Below, piece by piece: positions 1 through 50,440 of a DNA stretch of 50,440 nt. Source of the stretch: Bacilli bacterium (GTDB taxonomy: Bacteria; Bacillota_I; Bacilli_A; RF39; UBA660). The first letter of the stretch is position 1; each line of letters opens with the position of its first letter. The notes below the pieces were generated by a model. The model was not told the origin of the DNA. It did not search any database and saw nothing but the letters and a program-made list of their open reading frames with translations. Made by a program: the position numbers and the translations under genes. The DNA lies in contig JAFURK010000022.1 of NCBI GenBank assembly GCA_017480975.1, positions 1-50,440 of the forward strand. Reading direction: 5' to 3'.

Positions 1-1
1 A

Positions 2-121
2 GAGAATAAGATACATATTATATTGGAGATTGTTAATTTAGAAAAACATTTCTTATTATATTTGATTGAGTTATTGACTAAATTATTAGAAAAAATAGAT
101 AAGCAGGAAGAGAATGGTTAA
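2..121 (+). CDS. C-terminal end of an unidentified protein (truncated by window start)
   Basis: An open frame enters from the left edge and ends at a TAA (119-121). The visible 39 residues are rich in Leu, Ile, Lys and Glu and look like the end of an amphipathic or coiled-coil helix. No family can be recognised from this fragment. The stop codon overlaps the 5' arm of a hairpin followed by a T-rich stretch, as expected for a gene end. Confidence 0.5.
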   Translation, partial: ENKIHIILEIVNLEKHFLLYLIELLTKLLEKIDKQEENG

Positions 122-162
122 GTATTTTGGATTAATAGTACTTATTTATTCTTTTTCTTTTT
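120..162 (+). terminator. Possible terminator after the partial first gene
   Basis: AAGTATT (120-126) can pair with AGTACTT (139-145), including one G-U pair, around a 12-base loop, and a T-rich run follows. The stem is weak and AT-rich. It carries one copy of the recurring AAGTATTTT 9-mer. Confidence 0.35.
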
Positions 163-217
163 ATTTGTATTGTATTGGTGGTTTTTTTGTGGTATCCTTA
201 GAATAGGAAAGTGAGGG

Positions 218-769
218 ATGTATATGTGGATAATTATTTTAATTGTAGTTGTATTAGTTATTTTGTATGTAATTAGTACTTATAACGGTTTAGTGGTTGC
301 TAGAAATAAAGTTAAAGATCAATTTAGTCAAATCGATGTTCAATTGAAGAGACGTTTTGATTTGATACCTAATTTAGTAGAGACTGTTAAAGGATATGCT
401 AAGCATGAAAGTGAAACTTTAGAGAAAGTTATTCAGGCTAGAAATAATTATGCTAATGCTAAAACAGATTCTGAAAAGATTGAAGCTTCTAATGAAATGT
501 CTAGAGGTGTTATGAATATTATGGCTTTAGCAGAGAATTATCCTGATTTAAAGGCTAATACTAATTTTGTTGATTTGCAAAATCAATTGAAAGATGTCGA
601 AGATAAGATTAGTTATGCTAGACAGTTTTATAATGATTCAGTGTTGATGTACAATAACAAGATTGAAATGTTTCCTAGTAATTTAATTGCTTCTATATTT
701 AAGTTTACTAAAGAAGCTTTCTTTGAAGCAGAGGAAAAAGAACGTGAAAATGTAAAAGTTAAGTTTTAG
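218..769 (+). CDS. lemA: LemA family membrane protein
   Basis: LemA-family protein of about 183 residues, the usual family length. Residues 3-21 form one N-terminal membrane segment with a very short leader. The rest is helical with the family hallmark region VKDQFSQIDVQLKRR and FDLIPNLVETVKGY at about residues 32-64. LemA proteins have no settled biochemical role; a coiled helical domain is predicted on the far side of the membrane. Two starts are plausible: ATG 218, served by AGGAAAG, and ATG 224, served by GTGAGGG six bases upstream. The gene is followed by a decayed and an intact DUF2207-type gene; LemA and DUF2207 proteins are commonly neighbours, suggesting a shared envelope function. 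A terminator overlaps the stop codon. Confidence 0.93.
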   Translation: MYMWIIILIVVVLVILYVISTYNGLVVARNKVKDQFSQIDVQLKRRFDLIPNLVETVKGYAKHESETLEKVIQARNNYANAKTDSEKIEASNEMSRGVMNIMALAENYPDLKANTNFVDLQNQLKDVEDKISYARQFYNDSVLMYNNKIEMFPSNLIASIFKFTKEAFFEAEEKERENVKVKF

Positions 770-795
770 GATTAGTTATTAATCCTTTTTCTTTT
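769..795 (+). terminator. Intrinsic terminator of lemA
   Basis: GGATTA (769-774) pairs with TAATCC (780-785) around a five-base loop, followed directly by TTTTTCTTTT. The stem begins on the last base of the lemA stop codon. Confidence 0.75.
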
Positions 796-824
796 AGGGG
801 GATAATGATGAAATGGAGTAATCT

Positions 825-1781
825 ATGAAAAAGATATTATTATTTGTATTGTTGTTTATTTTTGTTATAGGTAGTGTTATTGGCGGAGATGTGACTACTA
901 TTGGTGAATTTTTTTTCTTTCTTATATTTTTGGTAGTTGTAGCTAAATTTTTAAAAAATAATTAGTATAAGTGTTTTTTTGGTAAGACTGGTAATAAGGT
1001 AAGAAAAGATGTTTTACTATTTAGAGATATTCCTTGTGATAAGGATATATTTTATGCTTATTGGGTGGCTTATAATTATAATTTAACTGAGAAAAAGGAA
1101 GATTTTTTAGGTGCTATTCTTCTTAAATGGATTCATGATGGTAATGTTATGTTTAAGAAAGTTACTAAAGATGGGATATTTAAGGATAAAGTACTTACAA
1201 ATATATTTTTTGTTAAGAGGCCTATGGATATACCAGAGTTGGAAATGGAAGTTAGATTATATGATTATATGTATGCTGCTTGTATTGATGGAAAACTAGA
1301 ACAGAACGAATTTAAGAAGTGGTGTTCTAATAACTATTCTAAAATATTTTGCTGGTTTAATGATGTTTTATATAAAGAAACATTAGAACTTGTAGATAAA
1401 GGTAAGGTTACTTATTATAAAGGTAAAAGAATTAATTTATATAAGTGTTTTGAAGTTGATTCTTCAATGATGGAAGTTGCTGAACAAATGGCTGGATTAA
1501 AGAAATTTTTGAAAGAGTTTTCTATTATTGATAAGAGAGAACCAATAGATGTAAGTTTATGGAATGAATATTTGATGTATGCTCAAATATTTGGTATGGC
1601 TGATGAGATTGATAATCAATTTATGAAATTATATCCTGAAGTAATTACTGATATGGATAGTATTGGATATGATTTTTCTGATATTGCATTTATTCGTTCT
1701 ATTACTAATAATGGTATTAGAAGTGATAGTAATGCTAGAAGTAGAGTATAATCCTATAGTTCAGGTGGAAAATTTTGTTGA
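825..1781 (+). pseudogene. Decayed paralog of the downstream DUF2207-type membrane protein
   Basis: One frame runs from ATG 825 but is cut by TAG at 963-965 and TAA at 1749-1751. Codons 1-46 give a signal/membrane segment beginning MKKILLFVL, identical at its start to the intact gene at 1803, then a second hydrophobic stretch. After the TAG the same frame continues with YKCFFGKTGNKVRKD, matching KCSFGKTGNKVRKD of the intact protein, and stays closely similar to its cytoplasmic half. At the TAA the intact copy has GAA (Glu), and the frame resumes with SYSSGG, the start of the glycine-rich tail, before a TGA at 1779. The DUF2207 ectodomain is absent. This looks like a tandem duplicate that lost its ectodomain and then decayed. 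A protein starting at GTG 1065 is possible, but I see no convincing ribosome binding site. Confidence 0.8.
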
Positions 1782-1802
1782 TATAGATTATGTGAGGTTG
1801 AT

Positions 1803-3503
1803 ATGAAAAAGATATTATTATTTGTATTGATGTTGTTTAGTTCTATTATGGTAGTAGACGCGACTAGTATTAGTAATATTGATATGGATGTATTTGTAGA
1901 TATGTATGGTAATGCTACTATTACTGAAACTTGGGATGCATATATTGATCAAGGGACTGAAGGATGGCACCCATATTATAACTTAGGTAGTTCTGAAATT
2001 ACTGATTTAGAAGTTACGATGGACGGTAAGGAATTTACGACAGTTAGTGATTGGAATATAGATGGTAGTTTAAGTGATAAGGCTTATAAAGCAGGTATTT
2101 ATTATTCTAGTAATGATGAGGTGGATATTTGTTTTGGTATTAGTGATTATGGAAATCATGAATATGTAATTAAATATAGGATTAGTAATTTTGTATCTAC
2201 TATAGAAGATGCTGATATGATTTATTGGAATTTGTTTCCAAATGGTTTTAGTGCAGAGCCTAGTAATGTAGATATTAGAATTTATAGTGATTTTAGATAT
2301 GAAGATACTTTAGATGTATGGGGATATGGTAAGTATGGAGCACCTTGCTATGTATATGATGGTAAGATAGAGATGACTAGTGATGGTAGTAGAGTTACTA
2401 GTGATGAATATATGACTATTTTAGTTAAGTTTCCTAAAGGTACTTTTCAAACTAGTAGTGTTTTAGATAATAATTTTAATTATTATTATGATATGGCTGA
2501 AGATGGGGCCGTAAATTATAATGATAAGACTAGTTGGTGGGAAGCTTTAATTCCAATTATTGTAATTATATTTAATGTTTTATTATTTGGAATTATTTCG
2601 GCATTGATTGTAAATTCTTCTAGGAATGATAAATGTTCTTTTGGTAAGACTGGCAATAAGGTTAGAAAAGATGTTCCAGTATTTAGGGATATTCCTTGTG
2701 ATAAAGATATTTTTTATGCTTATTGGGTAGCGCATAATTATAATTTAACTAAGAAAAAGGAAGATTTTTTAGGAGCTGTTCTTCTAAAATGGATACATGA
2801 TGGTAATGTAAGGATAGAAAAAATTACTAAGGATGGTGTTTTTAAAGATAAGACTTATAGTAATGTAATTTTTTCTAATAGACCTGATGAAAAAAATACT
2901 TATGAAGTTAAGTTATATGATTATATGTATCAGGCTAGTGAAGATGGTAAATTAGAGCAAAATGAATTTAAAAATTGGTGTAATAATAATTATTCTAAAA
3001 TATTAGATTGGTTTGATGATGTATTATATCAAGAAACTTTAGATTTAGTTAAGTTAGGTAAAATTACTTATGAAAATGGAAAAACGATGAAATTATTTAG
3101 TTATAAGTATTTTAATGTTGCTCCATCAATGATGGAAGTGGCCGAGAAAATGGCAGGATTAAAGAAATTTTTAAAAGAATTTACTTTAATTAAAGAAAGA
3201 GAACCAATTGAGGTTAATTTATGGAATGAATATTTAATGTATGCTCAGATATTTGGGATAGCTGAAGAAGTTGCTGATCAGTTTAAAAAGCTATATCCTG
3301 AAATTATTACTGATATGGATAATATTGGGTATGATTATGGTGATATTATATTTATTCGCTCAATTACTGCTGATGGGATTAGAAGTGCTAGTACGGCTAA
3401 AAGTAGAGCTGAATCTTATAGTTCAGGTGGAGGTGGCTTTTCATCTGGCGGCGGAGGAGGCGGTTCCTTCGGTGGTGGAGGTGGAGGCGGAGGCTTCCGT
3501 TAA
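1803..3503 (+). CDS. DUF2207-type membrane protein with glycine-rich C-terminus
   Basis: 566 residues. Signal peptide at about 1-20; extracellular beta-rich domain at about 21-245, resembling the DUF2207 ectodomain; a membrane segment at about 248-270 (IPIIVIIFNVLLFGIISALI); a long charged cytoplasmic helical region; and a terminal glycine-rich tail (about residues 542-566) of GGGG runs broken by Ser, Phe and Arg. That order matches DUF2207 membrane proteins, which are uncharacterised and often sit beside lemA as here. ATG 1803 has GTGAGG upstream. The tail is unusually GC-rich for this genome because of its GGN codons. The upstream pseudogene duplicates its cytoplasmic half. The function is unknown. 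Confidence 0.85.
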   Translation: MKKILLFVLMLFSSIMVVDATSISNIDMDVFVDMYGNATITETWDAYIDQGTEGWHPYYNLGSSEITDLEVTMDGKEFTTVSDWNIDGSLSDKAYKAGIYYSSNDEVDICFGISDYGNHEYVIKYRISNFVSTIEDADMIYWNLFPNGFSAEPSNVDIRIYSDFRYEDTLDVWGYGKYGAPCYVYDGKIEMTSDGSRVTSDEYMTILVKFPKGTFQTSSVLDNNFNYYYDMAEDGAVNYNDKTSWWEALIPIIVIIFNVLLFGIISALIVNSSRNDKCSFGKTGNKVRKDVPVFRDIPCDKDIFYAYWVAHNYNLTKKKEDFLGAVLLKWIHDGNVRIEKITKDGVFKDKTYSNVIFSNRPDEKNTYEVKLYDYMYQASEDGKLEQNEFKNWCNNNYSKILDWFDDVLYQETLDLVKLGKITYENGKTMKLFSYKYFNVAPSMMEVAEKMAGLKKFLKEFTLIKEREPIEVNLWNEYLMYAQIFGIAEEVADQFKKLYPEIITDMDNIGYDYGDIIFIRSITADGIRSASTAKSRAESYSSGGGGFSSGGGGGGSFGGGGGGGGFR

Positions 3504-3504
3504 G

Positions 3505-3532
3505 GAATTGATTTTAGATCAGTTCTTTTTTT
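3505..3532 (+). terminator. Intrinsic terminator after the DUF2207 gene
   Basis: GAATTGAT (3505-3512) pairs with ATCAGTTC (3518-3525), one G-U pair, five-base loop, followed by seven Ts. Confidence 0.8.
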
Positions 3533-3546
3533 CTTGGTTAATTTTA

Positions 3547-3575
3547 TTGTCGATAATGATGCTTTTTTGTATAAT
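3547..3575 (+). promoter_or_regulatory. Sigma-A-type promoter for the HAD phosphatase-sbcDC unit
   Basis: TTGTCG at 3547-3552, 17-base spacer, perfect TATAAT at 3570-3575. It lies just downstream of the previous terminator and 22 bases upstream of the next start codon. Confidence 0.75.
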
Positions 3576-3597
3576 AAAATAGAGAGGTAGGGAGAAT

Positions 3598-4371
3598 ATG
3601 ACAAAAATAATATTTAGTGATTTTGATAATACGATGTTGGATTATTATAGTGATAATAATTATTTTGATGATTATAAAATTAATGTATTAAAGAGAGTTC
3701 AAAATAAAGGAATAAAATTAGGTATTGTAACGGGGAGATGTGTATCTTTTTTTAATCAGTTTCCTAATTTGTTAGAAGTAGTTGATTATATAGCAGGTTC
3801 TAATGGAGCTTGTATATATGATGTTAAGAATGATAAGTATATATATCAGGATGTTATTGAAGAAGAAGATTTTAGAAGTATTGTTGATTGGGCTTATAAG
3901 TATAATATTTCTTTTTTACTTAATTGTATGGGAAAAAGATATAGATTTGGGACTTGGGATGTATCTAATTGTGAGATTTATTCTAAAGATAAAGATTATT
4001 CGTGTGAACAAATTATTTTATCAGTAAATAAGGAAATAATTAAAGAAGTTTTTGCTTATTTAGATAATTTAAAAAGTATTAAGATTAATAATATATCTTA
4101 TTGGGAAAATCGTTGTACAATAGATATTAATAATAAAATAGTGTCTAAAGGAAGAGCTGTTACGTGGTTATGTAATCATTTAAATATTGAAGTTAAAGAT
4201 ACGATGGCTTTTGGTGATGGCGATAATGATAAGTCGATGTTTGAAGTTGTTGATAAGGGCATTGCGGTTGGTAATGCGATTGATAAGTTGAAAGTTATGT
4301 CTAATGATGTGGCTCTTAGTTGTGATGAGAATGGTATTTATAAGTATATGGAAGATAAATTTTTAAAGTAG
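3598..4371 (+). CDS. Cof-type HAD-IIB family phosphatase
   Basis: 257 residues, normal for the Cof/HAD-IIB group, which dephosphorylates sugar phosphates, FMN or similar small substrates. Motif I is DFDNTM (Asp8 nucleophile, Asp10 acid/base), motif II the Thr of GIVTGR, motif III the Lys of VSKGRAV, and motif IV GDGDNDKSM, so all catalytic residues are present. The cap lies between motifs II and III. The start has GGTAGGGAGA upstream. sbcD begins 8 bases after the stop, so the genes are probably co-transcribed from the promoter at 3547. The substrate cannot be predicted. Confidence 0.9.
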   Translation: MTKIIFSDFDNTMLDYYSDNNYFDDYKINVLKRVQNKGIKLGIVTGRCVSFFNQFPNLLEVVDYIAGSNGACIYDVKNDKYIYQDVIEEEDFRSIVDWAYKYNISFLLNCMGKRYRFGTWDVSNCEIYSKDKDYSCEQIILSVNKEIIKEVFAYLDNLKSIKINNISYWENRCTIDINNKIVSKGRAVTWLCNHLNIEVKDTMAFGDGDNDKSMFEVVDKGIAVGNAIDKLKVMSNDVALSCDENGIYKYMEDKFLK

Positions 4372-4378
4372 GTGTTAT

Positions 4379-5524
4379 ATGAAAATTATGCATTTAGCAG
4401 ATTTACATTTGGGTAAATCTATTTTAGAGCAATCTTTAATTAATGATCAAATATATATATTAAATCAAATAGTTGATATTATTGTTGATAAAAAGATAGA
4501 TGTCGTTTTGATAGCGGGAGATGTTTATGATAAGGCTATTCCTAATGTAGAGGCGGTTAGATTATTTAGTAGTTTTTTGGCTAGATTATATGAATTGAAA
4601 GTAAAGGTATTGGTTATTTCAGGTAATCATGATTCTAAAGATAGGCTTTCTTTTGGGAGTGAGTTATTTATTGATAATGGTGTTTATATAGAAGGTACTT
4701 TTAGTGGAAATTTAAAATGTGTAGAGTTAGAGGATGAGTATGGAAAAGTGCTTATTTATATGTTGCCTTTTGTAAAGCCAGCTGATGTTAGAAAGTATTA
4801 TCCTGATGTAAGTATTGATGATTATCAAGATGCTATTAAGTGTATTATAGATAATGCTAATATAGATAAAACTAAAAGGAATATTATTATGGTTCATCAG
4901 TTTGTTACGGCGAATGGAATCGATATCGAGAGAAGTGACTCCGAGAGTATATCTTTAGGTGGTATTGATAATATAGACGTATCATTATTTGATAAATTTG
5001 ATTATGTGGCGATGGGGCATATTCATCGAGGGCAACGATTAACTAAAGATACTGTTAGATATGCAGGTAGTCCTTTAAAGTATTCTTTTAGTGAAGTTAA
5101 TCATAAAAAGAGTGTACCTATTATTGAATTAAATGAAAAGGGAAATGTAAAGATTGAACTTGTAGATTTAGTTCCAATTAGGGATATGATTGCTATAAAA
5201 GGGAAGTTAGAAGAATTATTAGATAAAGAGTTTGTTGATAAAATTAATGTTAATGATTATGTTAGTGCGGTTATTACTGATGAAGATTATATTATGGATG
5301 CGATTGGGAAGTTGAGAAGTGTATATAAGAATATTCTTAGGTTGGAATATGATAATAAAAGGACTAATAATTATTTAGATAATGATAAGAGTAAGGACAT
5401 TGATATTAAGCAGATTAGTGAAATAGATTTATTTAGTGAGTTTTATAAGATGCAGAATAATATTGAATTAGATAATGAAAGAAAGAAAATACTTAATGAG
5501 ATTATAACTTCTATTAAAGATTAG
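4379..5524 (+). CDS. sbcD: Exonuclease SbcCD subunit D (Mre11-like nuclease)
   Basis: 381 residues. Nuclease subunit of SbcCD, which processes DNA ends, hairpins and protein-blocked ends. The calcineurin-type metallophosphoesterase motifs appear in order: ADLHLGKS (Asp8, His10), GDVYD, GNHDS, MVHQF and GHIHRG. The C-terminal 120 or so residues form the capping and SbcC-binding region. AGGTG lies just before the start. sbcC follows after a 40-base spacer, the standard sbcDC order. Confidence 0.96.
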   Translation: MKIMHLADLHLGKSILEQSLINDQIYILNQIVDIIVDKKIDVVLIAGDVYDKAIPNVEAVRLFSSFLARLYELKVKVLVISGNHDSKDRLSFGSELFIDNGVYIEGTFSGNLKCVELEDEYGKVLIYMLPFVKPADVRKYYPDVSIDDYQDAIKCIIDNANIDKTKRNIIMVHQFVTANGIDIERSDSESISLGGIDNIDVSLFDKFDYVAMGHIHRGQRLTKDTVRYAGSPLKYSFSEVNHKKSVPIIELNEKGNVKIELVDLVPIRDMIAIKGKLEELLDKEFVDKINVNDYVSAVITDEDYIMDAIGKLRSVYKNILRLEYDNKRTNNYLDNDKSKDIDIKQISEIDLFSEFYKMQNNIELDNERKKILNEIITSIKD

Positions 5525-5564
5525 ATTTGTATAAGTATTTTTAGTGTATGGAAGTGGTGGTAAG

Positions 5565-8387
5565 ATGAGGCCGTTAAATTTGAAGATGTGTGCTTTCGGT
5601 CCTTATAAGGATTTGGTAAGGATAGATTTTGAGAGGTTAGGAAGCAGTGGTGTCTTTTTGATTGCTGGAGATACTGGGAGTGGGAAGACGACTATTTTTG
5701 ATGCGATTAGTTTTGCTTTGTTTGGGGTATCTAGTGGTAATAGAAGAGAAAATAGTACTTTAAGAAGTGATTTTTCATCTGATGAGGTAAAGACTTTTGT
5801 TGAGTTAGAGTTTATACATAAGAATGTTTTATATAAGGTTGAGAGAGTTCCTAGATATAATAGGAAGAAGATTAGAGGGAATGGTACTACGGCGGTTGGG
5901 GGAGATGCTACTTTAACTTATTTGGATGAGGTTGTTACGGGAGATAAGAATGTTAGTGATAAGTGTGTTGAGATACTAGGGATTAATGCTAATCAGTTTA
6001 AGCAAATAGTAATGATAGCGCAAGGAGAATTTTTAGAATTACTGTTAGCTAAACCAAAGGACAGAGCAATTATATTTAGAAAGATATTTGATACAGGGAT
6101 ATATAAGGATATTAGTGATAGATTAAAGACAAAGTATTTAGATAAAAAACGAGAATATGAAGATGTTATAGTTACTTTAGGTAATTATAAGAATAGTATT
6201 ATTTGGGATAGGGATATAGCTGAAGATGATAGTTGTTCTTTTCTGTTAGAACAATTGAATAGTTATAATGAAGAAGTTAAAAGAGAAGAAGAGAAGCTAA
6301 AGGAAGAAAAGGTAAGGTTGGATAAAGAATATGAATTAGTAGTTCAAAAGATTAGTGAAGGTAATTTAATTAATGATAGTATAAAGAATTTGGAAGAGGT
6401 AAAGAAAGAATTAGAGATTCTTAATGATGATAAAGCTAATTATTTAGATAAGGAAGTTATTTTAAAGCAGAATAAGGATATTGTAGAATATGTTTTACCT
6501 AACTATCAGGAAGTTAAGAGATTAGAAAAGGGATTGGATGCGAAGAGAAAAGATTATAATGATAATTTGCGATTAGTTAATGATATTAGTCTTAAGTATG
6601 AAGAGGTTAATGCTAGGTATAAGGAATTAAATAAGTTAGAGGAAAGATTAGATGAGTTAAAGAATAAAAAAGTTTTATATGATAATAAATTAATAAATTT
6701 ACAGGAGATAGATACACTTAAAAGTGAATTATGGGATAAGAAAAAAATATTAGAGTTAATTGATGTGGAAGTTAAAAAGGGGATTGTTGATAAGTTTAAA
6801 GAACTAAATGATTTAAATGATAAATTAGGTAAGTTAGAGGTTGAATTTAGTAATTTGAAGACTCAGTATCAAGATAAGAATAATTATTATGTGGAGTGCT
6901 ACGAAGAGTTTTTAAATGCTCAAGCTGGAATATTAGCAAGTAATCTAAAAGATAATGATCCTTGTCCGGTATGTGGGAGTTTGCACCATCCTAAGTTGGC
7001 CGTGATGAAGGATACGGTTTTAACTAAGGAAGATATTGATAGTTTAAAGAATGAGCTTGATAATATTAGTAGTAGTTTAGAGAGAAAAGCTATAGATATT
7101 AATGGTATTAGGAAAGATATTGAAGTTTATAAAGGGGAGTTATCTAATTATAATTATGAGGTATTAATAAAGGAAATTAGTGATATTGATAATAAATATA
7201 TTGATACTGATATAGATGTTAGTAAATATATAGGGGAAGATATTGAAAGAGAAGTTATTAATATAGAAAGTTTGATTAATGATAAGAGTAAGGATTTAGA
7301 TAAAGAGGATAATGTTGATATAGTTAATCAAGAATTAGATAAGTTAAGTATAGATATTGATCAATTATTAAATGAGATAAATGAGGTGAAAGATAGCTAT
7401 CAAGCTTTAAAGATAGAAAAGGAAAAGTATAAGGCTATTAGTTTAAATTTAGAAAGTGAAATTAAAGAACTTGAAGAAGATTTAAAATGCTGTTATGGTA
7501 AGTATGTTTCATCTTATAAGGAATTAGGATATGATAATGAGGGAGATTATTTATCTATTAAAATGGAAAGAGAAGAATTAAGTAGGTTGGAAAGAGAGAT
7601 TGCCTTATATAAAGAGAGATTAGTTGAATTAAGGGGCAAGGCTAGTTCTTTGGAGAAATTTTTAGATGGTAAAATTAGTTTTGATATTGATAATTTATTG
7701 ATGAAAAAGGTAGAATTAGAAGACAATATAAAAGATAAAGACGTATCTTTAAAAGAGATAAATCATAAGTTAGTTAATAATTTAAATGTTTGTAGTAATA
7801 TTAATACTGTCTATGAAAAGTCGAAAAATTTAGAAAAAGAGGTTATGATTTGTAAAGATTTATCAGATACGGCAAATGGTAATATAAGTGGGAAGAATAA
7901 GTTAGAATTTGAGCAATTTGTTCAGGCTAGTTACTTTGATAGAGTTGTCGTAGCGGCGAATAAGAGATTTAGTTACATGACTGATGAAAGGTACTTATTA
8001 GCCCGAAAGGAAGAAGCTTTAAAGATTAGTGATAAGTTAGGTTTAGAGTTAGAAGTTATTGATAATTATACTGGTAAGAGAAGAGATGTTAAAACTTTAT
8101 CAGGAGGAGAATCTTTTAAAGCATCATTATCTTTAGCGCTTGGGATGAGTGATACTATTCAAGAATTTTCAGGAGGGATAGTAGTAGATGCAATGTTTAT
8201 TGATGAAGGGTTTGGTAGTTTAGATGATGATAGTTTAGAAGCGGCGATGAATGCGATTATGATGTTAGGTCAAAATAATAAAATCATTGGTATTATTAGT
8301 CATGTTAATGAATTAAAGGCTAGAATTGATAAGAAAATTATTGTTAGAAAGAGTAATAGTGGTAGTAGAATAGAAATAAGTATTTAA
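5565..8387 (+). CDS. sbcC: Exonuclease SbcCD subunit C (Rad50-like SMC ATPase)
   Basis: About 940 residues. Walker A GDTGSGKTTIFDAI lies near residues 36-49, the Q-loop region NQFKQIVMIAQGEF further on, then two long coiled-coil arms flanking the zinc-hook motif CPVCGSLHH, and finally the signature LSGGESFKASLSLAL with Walker B MFIDEGFGSLD. This is the full Rad50/SbcC plan; the ATPase gates the SbcD nuclease. The frame opens at GTG 5544, but ATG 5565 is chosen because the protein then starts MRPLNLKM and GGTGG sits a few bases upstream. A bidirectional terminator separates it from convergent folD. Confidence 0.96.
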   Translation: MRPLNLKMCAFGPYKDLVRIDFERLGSSGVFLIAGDTGSGKTTIFDAISFALFGVSSGNRRENSTLRSDFSSDEVKTFVELEFIHKNVLYKVERVPRYNRKKIRGNGTTAVGGDATLTYLDEVVTGDKNVSDKCVEILGINANQFKQIVMIAQGEFLELLLAKPKDRAIIFRKIFDTGIYKDISDRLKTKYLDKKREYEDVIVTLGNYKNSIIWDRDIAEDDSCSFLLEQLNSYNEEVKREEEKLKEEKVRLDKEYELVVQKISEGNLINDSIKNLEEVKKELEILNDDKANYLDKEVILKQNKDIVEYVLPNYQEVKRLEKGLDAKRKDYNDNLRLVNDISLKYEEVNARYKELNKLEERLDELKNKKVLYDNKLINLQEIDTLKSELWDKKKILELIDVEVKKGIVDKFKELNDLNDKLGKLEVEFSNLKTQYQDKNNYYVECYEEFLNAQAGILASNLKDNDPCPVCGSLHHPKLAVMKDTVLTKEDIDSLKNELDNISSSLERKAIDINGIRKDIEVYKGELSNYNYEVLIKEISDIDNKYIDTDIDVSKYIGEDIEREVINIESLINDKSKDLDKEDNVDIVNQELDKLSIDIDQLLNEINEVKDSYQALKIEKEKYKAISLNLESEIKELEEDLKCCYGKYVSSYKELGYDNEGDYLSIKMEREELSRLEREIALYKERLVELRGKASSLEKFLDGKISFDIDNLLMKKVELEDNIKDKDVSLKEINHKLVNNLNVCSNINTVYEKSKNLEKEVMICKDLSDTANGNISGKNKLEFEQFVQASYFDRVVVAANKRFSYMTDERYLLARKEEALKISDKLGLELEVIDNYTGKRRDVKTLSGGESFKASLSLALGMSDTIQEFSGGIVVDAMFIDEGFGSLDDDSLEAAMNAIMMLGQNNKIIGIISHVNELKARIDKKIIVRKSNSGSRIEISI

Positions 8388-8389
8388 AA

Positions 8390-8421
8390 AAATAACCTTC
8401 AATTCATTCTGAGGGTTATTT
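8390..8421. terminator. Bidirectional terminator between sbcC and folD
   Basis: AAATAACCTTCA (8390-8401) pairs with TGAGGGTTATTT (8410-8421), one wobble pair. A and T runs on both sides suit termination of both convergent genes. Confidence 0.8.
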
Positions 8422-8430
8422 ATATATACA

Positions 8431-9267
8431 TTAAGTATTTTTCTTAAGGATGTAAGCTTTATAAGTATTTTTAGCAAGCATTGCGACAGTCATTGGTCCA
8501 ACTCCACCTGGAACTGGAGTTATGTAAGAAGCTTTATCTTTAACTTCTTCAAAATTGACGTCGCCACATAGTTTGCCGTTTTCTAATCGATTGATGCCGA
8601 CGTCAATAACAACAGCACCTTCTTTGATATCGTCAGCTTTGATAAATTTAGGTTTACCTAAAGCGGCAACAATAATATCGGCATTAGAAGTATAGTGTTT
8701 TAAGTTATTGGTTTTAGAGTGACATAGGGTAACGGTTGCATTATAGTTAGTAAAGAGGCTGGCTAAAGGTTTACCGACTAAGTCACTTCTGCCAATGATA
8801 GTAATATTTTTACCACTTAAATTTATGTTGTAGTAATTTAGTAATTCAATAATGCCTTCAGGGGTACATGGAATTAATGTATCAACATTGTGAACGAGTT
8901 TGCCCATATTAATGTCAGTTAAGCCATCGACATCTTTTAATGGATTTATAGCATTTTGAATTACTTTGGAGTTTAAGTGGTTAGGAATAGGCATTTGGAC
9001 CAAGATACCATCAACAAGTTCATTATTGTTTAGATTATCTATTAATGAAAGTACTTCTATTTCTGTTATATTACTATCTAGTTTTATATGGTTAAAGTTG
9101 AAACCTAGTTCATTGGCCATTTTGGCTTTTTGGTTTACATAGGTATTGCTTGCAGGATCATTGCCAATTTGAATTACGGTTAAGCCTAATTGTCTATCTA
9201 ATTCTAATAATTTTTCTTTTAAGTTTTTTAATACTTCTAATCTTACTTTTTTTCCATCTAATATCAT
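8431..9267 (-). CDS. folD: Bifunctional methylene-THF dehydrogenase / methenyl-THF cyclohydrolase
   Basis: 278 residues from the chosen start, the normal FolD length. It interconverts 5,10-methylene-THF, 5,10-methenyl-THF and 10-formyl-THF in the cytosol. Visible motifs are YVNQKAKMANELG with the catalytic Lys, VDGILVQMPIP, the NADP-binding GRSDLVGKP, and PVPGGVGPMTVAML near the end. The frame extends upstream to 9312, but ATG 9267 gives the expected MILDGKK start and has GGTGAT four bases before it. It is divergent from a small gene and metK, so folate and SAM functions flank one regulatory spacer. Confidence 0.96.
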   Translation of the reverse strand: MILDGKKVRLEVLKNLKEKLLELDRQLGLTVIQIGNDPASNTYVNQKAKMANELGFNFNHIKLDSNITEIEVLSLIDNLNNNELVDGILVQMPIPNHLNSKVIQNAINPLKDVDGLTDINMGKLVHNVDTLIPCTPEGIIELLNYYNINLSGKNITIIGRSDLVGKPLASLFTNYNATVTLCHSKTNNLKHYTSNADIIVAALGKPKFIKADDIKEGAVVIDVGINRLENGKLCGDVNFEEVKDKASYITPVPGGVGPMTVAMLAKNTYKAYILKKNT

Positions 9268-9344
9268 GTTTATCACCAATTTAATCGTATCATAATTATT
9301 ATAATTTAACAATTAATTATTAAAAATATGTATTGAATTTTGAT

Positions 9345-9389
9345 AAAAGGAACATAACGGTTATGTAGCAGTTATTGCTTATTCCTTTT
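9345..9389. other. Compact three-way-junction-like inverted repeat element
   Basis: An outer stem, AAAAGGA (9345-9351) with TCCTTTT (9383-9389), encloses two arms: ACATAAC (9352-9358) with GTTATGT (9360-9366), and AGCA (9367-9370) with TGCT (9376-9379). The arms abut one another. It could fold in RNA from either strand. Promoters here are unclear, so its role as leader or small RNA is open. Confidence 0.4.
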
Positions 9390-9405
9390 ATATATTTATT
9401 TTTAG

Positions 9406-9424
9406 TTTTCCACAGTGTGGAAAA
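9406..9424. promoter_or_regulatory. Head-to-head DnaA-box-like palindrome
   Basis: TTTTCCACA (9406-9414), one central G, then its exact reverse complement TGTGGAAAA (9416-9424). TTTTCCACA is one base from the consensus DnaA box TTATCCACA. It may be a DnaA site, or the stem of an RNA hairpin. Confidence 0.4.
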
Positions 9425-9431
9425 AATGACA

Positions 9432-9469
9432 AATAGTAAGTATTTTATAATAATATTTACTATTTTTTT
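9432..9469 (+). terminator. Terminator-like hairpin with no gene upstream on its strand
   Basis: AATAGTAAGTATT (9432-9444) pairs with AATATTTACTATT (9452-9464), 13 pairs with one G-U, followed by five more Ts. The gene to its left is on the opposite strand, so this would terminate or attenuate a + strand transcript starting in the folD spacer. A TATAAT lies just after it at 9472-9477. Confidence 0.5.
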
Positions 9470-9508
9470 GGTATAATAAAATTATAGATAAAGTAGGAGG
9501 ATAGAAGA

Positions 9509-9826
9509 ATGAGTAGCAAGAAATTTATTATTAATGAAGATTTTAGAATGAAAGTAGTTAATTTTTTAAAGATTTATGGTTATTATAATGGACCACTTAG
9601 TGAAATAGAGGTTCAAAAGAGATATGTTAGTGGTGAATTATTACTTAGAGATATAATTAAGAGTAAGAAAGATTTTAAAGAGTTAAAAATGAGTATTAAG
9701 GTAGTATTAGAATATTGTTATGATAATCATTTTAAAGAAATAGAAGATGTAATGAATCAATTTTATAAAGTAGAATGTAAAGAAATAAAGAAGCTATATG
9801 GTAGTTTATTTGATAAATTGGGGTGA
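9509..9826 (+). CDS. Small protein of unknown function upstream of metK
   Basis: 105 residues, charged and probably all helical, with no signal peptide or membrane segment. AGTAGGAGG lies upstream and a TATAAT at 9472-9477 may drive it. Its TGA stop lies 5 bases before the metK ATG and inside the metK ribosome-binding region, so the two are almost certainly translationally coupled. I do not recognise the family. Two cysteines (in EYCYD and KVECKE) form no obvious metal site. Confidence 0.75.
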   Translation: MSSKKFIINEDFRMKVVNFLKIYGYYNGPLSEIEVQKRYVSGELLLRDIIKSKKDFKELKMSIKVVLEYCYDNHFKEIEDVMNQFYKVECKEIKKLYGSLFDKLG

Positions 9827-9831
9827 TGATA

Positions 9832-10929
9832 ATGAAGTATTTTTTTACTAGTGAAGCAGTATGTGAAGGACATCCAGATAAGGTATGTGATAAGATTAGT
9901 GACTATATTTTAGATGAGGCTTTAAGACAAGATAAATATAGTAAGATGGCGGTTGAGGCTACAATTAAGAATAATACGGTTGTTATTTATGGAGAAGCTA
10001 CGACTCGGGCTAAATTAGATTATAAAAGGTTAGTAAGGGAAGTAATAGAAGATATTGGGTATATGGAAGAATTTGATGTTATTGAACTAGTTAGTGAGCA
10101 ATCTAAAGAGATAAATAATGCGGTTTGTGGGGATGAGATAATGGCTGGAGATCAAGGGATTATGTTTGGCTATGCTTGCAAGGATACAGAAGAGTTGATG
10201 CCTTTACCGATTGTTTTGGCGAATGGCTTATGTTATAAGTTAAGTCAAATTAGAAAGAGTAAGAAAGTAGATTTTTTAAAGTCTGATGGAAAAAGTCAAG
10301 TAACAGTAGAATATGTTGATGGGAAACCTAAAAGAGTTGATACAATAGTAATGGCGATAAATCATGCTGAAAGTATATCGCAAGAGAATTTGAGAAAGTT
10401 TGCTATAGAAGAAGTTATAAGTAAAGTAATTTCAAAAGAGTATTTAGATGAGGGGACTAAAATACTTATTAATCAGAGTGGTTCTTTTATAATAGGGGGG
10501 CCTATTAGTGATAGTGGGACGACAGGTAGAAAGCTAATAAGTGATAGTTACGGTGGAATGGCTAGAATAGGTGGAGGAGCAATGTCAAGTAAAGATCCAT
10601 CTAAAGTAGATAGAAGTGGAGCTTATTATGCTAGATATGTCGCTAAAAATGTAGTCGCTAATGATTTAGCGAATATATGTGAGATACAGGTATCTTATGT
10701 TATAGGTAAGAGTAATCCATTATCTTTATTTATAGATACTAAAGGAACTAATAAAGTAGCTATGGATAAGATTTATAAATATGTAGAAGATAATTTTGAT
10801 TTTTCAGTCCAAAATATTATTGATGAATTAGATTTACTTAGACCTATTTATTATGATGTAGCTTGTTATGGTCATTTTGGACGAAAAGATTTAGATTTAA
10901 GTTGGGAAATGATTAAGAATATTAATTAA
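9832..10929 (+). CDS. metK: S-adenosylmethionine synthetase
   Basis: 365 residues, somewhat shorter than the roughly 385-400 of common homologs. It makes SAM from methionine and ATP. Motifs are EGHPDKVCDKISD (ATP/methionine site), GDQGIMFGYA, the phosphate loop GGGAMSSKDPSKVDRS, and the closing YGHFGR. The phosphate loop has Met-Ser where Phe-Ser-Gly is usual (GGGAFSGKDP). ATG 9832 is preceded by GGGGTGAT; upstream GTG 9823 and ATG 9826 would add residues before the conserved start. I saw no S-box or other SAM riboswitch upstream; regulation may act through the structured folD spacer. Confidence 0.95.
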   Translation: MKYFFTSEAVCEGHPDKVCDKISDYILDEALRQDKYSKMAVEATIKNNTVVIYGEATTRAKLDYKRLVREVIEDIGYMEEFDVIELVSEQSKEINNAVCGDEIMAGDQGIMFGYACKDTEELMPLPIVLANGLCYKLSQIRKSKKVDFLKSDGKSQVTVEYVDGKPKRVDTIVMAINHAESISQENLRKFAIEEVISKVISKEYLDEGTKILINQSGSFIIGGPISDSGTTGRKLISDSYGGMARIGGGAMSSKDPSKVDRSGAYYARYVAKNVVANDLANICEIQVSYVIGKSNPLSLFIDTKGTNKVAMDKIYKYVEDNFDFSVQNIIDELDLLRPIYYDVACYGHFGRKDLDLSWEMIKNIN

Positions 10930-11044
10930 AAGGATAAATGTAATAAGGTAAATTACTTTAATCAAACAATGAATAGTCTAGAGTAACTATTTATTATGGG
11001 GATGATTCGCGAAAATTACAAGTATTATATTTGGAGGAGTAAAA

Positions 11045-12187
11045 ATGGAAGAAGTAAAAAAAATGAATGTATTAGTATTAGGAGGAAGTGGTGCTGGAAA
11101 AAGTACACTTATAAGGTCTATTTCTGGAATAGAAGTAATAACAGGAGTTGGTGAAGGTAATACGCAAAAAATAGATGTTTATGAATCTAATACTTGGCCA
11201 ATAAGATGTATTGATACAAAAGGATTTGAATATAGTGTATTTGAACAATGGCAAACAATTCGTCAAGTAAAAAAATATACTAAAGAACAATTATCTAATA
11301 AAAAATACTCATCAGATACGGGTATTGATGCGGTTTGGTATTGTGTTGAGGGAACTGCAAGACGGACTTTTTTACATAATATTATGTTAATGAATAAAGC
11401 TATAAAAGGTTGGAAAAATATACCGGTATTTGCAGTTATTACAAAATCTTATTCAGAAATTGATATTCCAGAAAATATAGAAGCAGTGCAACAAGCATTT
11501 GCCAAATCTAGTAGTGTAAACTTGAAAAAAATAATACCTGTTGTAGCAGAAGAATATGTTATAAATGAAGAAGTTAGAGTGGCACCAAAAGGAATAGAAG
11601 AACTATGTTTACAAACTTTAGATTGCATAGATGAAGCCAAAAAGATAAATCAAGAAAATAGGGCTAGAATGGTATTAGAACAAAAGAGATTTACAGCTAA
11701 TGGTACTGTTGTAGGAGCTACTGCGTCAGCAGTTATAATTGGGGCAGTACCTGTCCCGTTTCCAGATTCCGTAATACTTATGCCACTTGAAACAGGACTT
11801 ACAAAAATTATTTTTAAAATATATGGGGTTGATTATTCGGTTGAATTAGTTACTGCAATTGTTGGTTCTACAATGATTACAACAGTAGCTAAAACAATAT
11901 TAAAGTCAATACCTATTGCAGGTGCAGTTGTTAATGGAGTTGTTGCAGGAGCTATTGTATTTGCGTTAGGTGAGTCAGTTATTGCTGCGGCAGAGGCAAT
12001 ATATACTGAAAAATTAGATCCGACAAAAATAAATGAAACAGTAGAGTTTATTAGTGAAAAAGTTAAAAATAGTGCAATAGTTGGTGCTACTATTTCTTAC
12101 TTTGAAAAAAATGCAGATGAATCACAAAATAAAAAACCAAAAGAAATTTTTGATTCTATAGTAAAATCTATAAATAAGAATAAATAA
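11045..12187 (+). CDS. GTPase with C-terminal DUF697-like hydrophobic domain
   Basis: 380 residues. The N-terminal half is a small GTPase of the Era/YeeP-like kind: G1 loop GGSGAGKST at residues 13-21, G3 DTKG at about 58-61. The G4 position reads VITKSYSEID, lacking the usual N/TKxD. The C-terminal half has alternating hydrophobic and small-residue helices (GATASAVIIGAVPVPFPDS, then IPIAGAVVNGVVAGAIVFAL), resembling DUF697/YcjF-type domains found fused to GTPases. The start has GGAGGAG five bases upstream. Codon choice leans more to ACA and ATA than the neighbours, hinting at acquisition. It stands alone between metK and a strong terminator. Partner and role are unknown. Confidence 0.8.
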   Translation: MEEVKKMNVLVLGGSGAGKSTLIRSISGIEVITGVGEGNTQKIDVYESNTWPIRCIDTKGFEYSVFEQWQTIRQVKKYTKEQLSNKKYSSDTGIDAVWYCVEGTARRTFLHNIMLMNKAIKGWKNIPVFAVITKSYSEIDIPENIEAVQQAFAKSSSVNLKKIIPVVAEEYVINEEVRVAPKGIEELCLQTLDCIDEAKKINQENRARMVLEQKRFTANGTVVGATASAVIIGAVPVPFPDSVILMPLETGLTKIIFKIYGVDYSVELVTAIVGSTMITTVAKTILKSIPIAGAVVNGVVAGAIVFALGESVIAAAEAIYTEKLDPTKINETVEFISEKVKNSAIVGATISYFEKNADESQNKKPKEIFDSIVKSINKNK

Positions 12188-12189
12188 AG

Positions 12190-12254
12190 ACTATCTAATT
12201 GGTTCTTCAATAGTTTGTTTGACTATCTTAAGAACTAATTATGGTAGTTTTTTT
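12190..12254 (+). terminator. Intrinsic terminator after the GTPase gene
   Basis: A long imperfect stem: ACTATCTAATTGGTTCTT (12190-12207) pairs, with wobbles and one bulge, with AAGAACTAATTATGGTAGT (12230-12248), followed by a T run. Confidence 0.75.
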
Positions 12255-12298
12255 GTATTGATTATATATTTATTGTCAATATTAATAATGGTGATTAT

Positions 12299-13729
12299 AT
12301 GAAAAATTATAGTATTTGGAAAGAAGGAGTAACATTACCTGAATTTAAGAAGCTTGATAAGGATATAGTAGTTGATGTATTAATTATTGGTGGAGGTATG
12401 ACGGGTATTAATACGCTCTATCAACTGAGGAACAGTTCTTTAGAAGTAGTTTTGGTTGAACAAAATAGGGTTGGTATGGGAGTAACGGTTAATAGTACTG
12501 GTAAACTGACATATTTACAAGATAGTTTGTATGAAAAGATAAAGAAAAGTTATGATGAAGAGGTAGCAGGTAAGTATTTGGCTTCTCAGAGAGAAGCAGT
12601 TGAGTTGGCGGTTGATATTATTAATAAGAATAAGATTGATTGTAATTTATTAAAGGCTCCTTCTTATGTGTATGCTAATGAGGAGGGAGAAGAAGCTAAG
12701 TTAAGGGAGTTAAAAAATTTTTTAGAAGATAATAATGTTAGGGTAATTAATGGTAATAGTGATTTGATTGAATATAAGGATATGATAGGAGTAGAGGATA
12801 CTTATTTATTTCAGCCATTAAAGTATATTAATGGGCTTATTAGTAATATAGATAAGACTAGTATTTATGAGGATACTTCAATTGTAAAGATGGAGAAAAA
12901 TGATGATGGCTATATTTGTTATACAAAGGATGAATTTGAAATAAGGGCTAAGTGGGTTGTTATCGCGTCGCATTATCCATATTTTAATTTACCTTTCTTG
13001 TTTCCAATTAAGGGGAGTTTAGAAAAGTCTTATCTTAGTGCTTCTAAGTATAAGGAAGATAATATTTCTTTGATTAAATATGATAAGCCTATTATTTCAA
13101 TTAGGAGCTATTTAGATTATATATTGTATCTTAGTAATTCGCATGATAATAATAGTGAAGTTGATGATAAGAAACATTATTCTGAGTTAAAGAAAAAGCT
13201 TAAGACTCTAGGATTAGATCCTGAATATATGTGGAGTAATATTGATATTATTACTAATGACGGACTGCCATATGTTGGTAAGATTGATGAGAGATTATTA
13301 ATTGGTACAGGTTATAATACTTGGGGAATGGCTAATGGGATATTAGCCGGTAAGATATTAGCAGATATTATTTTAGATAATGATAATAAGTATTTGGAAT
13401 TATTTAATCCGAAAAGAAATAATCTTGGTAATTTAGGTGGAGCAATATTAGATGGTGTTAAGAGTATTAGTGGCTATATAAGTGGAATAGTTACAGATAG
13501 TGAAAAGGTTAAATATGAAACATTAGATGGTAAAGAGATTGCTATATATGAAGATGAAGAAGGAGAGCATAAGGTTTATACTAAGTGTCCACATATGGGC
13601 TGTCGATTAATTTTTAATGAGACAGAATTGACTTGGGACTGTCCTTGTCATGCATCTAGATTTGATATTGATGGTAAGTGTATTAGTGGGCCATCTAATG
13701 AGGATATAATAGTAGAGGAAAATACTTAA
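12299..13729 (+). CDS. FAD-dependent oxidoreductase with C-terminal Rieske 2Fe-2S domain
   Basis: 476 residues. The dinucleotide-binding loop VLIIGGGMTGINTLY (about residues 27-41) opens a DAO-type FAD domain; GTGYNTWGMANGILAGK is the family's C-terminal FAD contact. The last 60 or so residues are a Rieske domain with CPHMGC and CPCHASRF, supplying the two Cys and two His ligands of a [2Fe-2S] cluster. This fusion matches YhfW-type proteins of bacilli, whose substrate is not established. ATG 12299 has GGTGAT upstream. It is monocistronic. Confidence 0.9.
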   Translation: MKNYSIWKEGVTLPEFKKLDKDIVVDVLIIGGGMTGINTLYQLRNSSLEVVLVEQNRVGMGVTVNSTGKLTYLQDSLYEKIKKSYDEEVAGKYLASQREAVELAVDIINKNKIDCNLLKAPSYVYANEEGEEAKLRELKNFLEDNNVRVINGNSDLIEYKDMIGVEDTYLFQPLKYINGLISNIDKTSIYEDTSIVKMEKNDDGYICYTKDEFEIRAKWVVIASHYPYFNLPFLFPIKGSLEKSYLSASKYKEDNISLIKYDKPIISIRSYLDYILYLSNSHDNNSEVDDKKHYSELKKKLKTLGLDPEYMWSNIDIITNDGLPYVGKIDERLLIGTGYNTWGMANGILAGKILADIILDNDNKYLELFNPKRNNLGNLGGAILDGVKSISGYISGIVTDSEKVKYETLDGKEIAIYEDEEGEHKVYTKCPHMGCRLIFNETELTWDCPCHASRFDIDGKCISGPSNEDIIVEENT

Positions 13730-13823
13730 AGGTATTTCTTCTTTTTATTTGGTTAATTATTGGTAAAAATTATTAAAACTGTTTTTTTTCTTGTATAATA
13801 TGATTTAGAGATGAGGTAATGTT

Positions 13824-15044
13824 ATGGATATATTAGAGTTTTTAAGAATTAAAAAAAGTAAGAAAGTAATTGAAAGGGATGAATATAATTTAGGACAAAA
13901 GATAGAGGATTTTTTAGATTGGTATTTAAATAATATAGTGGAATTTACTCATTTAACTGATTGGGCTAAGGATGAAGAAAAAAATAAGATTAGGTATTTT
14001 ATTGAAAAGATGGCAGTTTGGTATGAACTTAGATATCCTGATTATGAGATTGATAAGTTATTAAGTGGTGATTATTGGGAACAAGATGTTAATGAAGTTA
14101 TGTTTCGTAATAATGAGCTTTTGAAAGATGTAGTAGAAGATAATGAAATGTTGGAATTATTAAATTGGAATGAATTTTATAGTACTAATGCTTTTGTTAG
14201 GTCTTTGCCTGTATATGAAAGAGAATATTTGAAGAAGCCTAGGTATCCTAAGAATATGCATATAAATTATCAATCACCTGAATTTAAGTTTTCTTCATAT
14301 CGAAGTTTAAGTTTATGTATTGATAATGAGGGGAAGGTTAAAAATGATGATAGAAGATATCTTTCATTTGATACAACGTTATACATAGGTAATAATGAAT
14401 TTAATCTTGTTGGAATGCATATTAAAGATGTATTAAAATTGTTAAAAGATAATGGTTTGAAACCTTGGACTGGTTCTATTTATGAAGTTGAGACAATTAT
14501 TCAAAATTATGAGAATGATAAGTATTTTAAAGAAGAATTATTGAATTGTATATTGTATCGTATAATTTTAAGAGGAAGACAAGGATATGGGGCTAAAAGA
14601 GGATATTTGTTTGCTAAAGAGTTTGCTCTTAATTTAGATATTCCAATGATTTATGGTATGGATAATAGTATTAGGGGAATTAAAGAATTATATAATACTT
14701 ATTTGAAAGATAATGGTAATAAAGATTTGATGGGAATAGTTGATTACTTTTTAGAAGATAAGGAAAATCCAAGACAAATGATGAGGGTTGAAGATTTTGT
14801 AAAGAGTGTAAATTATTGGACTGATGAAGAACAGGAATTAGGACAAAGATTAGTTAATCTTTTGAGTATAAGAAGAGATATGTTGGATTCTAGTTTTTTA
14901 GAAAGAGAAAAGTTTAAGGAAGAGCAAGTTAGGGAATTAGCTAAAAGAGAGAAAATAGAGCAACAAAGGTTGCAAAGAAGATTAGCTAGGGTAAAAAGAA
15001 ATGAAGAGATAAGAGCAAAAAATAGGTTGAAGATGAATAAGTGA
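13824..15044 (+). CDS. Protein of unknown family with a charged coiled-coil C-terminus
   Basis: 406 residues, cytosolic, with no signal peptide or membrane segment. The first 130 residues are helical, acidic and rich in Trp and Tyr; the middle (about 150-340) looks alpha/beta with LYIGNNEFNLVGMHIKDVL; the last 60 residues are a basic coiled coil with repeated EKxxQQRLQRR-like patterns. No catalytic motif is recognisable. GATGAGGTAATG gives the ribosome binding site, and a TATAAT at 13794-13799 is the likely -10. A terminator follows, so it is a single-gene unit beside other single-gene units of accessory character. Confidence 0.75.
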   Translation: MDILEFLRIKKSKKVIERDEYNLGQKIEDFLDWYLNNIVEFTHLTDWAKDEEKNKIRYFIEKMAVWYELRYPDYEIDKLLSGDYWEQDVNEVMFRNNELLKDVVEDNEMLELLNWNEFYSTNAFVRSLPVYEREYLKKPRYPKNMHINYQSPEFKFSSYRSLSLCIDNEGKVKNDDRRYLSFDTTLYIGNNEFNLVGMHIKDVLKLLKDNGLKPWTGSIYEVETIIQNYENDKYFKEELLNCILYRIILRGRQGYGAKRGYLFAKEFALNLDIPMIYGMDNSIRGIKELYNTYLKDNGNKDLMGIVDYFLEDKENPRQMMRVEDFVKSVNYWTDEEQELGQRLVNLLSIRRDMLDSSFLEREKFKEEQVRELAKREKIEQQRLQRRLARVKRNEEIRAKNRLKMNK

Positions 15045-15051
15045 TTTTGTG

Positions 15052-15098
15052 AACTGACATTTTGGTAATAAGTGGTTGTCATTTTATGTCAGTTTTTT
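15052..15098 (+). terminator. Intrinsic terminator after the 406-residue gene
   Basis: AACTGACAT (15052-15060) pairs exactly with ATGTCAGTT (15086-15094), 25-base loop, T run to 15098. Confidence 0.8.
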
Positions 15099-15163
15099 AG
15101 TTTACAGATTTTGTTAATTAAGATAAATTTGTTAGGTTCTTGATAGTATTATTTTAGTTAATT

Positions 15164-15172
15164 TGTTATAAT
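15164..15172 (+). promoter_or_regulatory. Extended -10 promoter for the DUF2974 gene
   Basis: TGTTATAAT is an extended -10 (TG, one base, TATAAT), 25 bases before the start codon. TTGATA lies at 15140-15145 but the 21-base spacing is too long for a standard -35. Confidence 0.6.
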
Positions 15173-15197
15173 ATGGTTGAAACGGAGGAATATTTAA

Positions 15198-16301
15198 ATG
15201 AATATAAATAGTTATATTGATAAATATGGATATTATTCTTTTAATGAAGTTCCTTTTAATGAGGTGGATAATGCTGTTTTTGCCTCTTTATCATATATTG
15301 ATTTAAATGGAATAGTTTCTCCTAATAGGTATAATAAATTGACAATAAGAGAAGCGGCTGATAAGTATTTTGAGTTACATCCAACAAAAGAAAAGAATAT
15401 GTTGGCAATTAGGAATTCTGTTAAGATGTTGAGATATCTTAAGGATACTAGAAGATATGGAGATTTATATTTATATAATTATATTTATGAACCGGGAGAA
15501 GAACAACAGTTTTCAGCGCTTACAATTGAGATAAATTCGAAGTTGGTTTATGTCTCTTTTGAGGGGACAGATCATTTAGTTAGTGGTTGGAAAGAAGATT
15601 TTATGCTTAGTTATATGTTTCCTGTTCCATCACAAAGGCGTGCAATTGATTATGTTAATAAAAACTTTTTCTTTAGAAGAAAAGAAATTATTTTAGGTGG
15701 ACACTCTAAAGGTGGTAATTTAGCATTAGTTGCTGGAATGTATGCTAATTTTTGGGTAAGAGACAGGATAGTTAAAATTTATAATAATGATGGACCTGGA
15801 CTTTTAAAGGAGCAAATAGATTCTAAATATTATGATAATGTTAAGAATAAATTAGTTCATATTGTTCCTAATTATTCTATAGTTGGTTTGTTACTTAGAC
15901 ATAGAGATGATTATGTTGTAGTAAGAGCTGCTAAAAAGGGATTATGGGCTCATAATTTGCATGCATGGGTAGTTAGGGATAAGGCTTTTATGAAAGGTGA
16001 ATTAGATCCTTTTAGTAAGGCTTTAGATGAGCAACTAATTGTATGGTTAGATCGTTATAATTTAGAGGAAAGAAAGCGTTTTGTTTTTTCTTTATTTGAT
16101 ATTTTTGAAAGGGCTAATATAGATAATCTTATTGATATTATGGATAATAAGAAATTGATTTTACATTTAATATCTGAATCTAAAGATATGAGTAATGATG
16201 ATAGAAAAATGTTAAAAGATTTTATTATTATGTTATTAAATTGTTTTAAGGATGTAAAAAAGGAAGAGTTTGTTTCTTTATTTGGTAAAAGGAAAAGTTA
16301 A
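15198..16301 (+). CDS. DUF2974 (Mbeg1-like) alpha/beta hydrolase
   Basis: 367 residues. The lipase-type nucleophile elbow GGHSKGGNLAL lies near residues 170-180, with the segment KIYNNDGPGLLKE after it; both are typical of the DUF2974/Mbeg1-like family. An upstream strand, LVYVSFEGTDHLVSGWKEDF, fits the oxyanion-side strand of lipase-3-like folds. No signal peptide, so probably cytosolic. The substrate is unknown. AACGGAGG precedes ATG 15198. It has its own promoter and terminator. Confidence 0.85.
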   Translation: MNINSYIDKYGYYSFNEVPFNEVDNAVFASLSYIDLNGIVSPNRYNKLTIREAADKYFELHPTKEKNMLAIRNSVKMLRYLKDTRRYGDLYLYNYIYEPGEEQQFSALTIEINSKLVYVSFEGTDHLVSGWKEDFMLSYMFPVPSQRRAIDYVNKNFFFRRKEIILGGHSKGGNLALVAGMYANFWVRDRIVKIYNNDGPGLLKEQIDSKYYDNVKNKLVHIVPNYSIVGLLLRHRDDYVVVRAAKKGLWAHNLHAWVVRDKAFMKGELDPFSKALDEQLIVWLDRYNLEERKRFVFSLFDIFERANIDNLIDIMDNKKLILHLISESKDMSNDDRKMLKDFIIMLLNCFKDVKKEEFVSLFGKRKS

Positions 16302-16315
16302 TAATTTGTTTGAAT

Positions 16316-16353
16316 AAAAATGCTTATAGGGAAGTTATTTATAAGTATTTTTT
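16316..16353 (+). terminator. AT-rich terminator after the DUF2974 gene
   Basis: AAAAATGCTTATA (16316-16328) pairs with TATAAGTATTTTT (16340-16352), 13 pairs with one G-U, followed by T. The recurring AAGTATTTT 9-mer is its 3' arm. Confidence 0.65.
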
Positions 16354-16383
16354 GTATATGTTAATAGAAAGCAGGGATACTTG

Positions 16384-18282
16384 ATGTTGTATAAGATTAG
16401 TAATGGGGCAATTACTTTAGGTAATAAGACTATTTTAGAAGAGATTAATTTTGAGGTTAAGAATAAGGAACATGTGGCGATGGTTGGAAGGAATGGTTGT
16501 GGGAAGACAACATTACTCAGGGCTATAAATGGAGATTTAGAGTTTGAGAAGGGATTAGCTGAAGAGGATTTAGTTGTTACTAGTTTAGGGATTGATAGTA
16601 TTGGTTATATTAGACAAGATGCGATTATGGATGAAGATATTACGATGCTTGATGAAATCTTGAAGGCTTATGATAATATTTTAGAGGTGGAGAAAAGGTT
16701 AGAAAAACTAGAGAAAGAGTTGTCGATTAAGTATGATGAGAAGTTATTAAATAAGTATCAAGATTTATATTTACATTATCAAATGATTGGTGGCTATGAA
16801 TATAAGAAGGAATATGAGACTGCTATTAAGAAGTTTGGTTTTGATGATAGTGATAAAAATAAATTAATAAAAGAATTTTCTTATGGTCAAAGGACAAAGA
16901 TAGCTTTTTTGAGATTAGTGCTTAGTAAACCGGATTTGTTATTGTTAGATGAACCTACTAATCATTTGGATGTAGTGGCAATTGAGTGGTTAGAGAAGTA
17001 TTTAGAAAATTATCCTAAAATGTTAGTAGTGGTATCACATGATAGAATGTTTTTAGATACAGTTTGTAATATTACTTATGAGATTGAATATGGTAGTTTA
17101 GTTAAGTATTCAGGTAATTATTCTTATTATGAGAAACAAAAGATAATTAATTATGAAAAGAATTTACAAGATTTTGAGAGACAGCAAAAAGAGATAGAAA
17201 GACTTAGAAAAATCGCGGATAGATTTAGGTATAAGCCATCTAAGGCTAGTATGGCACTTAGCAAGTTAAAACAGATTGAAAGAATGGTTAAAATTGATAA
17301 TCCTAAAAAGGGGGATAATAGGACTTTTATGAGTAATTTTAATCCAGTAGTAGAAAGCTATCGTGATGTATTGAAGGTTAAGGAATTAAAAGTCGGCTAT
17401 GAAAAAGTGTTGGGGAGTGTTGATTTTGGTTTAGAAAGAGGAGAAAGATTAGGTATCATTGGTGAGAATGGTACGGGGAAATCAACTTTTTTGAAAACAG
17501 TAATGGGGATTATACCTAAGTTAGGTGGAAAATATACTTGGGGGAATAGAGTAGAAATTGGTTATTTTGATCAAAATGTTGAATCTCTTAATGGAGAAGA
17601 TACTGTTTTAGAGGTTATGCAAAAGGAATTTCCTTTGGTAGAGGTAGGAGAACTTCGAAATATGTTGGGGTCTTTTGAATTTTATGGTGATATGGTATTT
17701 CAGAATGTAAGTAGTTTATCAGGTGGTCAAAAAGTAAAGTTGTTACTTTGTAAAATTATGAGACATCAACCTAACGTGTTGATATTAGATGAACCTACAA
17801 ATCATTTAGATATTATAGGTAAAGAGACGATAGAAAAATTATTATTGCAATATAAAGGGACAGTTATCTTTGTATCGCATGATAGATATTTTGTTAGAAA
17901 GATTGCTACTAATTTGTTGGTCTTTGAAGGTGGTAAAGCTAATTATTATAAGGGAGATTATAATTATTATTTAAGCAAGAGAGAATCTATGGTTCAAGAA
18001 GAAATTAGCAATCAAAGTGGTAGAAGTAGCAAGGTTAAGAAAAAGTATACCAATGATTTTAAGGAAAAGTCTAAGTTAGAAAGACAAGCAGTAAAGTTAG
18101 AAAATGAAATTCAAAAGTTAGAAGAAGAAAAAGATTTATATCATAAAGAAATGCTTAAAGAGGAAGTGTATATGGATATTAATAGGGCTAGAGAAGTAGA
18201 GTTAAAGATTAAAGAGATAGAGATGTTAATTAGTAATAAGATGCAAGAATGGGAAGAAATAATAGTAAAGTTAGAAGATTAA
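16384..18282 (+). CDS. ABC-F family ATPase
   Basis: 632 residues with two ABC cassettes and no membrane domain. Cassette 1: Walker A GRNGCGKTT, signature FSYGQRTKIAFL, Walker B LLLLDEPTNHLD. Cassette 2: GENGTGKST, LSGGQKVKLLLC, VLILDEPTNHLD. The linker with YKPSKASMALSKLKQIERM (about residues 281-299) and the coiled-coil C-terminus are typical of ABC-F proteins, which bind the ribosomal E site to relieve stalled translation or protect from antibiotics. Whether this one is housekeeping (YdiF/Uup-like) or resistance-type cannot be settled here. ATG 16384 is preferred over TTG 16381; GCAGGG lies upstream. Confidence 0.92.
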   Translation: MLYKISNGAITLGNKTILEEINFEVKNKEHVAMVGRNGCGKTTLLRAINGDLEFEKGLAEEDLVVTSLGIDSIGYIRQDAIMDEDITMLDEILKAYDNILEVEKRLEKLEKELSIKYDEKLLNKYQDLYLHYQMIGGYEYKKEYETAIKKFGFDDSDKNKLIKEFSYGQRTKIAFLRLVLSKPDLLLLDEPTNHLDVVAIEWLEKYLENYPKMLVVVSHDRMFLDTVCNITYEIEYGSLVKYSGNYSYYEKQKIINYEKNLQDFERQQKEIERLRKIADRFRYKPSKASMALSKLKQIERMVKIDNPKKGDNRTFMSNFNPVVESYRDVLKVKELKVGYEKVLGSVDFGLERGERLGIIGENGTGKSTFLKTVMGIIPKLGGKYTWGNRVEIGYFDQNVESLNGEDTVLEVMQKEFPLVEVGELRNMLGSFEFYGDMVFQNVSSLSGGQKVKLLLCKIMRHQPNVLILDEPTNHLDIIGKETIEKLLLQYKGTVIFVSHDRYFVRKIATNLLVFEGGKANYYKGDYNYYLSKRESMVQEEISNQSGRSSKVKKKYTNDFKEKSKLERQAVKLENEIQKLEEEKDLYHKEMLKEEVYMDINRAREVELKIKEIEMLISNKMQEWEEIIVKLED

Positions 18283-18345
18283 TTTTTGTTAGTAATAATA
18301 TTTAATTAGATTAAATTACTTATTAAGTATTTTAGTGTAAAATTT

Positions 18346-18384
18346 AAAGAGAAGTTTAGTAAAAAATGTAAACTTTTCTTTTTT
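18346..18384 (+). terminator. Intrinsic terminator of the ABC-F gene
   Basis: AAAGAGAAGTTTA (18346-18358) pairs with TAAACTTTTCTTT (18369-18381), one wobble, 10-base loop, T run following. Confidence 0.8.
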
Positions 18385-18437
18385 ATGGGGTTGTTTATTA
18401 ATTTTTATGATATACTTAAGAAAATAGGAGGAGAGTC

Positions 18438-20087
18438 ATGGGTGATAAGTGGTTAAAAATTTTACATTATATTGAAAATTATCGTGAATGTTATAAGAGT
18501 AAAGATTTAGATTATTATCAAATATTTGAACTTTCTAAAGAAATGGTTTCTAGTGATATTGCTAAAGCTATAAAAGATAATAGATTTACAGTTTTATTTC
18601 ATCCTGATTTAGAAAAGTATATTCCTAAAGATTATCAGACTGATTTTAAAATTTTAACAGAATTAGTTCGTGATATGGAGAATACACTTTGTAATAGTGT
18701 TAATAAGGAACGATACGATAAAAAATTGACAGAAGAATGGCAAAAGAAATGGGAATTGATTTTACATTATATTAATAATTATCGACATTGTTATGCAAAT
18801 AGAGATTTAGATTATTATAAAATATTTGAGTTACCTAGAAATGAAACGGCTGAAGAAATTACTAAGTTGTTAGAGGAAAATAGTATAAAAGCGCTATTTA
18901 ATCCTAAATATAAGGAAAAAGTTCCTATTAATTATCAAAATACTTTTCTTAATTTAACTAACTTATTTTTAGAGATGGAGAAGACTTTATGTAATAAAGA
19001 AAAGAAAGAATGGTATGATTCTAGAATGAAGAAAAAGTGGTTAGGAAATTTTGAAGAGGTATTACATTATATTGATAATTATCGACGATGTAAAAATAAT
19101 TATGATTTAGATTATTATAATATCTTTGAACTTCCTAGAGATAGAAAAGCTGATGAGATATCTAGGATATTATCGATGAGAAAATTTACAATTTTATTTA
19201 ATACTGATTATATGGAATATGTACCTAAGGATTATCAAATTGATTTTATGAATATGGTTGGTTTTGTTTCTGATATGGAAAATAAGCTTTGTAATGAAGA
19301 GAGTAAGAAACAATATGACGCTAAGCTTGAAAAAAGAAAAAAAAGAAAGGAAGCAGTTCGAGAAGCTAATAATAGTAAGAAAAAGGAAATTGAAATAATT
19401 GGTGGTGTTATTAATAGTAAAGGGGTTGTTGTGTCTAATTATAATGATTTTATTGATAATCGAGATAAAAGAGATATTGATATAATAGTTAGTGAAAATA
19501 TAAAAAAATATGGTTTTCAGTTTACTTTTGACGCTATTGGTAATTTTATATTTGAAGAAAATTCTAAAGGGTTTACGAGGGATAATAATATTCGAGAAAA
19601 AATTGATAAAATTGGTAAACAAAAATTACAGTACTTTTTAAGAATTTATAGTGATGATAAACAATTTTCTCGAGATGATTTGAGTACTATTATATATTAT
19701 TTTAATGATTTAGTGTTAAGGGATAAGCAATTAAAAAATAAAATGCAAATATTTGAACAGGCTAGTATAGCTACAATATCTACTAATGATATTTATGGTT
19801 ATGAAACTTTAGTTGGTGCTGTAAGGAAATTTATTGAACAGAAAGATTATGGTATTTTTTCGGCTAATTTAAGGCAAAAATTACATGAGATGGTTAATCA
19901 TCGTGATGGTAAGATCTTGGTACAAATGTATTTATCTAGTTATCGTTTTGATGATTTTAGGTATAATTATAAAAATTTAGAGAAATTATCTGATGAAGAG
20001 TTGGCTAATGAATTTAGTGATTTTTTAAGTCAACAAATTATTGCTAATGAGGTTAAGACTTCTAGGAAATCTAGTAGGGCTGGGTGA
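18438..20087 (+). CDS. Protein with three 100-residue J-domain-like repeats and an unknown C-terminal domain
   Basis: 549 residues. Residues 1-300 are three tandem repeats in exact 100-residue register: ILHYI at 8, 108 and 208; DLDYYxIFEL at 23, 123 and 223; YQ near 66, 166 and 266; ME then TLCN/KLCN near 80, 180 and 280; YD at 93, 193 and 293. Each reads like a degenerate DnaJ domain: the DYYxIFEL opening, a helix II ending in an LF-HPD-like site, and a terminal YD. Only repeat 1 keeps HPD (55-57), the Hsp70-activating triplet; repeats 2 and 3 have NPK and NTD. A basic linker (about 296-317) leads to a roughly 230-residue alpha-rich domain I do not recognise. No membrane segment. ATG 18438 follows ATAGGAGG. 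The gene lies between two terminated units. Confidence 0.8.
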   Translation: MGDKWLKILHYIENYRECYKSKDLDYYQIFELSKEMVSSDIAKAIKDNRFTVLFHPDLEKYIPKDYQTDFKILTELVRDMENTLCNSVNKERYDKKLTEEWQKKWELILHYINNYRHCYANRDLDYYKIFELPRNETAEEITKLLEENSIKALFNPKYKEKVPINYQNTFLNLTNLFLEMEKTLCNKEKKEWYDSRMKKKWLGNFEEVLHYIDNYRRCKNNYDLDYYNIFELPRDRKADEISRILSMRKFTILFNTDYMEYVPKDYQIDFMNMVGFVSDMENKLCNEESKKQYDAKLEKRKKRKEAVREANNSKKKEIEIIGGVINSKGVVVSNYNDFIDNRDKRDIDIIVSENIKKYGFQFTFDAIGNFIFEENSKGFTRDNNIREKIDKIGKQKLQYFLRIYSDDKQFSRDDLSTIIYYFNDLVLRDKQLKNKMQIFEQASIATISTNDIYGYETLVGAVRKFIEQKDYGIFSANLRQKLHEMVNHRDGKILVQMYLSSYRFDDFRYNYKNLEKLSDEELANEFSDFLSQQIIANEVKTSRKSSRAG

Positions 20088-20120
20088 TATTAGTTTAGGT
20101 TTAAAGATTGTTAAGTTGAA

Positions 20121-20143
20121 AAGTACTTATAAGTATTTTTCTT
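20121..20143 (+). terminator. Possible AT-rich terminator after the triple-repeat gene
   Basis: AAAAGTACTT (20119-20128) can pair with AAGTATTTTT (20131-20140) if the innermost pairs open to form a loop. It is short and AT-only at its base, so weak. It contains both AAGTACTT and AAGTATTTT. Confidence 0.35.
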
Positions 20144-20177
20144 AAAGAAATAGAAAATGATGGTAGGAGGATGTAAA

Positions 20178-21197
20178 ATGAAATGTGTGTCAATTTCAGG
20201 TAAAAAAAGTTTAGTTTTGAAAGACAAAGATATTCCTATTTCTAAAGACGGAAGTGTTGTTATAGAGGTAAAGTCAGCAGGTATATGTGGATCGGATATT
20301 CATAATTGGGATATGGGGGCACCAGTTGGTTTAGTTATGGGTCATGAGTTTGCGGGAATAGTAGTAGATCCAGGTTCAAGAAAAGATTTAGTTAAGGGAG
20401 ATAGAGTTACTGGATTACCTATTTCTCCATGTGGAAAATGTGAAGCTTGTCATAGTGGTAATGTTCAATATTGTGCTGATACATGGAGTGAAGCTGTAGG
20501 TCTTGCTTTGACTAATCCAGGAGGTTTTGCTGAATATACAAGTTGTAGACCAGATATGGTAAGAAAAATTCCTGGTAATGTTAGTTATGATGCAGCCTGT
20601 ATGGTGGAGCCTTCGGCAGTGTCATTACACGCAATTAATTTAGCTAATATTAAAATAGGGGATAGCGTTTTAATAGTTGGTGGAGGTATTATTGGTCTTA
20701 TGGCAGCTGAATTTGCTAGATTAGCGGGAGCAGGCTATATTGCGATAGTAGAAACCAATAAAAAACGTGGAAGAAAAGCAGTTAATTATGGTAAGATTAA
20801 TGAGTATTATGACGCTCTTAAAGAGGATACTATTCCTAAATTAATGATGAAGACTAATGGAGGATTTGATAAAGTAATTGAATGCTGTGGTAATGCTTCA
20901 GCTGTTAGTGAAGCTTTAATGACAGTTAAACCAGGAGGAACAATTGTACTAGTTGGGGTTTCAGCTGAACCTATTACAGTGCCACTAGTAGTAGGAGTAA
21001 TGAAAGAAGTTACAATTCAAGGAGCTATTGCTTATACACCAGCAGAATTTGATGAATGTATTAAATTAATTGCAGAAAAGAAGATTAATGTTACTAAGTA
21101 TATTGATGATTTAGTACCATTAGAGGCCGCTCAAGAATCATTTGAAAGACTTACTAGTGGTAAGGATGCGGCAGTTAAAATAATATTTAAACCATAA
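20178..21197 (+). CDS. Zinc-dependent alcohol/polyol dehydrogenase (MDR family)
   Basis: 339 residues. Catalytic-zinc region GICGSDIHNWD followed by GHEFAGIVV; structural-zinc lobe CGKCEACHSGNVQYC; Rossmann motif VGGGIIGLMAAEFARLAGA. This is the medium-chain dehydrogenase layout of sorbitol, butanediol and threonine dehydrogenases; the substrate cannot be fixed from sequence. The frame opens at 20157, but ATG 20178 follows GGTAGGAGG by eight bases and gives the expected MKCVSISG start. It is a single-gene unit with a terminator. Confidence 0.9.
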   Translation: MKCVSISGKKSLVLKDKDIPISKDGSVVIEVKSAGICGSDIHNWDMGAPVGLVMGHEFAGIVVDPGSRKDLVKGDRVTGLPISPCGKCEACHSGNVQYCADTWSEAVGLALTNPGGFAEYTSCRPDMVRKIPGNVSYDAACMVEPSAVSLHAINLANIKIGDSVLIVGGGIIGLMAAEFARLAGAGYIAIVETNKKRGRKAVNYGKINEYYDALKEDTIPKLMMKTNGGFDKVIECCGNASAVSEALMTVKPGGTIVLVGVSAEPITVPLVVGVMKEVTIQGAIAYTPAEFDECIKLIAEKKINVTKYIDDLVPLEAAQESFERLTSGKDAAVKIIFKP

Positions 21198-21236
21198 TTT
21201 GGGGATAAAATTAGTTTATTTGTAAATATTAGTAAT

Positions 21237-21284
21237 AGAAGTTGAGGAAGATTAAGTACTTGACTTCTTATTTTTAATTTTTTT
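21237..21284 (+). terminator. Intrinsic terminator of the dehydrogenase gene
   Basis: AGAAGTT (21237-21243) pairs with GACTTCT (21262-21268), one G-U, followed by a T-rich run. The loop contains the palindrome AAGTACTT (21254-21261). Confidence 0.65.
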
Positions 21285-21309
21285 AGCAATCTCTATTGAC
21301 AATTGCTAA
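21283..21309 (+). promoter_or_regulatory. CIRCE-like HrcA operator of the Hsp20 gene
   Basis: TTAGCAATC, nine bases, AATTGCTAA: the exact 9-9-9 geometry of CIRCE (consensus TTAGCACTC-N9-GAGTGCTAA), with changes at the inner positions of both arms. The outer eight bases, TTAGCAAT and ATTGCTAA, are perfectly complementary. It overlaps the -35 element of the promoter. Confidence 0.7.
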
Positions 21310-21323
21310 AACAGTGATATAAT
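21296..21323 (+). promoter_or_regulatory. Consensus promoter of the Hsp20 gene
   Basis: Perfect TTGACA (21296-21301), 16-base spacer, perfect TATAAT (21318-21323), with TG one base upstream of the -10. The CIRCE-like dyad covers the -35, so repressor binding would block RNA polymerase. Confidence 0.85.
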
Positions 21324-21346
21324 TAAGTTATGAAAGGGATGATAAT

Positions 21347-21772
21347 ATGGCAATGATTCCAAGAATGATGCCAAATAAAATTTATTTAGATGATGTATTT
21401 GATGATTTTTTCTTTCCAACGACTAAAGAAAATAATTTTGGAAAAATGAGATGTGATATCTACGAAAAGGATAATACTTATTATTTAGAAATGGATATTC
21501 CAGGATTTACTAAAGAAGATATTAATATTGAGATTGATGATAATGATTATTTAACTATTACAGCAGAAAAGAATGTTGAAAATACAGAAGAAGATGAAAA
21601 TAAGAATTATATTCGTAAAGAGAGAAATTATGGTAAATATCAAAGATCTTTTTATATAGGTGGTATTGATAAAGAGAGAATAGACGCTAATTTTGAAAAT
21701 GGAATCTTAAATATCATAATGCCTAAAAAGGAAGAAGAAAAATCATCAAAACAAACAATAGAAATTAAATAA
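21347..21772 (+). CDS. Small heat shock protein (Hsp20/alpha-crystallin)
   Basis: 141 residues, typical length. An N-terminal arm (RMMPNKIYLDDVFDDFF) leads into an alpha-crystallin domain from about residue 36 (CDIYEKDNTYYLEMDIPGF) and the conserved FENGILNIIMPK near 121-132. It acts as an ATP-independent holdase for unfolding proteins in the cytosol. A very strong promoter with a CIRCE-like operator points to HrcA-controlled heat induction. GAAAGGGAT precedes ATG 21347. The acidic ENTEEDENKN insert is unremarkable. Confidence 0.94.
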   Translation: MAMIPRMMPNKIYLDDVFDDFFFPTTKENNFGKMRCDIYEKDNTYYLEMDIPGFTKEDINIEIDDNDYLTITAEKNVENTEEDENKNYIRKERNYGKYQRSFYIGGIDKERIDANFENGILNIIMPKKEEEKSSKQTIEIK

Positions 21773-21784
21773 TATGAATTGATA

Positions 21785-21819
21785 AAACTAGATTTAGTAT
21801 GTTAAATTTAGTTTTTTTT
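21785..21819 (+). terminator. Intrinsic terminator of the Hsp20 gene
   Basis: AAACTAGATTT (21785-21795) pairs with AAATTTAGTTT (21804-21814), one wobble, followed by Ts to 21819. Confidence 0.8.
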
Positions 21820-21821
21820 AT

Positions 21822-21872
21822 ATTTATGTTGAATTCAACATAAATGTATAAGAGGAAATTTCTCTTATTTTT
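21822..21872. repeat. 24-bp perfect palindrome plus adjacent hairpin
   Basis: 21822-21845 is a perfect palindrome with half-site ATTTATGTTGAA. Immediately after it, ATAAGAG (21848-21854) pairs with CTCTTAT (21862-21868), followed by Ts. Both sit between the Hsp20 terminator and the IS605-type element. The second may be another terminator; the first has no loop and could be a protein-binding dyad. Confidence 0.6.
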
Positions 21873-21969
21873 GTTAATTAATAACAAACAAAAGTTTGCA
21901 AAAATATATTGACATAAACTATTCAGGAATGATACTCTTGAAAAGAGTAATAGAGGTGGTAGTTAGAAT

Positions 21970-23106
21970 ATGTACAAAGCTTATAAATTTAGACTATATC
22001 CAAATCAAGAACAAAAAGTACTTATTAATAAAAATTTTGATTTGTAAAGATTTGTCTATAATTACTATTTAACTTATATTAAAGAACATAAATATTTGAA
22101 TGCTAAGGCTTATATAAGTCATTATGTAAATTATTTAAAACAAGAATATCCTTTTTTAACCGAGGCTGATAGCATTATAATTAGGAAAACTTTATTTAAT
22201 CTAGAAGATGCCTTTAAAAGATATTTTAACAAACAAGGCGGTTATCCCAATTATAAAAATAAATTTTCTAAAAATTCATATAATACAAGCGCTGTTTATA
22301 GAAAATATAAAACAAAAGAATATTGCAATATTGAAATTGATTTAAAGAATAAACAAATAAAATTACCTAAACTAAAATGGGTAAATATTAAAGGATATCG
22401 TAATTTAAAAGAAAAGAATGGAAGAATTATCAATGCTACCATTTCAAGAGAACCAAACGGCAAATACTATGTCTCTGTAGTATTTGAAATACCATCTATA
22501 TCTAATAATTATGTAATACCTAAAAATATTATTGGTCTTGATTTAGGAATAAAGAAGCTAATAACATTATCAGATGGTACAATAGTTGATAATAATAAAT
22601 ATATTTTAAAATATGAAAAAAGAATTAAAAGACTACAAAAAAGTCTTGCTAGAAAAGTTAAAAAAAGTAAAAATTATTATAAATGTAAACATCAATTAGC
22701 AATTTTATATGGAAAATTAAAAAATGCTAGGAACTATTATTTGCATAAAATCACCAAACAAATAACTGATAATAATGACATTATAGTAACCGAAAAATTA
22801 AATACTAAAAATATGTTACAAAATAATAAACTATCCAAAAACATTCAAGACGCTTCATTTTATGAAATTATTAGACAATTACAATATAAAGCTAAAAATA
22901 AAGGTAAATATTTTCATCAAATAGATACCTATTATCCATCAACTCAGACTTGTAGTGTATGCGGAAATATCGATGCAAAATATAAAAATTTAAATGAAAG
23001 GGTATATAAGTGTTGTAATTGTAATAATCGAATGGATAGAGATTTAAATGCCAGTATAAATATAATGTTTGAAGGATTAAAAATACATTTTAATAATTTT
23101 GCCTAA
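21970..23106 (+). pseudogene. tnpB: TnpB RNA-guided nuclease, interrupted by a nonsense codon
   Basis: The reading frame starts MYKAYKFRLYPNQEQKVLIN, the standard TnpB opening, but TAA at 22045-22047 replaces one codon in the conserved FGCxRFVYNYYL segment (here FDL-stop-RFVYNYYL). The rest is intact: RuvC residues in IGLDLGIKKL, VTEKLNTKN and DRDLNASINI, plus the zinc ribbon CSVCG and CCNCN. Codon count (378 before the final stop) is normal. TnpB cuts DNA guided by an omega-RNA from its own element's 3' end. A restart at TTG 22096 would lose 42 residues and has no good ribosome binding site. The protein is probably inactive unless readthrough occurs. Confidence 0.85.
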
Positions 23107-23247
23107 ATAAAAGAACGAACAAATTTTTCTGCTAGATATTAGCGGTTATTTAGTACGGCAGCGACTGTCGGATTTTAAGTCTCTTGTCGAAGTCTGGTTA
23201 CAGGGTCAATGAAGCAGAAAAATCTTACCGTGAGGTAAGATACGTCA
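23107..23247 (+). ncRNA. Omega-RNA / right-end RNA of the TnpB element
   Basis: Directly after tnpB comes about 140 bases of G/C-richer non-coding sequence ending with a GAAGCAG box, a seven-pair hairpin with loop GTGA, and GTCA. Known omega-RNAs span exactly this 3' region and take their guide from the bases just past the element end, here beginning near 23248. Limits are approximate. From 23280 to 23410 I see only GTTCTTA (23284-23290) pairing with TAAGAAC (23301-23307) and the feoA ribosome binding site. Confidence 0.65.
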
Positions 23248-23279
23248 AAAATAAAATTCTATTAAATTTTATTTTTGAC
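23244..23279. repeat. 15-bp perfect inverted repeat at the element's right boundary
   Basis: GTCAAAAATAAAATT (23244-23258), six-base loop, then its exact complement (23265-23279). It begins inside the predicted element end and extends into the flank, so the predicted guide region lies within a strong hairpin. It could also be a terminator for the omega-RNA. Confidence 0.75.
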
Positions 23280-23410
23280 CTTTGTTCTTAATTTAACAAA
23301 TAAGAACTTAAAATTATGGAATGGCGATAAAGTCATTCTTTTATTATTAACTAATTTAGGTAGGTACTTATCTTTATCCTTAGAATATATTACTATAAGG
23401 GAGTGTTTTG

Positions 23411-23638
23411 ATGATTAGTTTAGATAAAGTGAGTATCAATAAGAGATGTAGAATATTAAAATTAGATATAGAGGGAAATATGTTAAGGCGGCTTTTGGAT
23501 ATTGGCATAATTCCTGGTGCTATTATCAAGAAAGTGTTAGTAAGTCCTTTCGGAGGAATTAGTGCTTATTCGATTATGGGGACTACGATGGCGATTAGAG
23601 ATAAAGATGTAAAGGGGGTATTTGTTGAGTATGAGTAA
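23411..23638 (+). CDS. feoA: FeoA ferrous iron transport accessory protein
   Basis: 75 residues, a single SH3-like FeoA domain (CRILKLDIEGNMLRRLLDIGI, then GGISAYSIMGTTMAIRD). FeoA interacts with FeoB in ferrous iron uptake. ATG 23411 is preferred over TTG 23408, with GGGAG seven bases upstream. Its last codons overlap the feoB start, giving translational coupling. I could not identify a Fur or DtxR box with confidence. Confidence 0.93.
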   Translation: MISLDKVSINKRCRILKLDIEGNMLRRLLDIGIIPGAIIKKVLVSPFGGISAYSIMGTTMAIRDKDVKGVFVEYE

Positions 23639-25472
23639 GTATAAAATAGCCTTGGCGGGGAACCCAAATGTAGGTAAAAGTACTATTTTTAATATTTTAA
23701 CGAAAAGTAATCAGCATACTGGGAATTGGGCTGGGAAAACCGTTGAAAATGCTTATGCTAAATATATGTATAATAAAAATACTTATGAGGTATATGACTT
23801 ACCAGGTACTTATTCATTAGTCGCCCATTCTAAAGAGGAAGAGATAGCTAGGGATTTTATTTGTCAAAATACTGTTGATGTAACTGTAGTTATTTGTAAT
23901 GCTGTTGCTTTAGAGAGGAGCTTAAATTTAGTTTTACAAATATTAGATATTACATCTAATGTTATAGTAGTTGTTAACTTAATGGATGAGGCTATGAAGA
24001 AAGATATTTCGATTGATTTAGAAAAGTTATCTTCAATATTAGGGGTACCAGTTATAGGAGCAAGTGCTACATATAAAAGGGGAATAAAAGAATTAAAAGA
24101 AGTAATAGAAAATTTTGTTTTAAATACTAGTATTAAAGATAAGCCTTATATTTGGAAACATGATGATGAAGTACTTTTTGCTAGTAATATTGTCAAAAAG
24201 TGCCATGAAATAAGTGCGAGAGTAGTTAAGGTAGGTAGTAAAAAATACTTAAAAAGAGAAAGAAAAATTGATAAGATTTTGACTAATAAAGTGACGGGGA
24301 TACCAATTATGTTGGTAATGTTATTCTTTATCTTTTGGCTTACTATTGTAGGTAGTAATTATCCATCAGAATGGCTTTCTAATTTGTTATTTGGCTTCGA
24401 AGAACCATTGTATGCGTTTTTAAGTTTTTTACCTGTTGGTATTACTAATGTGTTGGTATATGGGTTATATAAAACTACTTCTTGGGTTGTTAGTGTTATG
24501 TTACCGCCGATGTTGATATTTTTTCCTTTGTTTACGATAATGGAGGATATAGGTTTATTACCTAGAATTGCTTTTAATATGGATAGGGCTTTTTCAAAGT
24601 GTGATTCATGTGGTAAGCAGGCTTTAACGATGTGTATGGGGATAGGTTGTAATGCAGTTGGGGTTACTGGTTGTCGGATAATTGATTCCAAAAGAGAAAG
24701 ATTATTAGCAATCCTTACAAATAGTTTTATGCCATGTAATGGTAGATATCCGACAATGATTGCTATTATAACGATGTTCTTTATAGGTGGTAGTAGAGGG
24801 ATATTATCTAGTGCTTTATGTGCACTTATTTTGGTACTAATAATTTTATTAGGAATTGTAGTTACTTTTATAACTAATAAGCTATTATCTAAAACAATAC
24901 TTAAAGGTGATAAAACACCTTTTATCTTAGAATTATCTGATTATCGAAAAATTAGAATAGGTAAAGTAATTGTTAGCAGTATAATGGATCGAACTTTATT
25001 TGTATTAGGTAGGGCTATTTCAGTAGCAGCCCCGGCTGGAATACTTATTTATCTTATTACTAATATAACAATAGGGAATACAACTTTATTAATGTGGTGT
25101 AGCAATTTTTTAGAGCCGTTAGGCCAATTAATGGGCTTAGATGGGGTAATTTTATTAGCCTTCTTACTTGGGTTTCCTGCTAATGAAATAGTTATGCCAA
25201 TATTATTAATGACTTATTTAGGTACGGATACTTTAACTAATTATGAAAGTTTAAGCTCTTTAAAGGGAATATTAATAGATAATGGGTGGACAATTACAAC
25301 CGCGATATCATTTTTGATATTTACGTTATTTCATTTTCCTTGTTCAACAACAATACTTACTATAAAAAAAGAGACTAATAGTTGGTTTTACACTTTTTTA
25401 GCATTCTTTTTACCATTAATTATAGGGATTATTCTATGTGTTTTAGTTAATTTATTATCTTATTTATTTTAG
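23631..25472 (+). CDS. feoB: FeoB ferrous iron transporter GTPase
   Basis: 613 residues, at the short end of the family. G domain motifs: GNPNVGKST (G1), TGNWAGKTVE (G2), DLPGTYSL (G3), NLMDEA (G4). The G2 loop differs from the common GNWPGVTVE. The membrane part follows from about residue 215, with conserved PPMLIFFPLFTIMEDIGLLPR and CMGIGCNAVGVTGCRI. Both Gate motifs typical of FeoB are present. ATG 23631 gives the expected MSKYKIAL start, but AAAGGGGG is better spaced for TTG 23625; the true start is uncertain by two codons. It overlaps feoA by 8 bases. Confidence 0.95.
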   Translation: MSKYKIALAGNPNVGKSTIFNILTKSNQHTGNWAGKTVENAYAKYMYNKNTYEVYDLPGTYSLVAHSKEEEIARDFICQNTVDVTVVICNAVALERSLNLVLQILDITSNVIVVVNLMDEAMKKDISIDLEKLSSILGVPVIGASATYKRGIKELKEVIENFVLNTSIKDKPYIWKHDDEVLFASNIVKKCHEISARVVKVGSKKYLKRERKIDKILTNKVTGIPIMLVMLFFIFWLTIVGSNYPSEWLSNLLFGFEEPLYAFLSFLPVGITNVLVYGLYKTTSWVVSVMLPPMLIFFPLFTIMEDIGLLPRIAFNMDRAFSKCDSCGKQALTMCMGIGCNAVGVTGCRIIDSKRERLLAILTNSFMPCNGRYPTMIAIITMFFIGGSRGILSSALCALILVLIILLGIVVTFITNKLLSKTILKGDKTPFILELSDYRKIRIGKVIVSSIMDRTLFVLGRAISVAAPAGILIYLITNITIGNTTLLMWCSNFLEPLGQLMGLDGVILLAFLLGFPANEIVMPILLMTYLGTDTLTNYESLSSLKGILIDNGWTITTAISFLIFTLFHFPCSTTILTIKKETNSWFYTFLAFFLPLIIGIILCVLVNLLSYLF

Positions 25473-25474
25473 GT

Positions 25475-25509
25475 TAGTAATTAAAGCTAGAAGAAAAAGT
25501 ATTACTAGC
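25475..25509 (+). terminator. Weak terminator region with two competing stems after feoB
   Basis: TAGTAAT (25475-25481) pairs with ATTACTA (25501-25507), while GCTAG (25486-25490) pairs with CTAGC (25505-25509); the two stems exclude each other. No clean T run follows. Confidence 0.3.
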
Positions 25510-25552
25510 AACAAGTATAGGTAAGTATTTTTCTAAAAAAAGAAAAAAATGC

Positions 25553-25581
25553 TTGTATCAGTTAATAATTTATGATAAGAT
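25553..25581 (+). promoter_or_regulatory. Promoter of rpsB-tsf
   Basis: TTGTAT (25553-25558), 17-base spacer, TAAGAT (25576-25581). It leaves a leader of about 115 bases before rpsB. Confidence 0.6.
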
Positions 25582-25626
25582 AATTATGGCTTTTCAAAAG
25601 AAATATTCACAAATACTGATTTATAT

Positions 25627-25656
25627 CTTCTAGTGCTTAAATAATTTTAAGTGAAG
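25627..25656 (+). promoter_or_regulatory. Hairpin in the rpsB leader
   Basis: CTTC (25627-25630) and GCTTAA (25635-25640) pair with TTAAGT and GAAG (25647-25656), with TAGT bulged. Ribosomal protein leaders often bind their own product; whether this one binds S2 is a guess. Confidence 0.35.
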
Positions 25657-25702
25657 AAATAAAGAAGAAGTATTTGGAAGCAAAACAAAGGAGGAATTAA
25701 TT

Positions 25703-26650
25703 ATGGCAGTAGTATCAATGAGCTACTTATTAGAAGCTGGAGTTCACTTTGGTCATCAGACTAAAAGATGGAATCCGAAAATGAAAGAGTATATCTACAA
25801 CTCTCGTGATGATATTTATATTATCGATTTACAAAAAACTGTAGAAAAAATGGAAGAAGCTTATGCAGCTTTAACTAAAATTGTACAAGATGGAGGAAAT
25901 GTTCTTTACGTTGGTACAAAGAAACAAGCTAGCGAAGTATGTCGTGAAGAAGCTACACGTAGTGGTATGTATTACATGACAGAGCGTTGGTTAGGTGGAA
26001 CTTTAACTAACTTCAAAACTATTAGAAGAAGAGTTAAAAGATTAGATGAAATTGAAAAGATGGAAGCTGATGGAACGTTCGAAAAATTACCTAAAAAAGA
26101 AGTAATTGGTCTTAAGAAAGAATATGAAAAGTTAAATAAAAACTTATGTGGAATTCGTGAAATGACCAAATTACCACAAGCTTTAATTATTGTTGACTCT
26201 ATGAAAGAGGAGAATGCAATTCGTGAAGCTAAAAGATTAGGTATTCCTGTATTTGGAATTATTGACACTAATTGTGATCCAGATATGGTTGATTATGTAA
26301 TACCTGGTAATGATGATGCTGTTAGAGCTATTAAAGTAGTACTTGGAGCTTTAACAAATGCAATTATCGAAGTTAAAGGTGGAACTATCGTTGACTATGT
26401 AACTGAAGATGAAACTAGAAAAAATGCTAGACAAGAAAATAAAGGAAAAAAATTCGAAGGAAGAAATTTTGAAAAGAAAGAAAAAAGAACTGATAAAGTT
26501 GTAGAAAAGCCCGCTAAAGAAGAAATCGTTGAGCCTAAATTAGATTTAACTATTTTAACAGTAAATGAGTTAAGAGAGTTAGCTAAGAAAAAGGAAATCA
26601 AAGGTTATTCTAAAATGAAAAAAGAAGAATTAATTGAAGTTTTAAAATAA
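25703..26650 (+). CDS. rpsB: Ribosomal protein S2 with C-terminal extension
   Basis: 315 residues against about 230-260 for most S2 proteins. The S2 core (about 1-230) is clear: [19 protein letters not shown] near the start, [17 protein letters not shown], and [12 protein letters not shown] basic, disordered linker (about 235-270) follows, then [20 protein letters not shown] plus [10 protein letters not shown], a helix-turn-helix-like Rho-N/SAP-type module that binds nucleic acid in other proteins. S2 is needed for initiation and binding of S1 to the small subunit, so an added RNA-binding tail is suggestive. AAAGGAGG precedes ATG 25703. Codon use is smoother than in the accessory genes, as expected for high expression. 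Confidence 0.96.
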
Positions 26651-26669
26651 GAGAATAGGATGTGTATTT

Positions 26670-27542
26670 ATGATTAGTGCAAGTATGGTAAAAAGTTTGA
26701 GAGAAGCTAGTGGTGCTGGAATGTTAGATTGTAAAAAAGCATTAGAGGCTACTAATGGTAATATGGATGAGGCTATTAATTGGTTAAGAGAAAAAGGTAT
26801 TTCTAAAGCCGCTAAAAAAGCATCTCGTATTGCTGCTGAGGGTTTAGCTATTGCTAAAATTGAGGGAAATAAAGCGGTTCTAGTAGAAGTAAATTCTGAA
26901 ACAGATTTCGTTGCTAAAAATGAAGAATTTAAGGAATTAGTAAATGCTTTAGCTGATGTAATTTTAGCAAATGACGTTGCTACAATAGATGATGCATTAA
27001 AACTTGAGATAGAAGGAAAAGCTGTATCTGAAGTAATTACTGAAAAAGTAGCAACAATCGGAGAAAAATTAACTTTAAGAAGATTTGAAAAAATCACTAA
27101 GGAAGAAACTCAAGTATTTGGTACATATTCTCACATGGGTGGAAAGATTGTTACTTTAACAGTAATGGAAGGTAGCGATGAAGAACTTGCTAAGGATATT
27201 GCAATGCAAGCCGCTGCGATGAAGCCACGATATCTAAATCGTGATGAAGTTCCAACAGAGGTAGTTGAAAAAGAAAGAGCTATTCTTATGGAACAAGCAG
27301 AAAATGAAGGTTTAGATGAAAAGAAATTACCGATGATTGTAAACGGTAGATTAAATAAATATTACGAAGAAGTTTGTTTAGTAGATCAAGGATTTATTAA
27401 AGAAAACAAAATGAAAGTTTCTAAATATGTAGAAAGCAAAAATAGTAGTATTATAAATTTTGTTCGTTATGAAGTTGGAGAAGGTATTGAAAAGAGAGAA
27501 GAAAACTTTGCTGATGAAGTAATGAAACAAATTAATGGATAA
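26670..27542 (+). CDS. tsf: Elongation factor Ts
   Basis: 290 residues, normal length. The N-terminal UBA-like domain reads MVKSLREASGAGMLDCKKAL; the EF-Tu-contacting TDFVAKNEEF motif lies near residues 80-90. It catalyses GDP release from EF-Tu. It follows rpsB by 19 bases, the standard rpsB-tsf operon. A strong terminator follows. AGGATG lies upstream of ATG 26670. Confidence 0.97.
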   Translation: MISASMVKSLREASGAGMLDCKKALEATNGNMDEAINWLREKGISKAAKKASRIAAEGLAIAKIEGNKAVLVEVNSETDFVAKNEEFKELVNALADVILANDVATIDDALKLEIEGKAVSEVITEKVATIGEKLTLRRFEKITKEETQVFGTYSHMGGKIVTLTVMEGSDEELAKDIAMQAAAMKPRYLNRDEVPTEVVEKERAILMEQAENEGLDEKKLPMIVNGRLNKYYEEVCLVDQGFIKENKMKVSKYVESKNSSIINFVRYEVGEGIEKREENFADEVMKQING

Positions 27543-27555
27543 TTAAAAGATAGAT

Positions 27556-27586
27556 GACATATTACTCTTGGAGTGGTATGTCTTTG
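27556..27586 (+). terminator. Intrinsic terminator of rpsB-tsf
   Basis: GACATATTACTC (27556-27567) pairs with GAGTGGTATGTC (27571-27582), 12 pairs with two G-U, three-base loop, then T-rich sequence. Confidence 0.85.
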
Positions 27587-27608
27587 TTGTTTGTGGCAAT
27601 TAATAAAG

Positions 27609-27648
27609 AAAAAGATTAAGAATCACGAGTGGATTGCTTAATCTTTTT
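27609..27648 (-). terminator. Terminator of the sortase gene, overlapping its stop codon
   Basis: AAAAAGATTAAG (27609-27620) pairs exactly with CTTAATCTTTTT (27637-27648). On the minus strand the 3' arm covers the sortase stop (27616-27618) and ends in a U run. Confidence 0.75.
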
Positions 27649-28605
27649 AGCATGTACTACTGTTCTTTCGGTATCTGAATAGCAAGTACTTAATGTTATA
27701 ATGGTATCATTAGTATTTAAGGTAGTATTAAAGTTATATTTACTTCTATCTTTAATGGTATTTAAAAATTCGGTATAAGTATTATCGTTTTCAAAGTTAG
27801 TGGTTATATAATAATTTTCTTCTTTAATTGTATAAACGGAAAATATTTGCCATAAACTATTTTCGGTTGGAGTAGATATTTTTATAATGTGATTTTCTTT
27901 ATTTTGATACCATGATGGTTTTAAGGTTTTACTTAAAGATCCAAACATTGTTTTATCGAGACGACTATGAGCGTAAATGATAGTATTTTTATCAGTAAAA
28001 TTTGAATTGTTACGATAATCGGTAAATACCCAACCGGCTTCATTAGTTGATTTGTCGTAAGAATGGTTTAAATAAAAATCGTTATTATCAGTTTGAACTA
28101 TAGGATAATTAATATTAGTATTATTTACTTGAATCCAAGCAATGGTATCAGTATTTTTTTCTTTTAATTCATTAAAATTAACTTGAATTAGAGGAAATTT
28201 AATATAATACCAGTAATCACTTTCTTGAGTTTTGGGTTCGTTAATTAATTTAGTGTTATCATTATCGACTAATTCTTCGACTAAAGTTATTTCATTAATG
28301 TTGTCGATGGTATCATTAGTATTTTTATTATCTTGGTTCCATTCGATTAATTTTATAGTACAAAATATAAAAATGGTTAAAAAGAAGATAAGTAGTATGA
28401 TTAGGATGGTTTTGTTAGTTTTCTTTTTTTTCTTTTTGGAAGTTTTTTTTACTTTCTTTAATAAAAGTTCTTCTTTAATTGGAATATCGTTGATAGTGAT
28501 AGGGCTGTCTATATAATTATTATTTGAATTATTTTGTTTGTATTTTTGATGTAATTGATTAAAACTTAGATTAGAATTAGTATTAGGATTTGTGTTATTG
28601 TTCAT
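27616..28605 (-). CDS. Class B sortase
   Basis: 329 residues. A long Asn-rich cytoplasmic N-terminus (about 70 residues) is followed by a Lys-rich stretch and one membrane segment, TILIILLIFFLTIFIFCTI. The catalytic domain faces outside, with His in IIYAHSRLD, Cys308 in TLSTC, and Arg314 in DTERTVVH; TLSTC and the spacing fit class B. It anchors proteins to the wall or assembles surface polymers. No substrate with an obvious sorting signal lies nearby. The start has GGTGAT upstream on the minus strand. Confidence 0.92.
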   Translation of the reverse strand: MNNNTNPNTNSNLSFNQLHQKYKQNNSNNNYIDSPITINDIPIKEELLLKKVKKTSKKKKKKTNKTILIILLIFFLTIFIFCTIKLIEWNQDNKNTNDTIDNINEITLVEELVDNDNTKLINEPKTQESDYWYYIKFPLIQVNFNELKEKNTDTIAWIQVNNTNINYPIVQTDNNDFYLNHSYDKSTNEAGWVFTDYRNNSNFTDKNTIIYAHSRLDKTMFGSLSKTLKPSWYQNKENHIIKISTPTENSLWQIFSVYTIKEENYYITTNFENDNTYTEFLNTIKDRSKYNFNTTLNTNDTIITLSTCYSDTERTVVHAKKIKQSTRDS

Positions 28606-28768
28606 CTTATCACCCTATTGTTAATTATACTAGATTGCATCTTTTTAATCAAGAGTAGTAAAAGTTTTTCTTATCTTATTGTAAAGTACTTAATTATAAT
28701 AATCTATCTATAAGGCAAGAAAATGTTTTAAGTATTTTAACTAAATAATATTGTTATTGAATAATTAG

Positions 28769-28804
28769 TTATACCTTTTCTTTTATAGGGATTTAAGGTA
28801 TAAT
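28769..28804 (+). promoter_or_regulatory. 35-bp operator-like dyad overlapping the -10 of the rhomboid gene
   Basis: TTATACCTT (28769-28777), 17 bases, exact complement AAGGTATAA (28795-28803). The right arm contains most of a perfect TATAAT (28799-28804). A regulator binding both arms would cover the promoter. Confidence 0.55.
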
Positions 28805-28838
28805 GTTTTTGGAGTGAAGTAAAGAAGGTGTGGTAGAA

Positions 28839-29393
28839 GTGGAATATTTAAAATATTTTCAATATAATGCAGTTGTTATTTTGTCTTATTTTTTTATCTC
28901 TTTATTAGTGTTATGGCTTAGTCATCTTACTAAGGGAAAAAGTAATAAGTTATTTATGACAGGTAGAGGTTCTATTTTTAATCCTATTACTTATATTAGA
29001 ATGTTTACTCATATATTAGGTCATAGTAATTGGAATCATTTTAAGAATAATTTTCTATATATTTTATTAATAGGGCCGATGATTGAGGAAAAGTATGGGA
29101 GTATTAATTTATTAATAATGATTTTAATTACGGGCTTTGTTACGGCTTTAATTAATATAATTATTAGTAAGAAACAAATTTTAGGGGCTAGTGGAATTGT
29201 TTATATGCTAATACTTCTTAGTTCTTTAGTTAATATAGAAAGTGGTAAAATACCTCTTACTTTGATATTAATATTTATATTTTATATTGTGACTGAATTT
29301 AAGGATGGTTTATTTAAGAAGGATAATATATCACACTTAAGTCATATAATAGGGGCTATATGTGGCTTTATATATGGCTTTTATATATTTTAA
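28839..29393 (+). CDS. Rhomboid-family intramembrane serine protease
   Basis: About 184 residues with roughly six membrane segments. The rhomboid signatures are HSNWNHFKNNFLYILLIGPM in the early membrane region, the catalytic Ser in GASGIVYML and the catalytic His in SHLSHIIGAICGFIYGF. It cleaves membrane-spanning substrates within the bilayer. Two GTG starts exist, 28830 and 28839; AGAAGG at 28823-28828 suits 28839. The zinc-ribbon membrane gene begins 18 bases after its stop and is probably co-transcribed. Confidence 0.85.
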   Translation: MEYLKYFQYNAVVILSYFFISLLVLWLSHLTKGKSNKLFMTGRGSIFNPITYIRMFTHILGHSNWNHFKNNFLYILLIGPMIEEKYGSINLLIMILITGFVTALINIIISKKQILGASGIVYMLILLSSLVNIESGKIPLTLILIFIFYIVTEFKDGLFKKDNISHLSHIIGAICGFIYGFYIF

Positions 29394-29411
29394 TAGAAAG
29401 GAAAGATTTTA

Positions 29412-29864
29412 ATGAAATGGGTATATAAATTACAAAGATTTATGATTGGTAGATATGGGCCAGATGAGTTGTATAAATTTTTATTTAAGTTATATATTAG
29501 TTTATTTATTATTAATTTATTCTTTAATTTTAGAATATTAAATATATTAGAATTATTAGTAATATTTATTATGTTTTATCGTTTTTTCTCCAAAAAGATA
29601 TATACTAGAAGAAAAGAAAATGATAAGTATTTAGAATTAAGATCTCGTTTTTTAAAACCATTTAATAATTTAAAAAGAAATTATAAAGATCGAGATTACT
29701 TCGTTTATAAGAAATGTTCTAAATGTAAGACTACTTTAAAATTACCTCTTCCTTCTAGAAGGGGGATTCAACAGGTTAAATGTCCTAAATGTAAGCATAG
29801 AATGAAATTTCTTTGTTTAAGACAAGAAAAGGTTGAGGTAATCAAGCAAAATAAAAGGAAATAA
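29412..29864 (+). CDS. Small membrane protein with C-terminal zinc ribbon
   Basis: 150 residues. Two hydrophobic segments at about 25-60 are followed by a basic region and a zinc ribbon with two Cys pairs: CSKC near residue 99 and CPKC near 123, plus a further Cys in FLCLRQ. No enzyme motif is visible. It is placed directly behind the rhomboid gene with AGAAAGGAAAG upstream. I recognise the general type (membrane-anchored zinc-ribbon protein of Firmicutes) but no defined function. Confidence 0.8.
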   Translation: MKWVYKLQRFMIGRYGPDELYKFLFKLYISLFIINLFFNFRILNILELLVIFIMFYRFFSKKIYTRRKENDKYLELRSRFLKPFNNLKRNYKDRDYFVYKKCSKCKTTLKLPLPSRRGIQQVKCPKCKHRMKFLCLRQEKVEVIKQNKRK

Positions 29865-29869
29865 TTTAG

Positions 29870-29910
29870 AGAAATAATAGGGGTTCTTATGAATATTATT
29901 TCTTTTTTTT
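29870..29910 (+). terminator. Intrinsic terminator of the rhomboid operon
   Basis: AGAAATAATA (29870-29879) pairs exactly with TATTATTTCT (29894-29903), followed by a T run. Confidence 0.8.
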
Positions 29911-30033
29911 CTATTAAGATAAAAGAATATTTAAGTATTTTAATCAAATAATTATTGAAAATGAAATTAGAATTAGAGTATTTTTTTTGAGGATAAATGG
30001 TAAAAATTTACATTACTTGTATTTGTTAGAAAA

Positions 30034-30049
30034 AGTATCACTTGATACT
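30034..30049. promoter_or_regulatory. Palindromic operator upstream of the Panacea-addBA promoter
   Basis: AGTATCA, CT, TGATACT: a perfect 7-2-7 palindrome ending nine bases before the -35. It has the size and position of a dimeric HTH repressor or activator site; the next gene encodes a likely HTH protein, which suggests autoregulation. Confidence 0.6.
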
Positions 30050-30058
30050 AAAATGGTG

Positions 30059-30087
30059 TTGACAAAGATAAATTGGTGATATACAAT
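30059..30087 (+). promoter_or_regulatory. Strong promoter of the Panacea-addBA operon
   Basis: Perfect TTGACA (30059-30064), 17-base spacer, TACAAT (30082-30087). Transcription should start near 30094, leaving only about a dozen bases before ATG 30106, so the AAGAGG ribosome binding site (30092-30097) would lie at the very 5' end. Confidence 0.8.
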
Positions 30088-30105
30088 GATTAAGAGGTTA
30101 GAGAT

Positions 30106-30903
30106 ATGGAGAAGATTATTACGAAAGTGGAAATTGAAGAAATATTAGAAAAGTATCAAATTGGTAAAAAACCATTGTCATTGGTGCTAGGATGGGGAGA
30201 AGTGACTATTATTCGCTATTTAGAAGGACAAGTACCTGATCAATTTCATTCAAAAATACTTATGGAGATAAAGAATAATTATTTAGAATTTGCTAGGTAT
30301 TTAGAAAAAAATAAGGATTTAATTACCCCTTTAGCTTATAAAAAAGCAATAAGTAAAATTATGGAATTAAAATTAGAAGAGGATAATTCGTTAATTTATT
30401 TAATTTCTAAACATATAATTGCTAAAATGGAAGATACTACTCCTTTGGCATTACAAAAAATTTTATATTATATTGAAGGTTTTTCTTTAGCGTTATTAGA
30501 TGAAAATATTTTATCATCGCATCCTGAAGCATGGGTACATGGTCCAGTTTATCCGGAGATTTATAATCGTTTTAGTTATTATAGTTATCATGTAATTGAC
30601 GCATATGAATTTGCTAATTATCGAGATTTAGAAGGATTAGACGAAGAAAAACGACAACTTATTGATGCTATTATTAAGTGTTTTGGTTGTTATAGTGGTA
30701 AAATATTAGAAGAAATGACTCATTTGACAAGACCATGGCAGAAGGCTAGAGAAGGATTAAATGATACTGATATTTCAAATATAAAAATATTAGAAAATGA
30801 TATGCAAACTTTTTTTAAGGAAATATGTTGTGAATATAAAATATCTTCAGTAAAAGATATTTCTAAATATAGCAAAAAGATGTTTCAAAGAGTAGTGAAG
30901 TAA
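30106..30903 (+). CDS. Panacea-domain (DUF4065) protein with N-terminal HTH-like region
   Basis: 265 residues. Residues 1-60 resemble a helix-turn-helix (GKKPLSLVLGWGEVTIIRYL). The Panacea/SocA-like domain starts near residue 105 with PLALQKILYYIEGFSLALL and continues through HPEAWVHGPVYPEIYNRF. Panacea domains are known as adaptable antitoxin domains in toxin-antitoxin pairs, and in SocA as a proteolytic adaptor. Here no small toxin gene is adjacent: addB starts 15 bases downstream and addA overlaps addB. The palindrome at 30034 is a plausible autoregulatory site. It may control addAB levels or sense its products; that is inference. Confidence 0.85.
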   Translation: MEKIITKVEIEEILEKYQIGKKPLSLVLGWGEVTIIRYLEGQVPDQFHSKILMEIKNNYLEFARYLEKNKDLITPLAYKKAISKIMELKLEEDNSLIYLISKHIIAKMEDTTPLALQKILYYIEGFSLALLDENILSSHPEAWVHGPVYPEIYNRFSYYSYHVIDAYEFANYRDLEGLDEEKRQLIDAIIKCFGCYSGKILEEMTHLTRPWQKAREGLNDTDISNIKILENDMQTFFKEICCEYKISSVKDISKYSKKMFQRVVK

Positions 30904-30918
30904 AGGATGATGAAGTAA

Positions 30919-33312
30919 ATGGGAGATTTAAAGTTTATAGAAAATTCGATAATTGTAGTTCCGACTGAATTAAAAAAAGATATTTTAAAGAATTTACGAG
31001 GACAGTCTTTAAATAATATTAAAGTTATTACTTTAGTGGAAATGCGTAAGAAATTTTATTTTGATTATGATAATCATGCGGTATATTATTTAATGAAGAA
31101 ATATGGCTATCAATATGATGTTGCTAAAATGTATTTATCACATCTCTATGAGGTTGAAGATAATTCTTTTGGAAGTTCTAAAATAAAAAAAATAATTGAT
31201 TTAAAGAACGAATTAAAAGACAATAAACTACTTATATATTTTCCTAATTTTATTGAATATTTAAAAACGAGGACAGTCATTTTTTATCATTGTGATTTAT
31301 TAGATAAACTAGATGAAAAGCTGATTGGTGATGTATCGAATATTTGTAAAGTAGAAATAATTAAAAATGAAGATAAAAATTATTTACCTAAATGTATTTA
31401 TGAATTTGACACGATTGAAGATGAGGTTGTTTATGTTGCTTCAGCTATTTGTAAATTAGTGGAGCAAGGAATATCATTTAATCAAATAAAATTATGTGGA
31501 GCGAGTGGTGAATATTTAAGTATTATTAAGAGAATATTCAATTGGTATCATATTCCGATTAGTTTTCAAGATAATTATTTATATTCAACTAAGATTGGAC
31601 AAGATTTTTTAAATCATTTAGATGATGATGGTGTTTTAGCTTTAAAATATATTGAAGAAAATTATTCTTTAAGTAATCCTAGGGTATTAGAAATTTATAA
31701 TAAAATTATTCAAATATTAAATAAATATGTTTGGAGTGAATCTTTTAGAAAGGTTAAAAGTTTTTTAGAGGAAGAATTTAAAAATACTTCTATTGGTATT
31801 GTTCATTATCAAGAAGAAATAGAAATTATTAATTCTTTATATAACGCTAAAGATAGTGATTATATTTTTCTTCTAGGTTTTAATCAAGGTGATATTCCTA
31901 AGACTTATAAGGATGAATCTTATTTTAATGATACTTTAAAAGAAAAATTAGGATTAGAGACAACTAATGAATTAAATCATAGAACATATTTGAAGTGGCT
32001 AAAAGGAATCAAAAATACTAAAAATTTAATTATTACAACGAAGTTGACTAGTTCATTAGGTGTCCATTACTTATCTAGTCTTAATGATGATTTAGGTTTG
32101 GAGATTGATAAACCAAAAATGGATTATAATTATTCAAATTTACATAATCAATTATTGCTAGGAGAAAAAATTGATACTTTTATAAAATATGGTGAAAAAG
32201 AAGAAAATTTAGAATTATTATATTCTAACTATCCAGAATTATGTTATAGAAGTTATAATAATGATTATAAAATGTTAAATGAAGATAAATTAAAAAGCTA
32301 TATGAAAAATAGATTGGTACTTTCTTATAGCGCGATGAATACATATTATCAATGCAGATTTAGATATTATTTATCTAATGTATTGAAACTAAATATTTTT
32401 GAAGAAACTTTTTATACTGTTTTAGGAAATTTATTTCATTATATTTTATCAATTGCATTAAAAAAAGAAATAAATTTAAAACAAGAATATCATAATTATT
32501 TATCTAAATGTAATTATTCTTTTAATAGTAGAGAAAAATTCTTTTTAAGTATTTTAGAAGAAGATTTAGAATTTATTATTGCAACAATTAAGAAACAGAA
32601 TGAAGTAAATTCTCTTGATAAAACATATTTTGAAGAAAAAATAGAAATAGATAAAAGTAGTAGTGATATGGAAATAATATTTAAAGGATTTATTGATAAA
32701 ATGATGACTAATGACAATGAAGATATTATTTCTATTATTGACTATAAAACTGGAAATCCAGATTTAAATTTAAATAATATAATTTATGGGTTAGATTTAC
32801 AATTACCAGTATATGTTTATTTAGCTAGAAATAAATTTCCTAATGCTAGAATAGCGGGATTTTATTTACAGAAAATTTTAAACAATGAAATAAGTAGAGA
32901 TAATAAACATACTTATGAGTCCTTAAAAGAAGATAAATTAAAGTTACAAGGTTATAGTAATTCGGATATTTCTATTTTAGAGAAGTTCGATGCTTCATAT
33001 TATGAGAGTAAAATGATTAAAGGAATGCGTACTACTTCTAAAGGGCTCGCTAGTAAAAAGGTATTAACTGATGAACAAATTGATAAATTAGAAAATATTA
33101 CGGAAAATAAGATAAATGAAGCAATAGATAATATTTTAAAGGGCCAATTTCAAATTAATCCAAAAAGAGTAGGGATGAATAATCTAGGGTGCAAGTATTG
33201 TAAATTTAAGGATATTTGTTTCTTGACTGAGGGAAATATAGAGAATTTAAAAGAATATAAAAATATGGAATTTTTAGGAGGGGACGAAAATGATACCGAA
33301 GAAGCCTGCTGA
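30919..33312 (+). CDS. addB: AddB-like subunit of the AddAB helicase-nuclease (short form)
   Basis: 797 residues against about 1150 for Bacillus AddB. The C-terminal nuclease domain has the PD-(D/E)XK elements GNLFHYIL, FKGFIDKM and SIIDYKTGN, and the AddB iron-sulfur ligands Cys479 (YYQCRFRYYL) and Cys758, Cys761, Cys767 (C-x2-C-x5-C). The N-terminal part shows no Walker A loop, so it looks like an inactive, trimmed helicase-like scaffold. With AddA it resects double-strand breaks for recombination and degrades foreign linear DNA. The last 23 bases overlap addA. AAAGGATGATG lies upstream of the start. Confidence 0.85.
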   Translation: MGDLKFIENSIIVVPTELKKDILKNLRGQSLNNIKVITLVEMRKKFYFDYDNHAVYYLMKKYGYQYDVAKMYLSHLYEVEDNSFGSSKIKKIIDLKNELKDNKLLIYFPNFIEYLKTRTVIFYHCDLLDKLDEKLIGDVSNICKVEIIKNEDKNYLPKCIYEFDTIEDEVVYVASAICKLVEQGISFNQIKLCGASGEYLSIIKRIFNWYHIPISFQDNYLYSTKIGQDFLNHLDDDGVLALKYIEENYSLSNPRVLEIYNKIIQILNKYVWSESFRKVKSFLEEEFKNTSIGIVHYQEEIEIINSLYNAKDSDYIFLLGFNQGDIPKTYKDESYFNDTLKEKLGLETTNELNHRTYLKWLKGIKNTKNLIITTKLTSSLGVHYLSSLNDDLGLEIDKPKMDYNYSNLHNQLLLGEKIDTFIKYGEKEENLELLYSNYPELCYRSYNNDYKMLNEDKLKSYMKNRLVLSYSAMNTYYQCRFRYYLSNVLKLNIFEETFYTVLGNLFHYILSIALKKEINLKQEYHNYLSKCNYSFNSREKFFLSILEEDLEFIIATIKKQNEVNSLDKTYFEEKIEIDKSSSDMEIIFKGFIDKMMTNDNEDIISIIDYKTGNPDLNLNNIIYGLDLQLPVYVYLARNKFPNARIAGFYLQKILNNEISRDNKHTYESLKEDKLKLQGYSNSDISILEKFDASYYESKMIKGMRTTSKGLASKKVLTDEQIDKLENITENKINEAIDNILKGQFQINPKRVGMNNLGCKYCKFKDICFLTEGNIENLKEYKNMEFLGGDENDTEEAC

Positions 33313-36300
33313 TGTAACATGGACTGATGAACAATGGGAAGCTATATATGATGATAATAAAAATATTATTGTTTCAGCGGGAGCTGGTTCAGGAAAGACA
33401 GCTGTTTTAACCGAGCGAGTAATTCGTAAATTAAAAGATGGGGTAAATGTAAATGAATTATTGATTTTAACATTTACAAAAGCAGCCGCAGGAGAGATGG
33501 CTGATCGTATTAGAAAGAAAATCAAAAAAATTCCTGAATTAAAAGAACAATTAAATTTATTAGATTCTTCTTATATAACTACTTTTGATAGTTTTGCATT
33601 ATCAATAGTAAAAAGATATCATTATTTACTTAATGTTTCACCAAATATAGGAATTATAGATTCTAATGTGATAGAACTTAAAAAAAATGAAATAATGGAT
33701 GAATTATTTTTAGAGTACTATGAACAACAACATCTTTTGTTTTTAAAAATGATTAAAACTTTTTGTACTAAAGATGATACGGATATTAGAAATTATGTTT
33801 TAAATATTAGTAATAAATTAGATTTATTATCAAATAAAAAAGAATACTTAGAAGAATATCTTGATAAGCATTTTAATGAGGATAAAATAAAAAATGATAT
33901 AAAAATGTATGTTGATTTGATATTGGAACGTATTGCTGATATTAAGCGAAAGGTAGAAGAAATAGGTACTTATGATGGCGAGTTTTCAGCTAAATTAGAG
34001 GAAAGTATTAGCATCTTATATGAAGTCAAATCTTATAATGATTTAGTAGCGAGATTAAATTTAAAGTTACCAAATGCTCCTAGAGGTAGTGATGAAGGAT
34101 TAAAAAATTTAAAGAAGGAAATATCAGAAATTATCAAAGAAATTAAAGAACTTGCCGTTTATGAAAGTGAAGAAGAAATTTTAGATAGTATCAAATCTAC
34201 TTATCAGACAGTAAAAGTTATTGTTGAATTAATTTTAGAATTTACTGATCGAGTAATGAAATATAAGCAGGACAATAATAGCTATGAATTTAATGATATT
34301 GCCATTATGGCCATTAAAGTAGTTAGAGAGAATAAAGAAGTTCAAGAAGAACTTAAAAATTATTTTAAAGAAATAATGATCGATGAATATCAAGATACTA
34401 ATGATTTACAAGAAGAATTTATTGGGATGATTGCTAATCATAATGTTTATATGGTTGGAGATATTAAACAATCTATTTATCGCTTTAGAAATGCTAATCC
34501 ATATATATTTAAAGATAAATATGATACTTATAGCATTAGTAATACTGATAGAAAAATTGATTTAAATAAGAATTTTCGTTCGAGAGGAGAAGTTTTAGAT
34601 AATATAAATACTATTTTTACTTTAATTATGAATGATGATATCGGTGGGGCTGATTATTTAACTAGTCATCAAATGATATTTGGAAATAAGGCTTATTTAA
34701 AAGAAGATGTTGGTCATAGTAATGATATGGAAATATATCAATATGCTTATGATAAAGGGTTAGGTTTTACTAAAGAAGAAACAGAAGCTTTTATAATAGC
34801 TCAAGATATAGTCAAGAAAATGAAAGAAAATTATTTAGTATTTGATAAGGATAATGGTAATTTACGTCCAGCTGTATATGGGGATTTTTCTATTATTATG
34901 GATAGAGCTACATCGTTTGATTTATATAAAAAGATATTTAGTTATTTTAAGATTCCAATTACTTTATTAAAAGATGAAAAAATGAATGAAGAAGATGATA
35001 TTCATGTATTTAGTAATTTAGTTCATTTGATAGTAAAAATAAAGAAAAAAGAATTTGATACGGAATTTAAATATTTATTTACTAGTGTAATGAGAAGTTT
35101 CTTATTTCAAGTCGATGATAGTGTTATATTTGATTATTTTTATAATAATAATTTTGTTGAAAGTGATCTATATAAGGAATGTTTTGAAATTGCTCGTGAA
35201 ATAGATACAATGACTATTCATGAATTATTTGATGTAATAATTACAAAATTTAATTATTATGGGGCATATTTAAGAATAGGGAACATTCATAATGGTATCG
35301 TGAAGATATCGAAGTTAAGAGAGTTAAGTATTAATCTAGAAAATCTAGGATACGACATTGAAAAATTTTCTGATTATTTAGTTAAATTATTAGATGTCGG
35401 CTATAAGATGGAATATAAGGTTCCTGATAATGGTAGTGATGCTGTTAAAATAATGACTATTCACAAATCAAAGGGATTAGAATATCCAGTTTGTTATTTT
35501 AGTGGTTTGTATAAAGAATTTAATATTAGTGATTTAAAGGAAAGTTTTTTAGTTGATAAGGATTATGGAATAATAGTACCTTATTTTAAGGAGGGAATAT
35601 CTCAAACAATATATAAAGAGTTATTGCGTCAAAAATATTTACGTGAAGAAATTAGTGAAAAGATTAGATTATTTTATGTGGCTTTAACTAGAGCGAGAGA
35701 AAAAATGATTTTAATTAAACCAATTAATGATAAAGAGTATGATATATCAAATGTTACAGTATTGGATAATGCTGTTAAGAATAAATATCGAACACTTGCT
35801 GATATGTTAGATACGATAGAATTTAGAATTAATTCAAAATATAAAATGATTGATTTAGCCAGTGTTAATTTAACAAAAGATTATGCTATTGTTGGTCAAA
35901 GTAATTTTAAAGAAAAATTGAATAAAGTATCGGATAAAATAGACATACATGAATTAGATATAGTAAATGAAACGAAAGAACAATCAACTTTTTCTAAGAA
36001 TATGAATGAATTAATAAATAAAGATACATATTCTTCAATTAAGTTTGGTACGGAAATTCATGAATATTTAGAATTTATTGATTTTAAAAATCCTAATTTA
36101 GAGATAATTGCTAATGATTTTATTAAAAAGTTAATAAAGCAGTTTATTTCCCAGCCTATTATGAAGGATGTTGATAAGGCTACTATTTATCAAGAATATG
36201 AATTTATTTATGAAGATAAGGGAGTAGAGTATCATGGTGTAATTGATTTGATGTTAGAATATGATAATTATATTAATATAATTGATTATAAGTTAAAAAA

Positions 36301-36427
36301 TGTAGTTGATGATGCCTATAAGAAACAATTAAAAGGTTATCAAAAATTTATTCAATCTAAGACTAAAAAACAAGTTAATTTATATCTATATTCCATTTTG
36401 GATAATAGACTTGTTTCAATTAAATAG
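33290..36427 (+). CDS. addA: AddA helicase-nuclease subunit
   Basis: 1045 residues, a UvrD-type SF1A helicase with a C-terminal nuclease. Walker A AGAGSGKT at 30-37; TFTKAAAGEMADRI; Walker B MIDEYQDTND; motif III VGDIKQSIYRFRNANP; motif V IMTIHKSKGLEYPV; motif VI RLFYVALTRAREK. The nuclease domain near the end has GTEIHEYLEF, YHGVIDLML and NIIDYKLKN with the expected acidic and Lys residues. It is somewhat shorter than the roughly 1230 residues of B. subtilis AddA. AGGAGGGG lies seven bases before ATG 33290, inside addB. Confidence 0.96.
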   Translation: MIPKKPADVTWTDEQWEAIYDDNKNIIVSAGAGSGKTAVLTERVIRKLKDGVNVNELLILTFTKAAAGEMADRIRKKIKKIPELKEQLNLLDSSYITTFDSFALSIVKRYHYLLNVSPNIGIIDSNVIELKKNEIMDELFLEYYEQQHLLFLKMIKTFCTKDDTDIRNYVLNISNKLDLLSNKKEYLEEYLDKHFNEDKIKNDIKMYVDLILERIADIKRKVEEIGTYDGEFSAKLEESISILYEVKSYNDLVARLNLKLPNAPRGSDEGLKNLKKEISEIIKEIKELAVYESEEEILDSIKSTYQTVKVIVELILEFTDRVMKYKQDNNSYEFNDIAIMAIKVVRENKEVQEELKNYFKEIMIDEYQDTNDLQEEFIGMIANHNVYMVGDIKQSIYRFRNANPYIFKDKYDTYSISNTDRKIDLNKNFRSRGEVLDNINTIFTLIMNDDIGGADYLTSHQMIFGNKAYLKEDVGHSNDMEIYQYAYDKGLGFTKEETEAFIIAQDIVKKMKENYLVFDKDNGNLRPAVYGDFSIIMDRATSFDLYKKIFSYFKIPITLLKDEKMNEEDDIHVFSNLVHLIVKIKKKEFDTEFKYLFTSVMRSFLFQVDDSVIFDYFYNNNFVESDLYKECFEIAREIDTMTIHELFDVIITKFNYYGAYLRIGNIHNGIVKISKLRELSINLENLGYDIEKFSDYLVKLLDVGYKMEYKVPDNGSDAVKIMTIHKSKGLEYPVCYFSGLYKEFNISDLKESFLVDKDYGIIVPYFKEGISQTIYKELLRQKYLREEISEKIRLFYVALTRAREKMILIKPINDKEYDISNVTVLDNAVKNKYRTLADMLDTIEFRINSKYKMIDLASVNLTKDYAIVGQSNFKEKLNKVSDKIDIHELDIVNETKEQSTFSKNMNELINKDTYSSIKFGTEIHEYLEFIDFKNPNLEIIANDFIKKLIKQFISQPIMKDVDKATIYQEYEFIYEDKGVEYHGVIDLMLEYDNYINIIDYKLKNVVDDAYKKQLKGYQKFIQSKTKKQVNLYLYSILDNRLVSIK

Positions 36428-36560
36428 TAATGATGCTAATGTTCGTATTTTGTTTGTAAATTTTAATTTTTTTAGCTATTTTTTCAAAATACTATTAAAA
36501 TAATAAAATTTATAGTACAATTATTTTGGGTATTAAGACAATGCAATGAAAGGAGACTAT

Positions 36561-37466
36561 ATGTCTAATAATATTGTATTGGAATGTAATAATATTTGGA
36601 AAAAAATAGGACATCATGTTATTGTAAATGATGTGTCATTGCTGCTGCGCCAAGGAGATATTTTAGGGTTTATTGGTCCGAATGGTGCGGGAAAAACTAC
36701 CACGATTAAATTGATGTTGGGATTACAGTTTTTTAATGGTGGTAGTGTTAAAATAGGGGGATATGACTTAAGAAAAGATTTTGTTTCAGCAATTTCTAAT
36801 GTTGGAGCAATTATTGAAAATCCTGATTTATATATGTATATGAGTGGCTATGAAAATTTAAAGATATGTACTAAGTTATATGGATTGTCAGAGGATAGAA
36901 TTTTAGAAGTTGCTAAATTGGTTGGATTAGAAAATAGAATACATGATAAAGTAAAAAAATATTCTTTGGGTATGAGACAAAGATTAGGAATTGCCCAAGC
37001 TATTATTCATAGGCCTAAGGTATTAATTTTAGATGAACCTATGAATGGCTTAGATCCTGAGGGAATAAAGGATTTAAAAGTATTATTGGAAAAGTTGGCT
37101 TCAGAAGAAAATATGGCAATTTTAGTTTCTAGTCATATCTTAAGTGAACTTGAAAACTTTTGTAATAGGATATGTATTTTAGTAAAGGGAAAAATTGTTC
37201 AAGACTTAAAAATAGACGAAATAAAAGAAAAATTGGCAAATTTAAATTATATATTAGAGGTAAATAGAATAGATTTACATGAGATTTTATATCATTTTGA
37301 AGTTATTGATGAAAACCATATAAAGATAAATACGACAAAAGATAAGCTAGCTAATATATTGAAAACATTATTATTAAATGATGTTGATATTTATGAAATT
37401 AAAAAGGAAGTAAATTCTTTAGAAGATGTTTTTCTAAAAGTTACTAAGGATATTTCTAATGATTAA
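36561..37466 (+). CDS. ABC transporter ATP-binding protein
   Basis: 301 residues. Walker A GPNGAGKTT, signature YSLGMRQRLGIAQA, Walker B VLILDEPMNGLDP, switch His in SSHILSEL. The C-terminal 80 residues resemble the regulatory tail of bacitracin/lantibiotic-type exporters. ATG 36561 is chosen because AAAGGAG lies five bases upstream; ATG 36546 would place that site inside the coding region. It overlaps the permease gene by 8 bases. Confidence 0.93.
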   Translation: MSNNIVLECNNIWKKIGHHVIVNDVSLLLRQGDILGFIGPNGAGKTTTIKLMLGLQFFNGGSVKIGGYDLRKDFVSAISNVGAIIENPDLYMYMSGYENLKICTKLYGLSEDRILEVAKLVGLENRIHDKVKKYSLGMRQRLGIAQAIIHRPKVLILDEPMNGLDPEGIKDLKVLLEKLASEENMAILVSSHILSELENFCNRICILVKGKIVQDLKIDEIKEKLANLNYILEVNRIDLHEILYHFEVIDENHIKINTTKDKLANILKTLLLNDVDIYEIKKEVNSLEDVFLKVTKDISND

Positions 37467-38931
37467 GTTAGTTGTAGTAGAATTAAAGAAAATATTTAAG
37501 AAAAAAAGTATTTATGTTATATGGGGATTGATGTTTGGATTTTGTCTTTTAAATAATATTTTGTATTATAGGGATTATGATGATAATGGTAATTATAAGT
37601 ATTTGGAATTAGATAATTTAAAGGAAGAAAAGTTAAAGTTAGAAGAAGAATTGTTACAGTATAATAAAGATAATCAAAATGAAGTTACAATGTATATAAC
37701 GATTAAAACGAAGTTAGATATTTTAAAGTTGAAGGAAAATTTTTCAAATAGTAGTTGGCAGTATCATAAGGTTAATACCTATTTATATGATATTATTTAT
37801 CAAATTAATTATTATCAATATATTGAAAAGAATATTGATGAACTTACGAAGAAAAAAGAAGAATATCAGGTTGTATTAAATAAATTGAACGAAAATAATT
37901 ATAAGTATTTTTTGAATATGGAAATCAAAAAGAATGTTGATATTCAAAATGAGTTAAAGAAGCAATATTTAAATGAAAATGATGATAAAATAAAGTTAGA
38001 TTTACAGGAACAAATAAAAAACAATGAATTAACTTTAAAAATATTAAATTATCGTTTAAATAATGATATTAAGGAAGATAATAGTTATTTAAATCTCGCT
38101 TTAGAAAGTTATCAAGAAAATTATAAGACAGTTAAATACTTTGAAGAATTAGGTGATATTAAAAGCTATCAAGACAAATTTGATTATCAAGAAGCTCTTT
38201 CAGAAGTTAAAATTTCTCAATATATTGTTGAAAATAAATTGAATATTAATAAACAAAATAATTTAAGTTTTCAACTAAGAACGATTGTAGAAGATTATGA
38301 AATCTTTATTGTTATGTTAGTTTTAATAGTTAGTGGAGTGATTATTTGTGATGAGTTTCGTGATGGAACCATAAAATTACTCTTGATAAAACCTTATTCT
38401 CGAGGTAGAATATTATTGAGTAAGTATTTTACTTCTATCATTGTAGTTCTAATTAGTATATTATTGTTGATTGCTATGCAGTTAATTATTGGTGGAATCA
38501 TTTTTGGATTAGAAAGTTTGAATATTCCAGTGGTGGTTTATGACTTTGATAAGGCCAAATTAGTGGAATATTCAGTATTTCAATATATGATAATTAGAAT
38601 AGGTGCTAGGATGCCTTTCTTGCTAATGTTGATTACTATTTCAATATTTTTAGGTGTGATTTTTAGTAGTACGATAATTTCAATTACAATGCCTTTAATA
38701 TTTTATATGTTTAGCTCAACAATTTTAAATTTGGCTAGTCAATATAAATTAGAAATTATGAAATATTTAGTGAACTTTAATTGGAATTTACAAGATTACT
38801 TATTTGGAAGATTGCCTGCTAATTCATTTATAAATTTTAGATTTTCTATTATAATATTATTAGGATATTTTATAGTGTTATGGACTGTGACTTATATAAT
38901 TTTCAAGAAGAAAGATATTAAGAATATTTAG
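37459..38931 (+). CDS. ABC-2 type permease with large extracytoplasmic coiled-coil loop
   Basis: 490 residues. Membrane segment 1 lies at about 16-32, then some 230 charged, Asn/Lys/Glu-rich residues predicted as coiled coil, then five more membrane segments from about residue 278. The sequence VSGVIICDEFRDGTIKLLL is typical of ABC-2/ABC-2-like permeases. With the preceding ATPase it should form an exporter. The large loop is characteristic of some peptide-sensing or immunity exporters; the substrate is unknown. The start overlaps the ATPase stop. Confidence 0.88.
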   Translation: MIKLVVVELKKIFKKKSIYVIWGLMFGFCLLNNILYYRDYDDNGNYKYLELDNLKEEKLKLEEELLQYNKDNQNEVTMYITIKTKLDILKLKENFSNSSWQYHKVNTYLYDIIYQINYYQYIEKNIDELTKKKEEYQVVLNKLNENNYKYFLNMEIKKNVDIQNELKKQYLNENDDKIKLDLQEQIKNNELTLKILNYRLNNDIKEDNSYLNLALESYQENYKTVKYFEELGDIKSYQDKFDYQEALSEVKISQYIVENKLNINKQNNLSFQLRTIVEDYEIFIVMLVLIVSGVIICDEFRDGTIKLLLIKPYSRGRILLSKYFTSIIVVLISILLLIAMQLIIGGIIFGLESLNIPVVVYDFDKAKLVEYSVFQYMIIRIGARMPFLLMLITISIFLGVIFSSTIISITMPLIFYMFSSTILNLASQYKLEIMKYLVNFNWNLQDYLFGRLPANSFINFRFSIIILLGYFIVLWTVTYIIFKKKDIKNI

Positions 38932-38942
38932 GAGTTGGTAAG

Positions 38943-39572
38943 ATGGTGACAACAATAAAAAACATAATAACTAGTTATTTTTCTGATGTTTGGCCAATTA
39001 TAATTATTATTACAGTAATAGTAAGTTCACTTCGAATAGCATACTTAATTAAGAATAATCAAAAATTTTGTTTTTATAAAGAAGTATTTATGTTGTTATT
39101 TATTCTTTATGTAATGTGCTTATTTGAAGTAGTTACTTTACAAGATCATAATTATGGATTATCAAATTATATTCCATTTAAGGAGATATTTCGCTACGAA
39201 ATGGGGAGTTATTTATTCGTAAGAAATATAATTGGAAATATTTTATTGTTTTTACCTTATGGTTATTTTGCTGCTGATTATTTAAAAAGTAAAAAAGTAT
39301 TACCAGTTTGTTTTTTAACATTTTTAGTTACTATAACAATTGAACTTGTGCAACTAAATATAGGAAGAACTTTCGATATTGATGATGTAATTTTGAATAC
39401 TTTAGGTGGAATGTTAGGGTATTTTCTATATCGAGGAATTGAAAAAATTAAAGTTAAATTACCAAAATTTTTTAAAACCGATGGTTTCATTAACTTTTTT
39501 GTGATATTAATATTAATTATAAGTATAGTTTATTTATTTGATTGGCCGGTAATTGAATGGCTTAATTCATAG
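38943..39572 (+). CDS. VanZ-family membrane protein
   Basis: 209 residues with about five membrane segments. The VanZ-like core includes NYIPFKEIFRYEM, the NIIGNILLFLPYGYF motif and ELVQLNIGRTFDIDDVILNT. VanZ proteins give low-level teicoplanin resistance in one context; most homologs have no proven role. It follows the ABC permease by 11 bases and precedes ybeY by 14, so the exporter and the ybeY-recO block may share a transcript. Confidence 0.88.
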   Translation: MVTTIKNIITSYFSDVWPIIIIITVIVSSLRIAYLIKNNQKFCFYKEVFMLLFILYVMCLFEVVTLQDHNYGLSNYIPFKEIFRYEMGSYLFVRNIIGNILLFLPYGYFAADYLKSKKVLPVCFLTFLVTITIELVQLNIGRTFDIDDVILNTLGGMLGYFLYRGIEKIKVKLPKFFKTDGFINFFVILILIISIVYLFDWPVIEWLNS

Positions 39573-39586
39573 GAGAAGGTGAAGTT

Positions 39587-40027
39587 ATGTTTGATATTAT
39601 TAATAATAGTAATCAAGATGTATCAGAGTTAGATATATTAGAAGAATATGTTAAATATGTTACAAAAAAATTAGAAATAGAGAAAGCTATTTTTAATATA
39701 ATTCTAGTTGATGAAGAAGAAATTCATAATCTAAATCGAGATTATCGAGGTGTTGATAAAAAAACAGATGTAATAACATTTGCTTTAGAAGATGGAGATG
39801 GCTTCAAAAATCCAGAGATAAGGATGCTGGGGGATATTTATTTATGTATTCCAGTAGCTTATGAACAAGCTGAAATCTATGGTCATTCTAAAATGAGAGA
39901 AGTTTGTTTTTTAGCAACTCATGGCATTTTACATTTGTTAGGGTATGATCATATGGTAGAGGAAGATGAAAAAATAATGTTTGCTCTACAGGAGGAGTTG
40001 TTAAGTAAATATGAAATTACTAGGTAG
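39587..40027 (+). CDS. ybeY: Endoribonuclease YbeY
   Basis: 146 residues. The metal site is HGILHLLGYDH, the H-x3-H-x5-H motif of the UPF0054/YbeY family; NRDYRGVDKKTDVITFAL is the conserved upstream segment. It takes part in 16S rRNA 3' maturation and ribosome quality control. It overlaps dgkA by 17 bases. This begins the conserved ybeY-dgkA-cdd-era-yqzL-recO order; the usual phoH neighbour is missing upstream. Confidence 0.96.
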   Translation: MFDIINNSNQDVSELDILEEYVKYVTKKLEIEKAIFNIILVDEEEIHNLNRDYRGVDKKTDVITFALEDGDGFKNPEIRMLGDIYLCIPVAYEQAEIYGHSKMREVCFLATHGILHLLGYDHMVEEDEKIMFALQEELLSKYEITR

Positions 40028-40427
40028 ACTAAAAATTAGAAAAATATTAAAAAGACAAGGAAAATCTGGTTTTTTTGAAAGTGTTGGACATGCCTTAGAT
40101 GGTATTAATTATACTGCTGAACGCGAAAGAAATTTTAGAATTGAAATATTTGTTGCTATTATGGTTACTATTGCAAGCTTTATTTTAAAAGTTAGTTTAA
40201 TGGAATGGTGTATTTTAGTTCTTGTTATGGGAATGATATTAGCTTTAGAAATGGTAAATACAGCGATGGAAAGATGTGTCGATTTAGTTACTAAAGATTA
40301 TAAAGAATTAGCTAAGGCCGCCAAAGATGTTTCGGCTGGAGCGGTATTTATGATGAGTATGTTTTCAGTTATCATAGGTATTATAATTTTTTTGCCAAAG
40401 ATATTAGAAATGTTAGGAGGAAGATAG
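40011..40427 (+). CDS. dgkA: Diacylglycerol/undecaprenol kinase
   Basis: 138 residues with three membrane segments. Family motifs GHALDGINYTAERERNFRIE and LALEMVNTAMERCVDLV contain the catalytic and metal-binding Glu residues. In Gram-positives this enzyme mainly phosphorylates undecaprenol for the lipid carrier pool. It overlaps the end of ybeY; AGGAGG lies some 15 bases upstream of ATG 40011. Confidence 0.95.
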   Translation: MKLLGRLKIRKILKRQGKSGFFESVGHALDGINYTAERERNFRIEIFVAIMVTIASFILKVSLMEWCILVLVMGMILALEMVNTAMERCVDLVTKDYKELAKAAKDVSAGAVFMMSMFSVIIGIIIFLPKILEMLGGR

Positions 40428-40428
40428 T

Positions 40429-40812
40429 ATGAAAGAAAAATTAGAAAGTTTATTAAAAAATGCATATAGTCCTTATTATAAATTTCCAGTGGCAGCAATT
40501 GTTGTTATGAAAGATGAAAAGGAATTTGGTGGTGTTAATGTTGAAAATGCTAATGGAACAAGTATTTGCGCTGAAAGAAATGCAATTGCAAGTGCAGTAG
40601 CAGCAGGTTATAAAAAAAATGACTTTGATAAAATTTATATCATGTTATCAAGTGGTGAGTTTGGTACGCCTTGTTTTGCTTGCCGCCAAGTAATACAAGA
40701 ATTTATGGATTTAGATTGCTCAGTTATTAGTGTAAATAAAAATGGAGATGAAAAGGAATATTCGGTAAAGGAATTATGTCCTTATCCATTTTCGCAAGAG
40801 GATTTAAGATGA
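40429..40812 (+). CDS. cdd: Cytidine deaminase
   Basis: 127 residues. Zinc site CAERNAIASAVAAG (Cys and catalytic Glu) and PCFACRQ (two Cys). The substrate-binding NVENANG lies just before. It deaminates cytidine and deoxycytidine in pyrimidine salvage. Its stop overlaps the era start as ATGA. Confidence 0.96.
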   Translation: MKEKLESLLKNAYSPYYKFPVAAIVVMKDEKEFGGVNVENANGTSICAERNAIASAVAAGYKKNDFDKIYIMLSSGEFGTPCFACRQVIQEFMDLDCSVISVNKNGDEKEYSVKELCPYPFSQEDLR

Positions 40813-41696
40813 AAAGTGGATTTGTTAGTTTAATTGGTAGACCAAATGTTGGCAAAAGTACACTTTTAAATGCCATTATTGGTCGAAAAGTGGCAATAAC
40901 ATCTAGTACGGCGCAAACTACTAGAAACATGATACAAGGTATTTATCACGGAGATGATTTACAAATTGTATTTGTAGATACTCCAGGTATTCATAAACCA
41001 CAAAATAAATTAGGTAAGGCTTTGAACAAACAAGCTTATTATAATTTAGATGATGTAGATGTAATTTTATTTTTAACAGATGTTACTCAAAAGTTAGGTA
41101 CTGGAGATAAGTTTATAATTGAAAAATTAAAAGAAACTAAAGTTCCAGTAATATTGATTTTAAATAAAATAGATAAAATTCCTTATGAAATGATTTTACC
41201 AAAAATAGTAGAATATAAAGACTTATATGATTTTAAAGAAATAATTCCGGTGTCAGCATTCAAGAAAAAAAATATTGATGAATTAATAAAAACTGTTTCT
41301 AAATATCTAACAGACGATATTAAATATTTTGATGATAATACAATTACTAATGTGAGTACTACGTTTTCTATTTCTGAATTAATAAGAGAAAAAGTTTTAT
41401 TTTTAACAAAGGAAGAAGTACCTCATTCAGTTACTTGTATTGTTGAAGATATTAGTGAAGATAAAAATAATGTTAGTATTGGTGCTTCAGTTATTGTTGA
41501 TAGAGAAAACTTAAAAAAAATATTAGTTGGTAAAAATGGAAGTATGATTAAAAAAATTGGAATGGAAGCTAGAAAAGACATAGAAGAATTATTAAATAAG
41601 AAAGTCTATTTGGATTTAAGGGTAAAAGTTGTAAATAATTGGCGTGAAAAAGATCAATTTTTAAATCAATTAGGTTATGAAGATTTTAATTCATAA
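40809..41696 (+). CDS. era: GTPase Era
   Basis: 295 residues. G1 GRPNVGKST, G2 region ATTRNMIQG-like (TAQTTRNMIQGIYHG), G3 DTPGIHKP, G4 LNKIDKI, then a KH domain with ILVGKNGSMIKKIGMEAR. Era binds the 3' end of 16S rRNA and assists 30S assembly. ATG 40809 gives the expected MKSGFVSLIGRPN start and overlaps the cdd stop; the longer frame from 40776 is not needed. Confidence 0.97.
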   Translation: MKSGFVSLIGRPNVGKSTLLNAIIGRKVAITSSTAQTTRNMIQGIYHGDDLQIVFVDTPGIHKPQNKLGKALNKQAYYNLDDVDVILFLTDVTQKLGTGDKFIIEKLKETKVPVILILNKIDKIPYEMILPKIVEYKDLYDFKEIIPVSAFKKKNIDELIKTVSKYLTDDIKYFDDNTITNVSTTFSISELIREKVLFLTKEEVPHSVTCIVEDISEDKNNVSIGASVIVDRENLKKILVGKNGSMIKKIGMEARKDIEELLNKKVYLDLRVKVVNNWREKDQFLNQLGYEDFNS

Positions 41697-41748
41697 AATA
41701 TGTGTATAAAATATTTGATTTTATCACATTATGATAATGGTGATAAAA

Positions 41749-41868
41749 ATGAATCGAAATGATCTTTGGTTGTTATTTGCAAAAACAGGTAAAATTGAAT
41801 ATTATTTAAAATATAAAAATTATCAAGAGGAGAAAGAAGAAATAATAGAAGATGATAAAGAAGATTGA
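41749..41868 (+). CDS. yqzL: YqzL-like small protein
   Basis: 39 residues, acidic at the C-terminus. The NDLWLLFAKTGKIEYYLKYK segment resembles B. subtilis YqzL, a small protein of unknown function found, as here, between era and recO. GGTGAT precedes ATG 41749 by a few bases. Its end overlaps the recO start by 17 bases, supporting that it is translated. Confidence 0.75.
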   Translation: MNRNDLWLLFAKTGKIEYYLKYKNYQEEKEEIIEDDKED

Positions 41869-42589
41869 AGGTATTATAATTAGTACTGTCGATTATAAAG
41901 AAAGTAGTAAAATTGTTAATATTTTGACTCGTGACGAAGGTTTAATTGGTGTTTTAGCTAAAGGAAGTAAAAATCCCAAAAGCAAAATAGCGACTACTTC
42001 TAATATTTTAACTTATGGGATATTTTATTTAAATTATTATAAGGGAAGTATACCATTATTAACAGAAGTAGATTTAAAGGATTCTTTTAAAATTATTAGA
42101 AAAGATATTTTAAAAATGAATTATGCTGTCTTTTTGTTGGAGTTAGTTACTCAAGTTTATAGATATGATAAAACAGAAACCGTTTATAATCTATTGATTA
42201 ATGGATTGGTTAAAATAAATGAAGGTTATGATGAACAAATTATAACGAATATTATTGAATTAAAAATGTTACAATATTTGGGGATTAAACCAGTTGTTGA
42301 TTGTTGCGTAAATTGCCAAAAGAAGACAGATATTGTTACGATTTCTAGTTATAAAGGTGGTTATTTATGTAAGGATTGTGTTGGAAATGAAAATATTTAC
42401 CAATTAAAGACTATGCATTTAATTAGAATGTTTTATTATGTAGATTTAGCTAAAATAACAAAAATTGATATTAATGATACAATAAAAAAAGAGCTCAGTA
42501 GTTTTATTGATGATTATTATGAACGATATTCAGGCTTATATTTAAAGAGTAAACATTTATTAGAAGAATTTGCTAAAGTTAATATTTAA
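41852..42589 (+). CDS. recO: DNA repair protein RecO
   Basis: 245 residues. An N-terminal OB fold (IIISTVDYKESSKIVNILTR) is followed by helices and a zinc finger, CCVNC and CKDC. RecO with RecR loads RecA onto SSB-coated DNA in the RecFOR route, complementing AddAB encoded 6 kb upstream. It ends the conserved era-yqzL-recO block. Confidence 0.95.
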   Translation: MIKKIEGIIISTVDYKESSKIVNILTRDEGLIGVLAKGSKNPKSKIATTSNILTYGIFYLNYYKGSIPLLTEVDLKDSFKIIRKDILKMNYAVFLLELVTQVYRYDKTETVYNLLINGLVKINEGYDEQIITNIIELKMLQYLGIKPVVDCCVNCQKKTDIVTISSYKGGYLCKDCVGNENIYQLKTMHLIRMFYYVDLAKITKIDINDTIKKELSSFIDDYYERYSGLYLKSKHLLEEFAKVNI

Positions 42590-42673
42590 AAGGTTATATT
42601 TAAATTAATTTAAGTTTTAGGAAGGAGTATCCAATAAATGTAGTGATTACATAATTTGGTTTATGTGTTAGCG

Positions 42674-43291
42674 ATGAATGATGATGTAAGAGAAAATTTT
42701 AATGCTTATAAAAGCGCAAATGATACTAATAAACTTAACATATTTATTGCTTCTTCTTCGCGGGAAGAGATAAAACCAATCTATTTAGACTGTGCTAGTT
42801 CTATTTCTAGAACTTTAGCTAACTTAGGATATAATTTATCTTTTGGAGCTGGTACTGTTGGAATGATGGGAAAATGTTATGAAGAATTTAATAAAGTTAG
42901 TGCTGAAATATATTCTTATACGATAGAAAAATATCAAGACGATTTAAAAGATTTAAATAGCACAAAAGAAGTAGTTTTAGATACTACTTTTGATCGGACT
43001 AAAGAACTTTATGATAGAGCTGATATTATTCTTTTTCTTCCTGGAGGAACTGGAACTTTATCAGAATTATTTAGTATTTTAGAAGAAAATAGAAGTGTTT
43101 TAAAACCTAAAAAGATAATCTTATATAATTATAATGATTTTTATAATAAAATTCTTGATTTTATAAATTATTTAATTTCAGAAAGATTTAATGATGATAC
43201 TATATATAATTATTTTGATATTTGTAATACGGAAGTAGAAGTTATTACTTTATTGAATGAGGAGAATAATAAACTTTTGATAAAAAAATAA
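42674..43291 (+). CDS. LOG-family protein (TIGR00730-like)
   Basis: About 205 residues. The LOG signature PGGTGTLSE and the upstream GAGTVGMMG phosphate loop identify the lysine-decarboxylase-like/LOG fold; family members cleave nucleotide phosphoribosyl bonds (cytokinin-riboside monophosphates in plants). The bacterial substrate is uncertain. The start is odd: a strong GGAAGGAG site at 42620-42627 is followed by ATG 42638, in frame with this gene, but that ATG is followed at once by TAG and TGA. Coding can resume only at TTG 42656, GTG 42665 or ATG 42674, none with a good site of its own. Confidence 0.75.
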   Translation: MNDDVRENFNAYKSANDTNKLNIFIASSSREEIKPIYLDCASSISRTLANLGYNLSFGAGTVGMMGKCYEEFNKVSAEIYSYTIEKYQDDLKDLNSTKEVVLDTTFDRTKELYDRADIILFLPGGTGTLSELFSILEENRSVLKPKKIILYNYNDFYNKILDFINYLISERFNDDTIYNYFDICNTEVEVITLLNEENNKLLIKK

Positions 43292-43315
43292 TATATTTTT
43301 AGAAAAAATAAATAT

Positions 43316-43353
43316 AGGGACAATAGATTTTTGACATTCTATTAGTCCTTTTT
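43316..43353. terminator. Terminator between the LOG gene and a minus-strand small gene
   Basis: AGGGACAATAGA (43316-43327) pairs with TCTATTAGTCCTT (43338-43350), one bulge, followed by Ts. A and U-rich flanks on both sides could allow use by the convergent small gene too. Confidence 0.65.
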
Positions 43354-43398
43354 ATCTAATTTAGTTTGATTAAGTAGGTAAAATAAAATGAAGCATTT

Positions 43399-43602
43399 TT
43401 AACAAAAGAAGAGCCAAAAACTTAAGGCAACTAATAAAACAAATTGAACTAATAATATCAAAACATTATAAAAACAAGGAATAAACAAACTAATGATTAA
43501 TTGGTATAAAGTGATAATAGGTAATATAATTAAACAAAAAATAGCTATATAGATTTTAAAACCAATGCAATTTCTTAAGAACCTACCAAAATTATTTCTC
43601 AT
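43399..43602 (-). CDS. Small two-segment membrane protein
   Basis: 67 residues with a basic N-terminus (MRNNFGRFLRNC) and two hydrophobic segments that fill the rest. On the minus strand AGGTGAAG lies four bases before the ATG, which supports real translation. It occupies an otherwise empty spacer and is divergent from mreC. No family is recognised. It has the look of a small membrane peptide or type I toxin-like protein, though I found no antisense RNA. Confidence 0.55.
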   Translation of the reverse strand: MRNNFGRFLRNCIGFKIYIAIFCLIILPIITLYQLIISLFIPCFYNVLILLVQFVLLVALSFWLFFC

Positions 43603-43719
43603 AAGACTTCACCTATGATAAATTATGAAAAATAATTAAAAATGTTAAAAAAAATGTAAAAATAGTAATTTCTAAAATAAATAGTAAAGCTTTTTCTTTT
43701 ATTTTTTCTTATTTTATTA

Positions 43720-43725
43720 TATAAT
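43720..43725 (+). promoter_or_regulatory. -10 element of mreC
   Basis: Perfect TATAAT 20 bases before the mreC start. The -35 region is T-rich with no clear hexamer. Confidence 0.45.
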
Positions 43726-43745
43726 AATTTAGAAAGGTGATTCCA

Positions 43746-44597
43746 ATGAATAGAAAAAGAAGAAAACCACAAAAGAAGCATATATATATCATTGTTTTTT
43801 TAATAGTAATTGTAGTAGCAGTTTTGTCTTATATGATTAAATCTGATAAAAAGTTGAATACTTTTGAATCATTAGTAAAAGATACAGTAGTTGGAGTACA
43901 AAAAGTATTTTATTTACCAATTAAAAATTTTAGCACTATGATTGATGATTTCTTTTCTTTAAGAGATGTATTAGAAGAAAATAAAATTTTAAAATCTAAT
44001 GTCGAAAAAATAGAGTCATTGGAAGCTGAAAACATTGAACTAAAGCAAGAAATTAGTAAAATCAAGGAAGAATTAGATATTGAACATGTATTAAGCGAAT
44101 ATGATTATTTAAATGCTACTGTTGTTAATAGAAATTCTTTATATTGGTATAACAATTTGACTATTGATAAAGGAAGTCATAATGGAATTGAAGAAGGGAT
44201 GGTAGTTATTAATTCAACAGGATTAATTGGTAAGATTGTTAATGTATCAACATTTTCTTCTGATGTAAAATTAATAACCACTAATGATACTAATAATAAA
44301 ATATCAGTTACTATCACTAATGGTACTAATAATTTAACGGGATTAATTAATGCTTATAGTTATGATGATGGTTATTTAAAAGTTGAAGGAATTAGTAATA
44401 CTAAAACTGTTAATGTTGGTGATTTAGTTTATACTTCAGGTTTAGGTGGAGTATTTCCAAGTGGTATTTTAATTGGTAAAGTAGAAAGTATTGTTACAGA
44501 TGTTTATGATTTATCAAAAATTATCAATGTTAAACCTTCAGCTAATTTTGATGATATTAATTATGTAACTGTATTGAAAAGGACTGATCAACAGTGA
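43746..44597 (+). CDS. mreC: Rod shape-determining protein MreC
   Basis: 283 residues. Basic cytoplasmic N-terminus, one membrane segment (IYIIVFLIVIVVAVLSYMI), a coiled coil at about 75-110, then the MreC beta domain (NATVVNRNSLYWYNNLTIDKG, GLIGKIVNVS, and GGVFPSGILIGKV near the end). It scaffolds the elongasome for side-wall synthesis. AAAGGTG lies seven bases before ATG 43746; GTG 43737 is less likely. mreD overlaps its stop. mreB is not in the window. Confidence 0.95.
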   Translation: MNRKRRKPQKKHIYIIVFLIVIVVAVLSYMIKSDKKLNTFESLVKDTVVGVQKVFYLPIKNFSTMIDDFFSLRDVLEENKILKSNVEKIESLEAENIELKQEISKIKEELDIEHVLSEYDYLNATVVNRNSLYWYNNLTIDKGSHNGIEEGMVVINSTGLIGKIVNVSTFSSDVKLITTNDTNNKISVTITNGTNNLTGLINAYSYDDGYLKVEGISNTKTVNVGDLVYTSGLGGVFPSGILIGKVESIVTDVYDLSKIINVKPSANFDDINYVTVLKRTDQQ

Positions 44598-45103
44598 TAG
44601 CATTATCGATTATAGTTTTATTAATTTCATTGTTAATTCAAGGGATTATGTCTAATTATTTAGGTTATACTTATTTAGATTTATCAATATTTTCAACTAT
44701 TTATGTTTTAATCGCGTTATTGATTTTAAATCCTTATTTTGAAAATAAGAAGAAATATTTTCTAATTTTAATTATATTTGGATTGATAATGGATATTGTA
44801 TATACAAATACTTTTATTTTAAATGTATGTTTATTCATTATTGTATATTATTTTAGTAAATCTTTTCACTTCTTTTTTCCGTATAATTGGATAACTATAA
44901 GTGTAAGTAATTTACTTAGCATTTTCCTTTATCATATTATTTCATTTTTGTTTTTAAATATTTTGAAATATGATGTTTACACTTTTTCTAATTTGTTAAA
45001 AATATTAAGTCATAGTATTTTGATGACTATTATATATACTAATATAATTTATACGATTGTTGTTTTTGTTAAACAGAAGTTTCAATTGAAGGAAGTTAAG
45101 TGA
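44594..45103 (+). CDS. mreD: Rod shape-determining protein MreD
   Basis: 169 residues with about five or six membrane segments, low in charge, typical of MreD. GTG 44594 overlaps the mreC TGA stop, so it is translationally coupled. The family is weakly conserved; identification rests on length, topology and position after mreC. Confidence 0.88.
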   Translation: MIALSIIVLLISLLIQGIMSNYLGYTYLDLSIFSTIYVLIALLILNPYFENKKKYFLILIIFGLIMDIVYTNTFILNVCLFIIVYYFSKSFHFFFPYNWITISVSNLLSIFLYHIISFLFLNILKYDVYTFSNLLKILSHSILMTIIYTNIIYTIVVFVKQKFQLKEVK

Positions 45104-45155
45104 AAAGTAAAATGATAGTTATATCGCAAGAGTCATATAGAATAGGAGCATAGTA

Positions 45156-45734
45156 ATGAATTTTTTAAAAAGAGAACCTTTAATAATTTTGATTGCTGGT
45201 CGGGCGAGAAGTGGTAAAAGTATTTTAGCTGAATGTTTAAAAGAAGAATATAGAAAACAAAATAAAAAGGTAGTTATGTCACCTTATACTAAATATTTAA
45301 AGCATTATATTGAAGAAATAACTGGGGAAAAAATACAAGAAGAAAATAAACCTAGAGATCTACTTCAACAAATTAGTTCAGAGGTAATAAAGGGTCAGTT
45401 GGGTAAAAAAAATTTCTTTATTGATAGGCAAATAGAGGATATTGAGATTTATTCTTATTTTGCAGATGTTATTTTAGTACCTGATGTTAGGTTCCCTGAA
45501 GAGATTAAAGTTATCAAGGAAAAATTCAATAATGTAGTGTCAATTGGTGTTATTAGAAAGAATTATATAAGTACTTTAAGTTTAAAACAACAAACTGATA
45601 TTACTGAGGTAGCTTTAGATGGGTATCATGATTATGATTTTGAGGTGGAAAATACTGAAAAGACTAATCTTTATGATATAGCTAAGGATATTATTAATAA
45701 AATCAATTTGAAGGAAGGTATACCTAATGAATAA
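45156..45734 (+). CDS. P-loop kinase resembling deoxynucleoside monophosphate kinases
   Basis: 192 residues. Walker A AGRARSGKS at about 13-21. The segment VILVPDVRFPEEI resembles the DVRFxxE motif of phage-type deoxynucleotide monophosphate kinases. It is likely a nucleotide or related metabolite kinase. Its last 8 bases overlap a second P-loop kinase gene and alaS follows. The substrate is inferred only. Confidence 0.75.
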   Translation: MNFLKREPLIILIAGRARSGKSILAECLKEEYRKQNKKVVMSPYTKYLKHYIEEITGEKIQEENKPRDLLQQISSEVIKGQLGKKNFFIDRQIEDIEIYSYFADVILVPDVRFPEEIKVIKEKFNNVVSIGVIRKNYISTLSLKQQTDITEVALDGYHDYDFEVENTEKTNLYDIAKDIINKINLKEGIPNE

Positions 45735-46269
45735 AGTAGTTGCAATTGTTGGAATGTGTGGTAGTGGAAAAAGTGTTGCTACTGATATATTAGAAAAAGA
45801 GGGATGGCATAAAGTTTATTTTGGTGGTGTTACTTACAAAAAAATGCAAGAAGAAGGAATTGAAAGAACACCTGATAGTGAAAGAATTTTTAGAGAGAAT
45901 CTTCGTAAAAAATATGGTCCAGAATGTTATGCTAAATTATTATTACCAGAAATAGAAGAAGAAGCTAAAACAAAGAACGTTGTTTTGGATGGTTTGTATT
46001 CTTGGTATGAGTATAAGTATTTGATGGAAAATTTAAAAGGGGATTTGAAATTAATTTGTGTTGTTACTGATAAAGATATTCGATACGATCGTATTGCTAA
46101 GCGTCCCGAAAGACCTTTTGATAATAATAAAGCTAGAGAAAGAGATTTGTCAGAAATAGAAAATCTATATAAAGGTGGTCCGATTGCTTATGCCGATTAC
46201 TATATCTTTAATAATGGTAGTTTAGAAGAATATGAAAAAAGATTAGAAGAAATATTAAAACAAATTTAA
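45727..46269 (+). CDS. P-loop kinase resembling dephospho-CoA/UPF0200 nucleotide kinases
   Basis: 180 residues. Walker A VGMCGSGKSV at about 8-17, lid-like RIAKRPERPFDNNKARERD, and a terminal YIFNNGSLEEYEKRL that resembles the closing strand and helix of dephospho-CoA kinases. The family is similar to UPF0200-type predicted kinases. Translationally coupled to the preceding kinase and 13 bases before the alaS start. Confidence 0.75.
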   Translation: MNKVVAIVGMCGSGKSVATDILEKEGWHKVYFGGVTYKKMQEEGIERTPDSERIFRENLRKKYGPECYAKLLLPEIEEEAKTKNVVLDGLYSWYEYKYLMENLKGDLKLICVVTDKDIRYDRIAKRPERPFDNNKARERDLSEIENLYKGGPIAYADYYIFNNGSLEEYEKRLEEILKQI

Positions 46270-46282
46270 GGATGTGAATACA

Positions 46283-48976
46283 ATGAGAAAAATGACTAGT
46301 GAAGAAATTATTAGAACTTATATTGACTTTTTTGTTGAAAGAGGACATTTAGAAGTAGAAAGTGCTTCTTTGATTCCTAAAGATGATCCAAGTATACTTT
46401 GGATTAATGCGGGTGTTACACCATTGAAGAAATATTTTGATGGATCAGTTGTTCCTCAAAATAGGAGAATGACAAGTTGTCAAAAGTGTATTCGTACTAA
46501 TGATATTGAAAATGTTGGTCTTACTGCTAGACATCATACTTTTTTTCAAATGTTAGGTAACTTTTCAGTAGGAGATTATTTTAAAAAAGAAGCTTTAACA
46601 TGGGCTTTTGAACTTTTGACTAGTGAAAAATATTTTGGATTTCCAAAAGATAAATTATATATGACTATTTATCCTACTGATCAAGAAGCTTATGATTTGT
46701 GGGTTAGTTTAGGAGTAGATCCAAGTCATATTATTAAATTAGAAGGTAATTATTGGGAAATTGGAGAAGGTCCTAGTGGTCCTGATAGTGAGATTTTTTA
46801 TGATCGTGGTGAAAAGTATGATAAAGAAAAATTAGGAATTAAACTTTTGACTGATGATATTGAAAATGATCGTTATATAGAAATATGGAATAATGTTTTC
46901 AGTCAATATAACGCTAAAGAGGGAGTAGCTAGAGAAGAGTATGAAGAATTACCAAGTAAGAATATTGATACTGGTATGGGAGTAGAAAGAATGGCTTGTA
47001 TTCTTCAAGATGCTCCAACAAATTATGAAACTGATTTATTTTTACCAATAATAGAAGAAATAGAAAATGTTTGTGGAATAAAATATCAAGGCCAAAAAGA
47101 ATTTAAAGTAATTGCTGATCATATTAGAAGTTTAACTTTTGCTTTAGCAGATGGGGCTACTTTTGAAAATTTTGGCCGTGGTTATGTACTTAGAAGAATT
47201 CTTAGAAGATCGGTTATGATGAGTAGAAAATTAAATATTAATAAGAGTTTTATGGCTGATTTAGTTGATGTTGTAATGAATAAATATGCTAATATTTATC
47301 CTAATTTATTAGGAAGTAAAGAAATTGTTAAAGAGTTAATTCTTAAAGAAGAAGAATTATTTCATAAGACATTAATATCTGGCGAGAAAAGATTAGAAGA
47401 AATATTTAATAATAATGAAACTAAGGAAATTAGTGGTAGTGATGCATTCAAATTATATGATACTTATGGTTTTCCAGTTGAACTTACGATTGAATATGCT
47501 AGTGATAGAGGATTTACTGTAAATAAAGAAGATTTCTATAAATATATGGAAATGCAAAAGGTTATGGCTAGAAATAATCGTAAAGTTGTAAGTAGTATGA
47601 ATCTTCAAAATGAATTATTAATGAATTATAAAGAAGAGAGTACTTTTGTTGGTTATGAAAAACTAGGTAATAAAACTGAAGTTATGAATATTATGGTTGA
47701 TAATAGTTTTGTTGATAGTTTAACTGATGAAGGATATATATTCTTAAAAGAAAATCCTTTCTATGCTGAATCAGGTGGTCAAATATATGATACTGGCTTT
47801 TTAAAGAATGATGAATGTAAAGTAGAAGTACTTGATTGCTTAAAAGCTCCAAATAAACAACATTTATTGCATGTAAAAGTATTAAGTGGTGAGTTAAAGA
47901 AAGGTAGTATTGTTTTAACTCACGTTATGCAAGATAGAAGAGAAGAAATAATGAAACACCATAGTGCGACGCACTTATTACAAAAAACACTTCAAGAATT
48001 TTTAGGTGATAATGTTCATCAAGCTGGTAGTAGAGTAGATGATAAAAGTTTTCGTTTTGATTTCACTTATCATGGTCGTTTAAGTGATAATTTGATTATG
48101 GAGTTAGAAGAAAAAGTTAATGAAAGAGTTCAAGCTGATTACCAAACTATTATTGAATATCTTTCATTAGAAGAAGCTAAAAAGAAAGGTGCGATGGCTT
48201 TATTTGATGATAAATATGGTGATGTAGTTCGTGTTGTTACAATGGGAGATTCAATTGAATTATGTGCTGGTACTCACGTTCCCAACACTAAAATGATTGA
48301 TAAAATTGCTATTGTATCATTAGAAAATAAAGGGGCTGATACTTTTAGAATTGAGGGTACAACAACTAAACATATTAATGAATTATTACATCAAGCAGTT
48401 GCTCCTTATCAAGAAGAAATTATGAAAATTTTAGCTAAGTCTAAGTCTATTCTAGTAGAAGCTAAAAGTCAAGATATTAATTTAAGTTTTAATTTTGATT
48501 TTGAAGATAAAGAATTAACTAGTTATCAAGATGTAGTCGATTATAAAAATAAATTATTAGCTCTAAAAGAAGAAATGAAACAATTAGAAAAAACTTATCG
48601 TAATTTAAAAACACAGAAATCAACTAGTGATTTAACAGCATTTACAACTAATATGGAAGTAATAAATGGTATTAAAGTTTGTGCAGCTATATTAGAAAAT
48701 TATGATGTTGATATGATTAAAAATTTAGCTGATGCTATTAATAATAAATATGATAATTGTTTTGTCTTGTTAGCTAATGTAAAAAATAATCATGTTAATA
48801 TTATTGCTAAAACAAATTCAGATAAAGTAAATTGTGGGGCGATTGTAAAAGATTTATCAATTAAATGTAAAGGTAATGGTGGCGGTAGTAAAACTTTTGC
48901 TCAAGGTGGTGGAAGTGACGCGAGCGACATAGCGAGCCATTTAAAAGCTATTAAAGAAAATTTAGAAACATTGTAA
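46283..48976 (+). CDS. alaS: Alanyl-tRNA synthetase
   Basis: 897 residues. The class II core starts IRTYIDFFVERGHLEVESAS with motif 2 RHHTFFQMLGNFSVGDYF; GRGYVLRRILRRSV follows; the editing domain has HHSATHLLQ and CAGTHVPNT zinc ligands; the C-Ala domain ends the protein with a GGGSKTFAQGGG stretch. It charges tRNA-Ala and hydrolyses mischarged Ser/Gly. ATG 46283 is chosen over GTG 46274 (AAGGATG nine bases upstream). No T-box leader is seen, fitting its position inside an operon. Confidence 0.97.
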   Translation: MRKMTSEEIIRTYIDFFVERGHLEVESASLIPKDDPSILWINAGVTPLKKYFDGSVVPQNRRMTSCQKCIRTNDIENVGLTARHHTFFQMLGNFSVGDYFKKEALTWAFELLTSEKYFGFPKDKLYMTIYPTDQEAYDLWVSLGVDPSHIIKLEGNYWEIGEGPSGPDSEIFYDRGEKYDKEKLGIKLLTDDIENDRYIEIWNNVFSQYNAKEGVAREEYEELPSKNIDTGMGVERMACILQDAPTNYETDLFLPIIEEIENVCGIKYQGQKEFKVIADHIRSLTFALADGATFENFGRGYVLRRILRRSVMMSRKLNINKSFMADLVDVVMNKYANIYPNLLGSKEIVKELILKEEELFHKTLISGEKRLEEIFNNNETKEISGSDAFKLYDTYGFPVELTIEYASDRGFTVNKEDFYKYMEMQKVMARNNRKVVSSMNLQNELLMNYKEESTFVGYEKLGNKTEVMNIMVDNSFVDSLTDEGYIFLKENPFYAESGGQIYDTGFLKNDECKVEVLDCLKAPNKQHLLHVKVLSGELKKGSIVLTHVMQDRREEIMKHHSATHLLQKTLQEFLGDNVHQAGSRVDDKSFRFDFTYHGRLSDNLIMELEEKVNERVQADYQTIIEYLSLEEAKKKGAMALFDDKYGDVVRVVTMGDSIELCAGTHVPNTKMIDKIAIVSLENKGADTFRIEGTTTKHINELLHQAVAPYQEEIMKILAKSKSILVEAKSQDINLSFNFDFEDKELTSYQDVVDYKNKLLALKEEMKQLEKTYRNLKTQKSTSDLTAFTTNMEVINGIKVCAAILENYDVDMIKNLADAINNKYDNCFVLLANVKNNHVNIIAKTNSDKVNCGAIVKDLSIKCKGNGGGSKTFAQGGGSDASDIASHLKAIKENLETL

Positions 48977-49059
48977 ATATGTTGTAAACAAATAAAAAAA
49001 AGATATACAGAAATTTAATATTATGTTATATTATATTCATAGCATTAAGTAGGTGGCAT

Positions 49060-49527
49060 ATGAGAAAGGTATATATTTTATTATTATTTAGTTTAATTTT
49101 AATAACGGGTTGTGAAAATGATGAAGAAACAATCAAAAATGAATATATTGCGATGAAAAATCAAACTTTTAATGACAAAAATTATACTGATACAGAATTA
49201 CCAGTAGATATTGTTACAACGATTGAACGTATTGATGAAGAAGCAATTAATTATAAAGTGACAATTAGTAATCCTAAAGAAAATATGAATGACGTTAAAG
49301 TACTTGTAGTTCATAATTGTTATAATGAAGATGTTTTTCCTTCAATTGGAGTGTTTGATGAACCACAAAAGTTGTTAGCTAATGGTGATGATGAGGAAGT
49401 ATTAGTGTTGAAGGATACAATTAAAACGACTAAAAATATTAGTAAGTTAGATTTAGAATTAAAAATATTAATAGAGTATACCGATGATAATGGTGAAAAA
49501 AAAGATATTTATTATAAAACGACATAA
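49060..49527 (+). CDS. Small lipoprotein of unknown function
   Basis: 155 residues. The signal peptide ends in the lipobox LITGC (Cys18), so the mature protein is lipid-anchored outside. The rest is beta-rich with a possible Ig-like pattern (INYKVTISNPKENMNDVKVL). No family is recognised. GTAGGTGG lies upstream of ATG 49060. It is probably transcribed with the Cse60-like gene 39 bases downstream. Confidence 0.8.
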   Translation: MRKVYILLLFSLILITGCENDEETIKNEYIAMKNQTFNDKNYTDTELPVDIVTTIERIDEEAINYKVTISNPKENMNDVKVLVVHNCYNEDVFPSIGVFDEPQKLLANGDDEEVLVLKDTIKTTKNISKLDLELKILIEYTDDNGEKKDIYYKTT

Positions 49528-49566
49528 TAATTATCTTTTTTTATTTACAATTGTAATGGTGATAAA

Positions 49567-49749
49567 ATGAAAGTGAAGATATTTGATGAGTCACATGAAA
49601 GTGATTTAGAAGAAGATATAAATAATTTTATTCAAGAAAAGAATCCCGATATAATAGATATTAAGTATAGTATTTCTAATAGCATTTATTCTGAGGAACA
49701 GTTATATTGTTTTTCGGCTTTAATTATGTATCAAGATAAAAAAGAGTAA
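49567..49749 (+). CDS. Cse60-like small protein
   Basis: 60 residues. MKVKIFDESHESDLEEDINN, DIKYSIS and EEQLYCFSALIMY resemble Cse60 of B. subtilis (60 residues, sporulation-expressed under sigma-E). Homologs also occur in non-spore-formers, so sporulation is not implied. GGTGAT precedes the ATG closely. Confidence 0.7.
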   Translation: MKVKIFDESHESDLEEDINNFIQEKNPDIIDIKYSISNSIYSEEQLYCFSALIMYQDKKE

Positions 49750-49825
49750 GATCACAAATTTAGAATACTTAAAAAATATGCAGCTTTGAGTTAAATAAAT
49801 AATAGTATATAAATTGATAAAAATT

Positions 49826-49855
49826 AAAAACGCCTAGAAAATCTAGACGTTTTTT
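49826..49855 (-). terminator. Terminator of the DUF378 gene
   Basis: AAAAACGCCTAGA (49826-49838) with TCTAGACGTTTTT (49842-49854), three-base loop. The one non-Watson-Crick pair is G-U on the minus-strand RNA but A-C on the plus, so it favours the minus-strand gene, whose stop codon it touches. Confidence 0.8.
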
Positions 49856-50051
49856 AACGATCTAAGTCTTTAGTAAAAACTCCAAGACTAACAATACCAG
49901 CGATAGCTACAATTACATAAACTACTCTTGTTAAAACGGTTCCATCACCAAATAAGAATTCTACCAAATTATAATTGAAAATACCTATTAATCCCCAATT
50001 AATACAACCTATTATAGCTATTGCTAAAGCTGTTTTATATAATGTATTCAT
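49854..50051 (-). CDS. DUF378 domain small membrane protein
   Basis: 65 residues with two membrane segments. LAIAIIGCINWGLIGIFNYN followed by LVEFLFGDGTVLTRVVYVIV is the DUF378 pattern. The function is unknown. A strong AAAGGAGGAATTTT precedes the ATG on the minus strand, and a minus-strand-favouring terminator overlaps its stop. Confidence 0.9.
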   Translation of the reverse strand: MNTLYKTALAIAIIGCINWGLIGIFNYNLVEFLFGDGTVLTRVVYVIVAIAGIVSLGVFTKDLDR

Positions 50052-50157
50052 AAAATTCCTCCTTTATCTAATAATATTATTTGACAAATTACCAAATTTT
50101 ATTCATAAAAATTAAACAAAAATATATAATTTTAATGAAAGAAATGATGAGGTGAAT

Positions 50158-50440
50158 ATGAAAAAGTTTTTAAAAATATTTTTTTTAATTAGTATTTTTT
50201 CTCTAGTTGGTTGTGGAGTAAAGAGTGCTGATAACGTTTTAGAAAAACTAGAAAAAAAGTTAGAAAATGCTGATAGTTATTATGTAGAAGGTGTAATGGA
50301 AATTATGAATAATGAAGATACTTATACTTATGATGTTAAGGTATCTTATCAAAAGGAAGATTATTATCGAATTGAATTAGTAAACACTTTAAATAATCAT
50401 GAGCAAGTAATTTTAAGAAATGATGATGGTGTTTATGTTG
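50158..50440 (+). CDS. Lipoprotein of LolA/GerS-like type (cut by window end)
   Basis: The first 94 codons are visible. The signal peptide ends in the lipobox SLVGC (Cys19). ADNVLEKLEKKLENADSYYV then VEGVMEIM resembles the opening of LolA-like lipoproteins of Firmicutes such as GerS/YdcC relatives. GATGAGGTG precedes ATG 50158. The family call is tentative without the C-terminal part. Confidence 0.65.
   Translation, partial: MKKFLKIFFLISIFSLVGCGVKSADNVLEKLEKKLENADSYYVEGVMEIMNNEDTYTYDVKVSYQKEDYYRIELVNTLNNHEQVILRNDDGVYV

Follow-up and report, generated by a model that had tools for sequence, protein, structure and literature searches.

A Bacilli protein with three tandem J-domain-related units, of which one retains HPD, and a C-terminal pair of putative IreB/ReoM-like units

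The window, meaning the whole stretch of 50,440 nucleotides that was analyzed (contig JAFURK010000022.1 of assembly GCA_017480975.1), derives from a gut bacterium of the Bacilli, represented by a metagenome-assembled genome (MAG) that is 59% complete. Positions 18438–20087 of its plus strand hold an open reading frame (ORF) of 549 amino acids with an ATG start, closely preceded on the 5' side by a strong ribosome-binding site (AGGAGG). The encoded protein comprises three J-type units of 100 residues each, a charged linker (residues 301–349, 19338–19484), modeled partly with low confidence (AF2 pLDDT <50 at residues 311–336 of the full-protein model), and a C-terminal pair of predicted IreB/ReoM-like units. 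Unit 1 (residues 1–100, 18438–18737) consists of a leading helix and a J domain with an intact HPD motif (residues 55–57, 18600–18608), whereas unit 2 (residues 101–200, 18738–19037) and unit 3 (residues 201–300, 19038–19337) are degenerate, with HPD replaced in the translation by NPK (residues 155–157, 18900–18908) and NTD (residues 255–257, 19200–19208), respectively. Two genes downstream lies a gene encoding an Hsp20 small heat-shock protein (21347–21772), a proximity that may be due to chance. The window also encodes an IS605-type TnpB (OrfB, with a Cas12f1-like TNB domain; 22096–23106), with no TnpA among the scanned neighbors, and, two genes upstream of an ABC-F gene, a Pfam-negative protein of 406 amino acids (13824–15044).

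The first-pass annotation had described residues 1–300 as repeating in a perfect 100-residue register, and the gapless pairwise alignments of the three units confirm this, with 44, 44, and 47 identities per 100 residues (44–47%) and BLOSUM62 z-scores of 14.6–15.9 against 2000 shuffles. When the whole protein was compared with itself, 103 residues were identical at offset 100 (best period-unrelated offset, 49). The DLDYYxIFEL motif and the terminal YD do recur in units 1, 2, and 3, aromatic positions are conserved across all of them, and HPD is indeed confined to the first. The earlier wording requires one correction: each 100-residue unit is a J domain of ~70 residues with a helix of ~17–20 residues ahead of it. 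The nucleotide sequences of the units share only 63–64% identity, which points to an old duplication and rules out an assembly artefact as the source of the repeats.

Profile comparisons indicate that the repeats are J-domain-related, in agreement with the ancestry first proposed for them. The Pfam DnaJ model (PF00226) matched the whole protein over two stretches (E 6.7e-7, 29.8 bits, cut-off 27.8), and in a six-frame search the match fell under the Pfam cut-off. Taken singly, units 1 (E 6e-4, 20.3 bits) and 2 (E 1.3e-3, 19.2 bits) matched this model below the cut-off, while unit 3 gave no match. In hhalign comparisons, unit 1 reached a probability of 61% against DnaJ, and a unit-family profile (the three window units and four relatives) reached 97.2% (P 4.6e-11) against canonical DnaJ J domains of the same bacteria, compared with 0.3% against IreB as a control. 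Solved J domains likewise topped the list when the PDB was searched by sequence with the family profiles (E down to 1.4e-6). The HPD motif makes contact with the linker and R167 of DnaK; wherever its H or D has been changed, stimulation of Hsp70 was lost (PMC8215388). The J domain of this family carries two additional residues between the start of helix II and HPD, which makes even unit 1 atypical. Neither a G/F-rich linker nor the C-terminal client domains of DnaJ were found, and Pfam and NCBIfam detect the J part only; the protein is thus assigned by exclusion to class C rather than to the class A/B DnaJ proteins.

The first AF2 model, of the full protein, was based on an alignment of 5 rows (pTM 0.38), too shallow to be usable for the J units; HscB was a weak Foldseek match to it (E 9.1). 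A model of unit 3 plus the tail, based on 23 alignment rows, had a mean pLDDT of 89.7, and its unit 3 block (pLDDT 83–97) contains helices 38–48/50–53 and 64–84, in an order that fits a J domain. No DnaJ structure appeared among the best 50 Foldseek matches listed for this model, and the helix II/III hairpin expected by the first-pass annotation is therefore supported by the predicted helix order but not by these structural matches.

Used as the sole query, the window protein retrieved few relatives, and nothing from the genome, viral, phage, and plasmid collections. Profile searches, in contrast, retrieved single-J homologs of 315–361 amino acids from nine further genomes within this Bacilli family (G012, G156, G256, G257, G372, G461, G294, G105, and G137). 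The family combining a single J domain with an IreB-like tail comprises L004–L007, L014–L017, and L053, with tails that can be aligned along their length, and L014 and L053 are nearest to the window protein. HPD is kept in 8 of the 10 single-J proteins (the exceptions being L017 with HDD and L039 with HSD), which suggests that J activity is ancestral. L039 (4363–5160 of G294:C5) is a second J-type paralog in its genome and has no IreB-like tail, and L053 (G461:C32) is interrupted by one in-frame TAG, reflecting either a pseudogene or a sequencing error. L008 (G011) was rejected as a chance match on the strand opposite to the open frames there, and of the matches that the profile search of 386 genomes gave with E 1e-4 to 1e-8, most were ordinary DnaJ proteins or J-proteins of other kinds. 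No triple form turned up in the six congeners or in the other genomes searched from the family, order, and class, and no further two-J ORF was present in the 11 multi-match genomes checked ORF by ORF; this form is thus known from one 59%-complete MAG among the seven genomes of the genus. By these sequence comparisons, the window protein is a triplicated version of the single-J family with an IreB-like tail.

The J-unit tree agrees with this reading. The three window units form one clade (100/99) adjoining L014/L053 (87/90). Within it, unit 2 pairs with unit 3 (94/85), and the branch of the HPD-bearing unit 1, at 0.28, is the shortest (0.63 and 0.59 for units 2 and 3). These relationships fit a lineage-specific triplication after which constraint on the copies lacking HPD was relaxed or altered, and they bear out the old duplication under length constraint that had been suggested at the outset. 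The added copies appear to have lost the Hsp70-activating motif.

The C-terminal region, which the first-pass annotation had called unrecognized, is instead best read as an IreB/ReoM-like pair (hhalign probability 93–96%, controls ≤9%; Foldseek). Here a unit of ~57 residues occurs twice, with the pattern KYG..A...I..G....FTN..N.R..L...I..IL, the first at residues 350–405 (19485–19652; KYG..AI..FI..GFTRDNNIREKI) and the second at residues 445–499 (19770–19934; YGYETLVGAVRKFI..FSANLRQKL), detected by a unit HMM (iE 7e-16 and 1e-12, respectively) and supported by the hhalign comparison between the unit family and IreB. No Pfam model covers these units: PF06135 gives no match in the window protein and a weak one (E 0.0064) only in a single J-less relative. 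A profile of all tail units aligned with 17 IreB/ReoM proteins of related bacteria at an hhalign probability of 95.5% (score 39.8), compared with at most 3.6% (score ≤14.9) in 100 column shuffles, 8.9% (score 17.0) for the reversed profile, and 0.5% against DnaJ. The J-family tail units alone reached 92.7% and those of J-less proteins alone 91.8%, while the two window units taken alone remained below significance. The tail units share with IreB the motif GD..(F/Y)(T/I)..NNAR..I at the matching place, at a low identity of 16–20%, and searching the PDB by sequence gave ReoM (6tif_B) as a weak match (E 0.14). In Foldseek searches with the model of unit 3 plus the tail, CcpS (probability 0.87, TM 0.65, rmsd 2.4), ReoM (0.72), and IreB (0.60) were the only high-probability matches among those listed, and the earlier shallow model also matched all three; as the E-values exceed 1, this structural match is supporting rather than decisive. 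The profile and model comparisons together argue for a remote homology of the two tail units with the IreB/ReoM/CcpS fold; the N-terminal phosphothreonine of IreB/ReoM has no place in these units, and no such stretch precedes them.

Within the single-J family, the unit HMM detected both tail units singly in G012, G156, G256, G372, and the split homolog of G461. A single unit was detected in G294, G105, and G137; G257, whose tail diverges most, gave none. The IreB-like unit also occurs in up to three copies in J-less proteins of 186–603 amino acids from the same bacteria. Those of ~450–603 amino acids with two or three units (L056, L058–L060, L062–L064, L066, L068, L071, and L075) share a conserved, Pfam-negative N-terminal domain ahead of the units (FCQFVN..IKIYIP.D..HI...LF.FL...NI.H.SKIG), an arrangement recurrent in this Bacilli family. 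The IreB-like units of L056 (757–2121) match weakly (E ~5e-4) the phage families phrog_29437 and phrog_31380. For the window protein itself, a defense or phage role was rejected, given no PADLOC or PHROG match.

DnaK and canonical DnaJ were not found in the 59%-complete window assembly; both are present in congeners, from which the partner is assumed. Free IreB/ReoM (PF06135) is absent from all seven genomes that represent the genus (G000 and six others) but present in 22 of 33 sampled relatives outside it. PASTA-domain proteins are kept in the genus, including one of 659 amino acids in the window genome. No conserved operon partner of the J-protein genes was seen when neighbors were read by eye, and these vary by genus (lactate dehydrogenase, a glutamate racemase-like protein, a GTPase, an HD-domain protein).

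We propose that the product is probably a cytosolic class C J-protein in which unit 1 triggers DnaK, units 2 and 3 are dead scaffold or self-regulatory modules, and the tail holds a client. By sequence, it descends from a protein in which two IreB/ReoM-like helical units stood behind a single J domain, the J unit having been tandemly triplicated in this lineage with its exact length kept. Unit 1, through HPD, would dock on ATP-bound DnaK and induce ATP hydrolysis; units 2 and 3 would be unable to stimulate DnaK and might provide a rigid spacer or platform; alternatively, they might pack on unit 1 and regulate it as J-like modules, in the way of Pam16 with Pam18 but here in a single chain. The IreB/ReoM-like pair would bind a client or partner and aim DnaK at it, in the manner proposed for ReoM, which may direct MurA to the ClpCP protease. 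ReoM controls the degradation of MurA via ClpCP, and an adaptor-like role has been proposed for it (PMC7286690), while IreB inhibits MurAB through direct binding (PMC12077105). By analogy, this family of J-proteins could do for chaperones what the ReoM adaptor does for ClpCP, with specific clients of the tandem units handed to DnaK instead and, in the window lineage, units 2 and 3 regulating unit 1 in cis. As the genus lacks free IreB, the fusion might also take over part of the IreB role, although we regard this fuller version as rather doubtful.

A simpler history, in which units 2 and 3 are drifting, roleless remnants of tandem duplication and the protein works like its single-J relatives, would agree with the triple form being confined, among all genomes searched, to one of the seven from the genus, and with the roughly twofold faster evolution of these units. 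The ORF is nevertheless intact, and both units have kept exactly 100 residues without an indel, 44–47% identity, and their aromatic positions, which argues for a folding constraint over a long time; we consider such drift unlikely, if still the strongest of the competing accounts. The atypical J domain of the family, with two residues inserted in the region of helix II, and the loss of HPD in 2 of 10 single-J relatives would suit a protein that has become a structural scaffold, its link to DnaK lost and its J units reduced to helical protein-binding modules. The retention of HPD in the other eight and in the slowest-evolving unit 1 makes this the least credible account, and a quite improbable one.

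For the tail, the likeness to IreB/ReoM might reflect convergence of small helical bundles and be functionally uninformative, as the 16–20% identity, the Foldseek E-values above 1, and the lack of significance of single units would allow. Set against this are the profile-profile score of 39.8, well beyond the shuffled (≤14.9) and reversed (17.0) controls, the co-located GD..(F/Y)(T/I)..NNAR..I pattern, and the fact that sequence and structure led separately to the same likeness, so that we judge convergence improbable. The class C reading with a client-holding tail remains the one we favor.

Beyond the first-pass annotation, this analysis offers an identity for the C-terminal domain and recovers the single-J family from which the protein derives. 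To our knowledge, J domains and IreB/ReoM-like modules have not been known to meet; the link, if true, joins two quality-control and regulation modules of the Firmicutes. The recurrence of IreB-like units in J-less proteins offers a way into the IreB fold as a possible general module for client binding, and the loss of HPD from units 2 and 3 within one chain would provide a natural test of J-domain use without Hsp70 stimulation.

In the literature searched, tandem J units in one chain were found in one Leishmania protein and in none from bacteria. That protein, J14, has two J domains in one chain (PMC9141911) and differs from the window protein in being eukaryotic and in having two units, with no IreB-like tail described. 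Bacterial class C J-proteins of the DjlA/HscB type similarly join a J domain bearing HPD to an unrelated client-choosing domain, but the window protein has three tandem J units, two of them lacking HPD, a helix II region longer by two residues, and an IreB-like tail. Its single-J relatives share the leading helix, J domain, and tail, but have one J unit, usually with HPD. IreB/ReoM/CcpS proteins (PF06135, UPF0297) resemble the tail units in predicted fold and in the GD..(F/Y)..NNAR-type motif; IreB, however, is a free homodimer of ~90-residue chains with N-terminal phosphothreonines, whereas the tail has two tandem units behind the J units, no N-terminal Thr stretch, and falls below Pfam recognition. 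In IreB/ReoM, the N-terminal Thr is phosphorylated by a PASTA kinase. A further analogy for the J units is mitochondrial Pam16/Pam18, in which the J-like Pam16 acts as regulator of the J protein Pam18: there too a module without HPD is paired with one that has it, but on two separate chains rather than within one.
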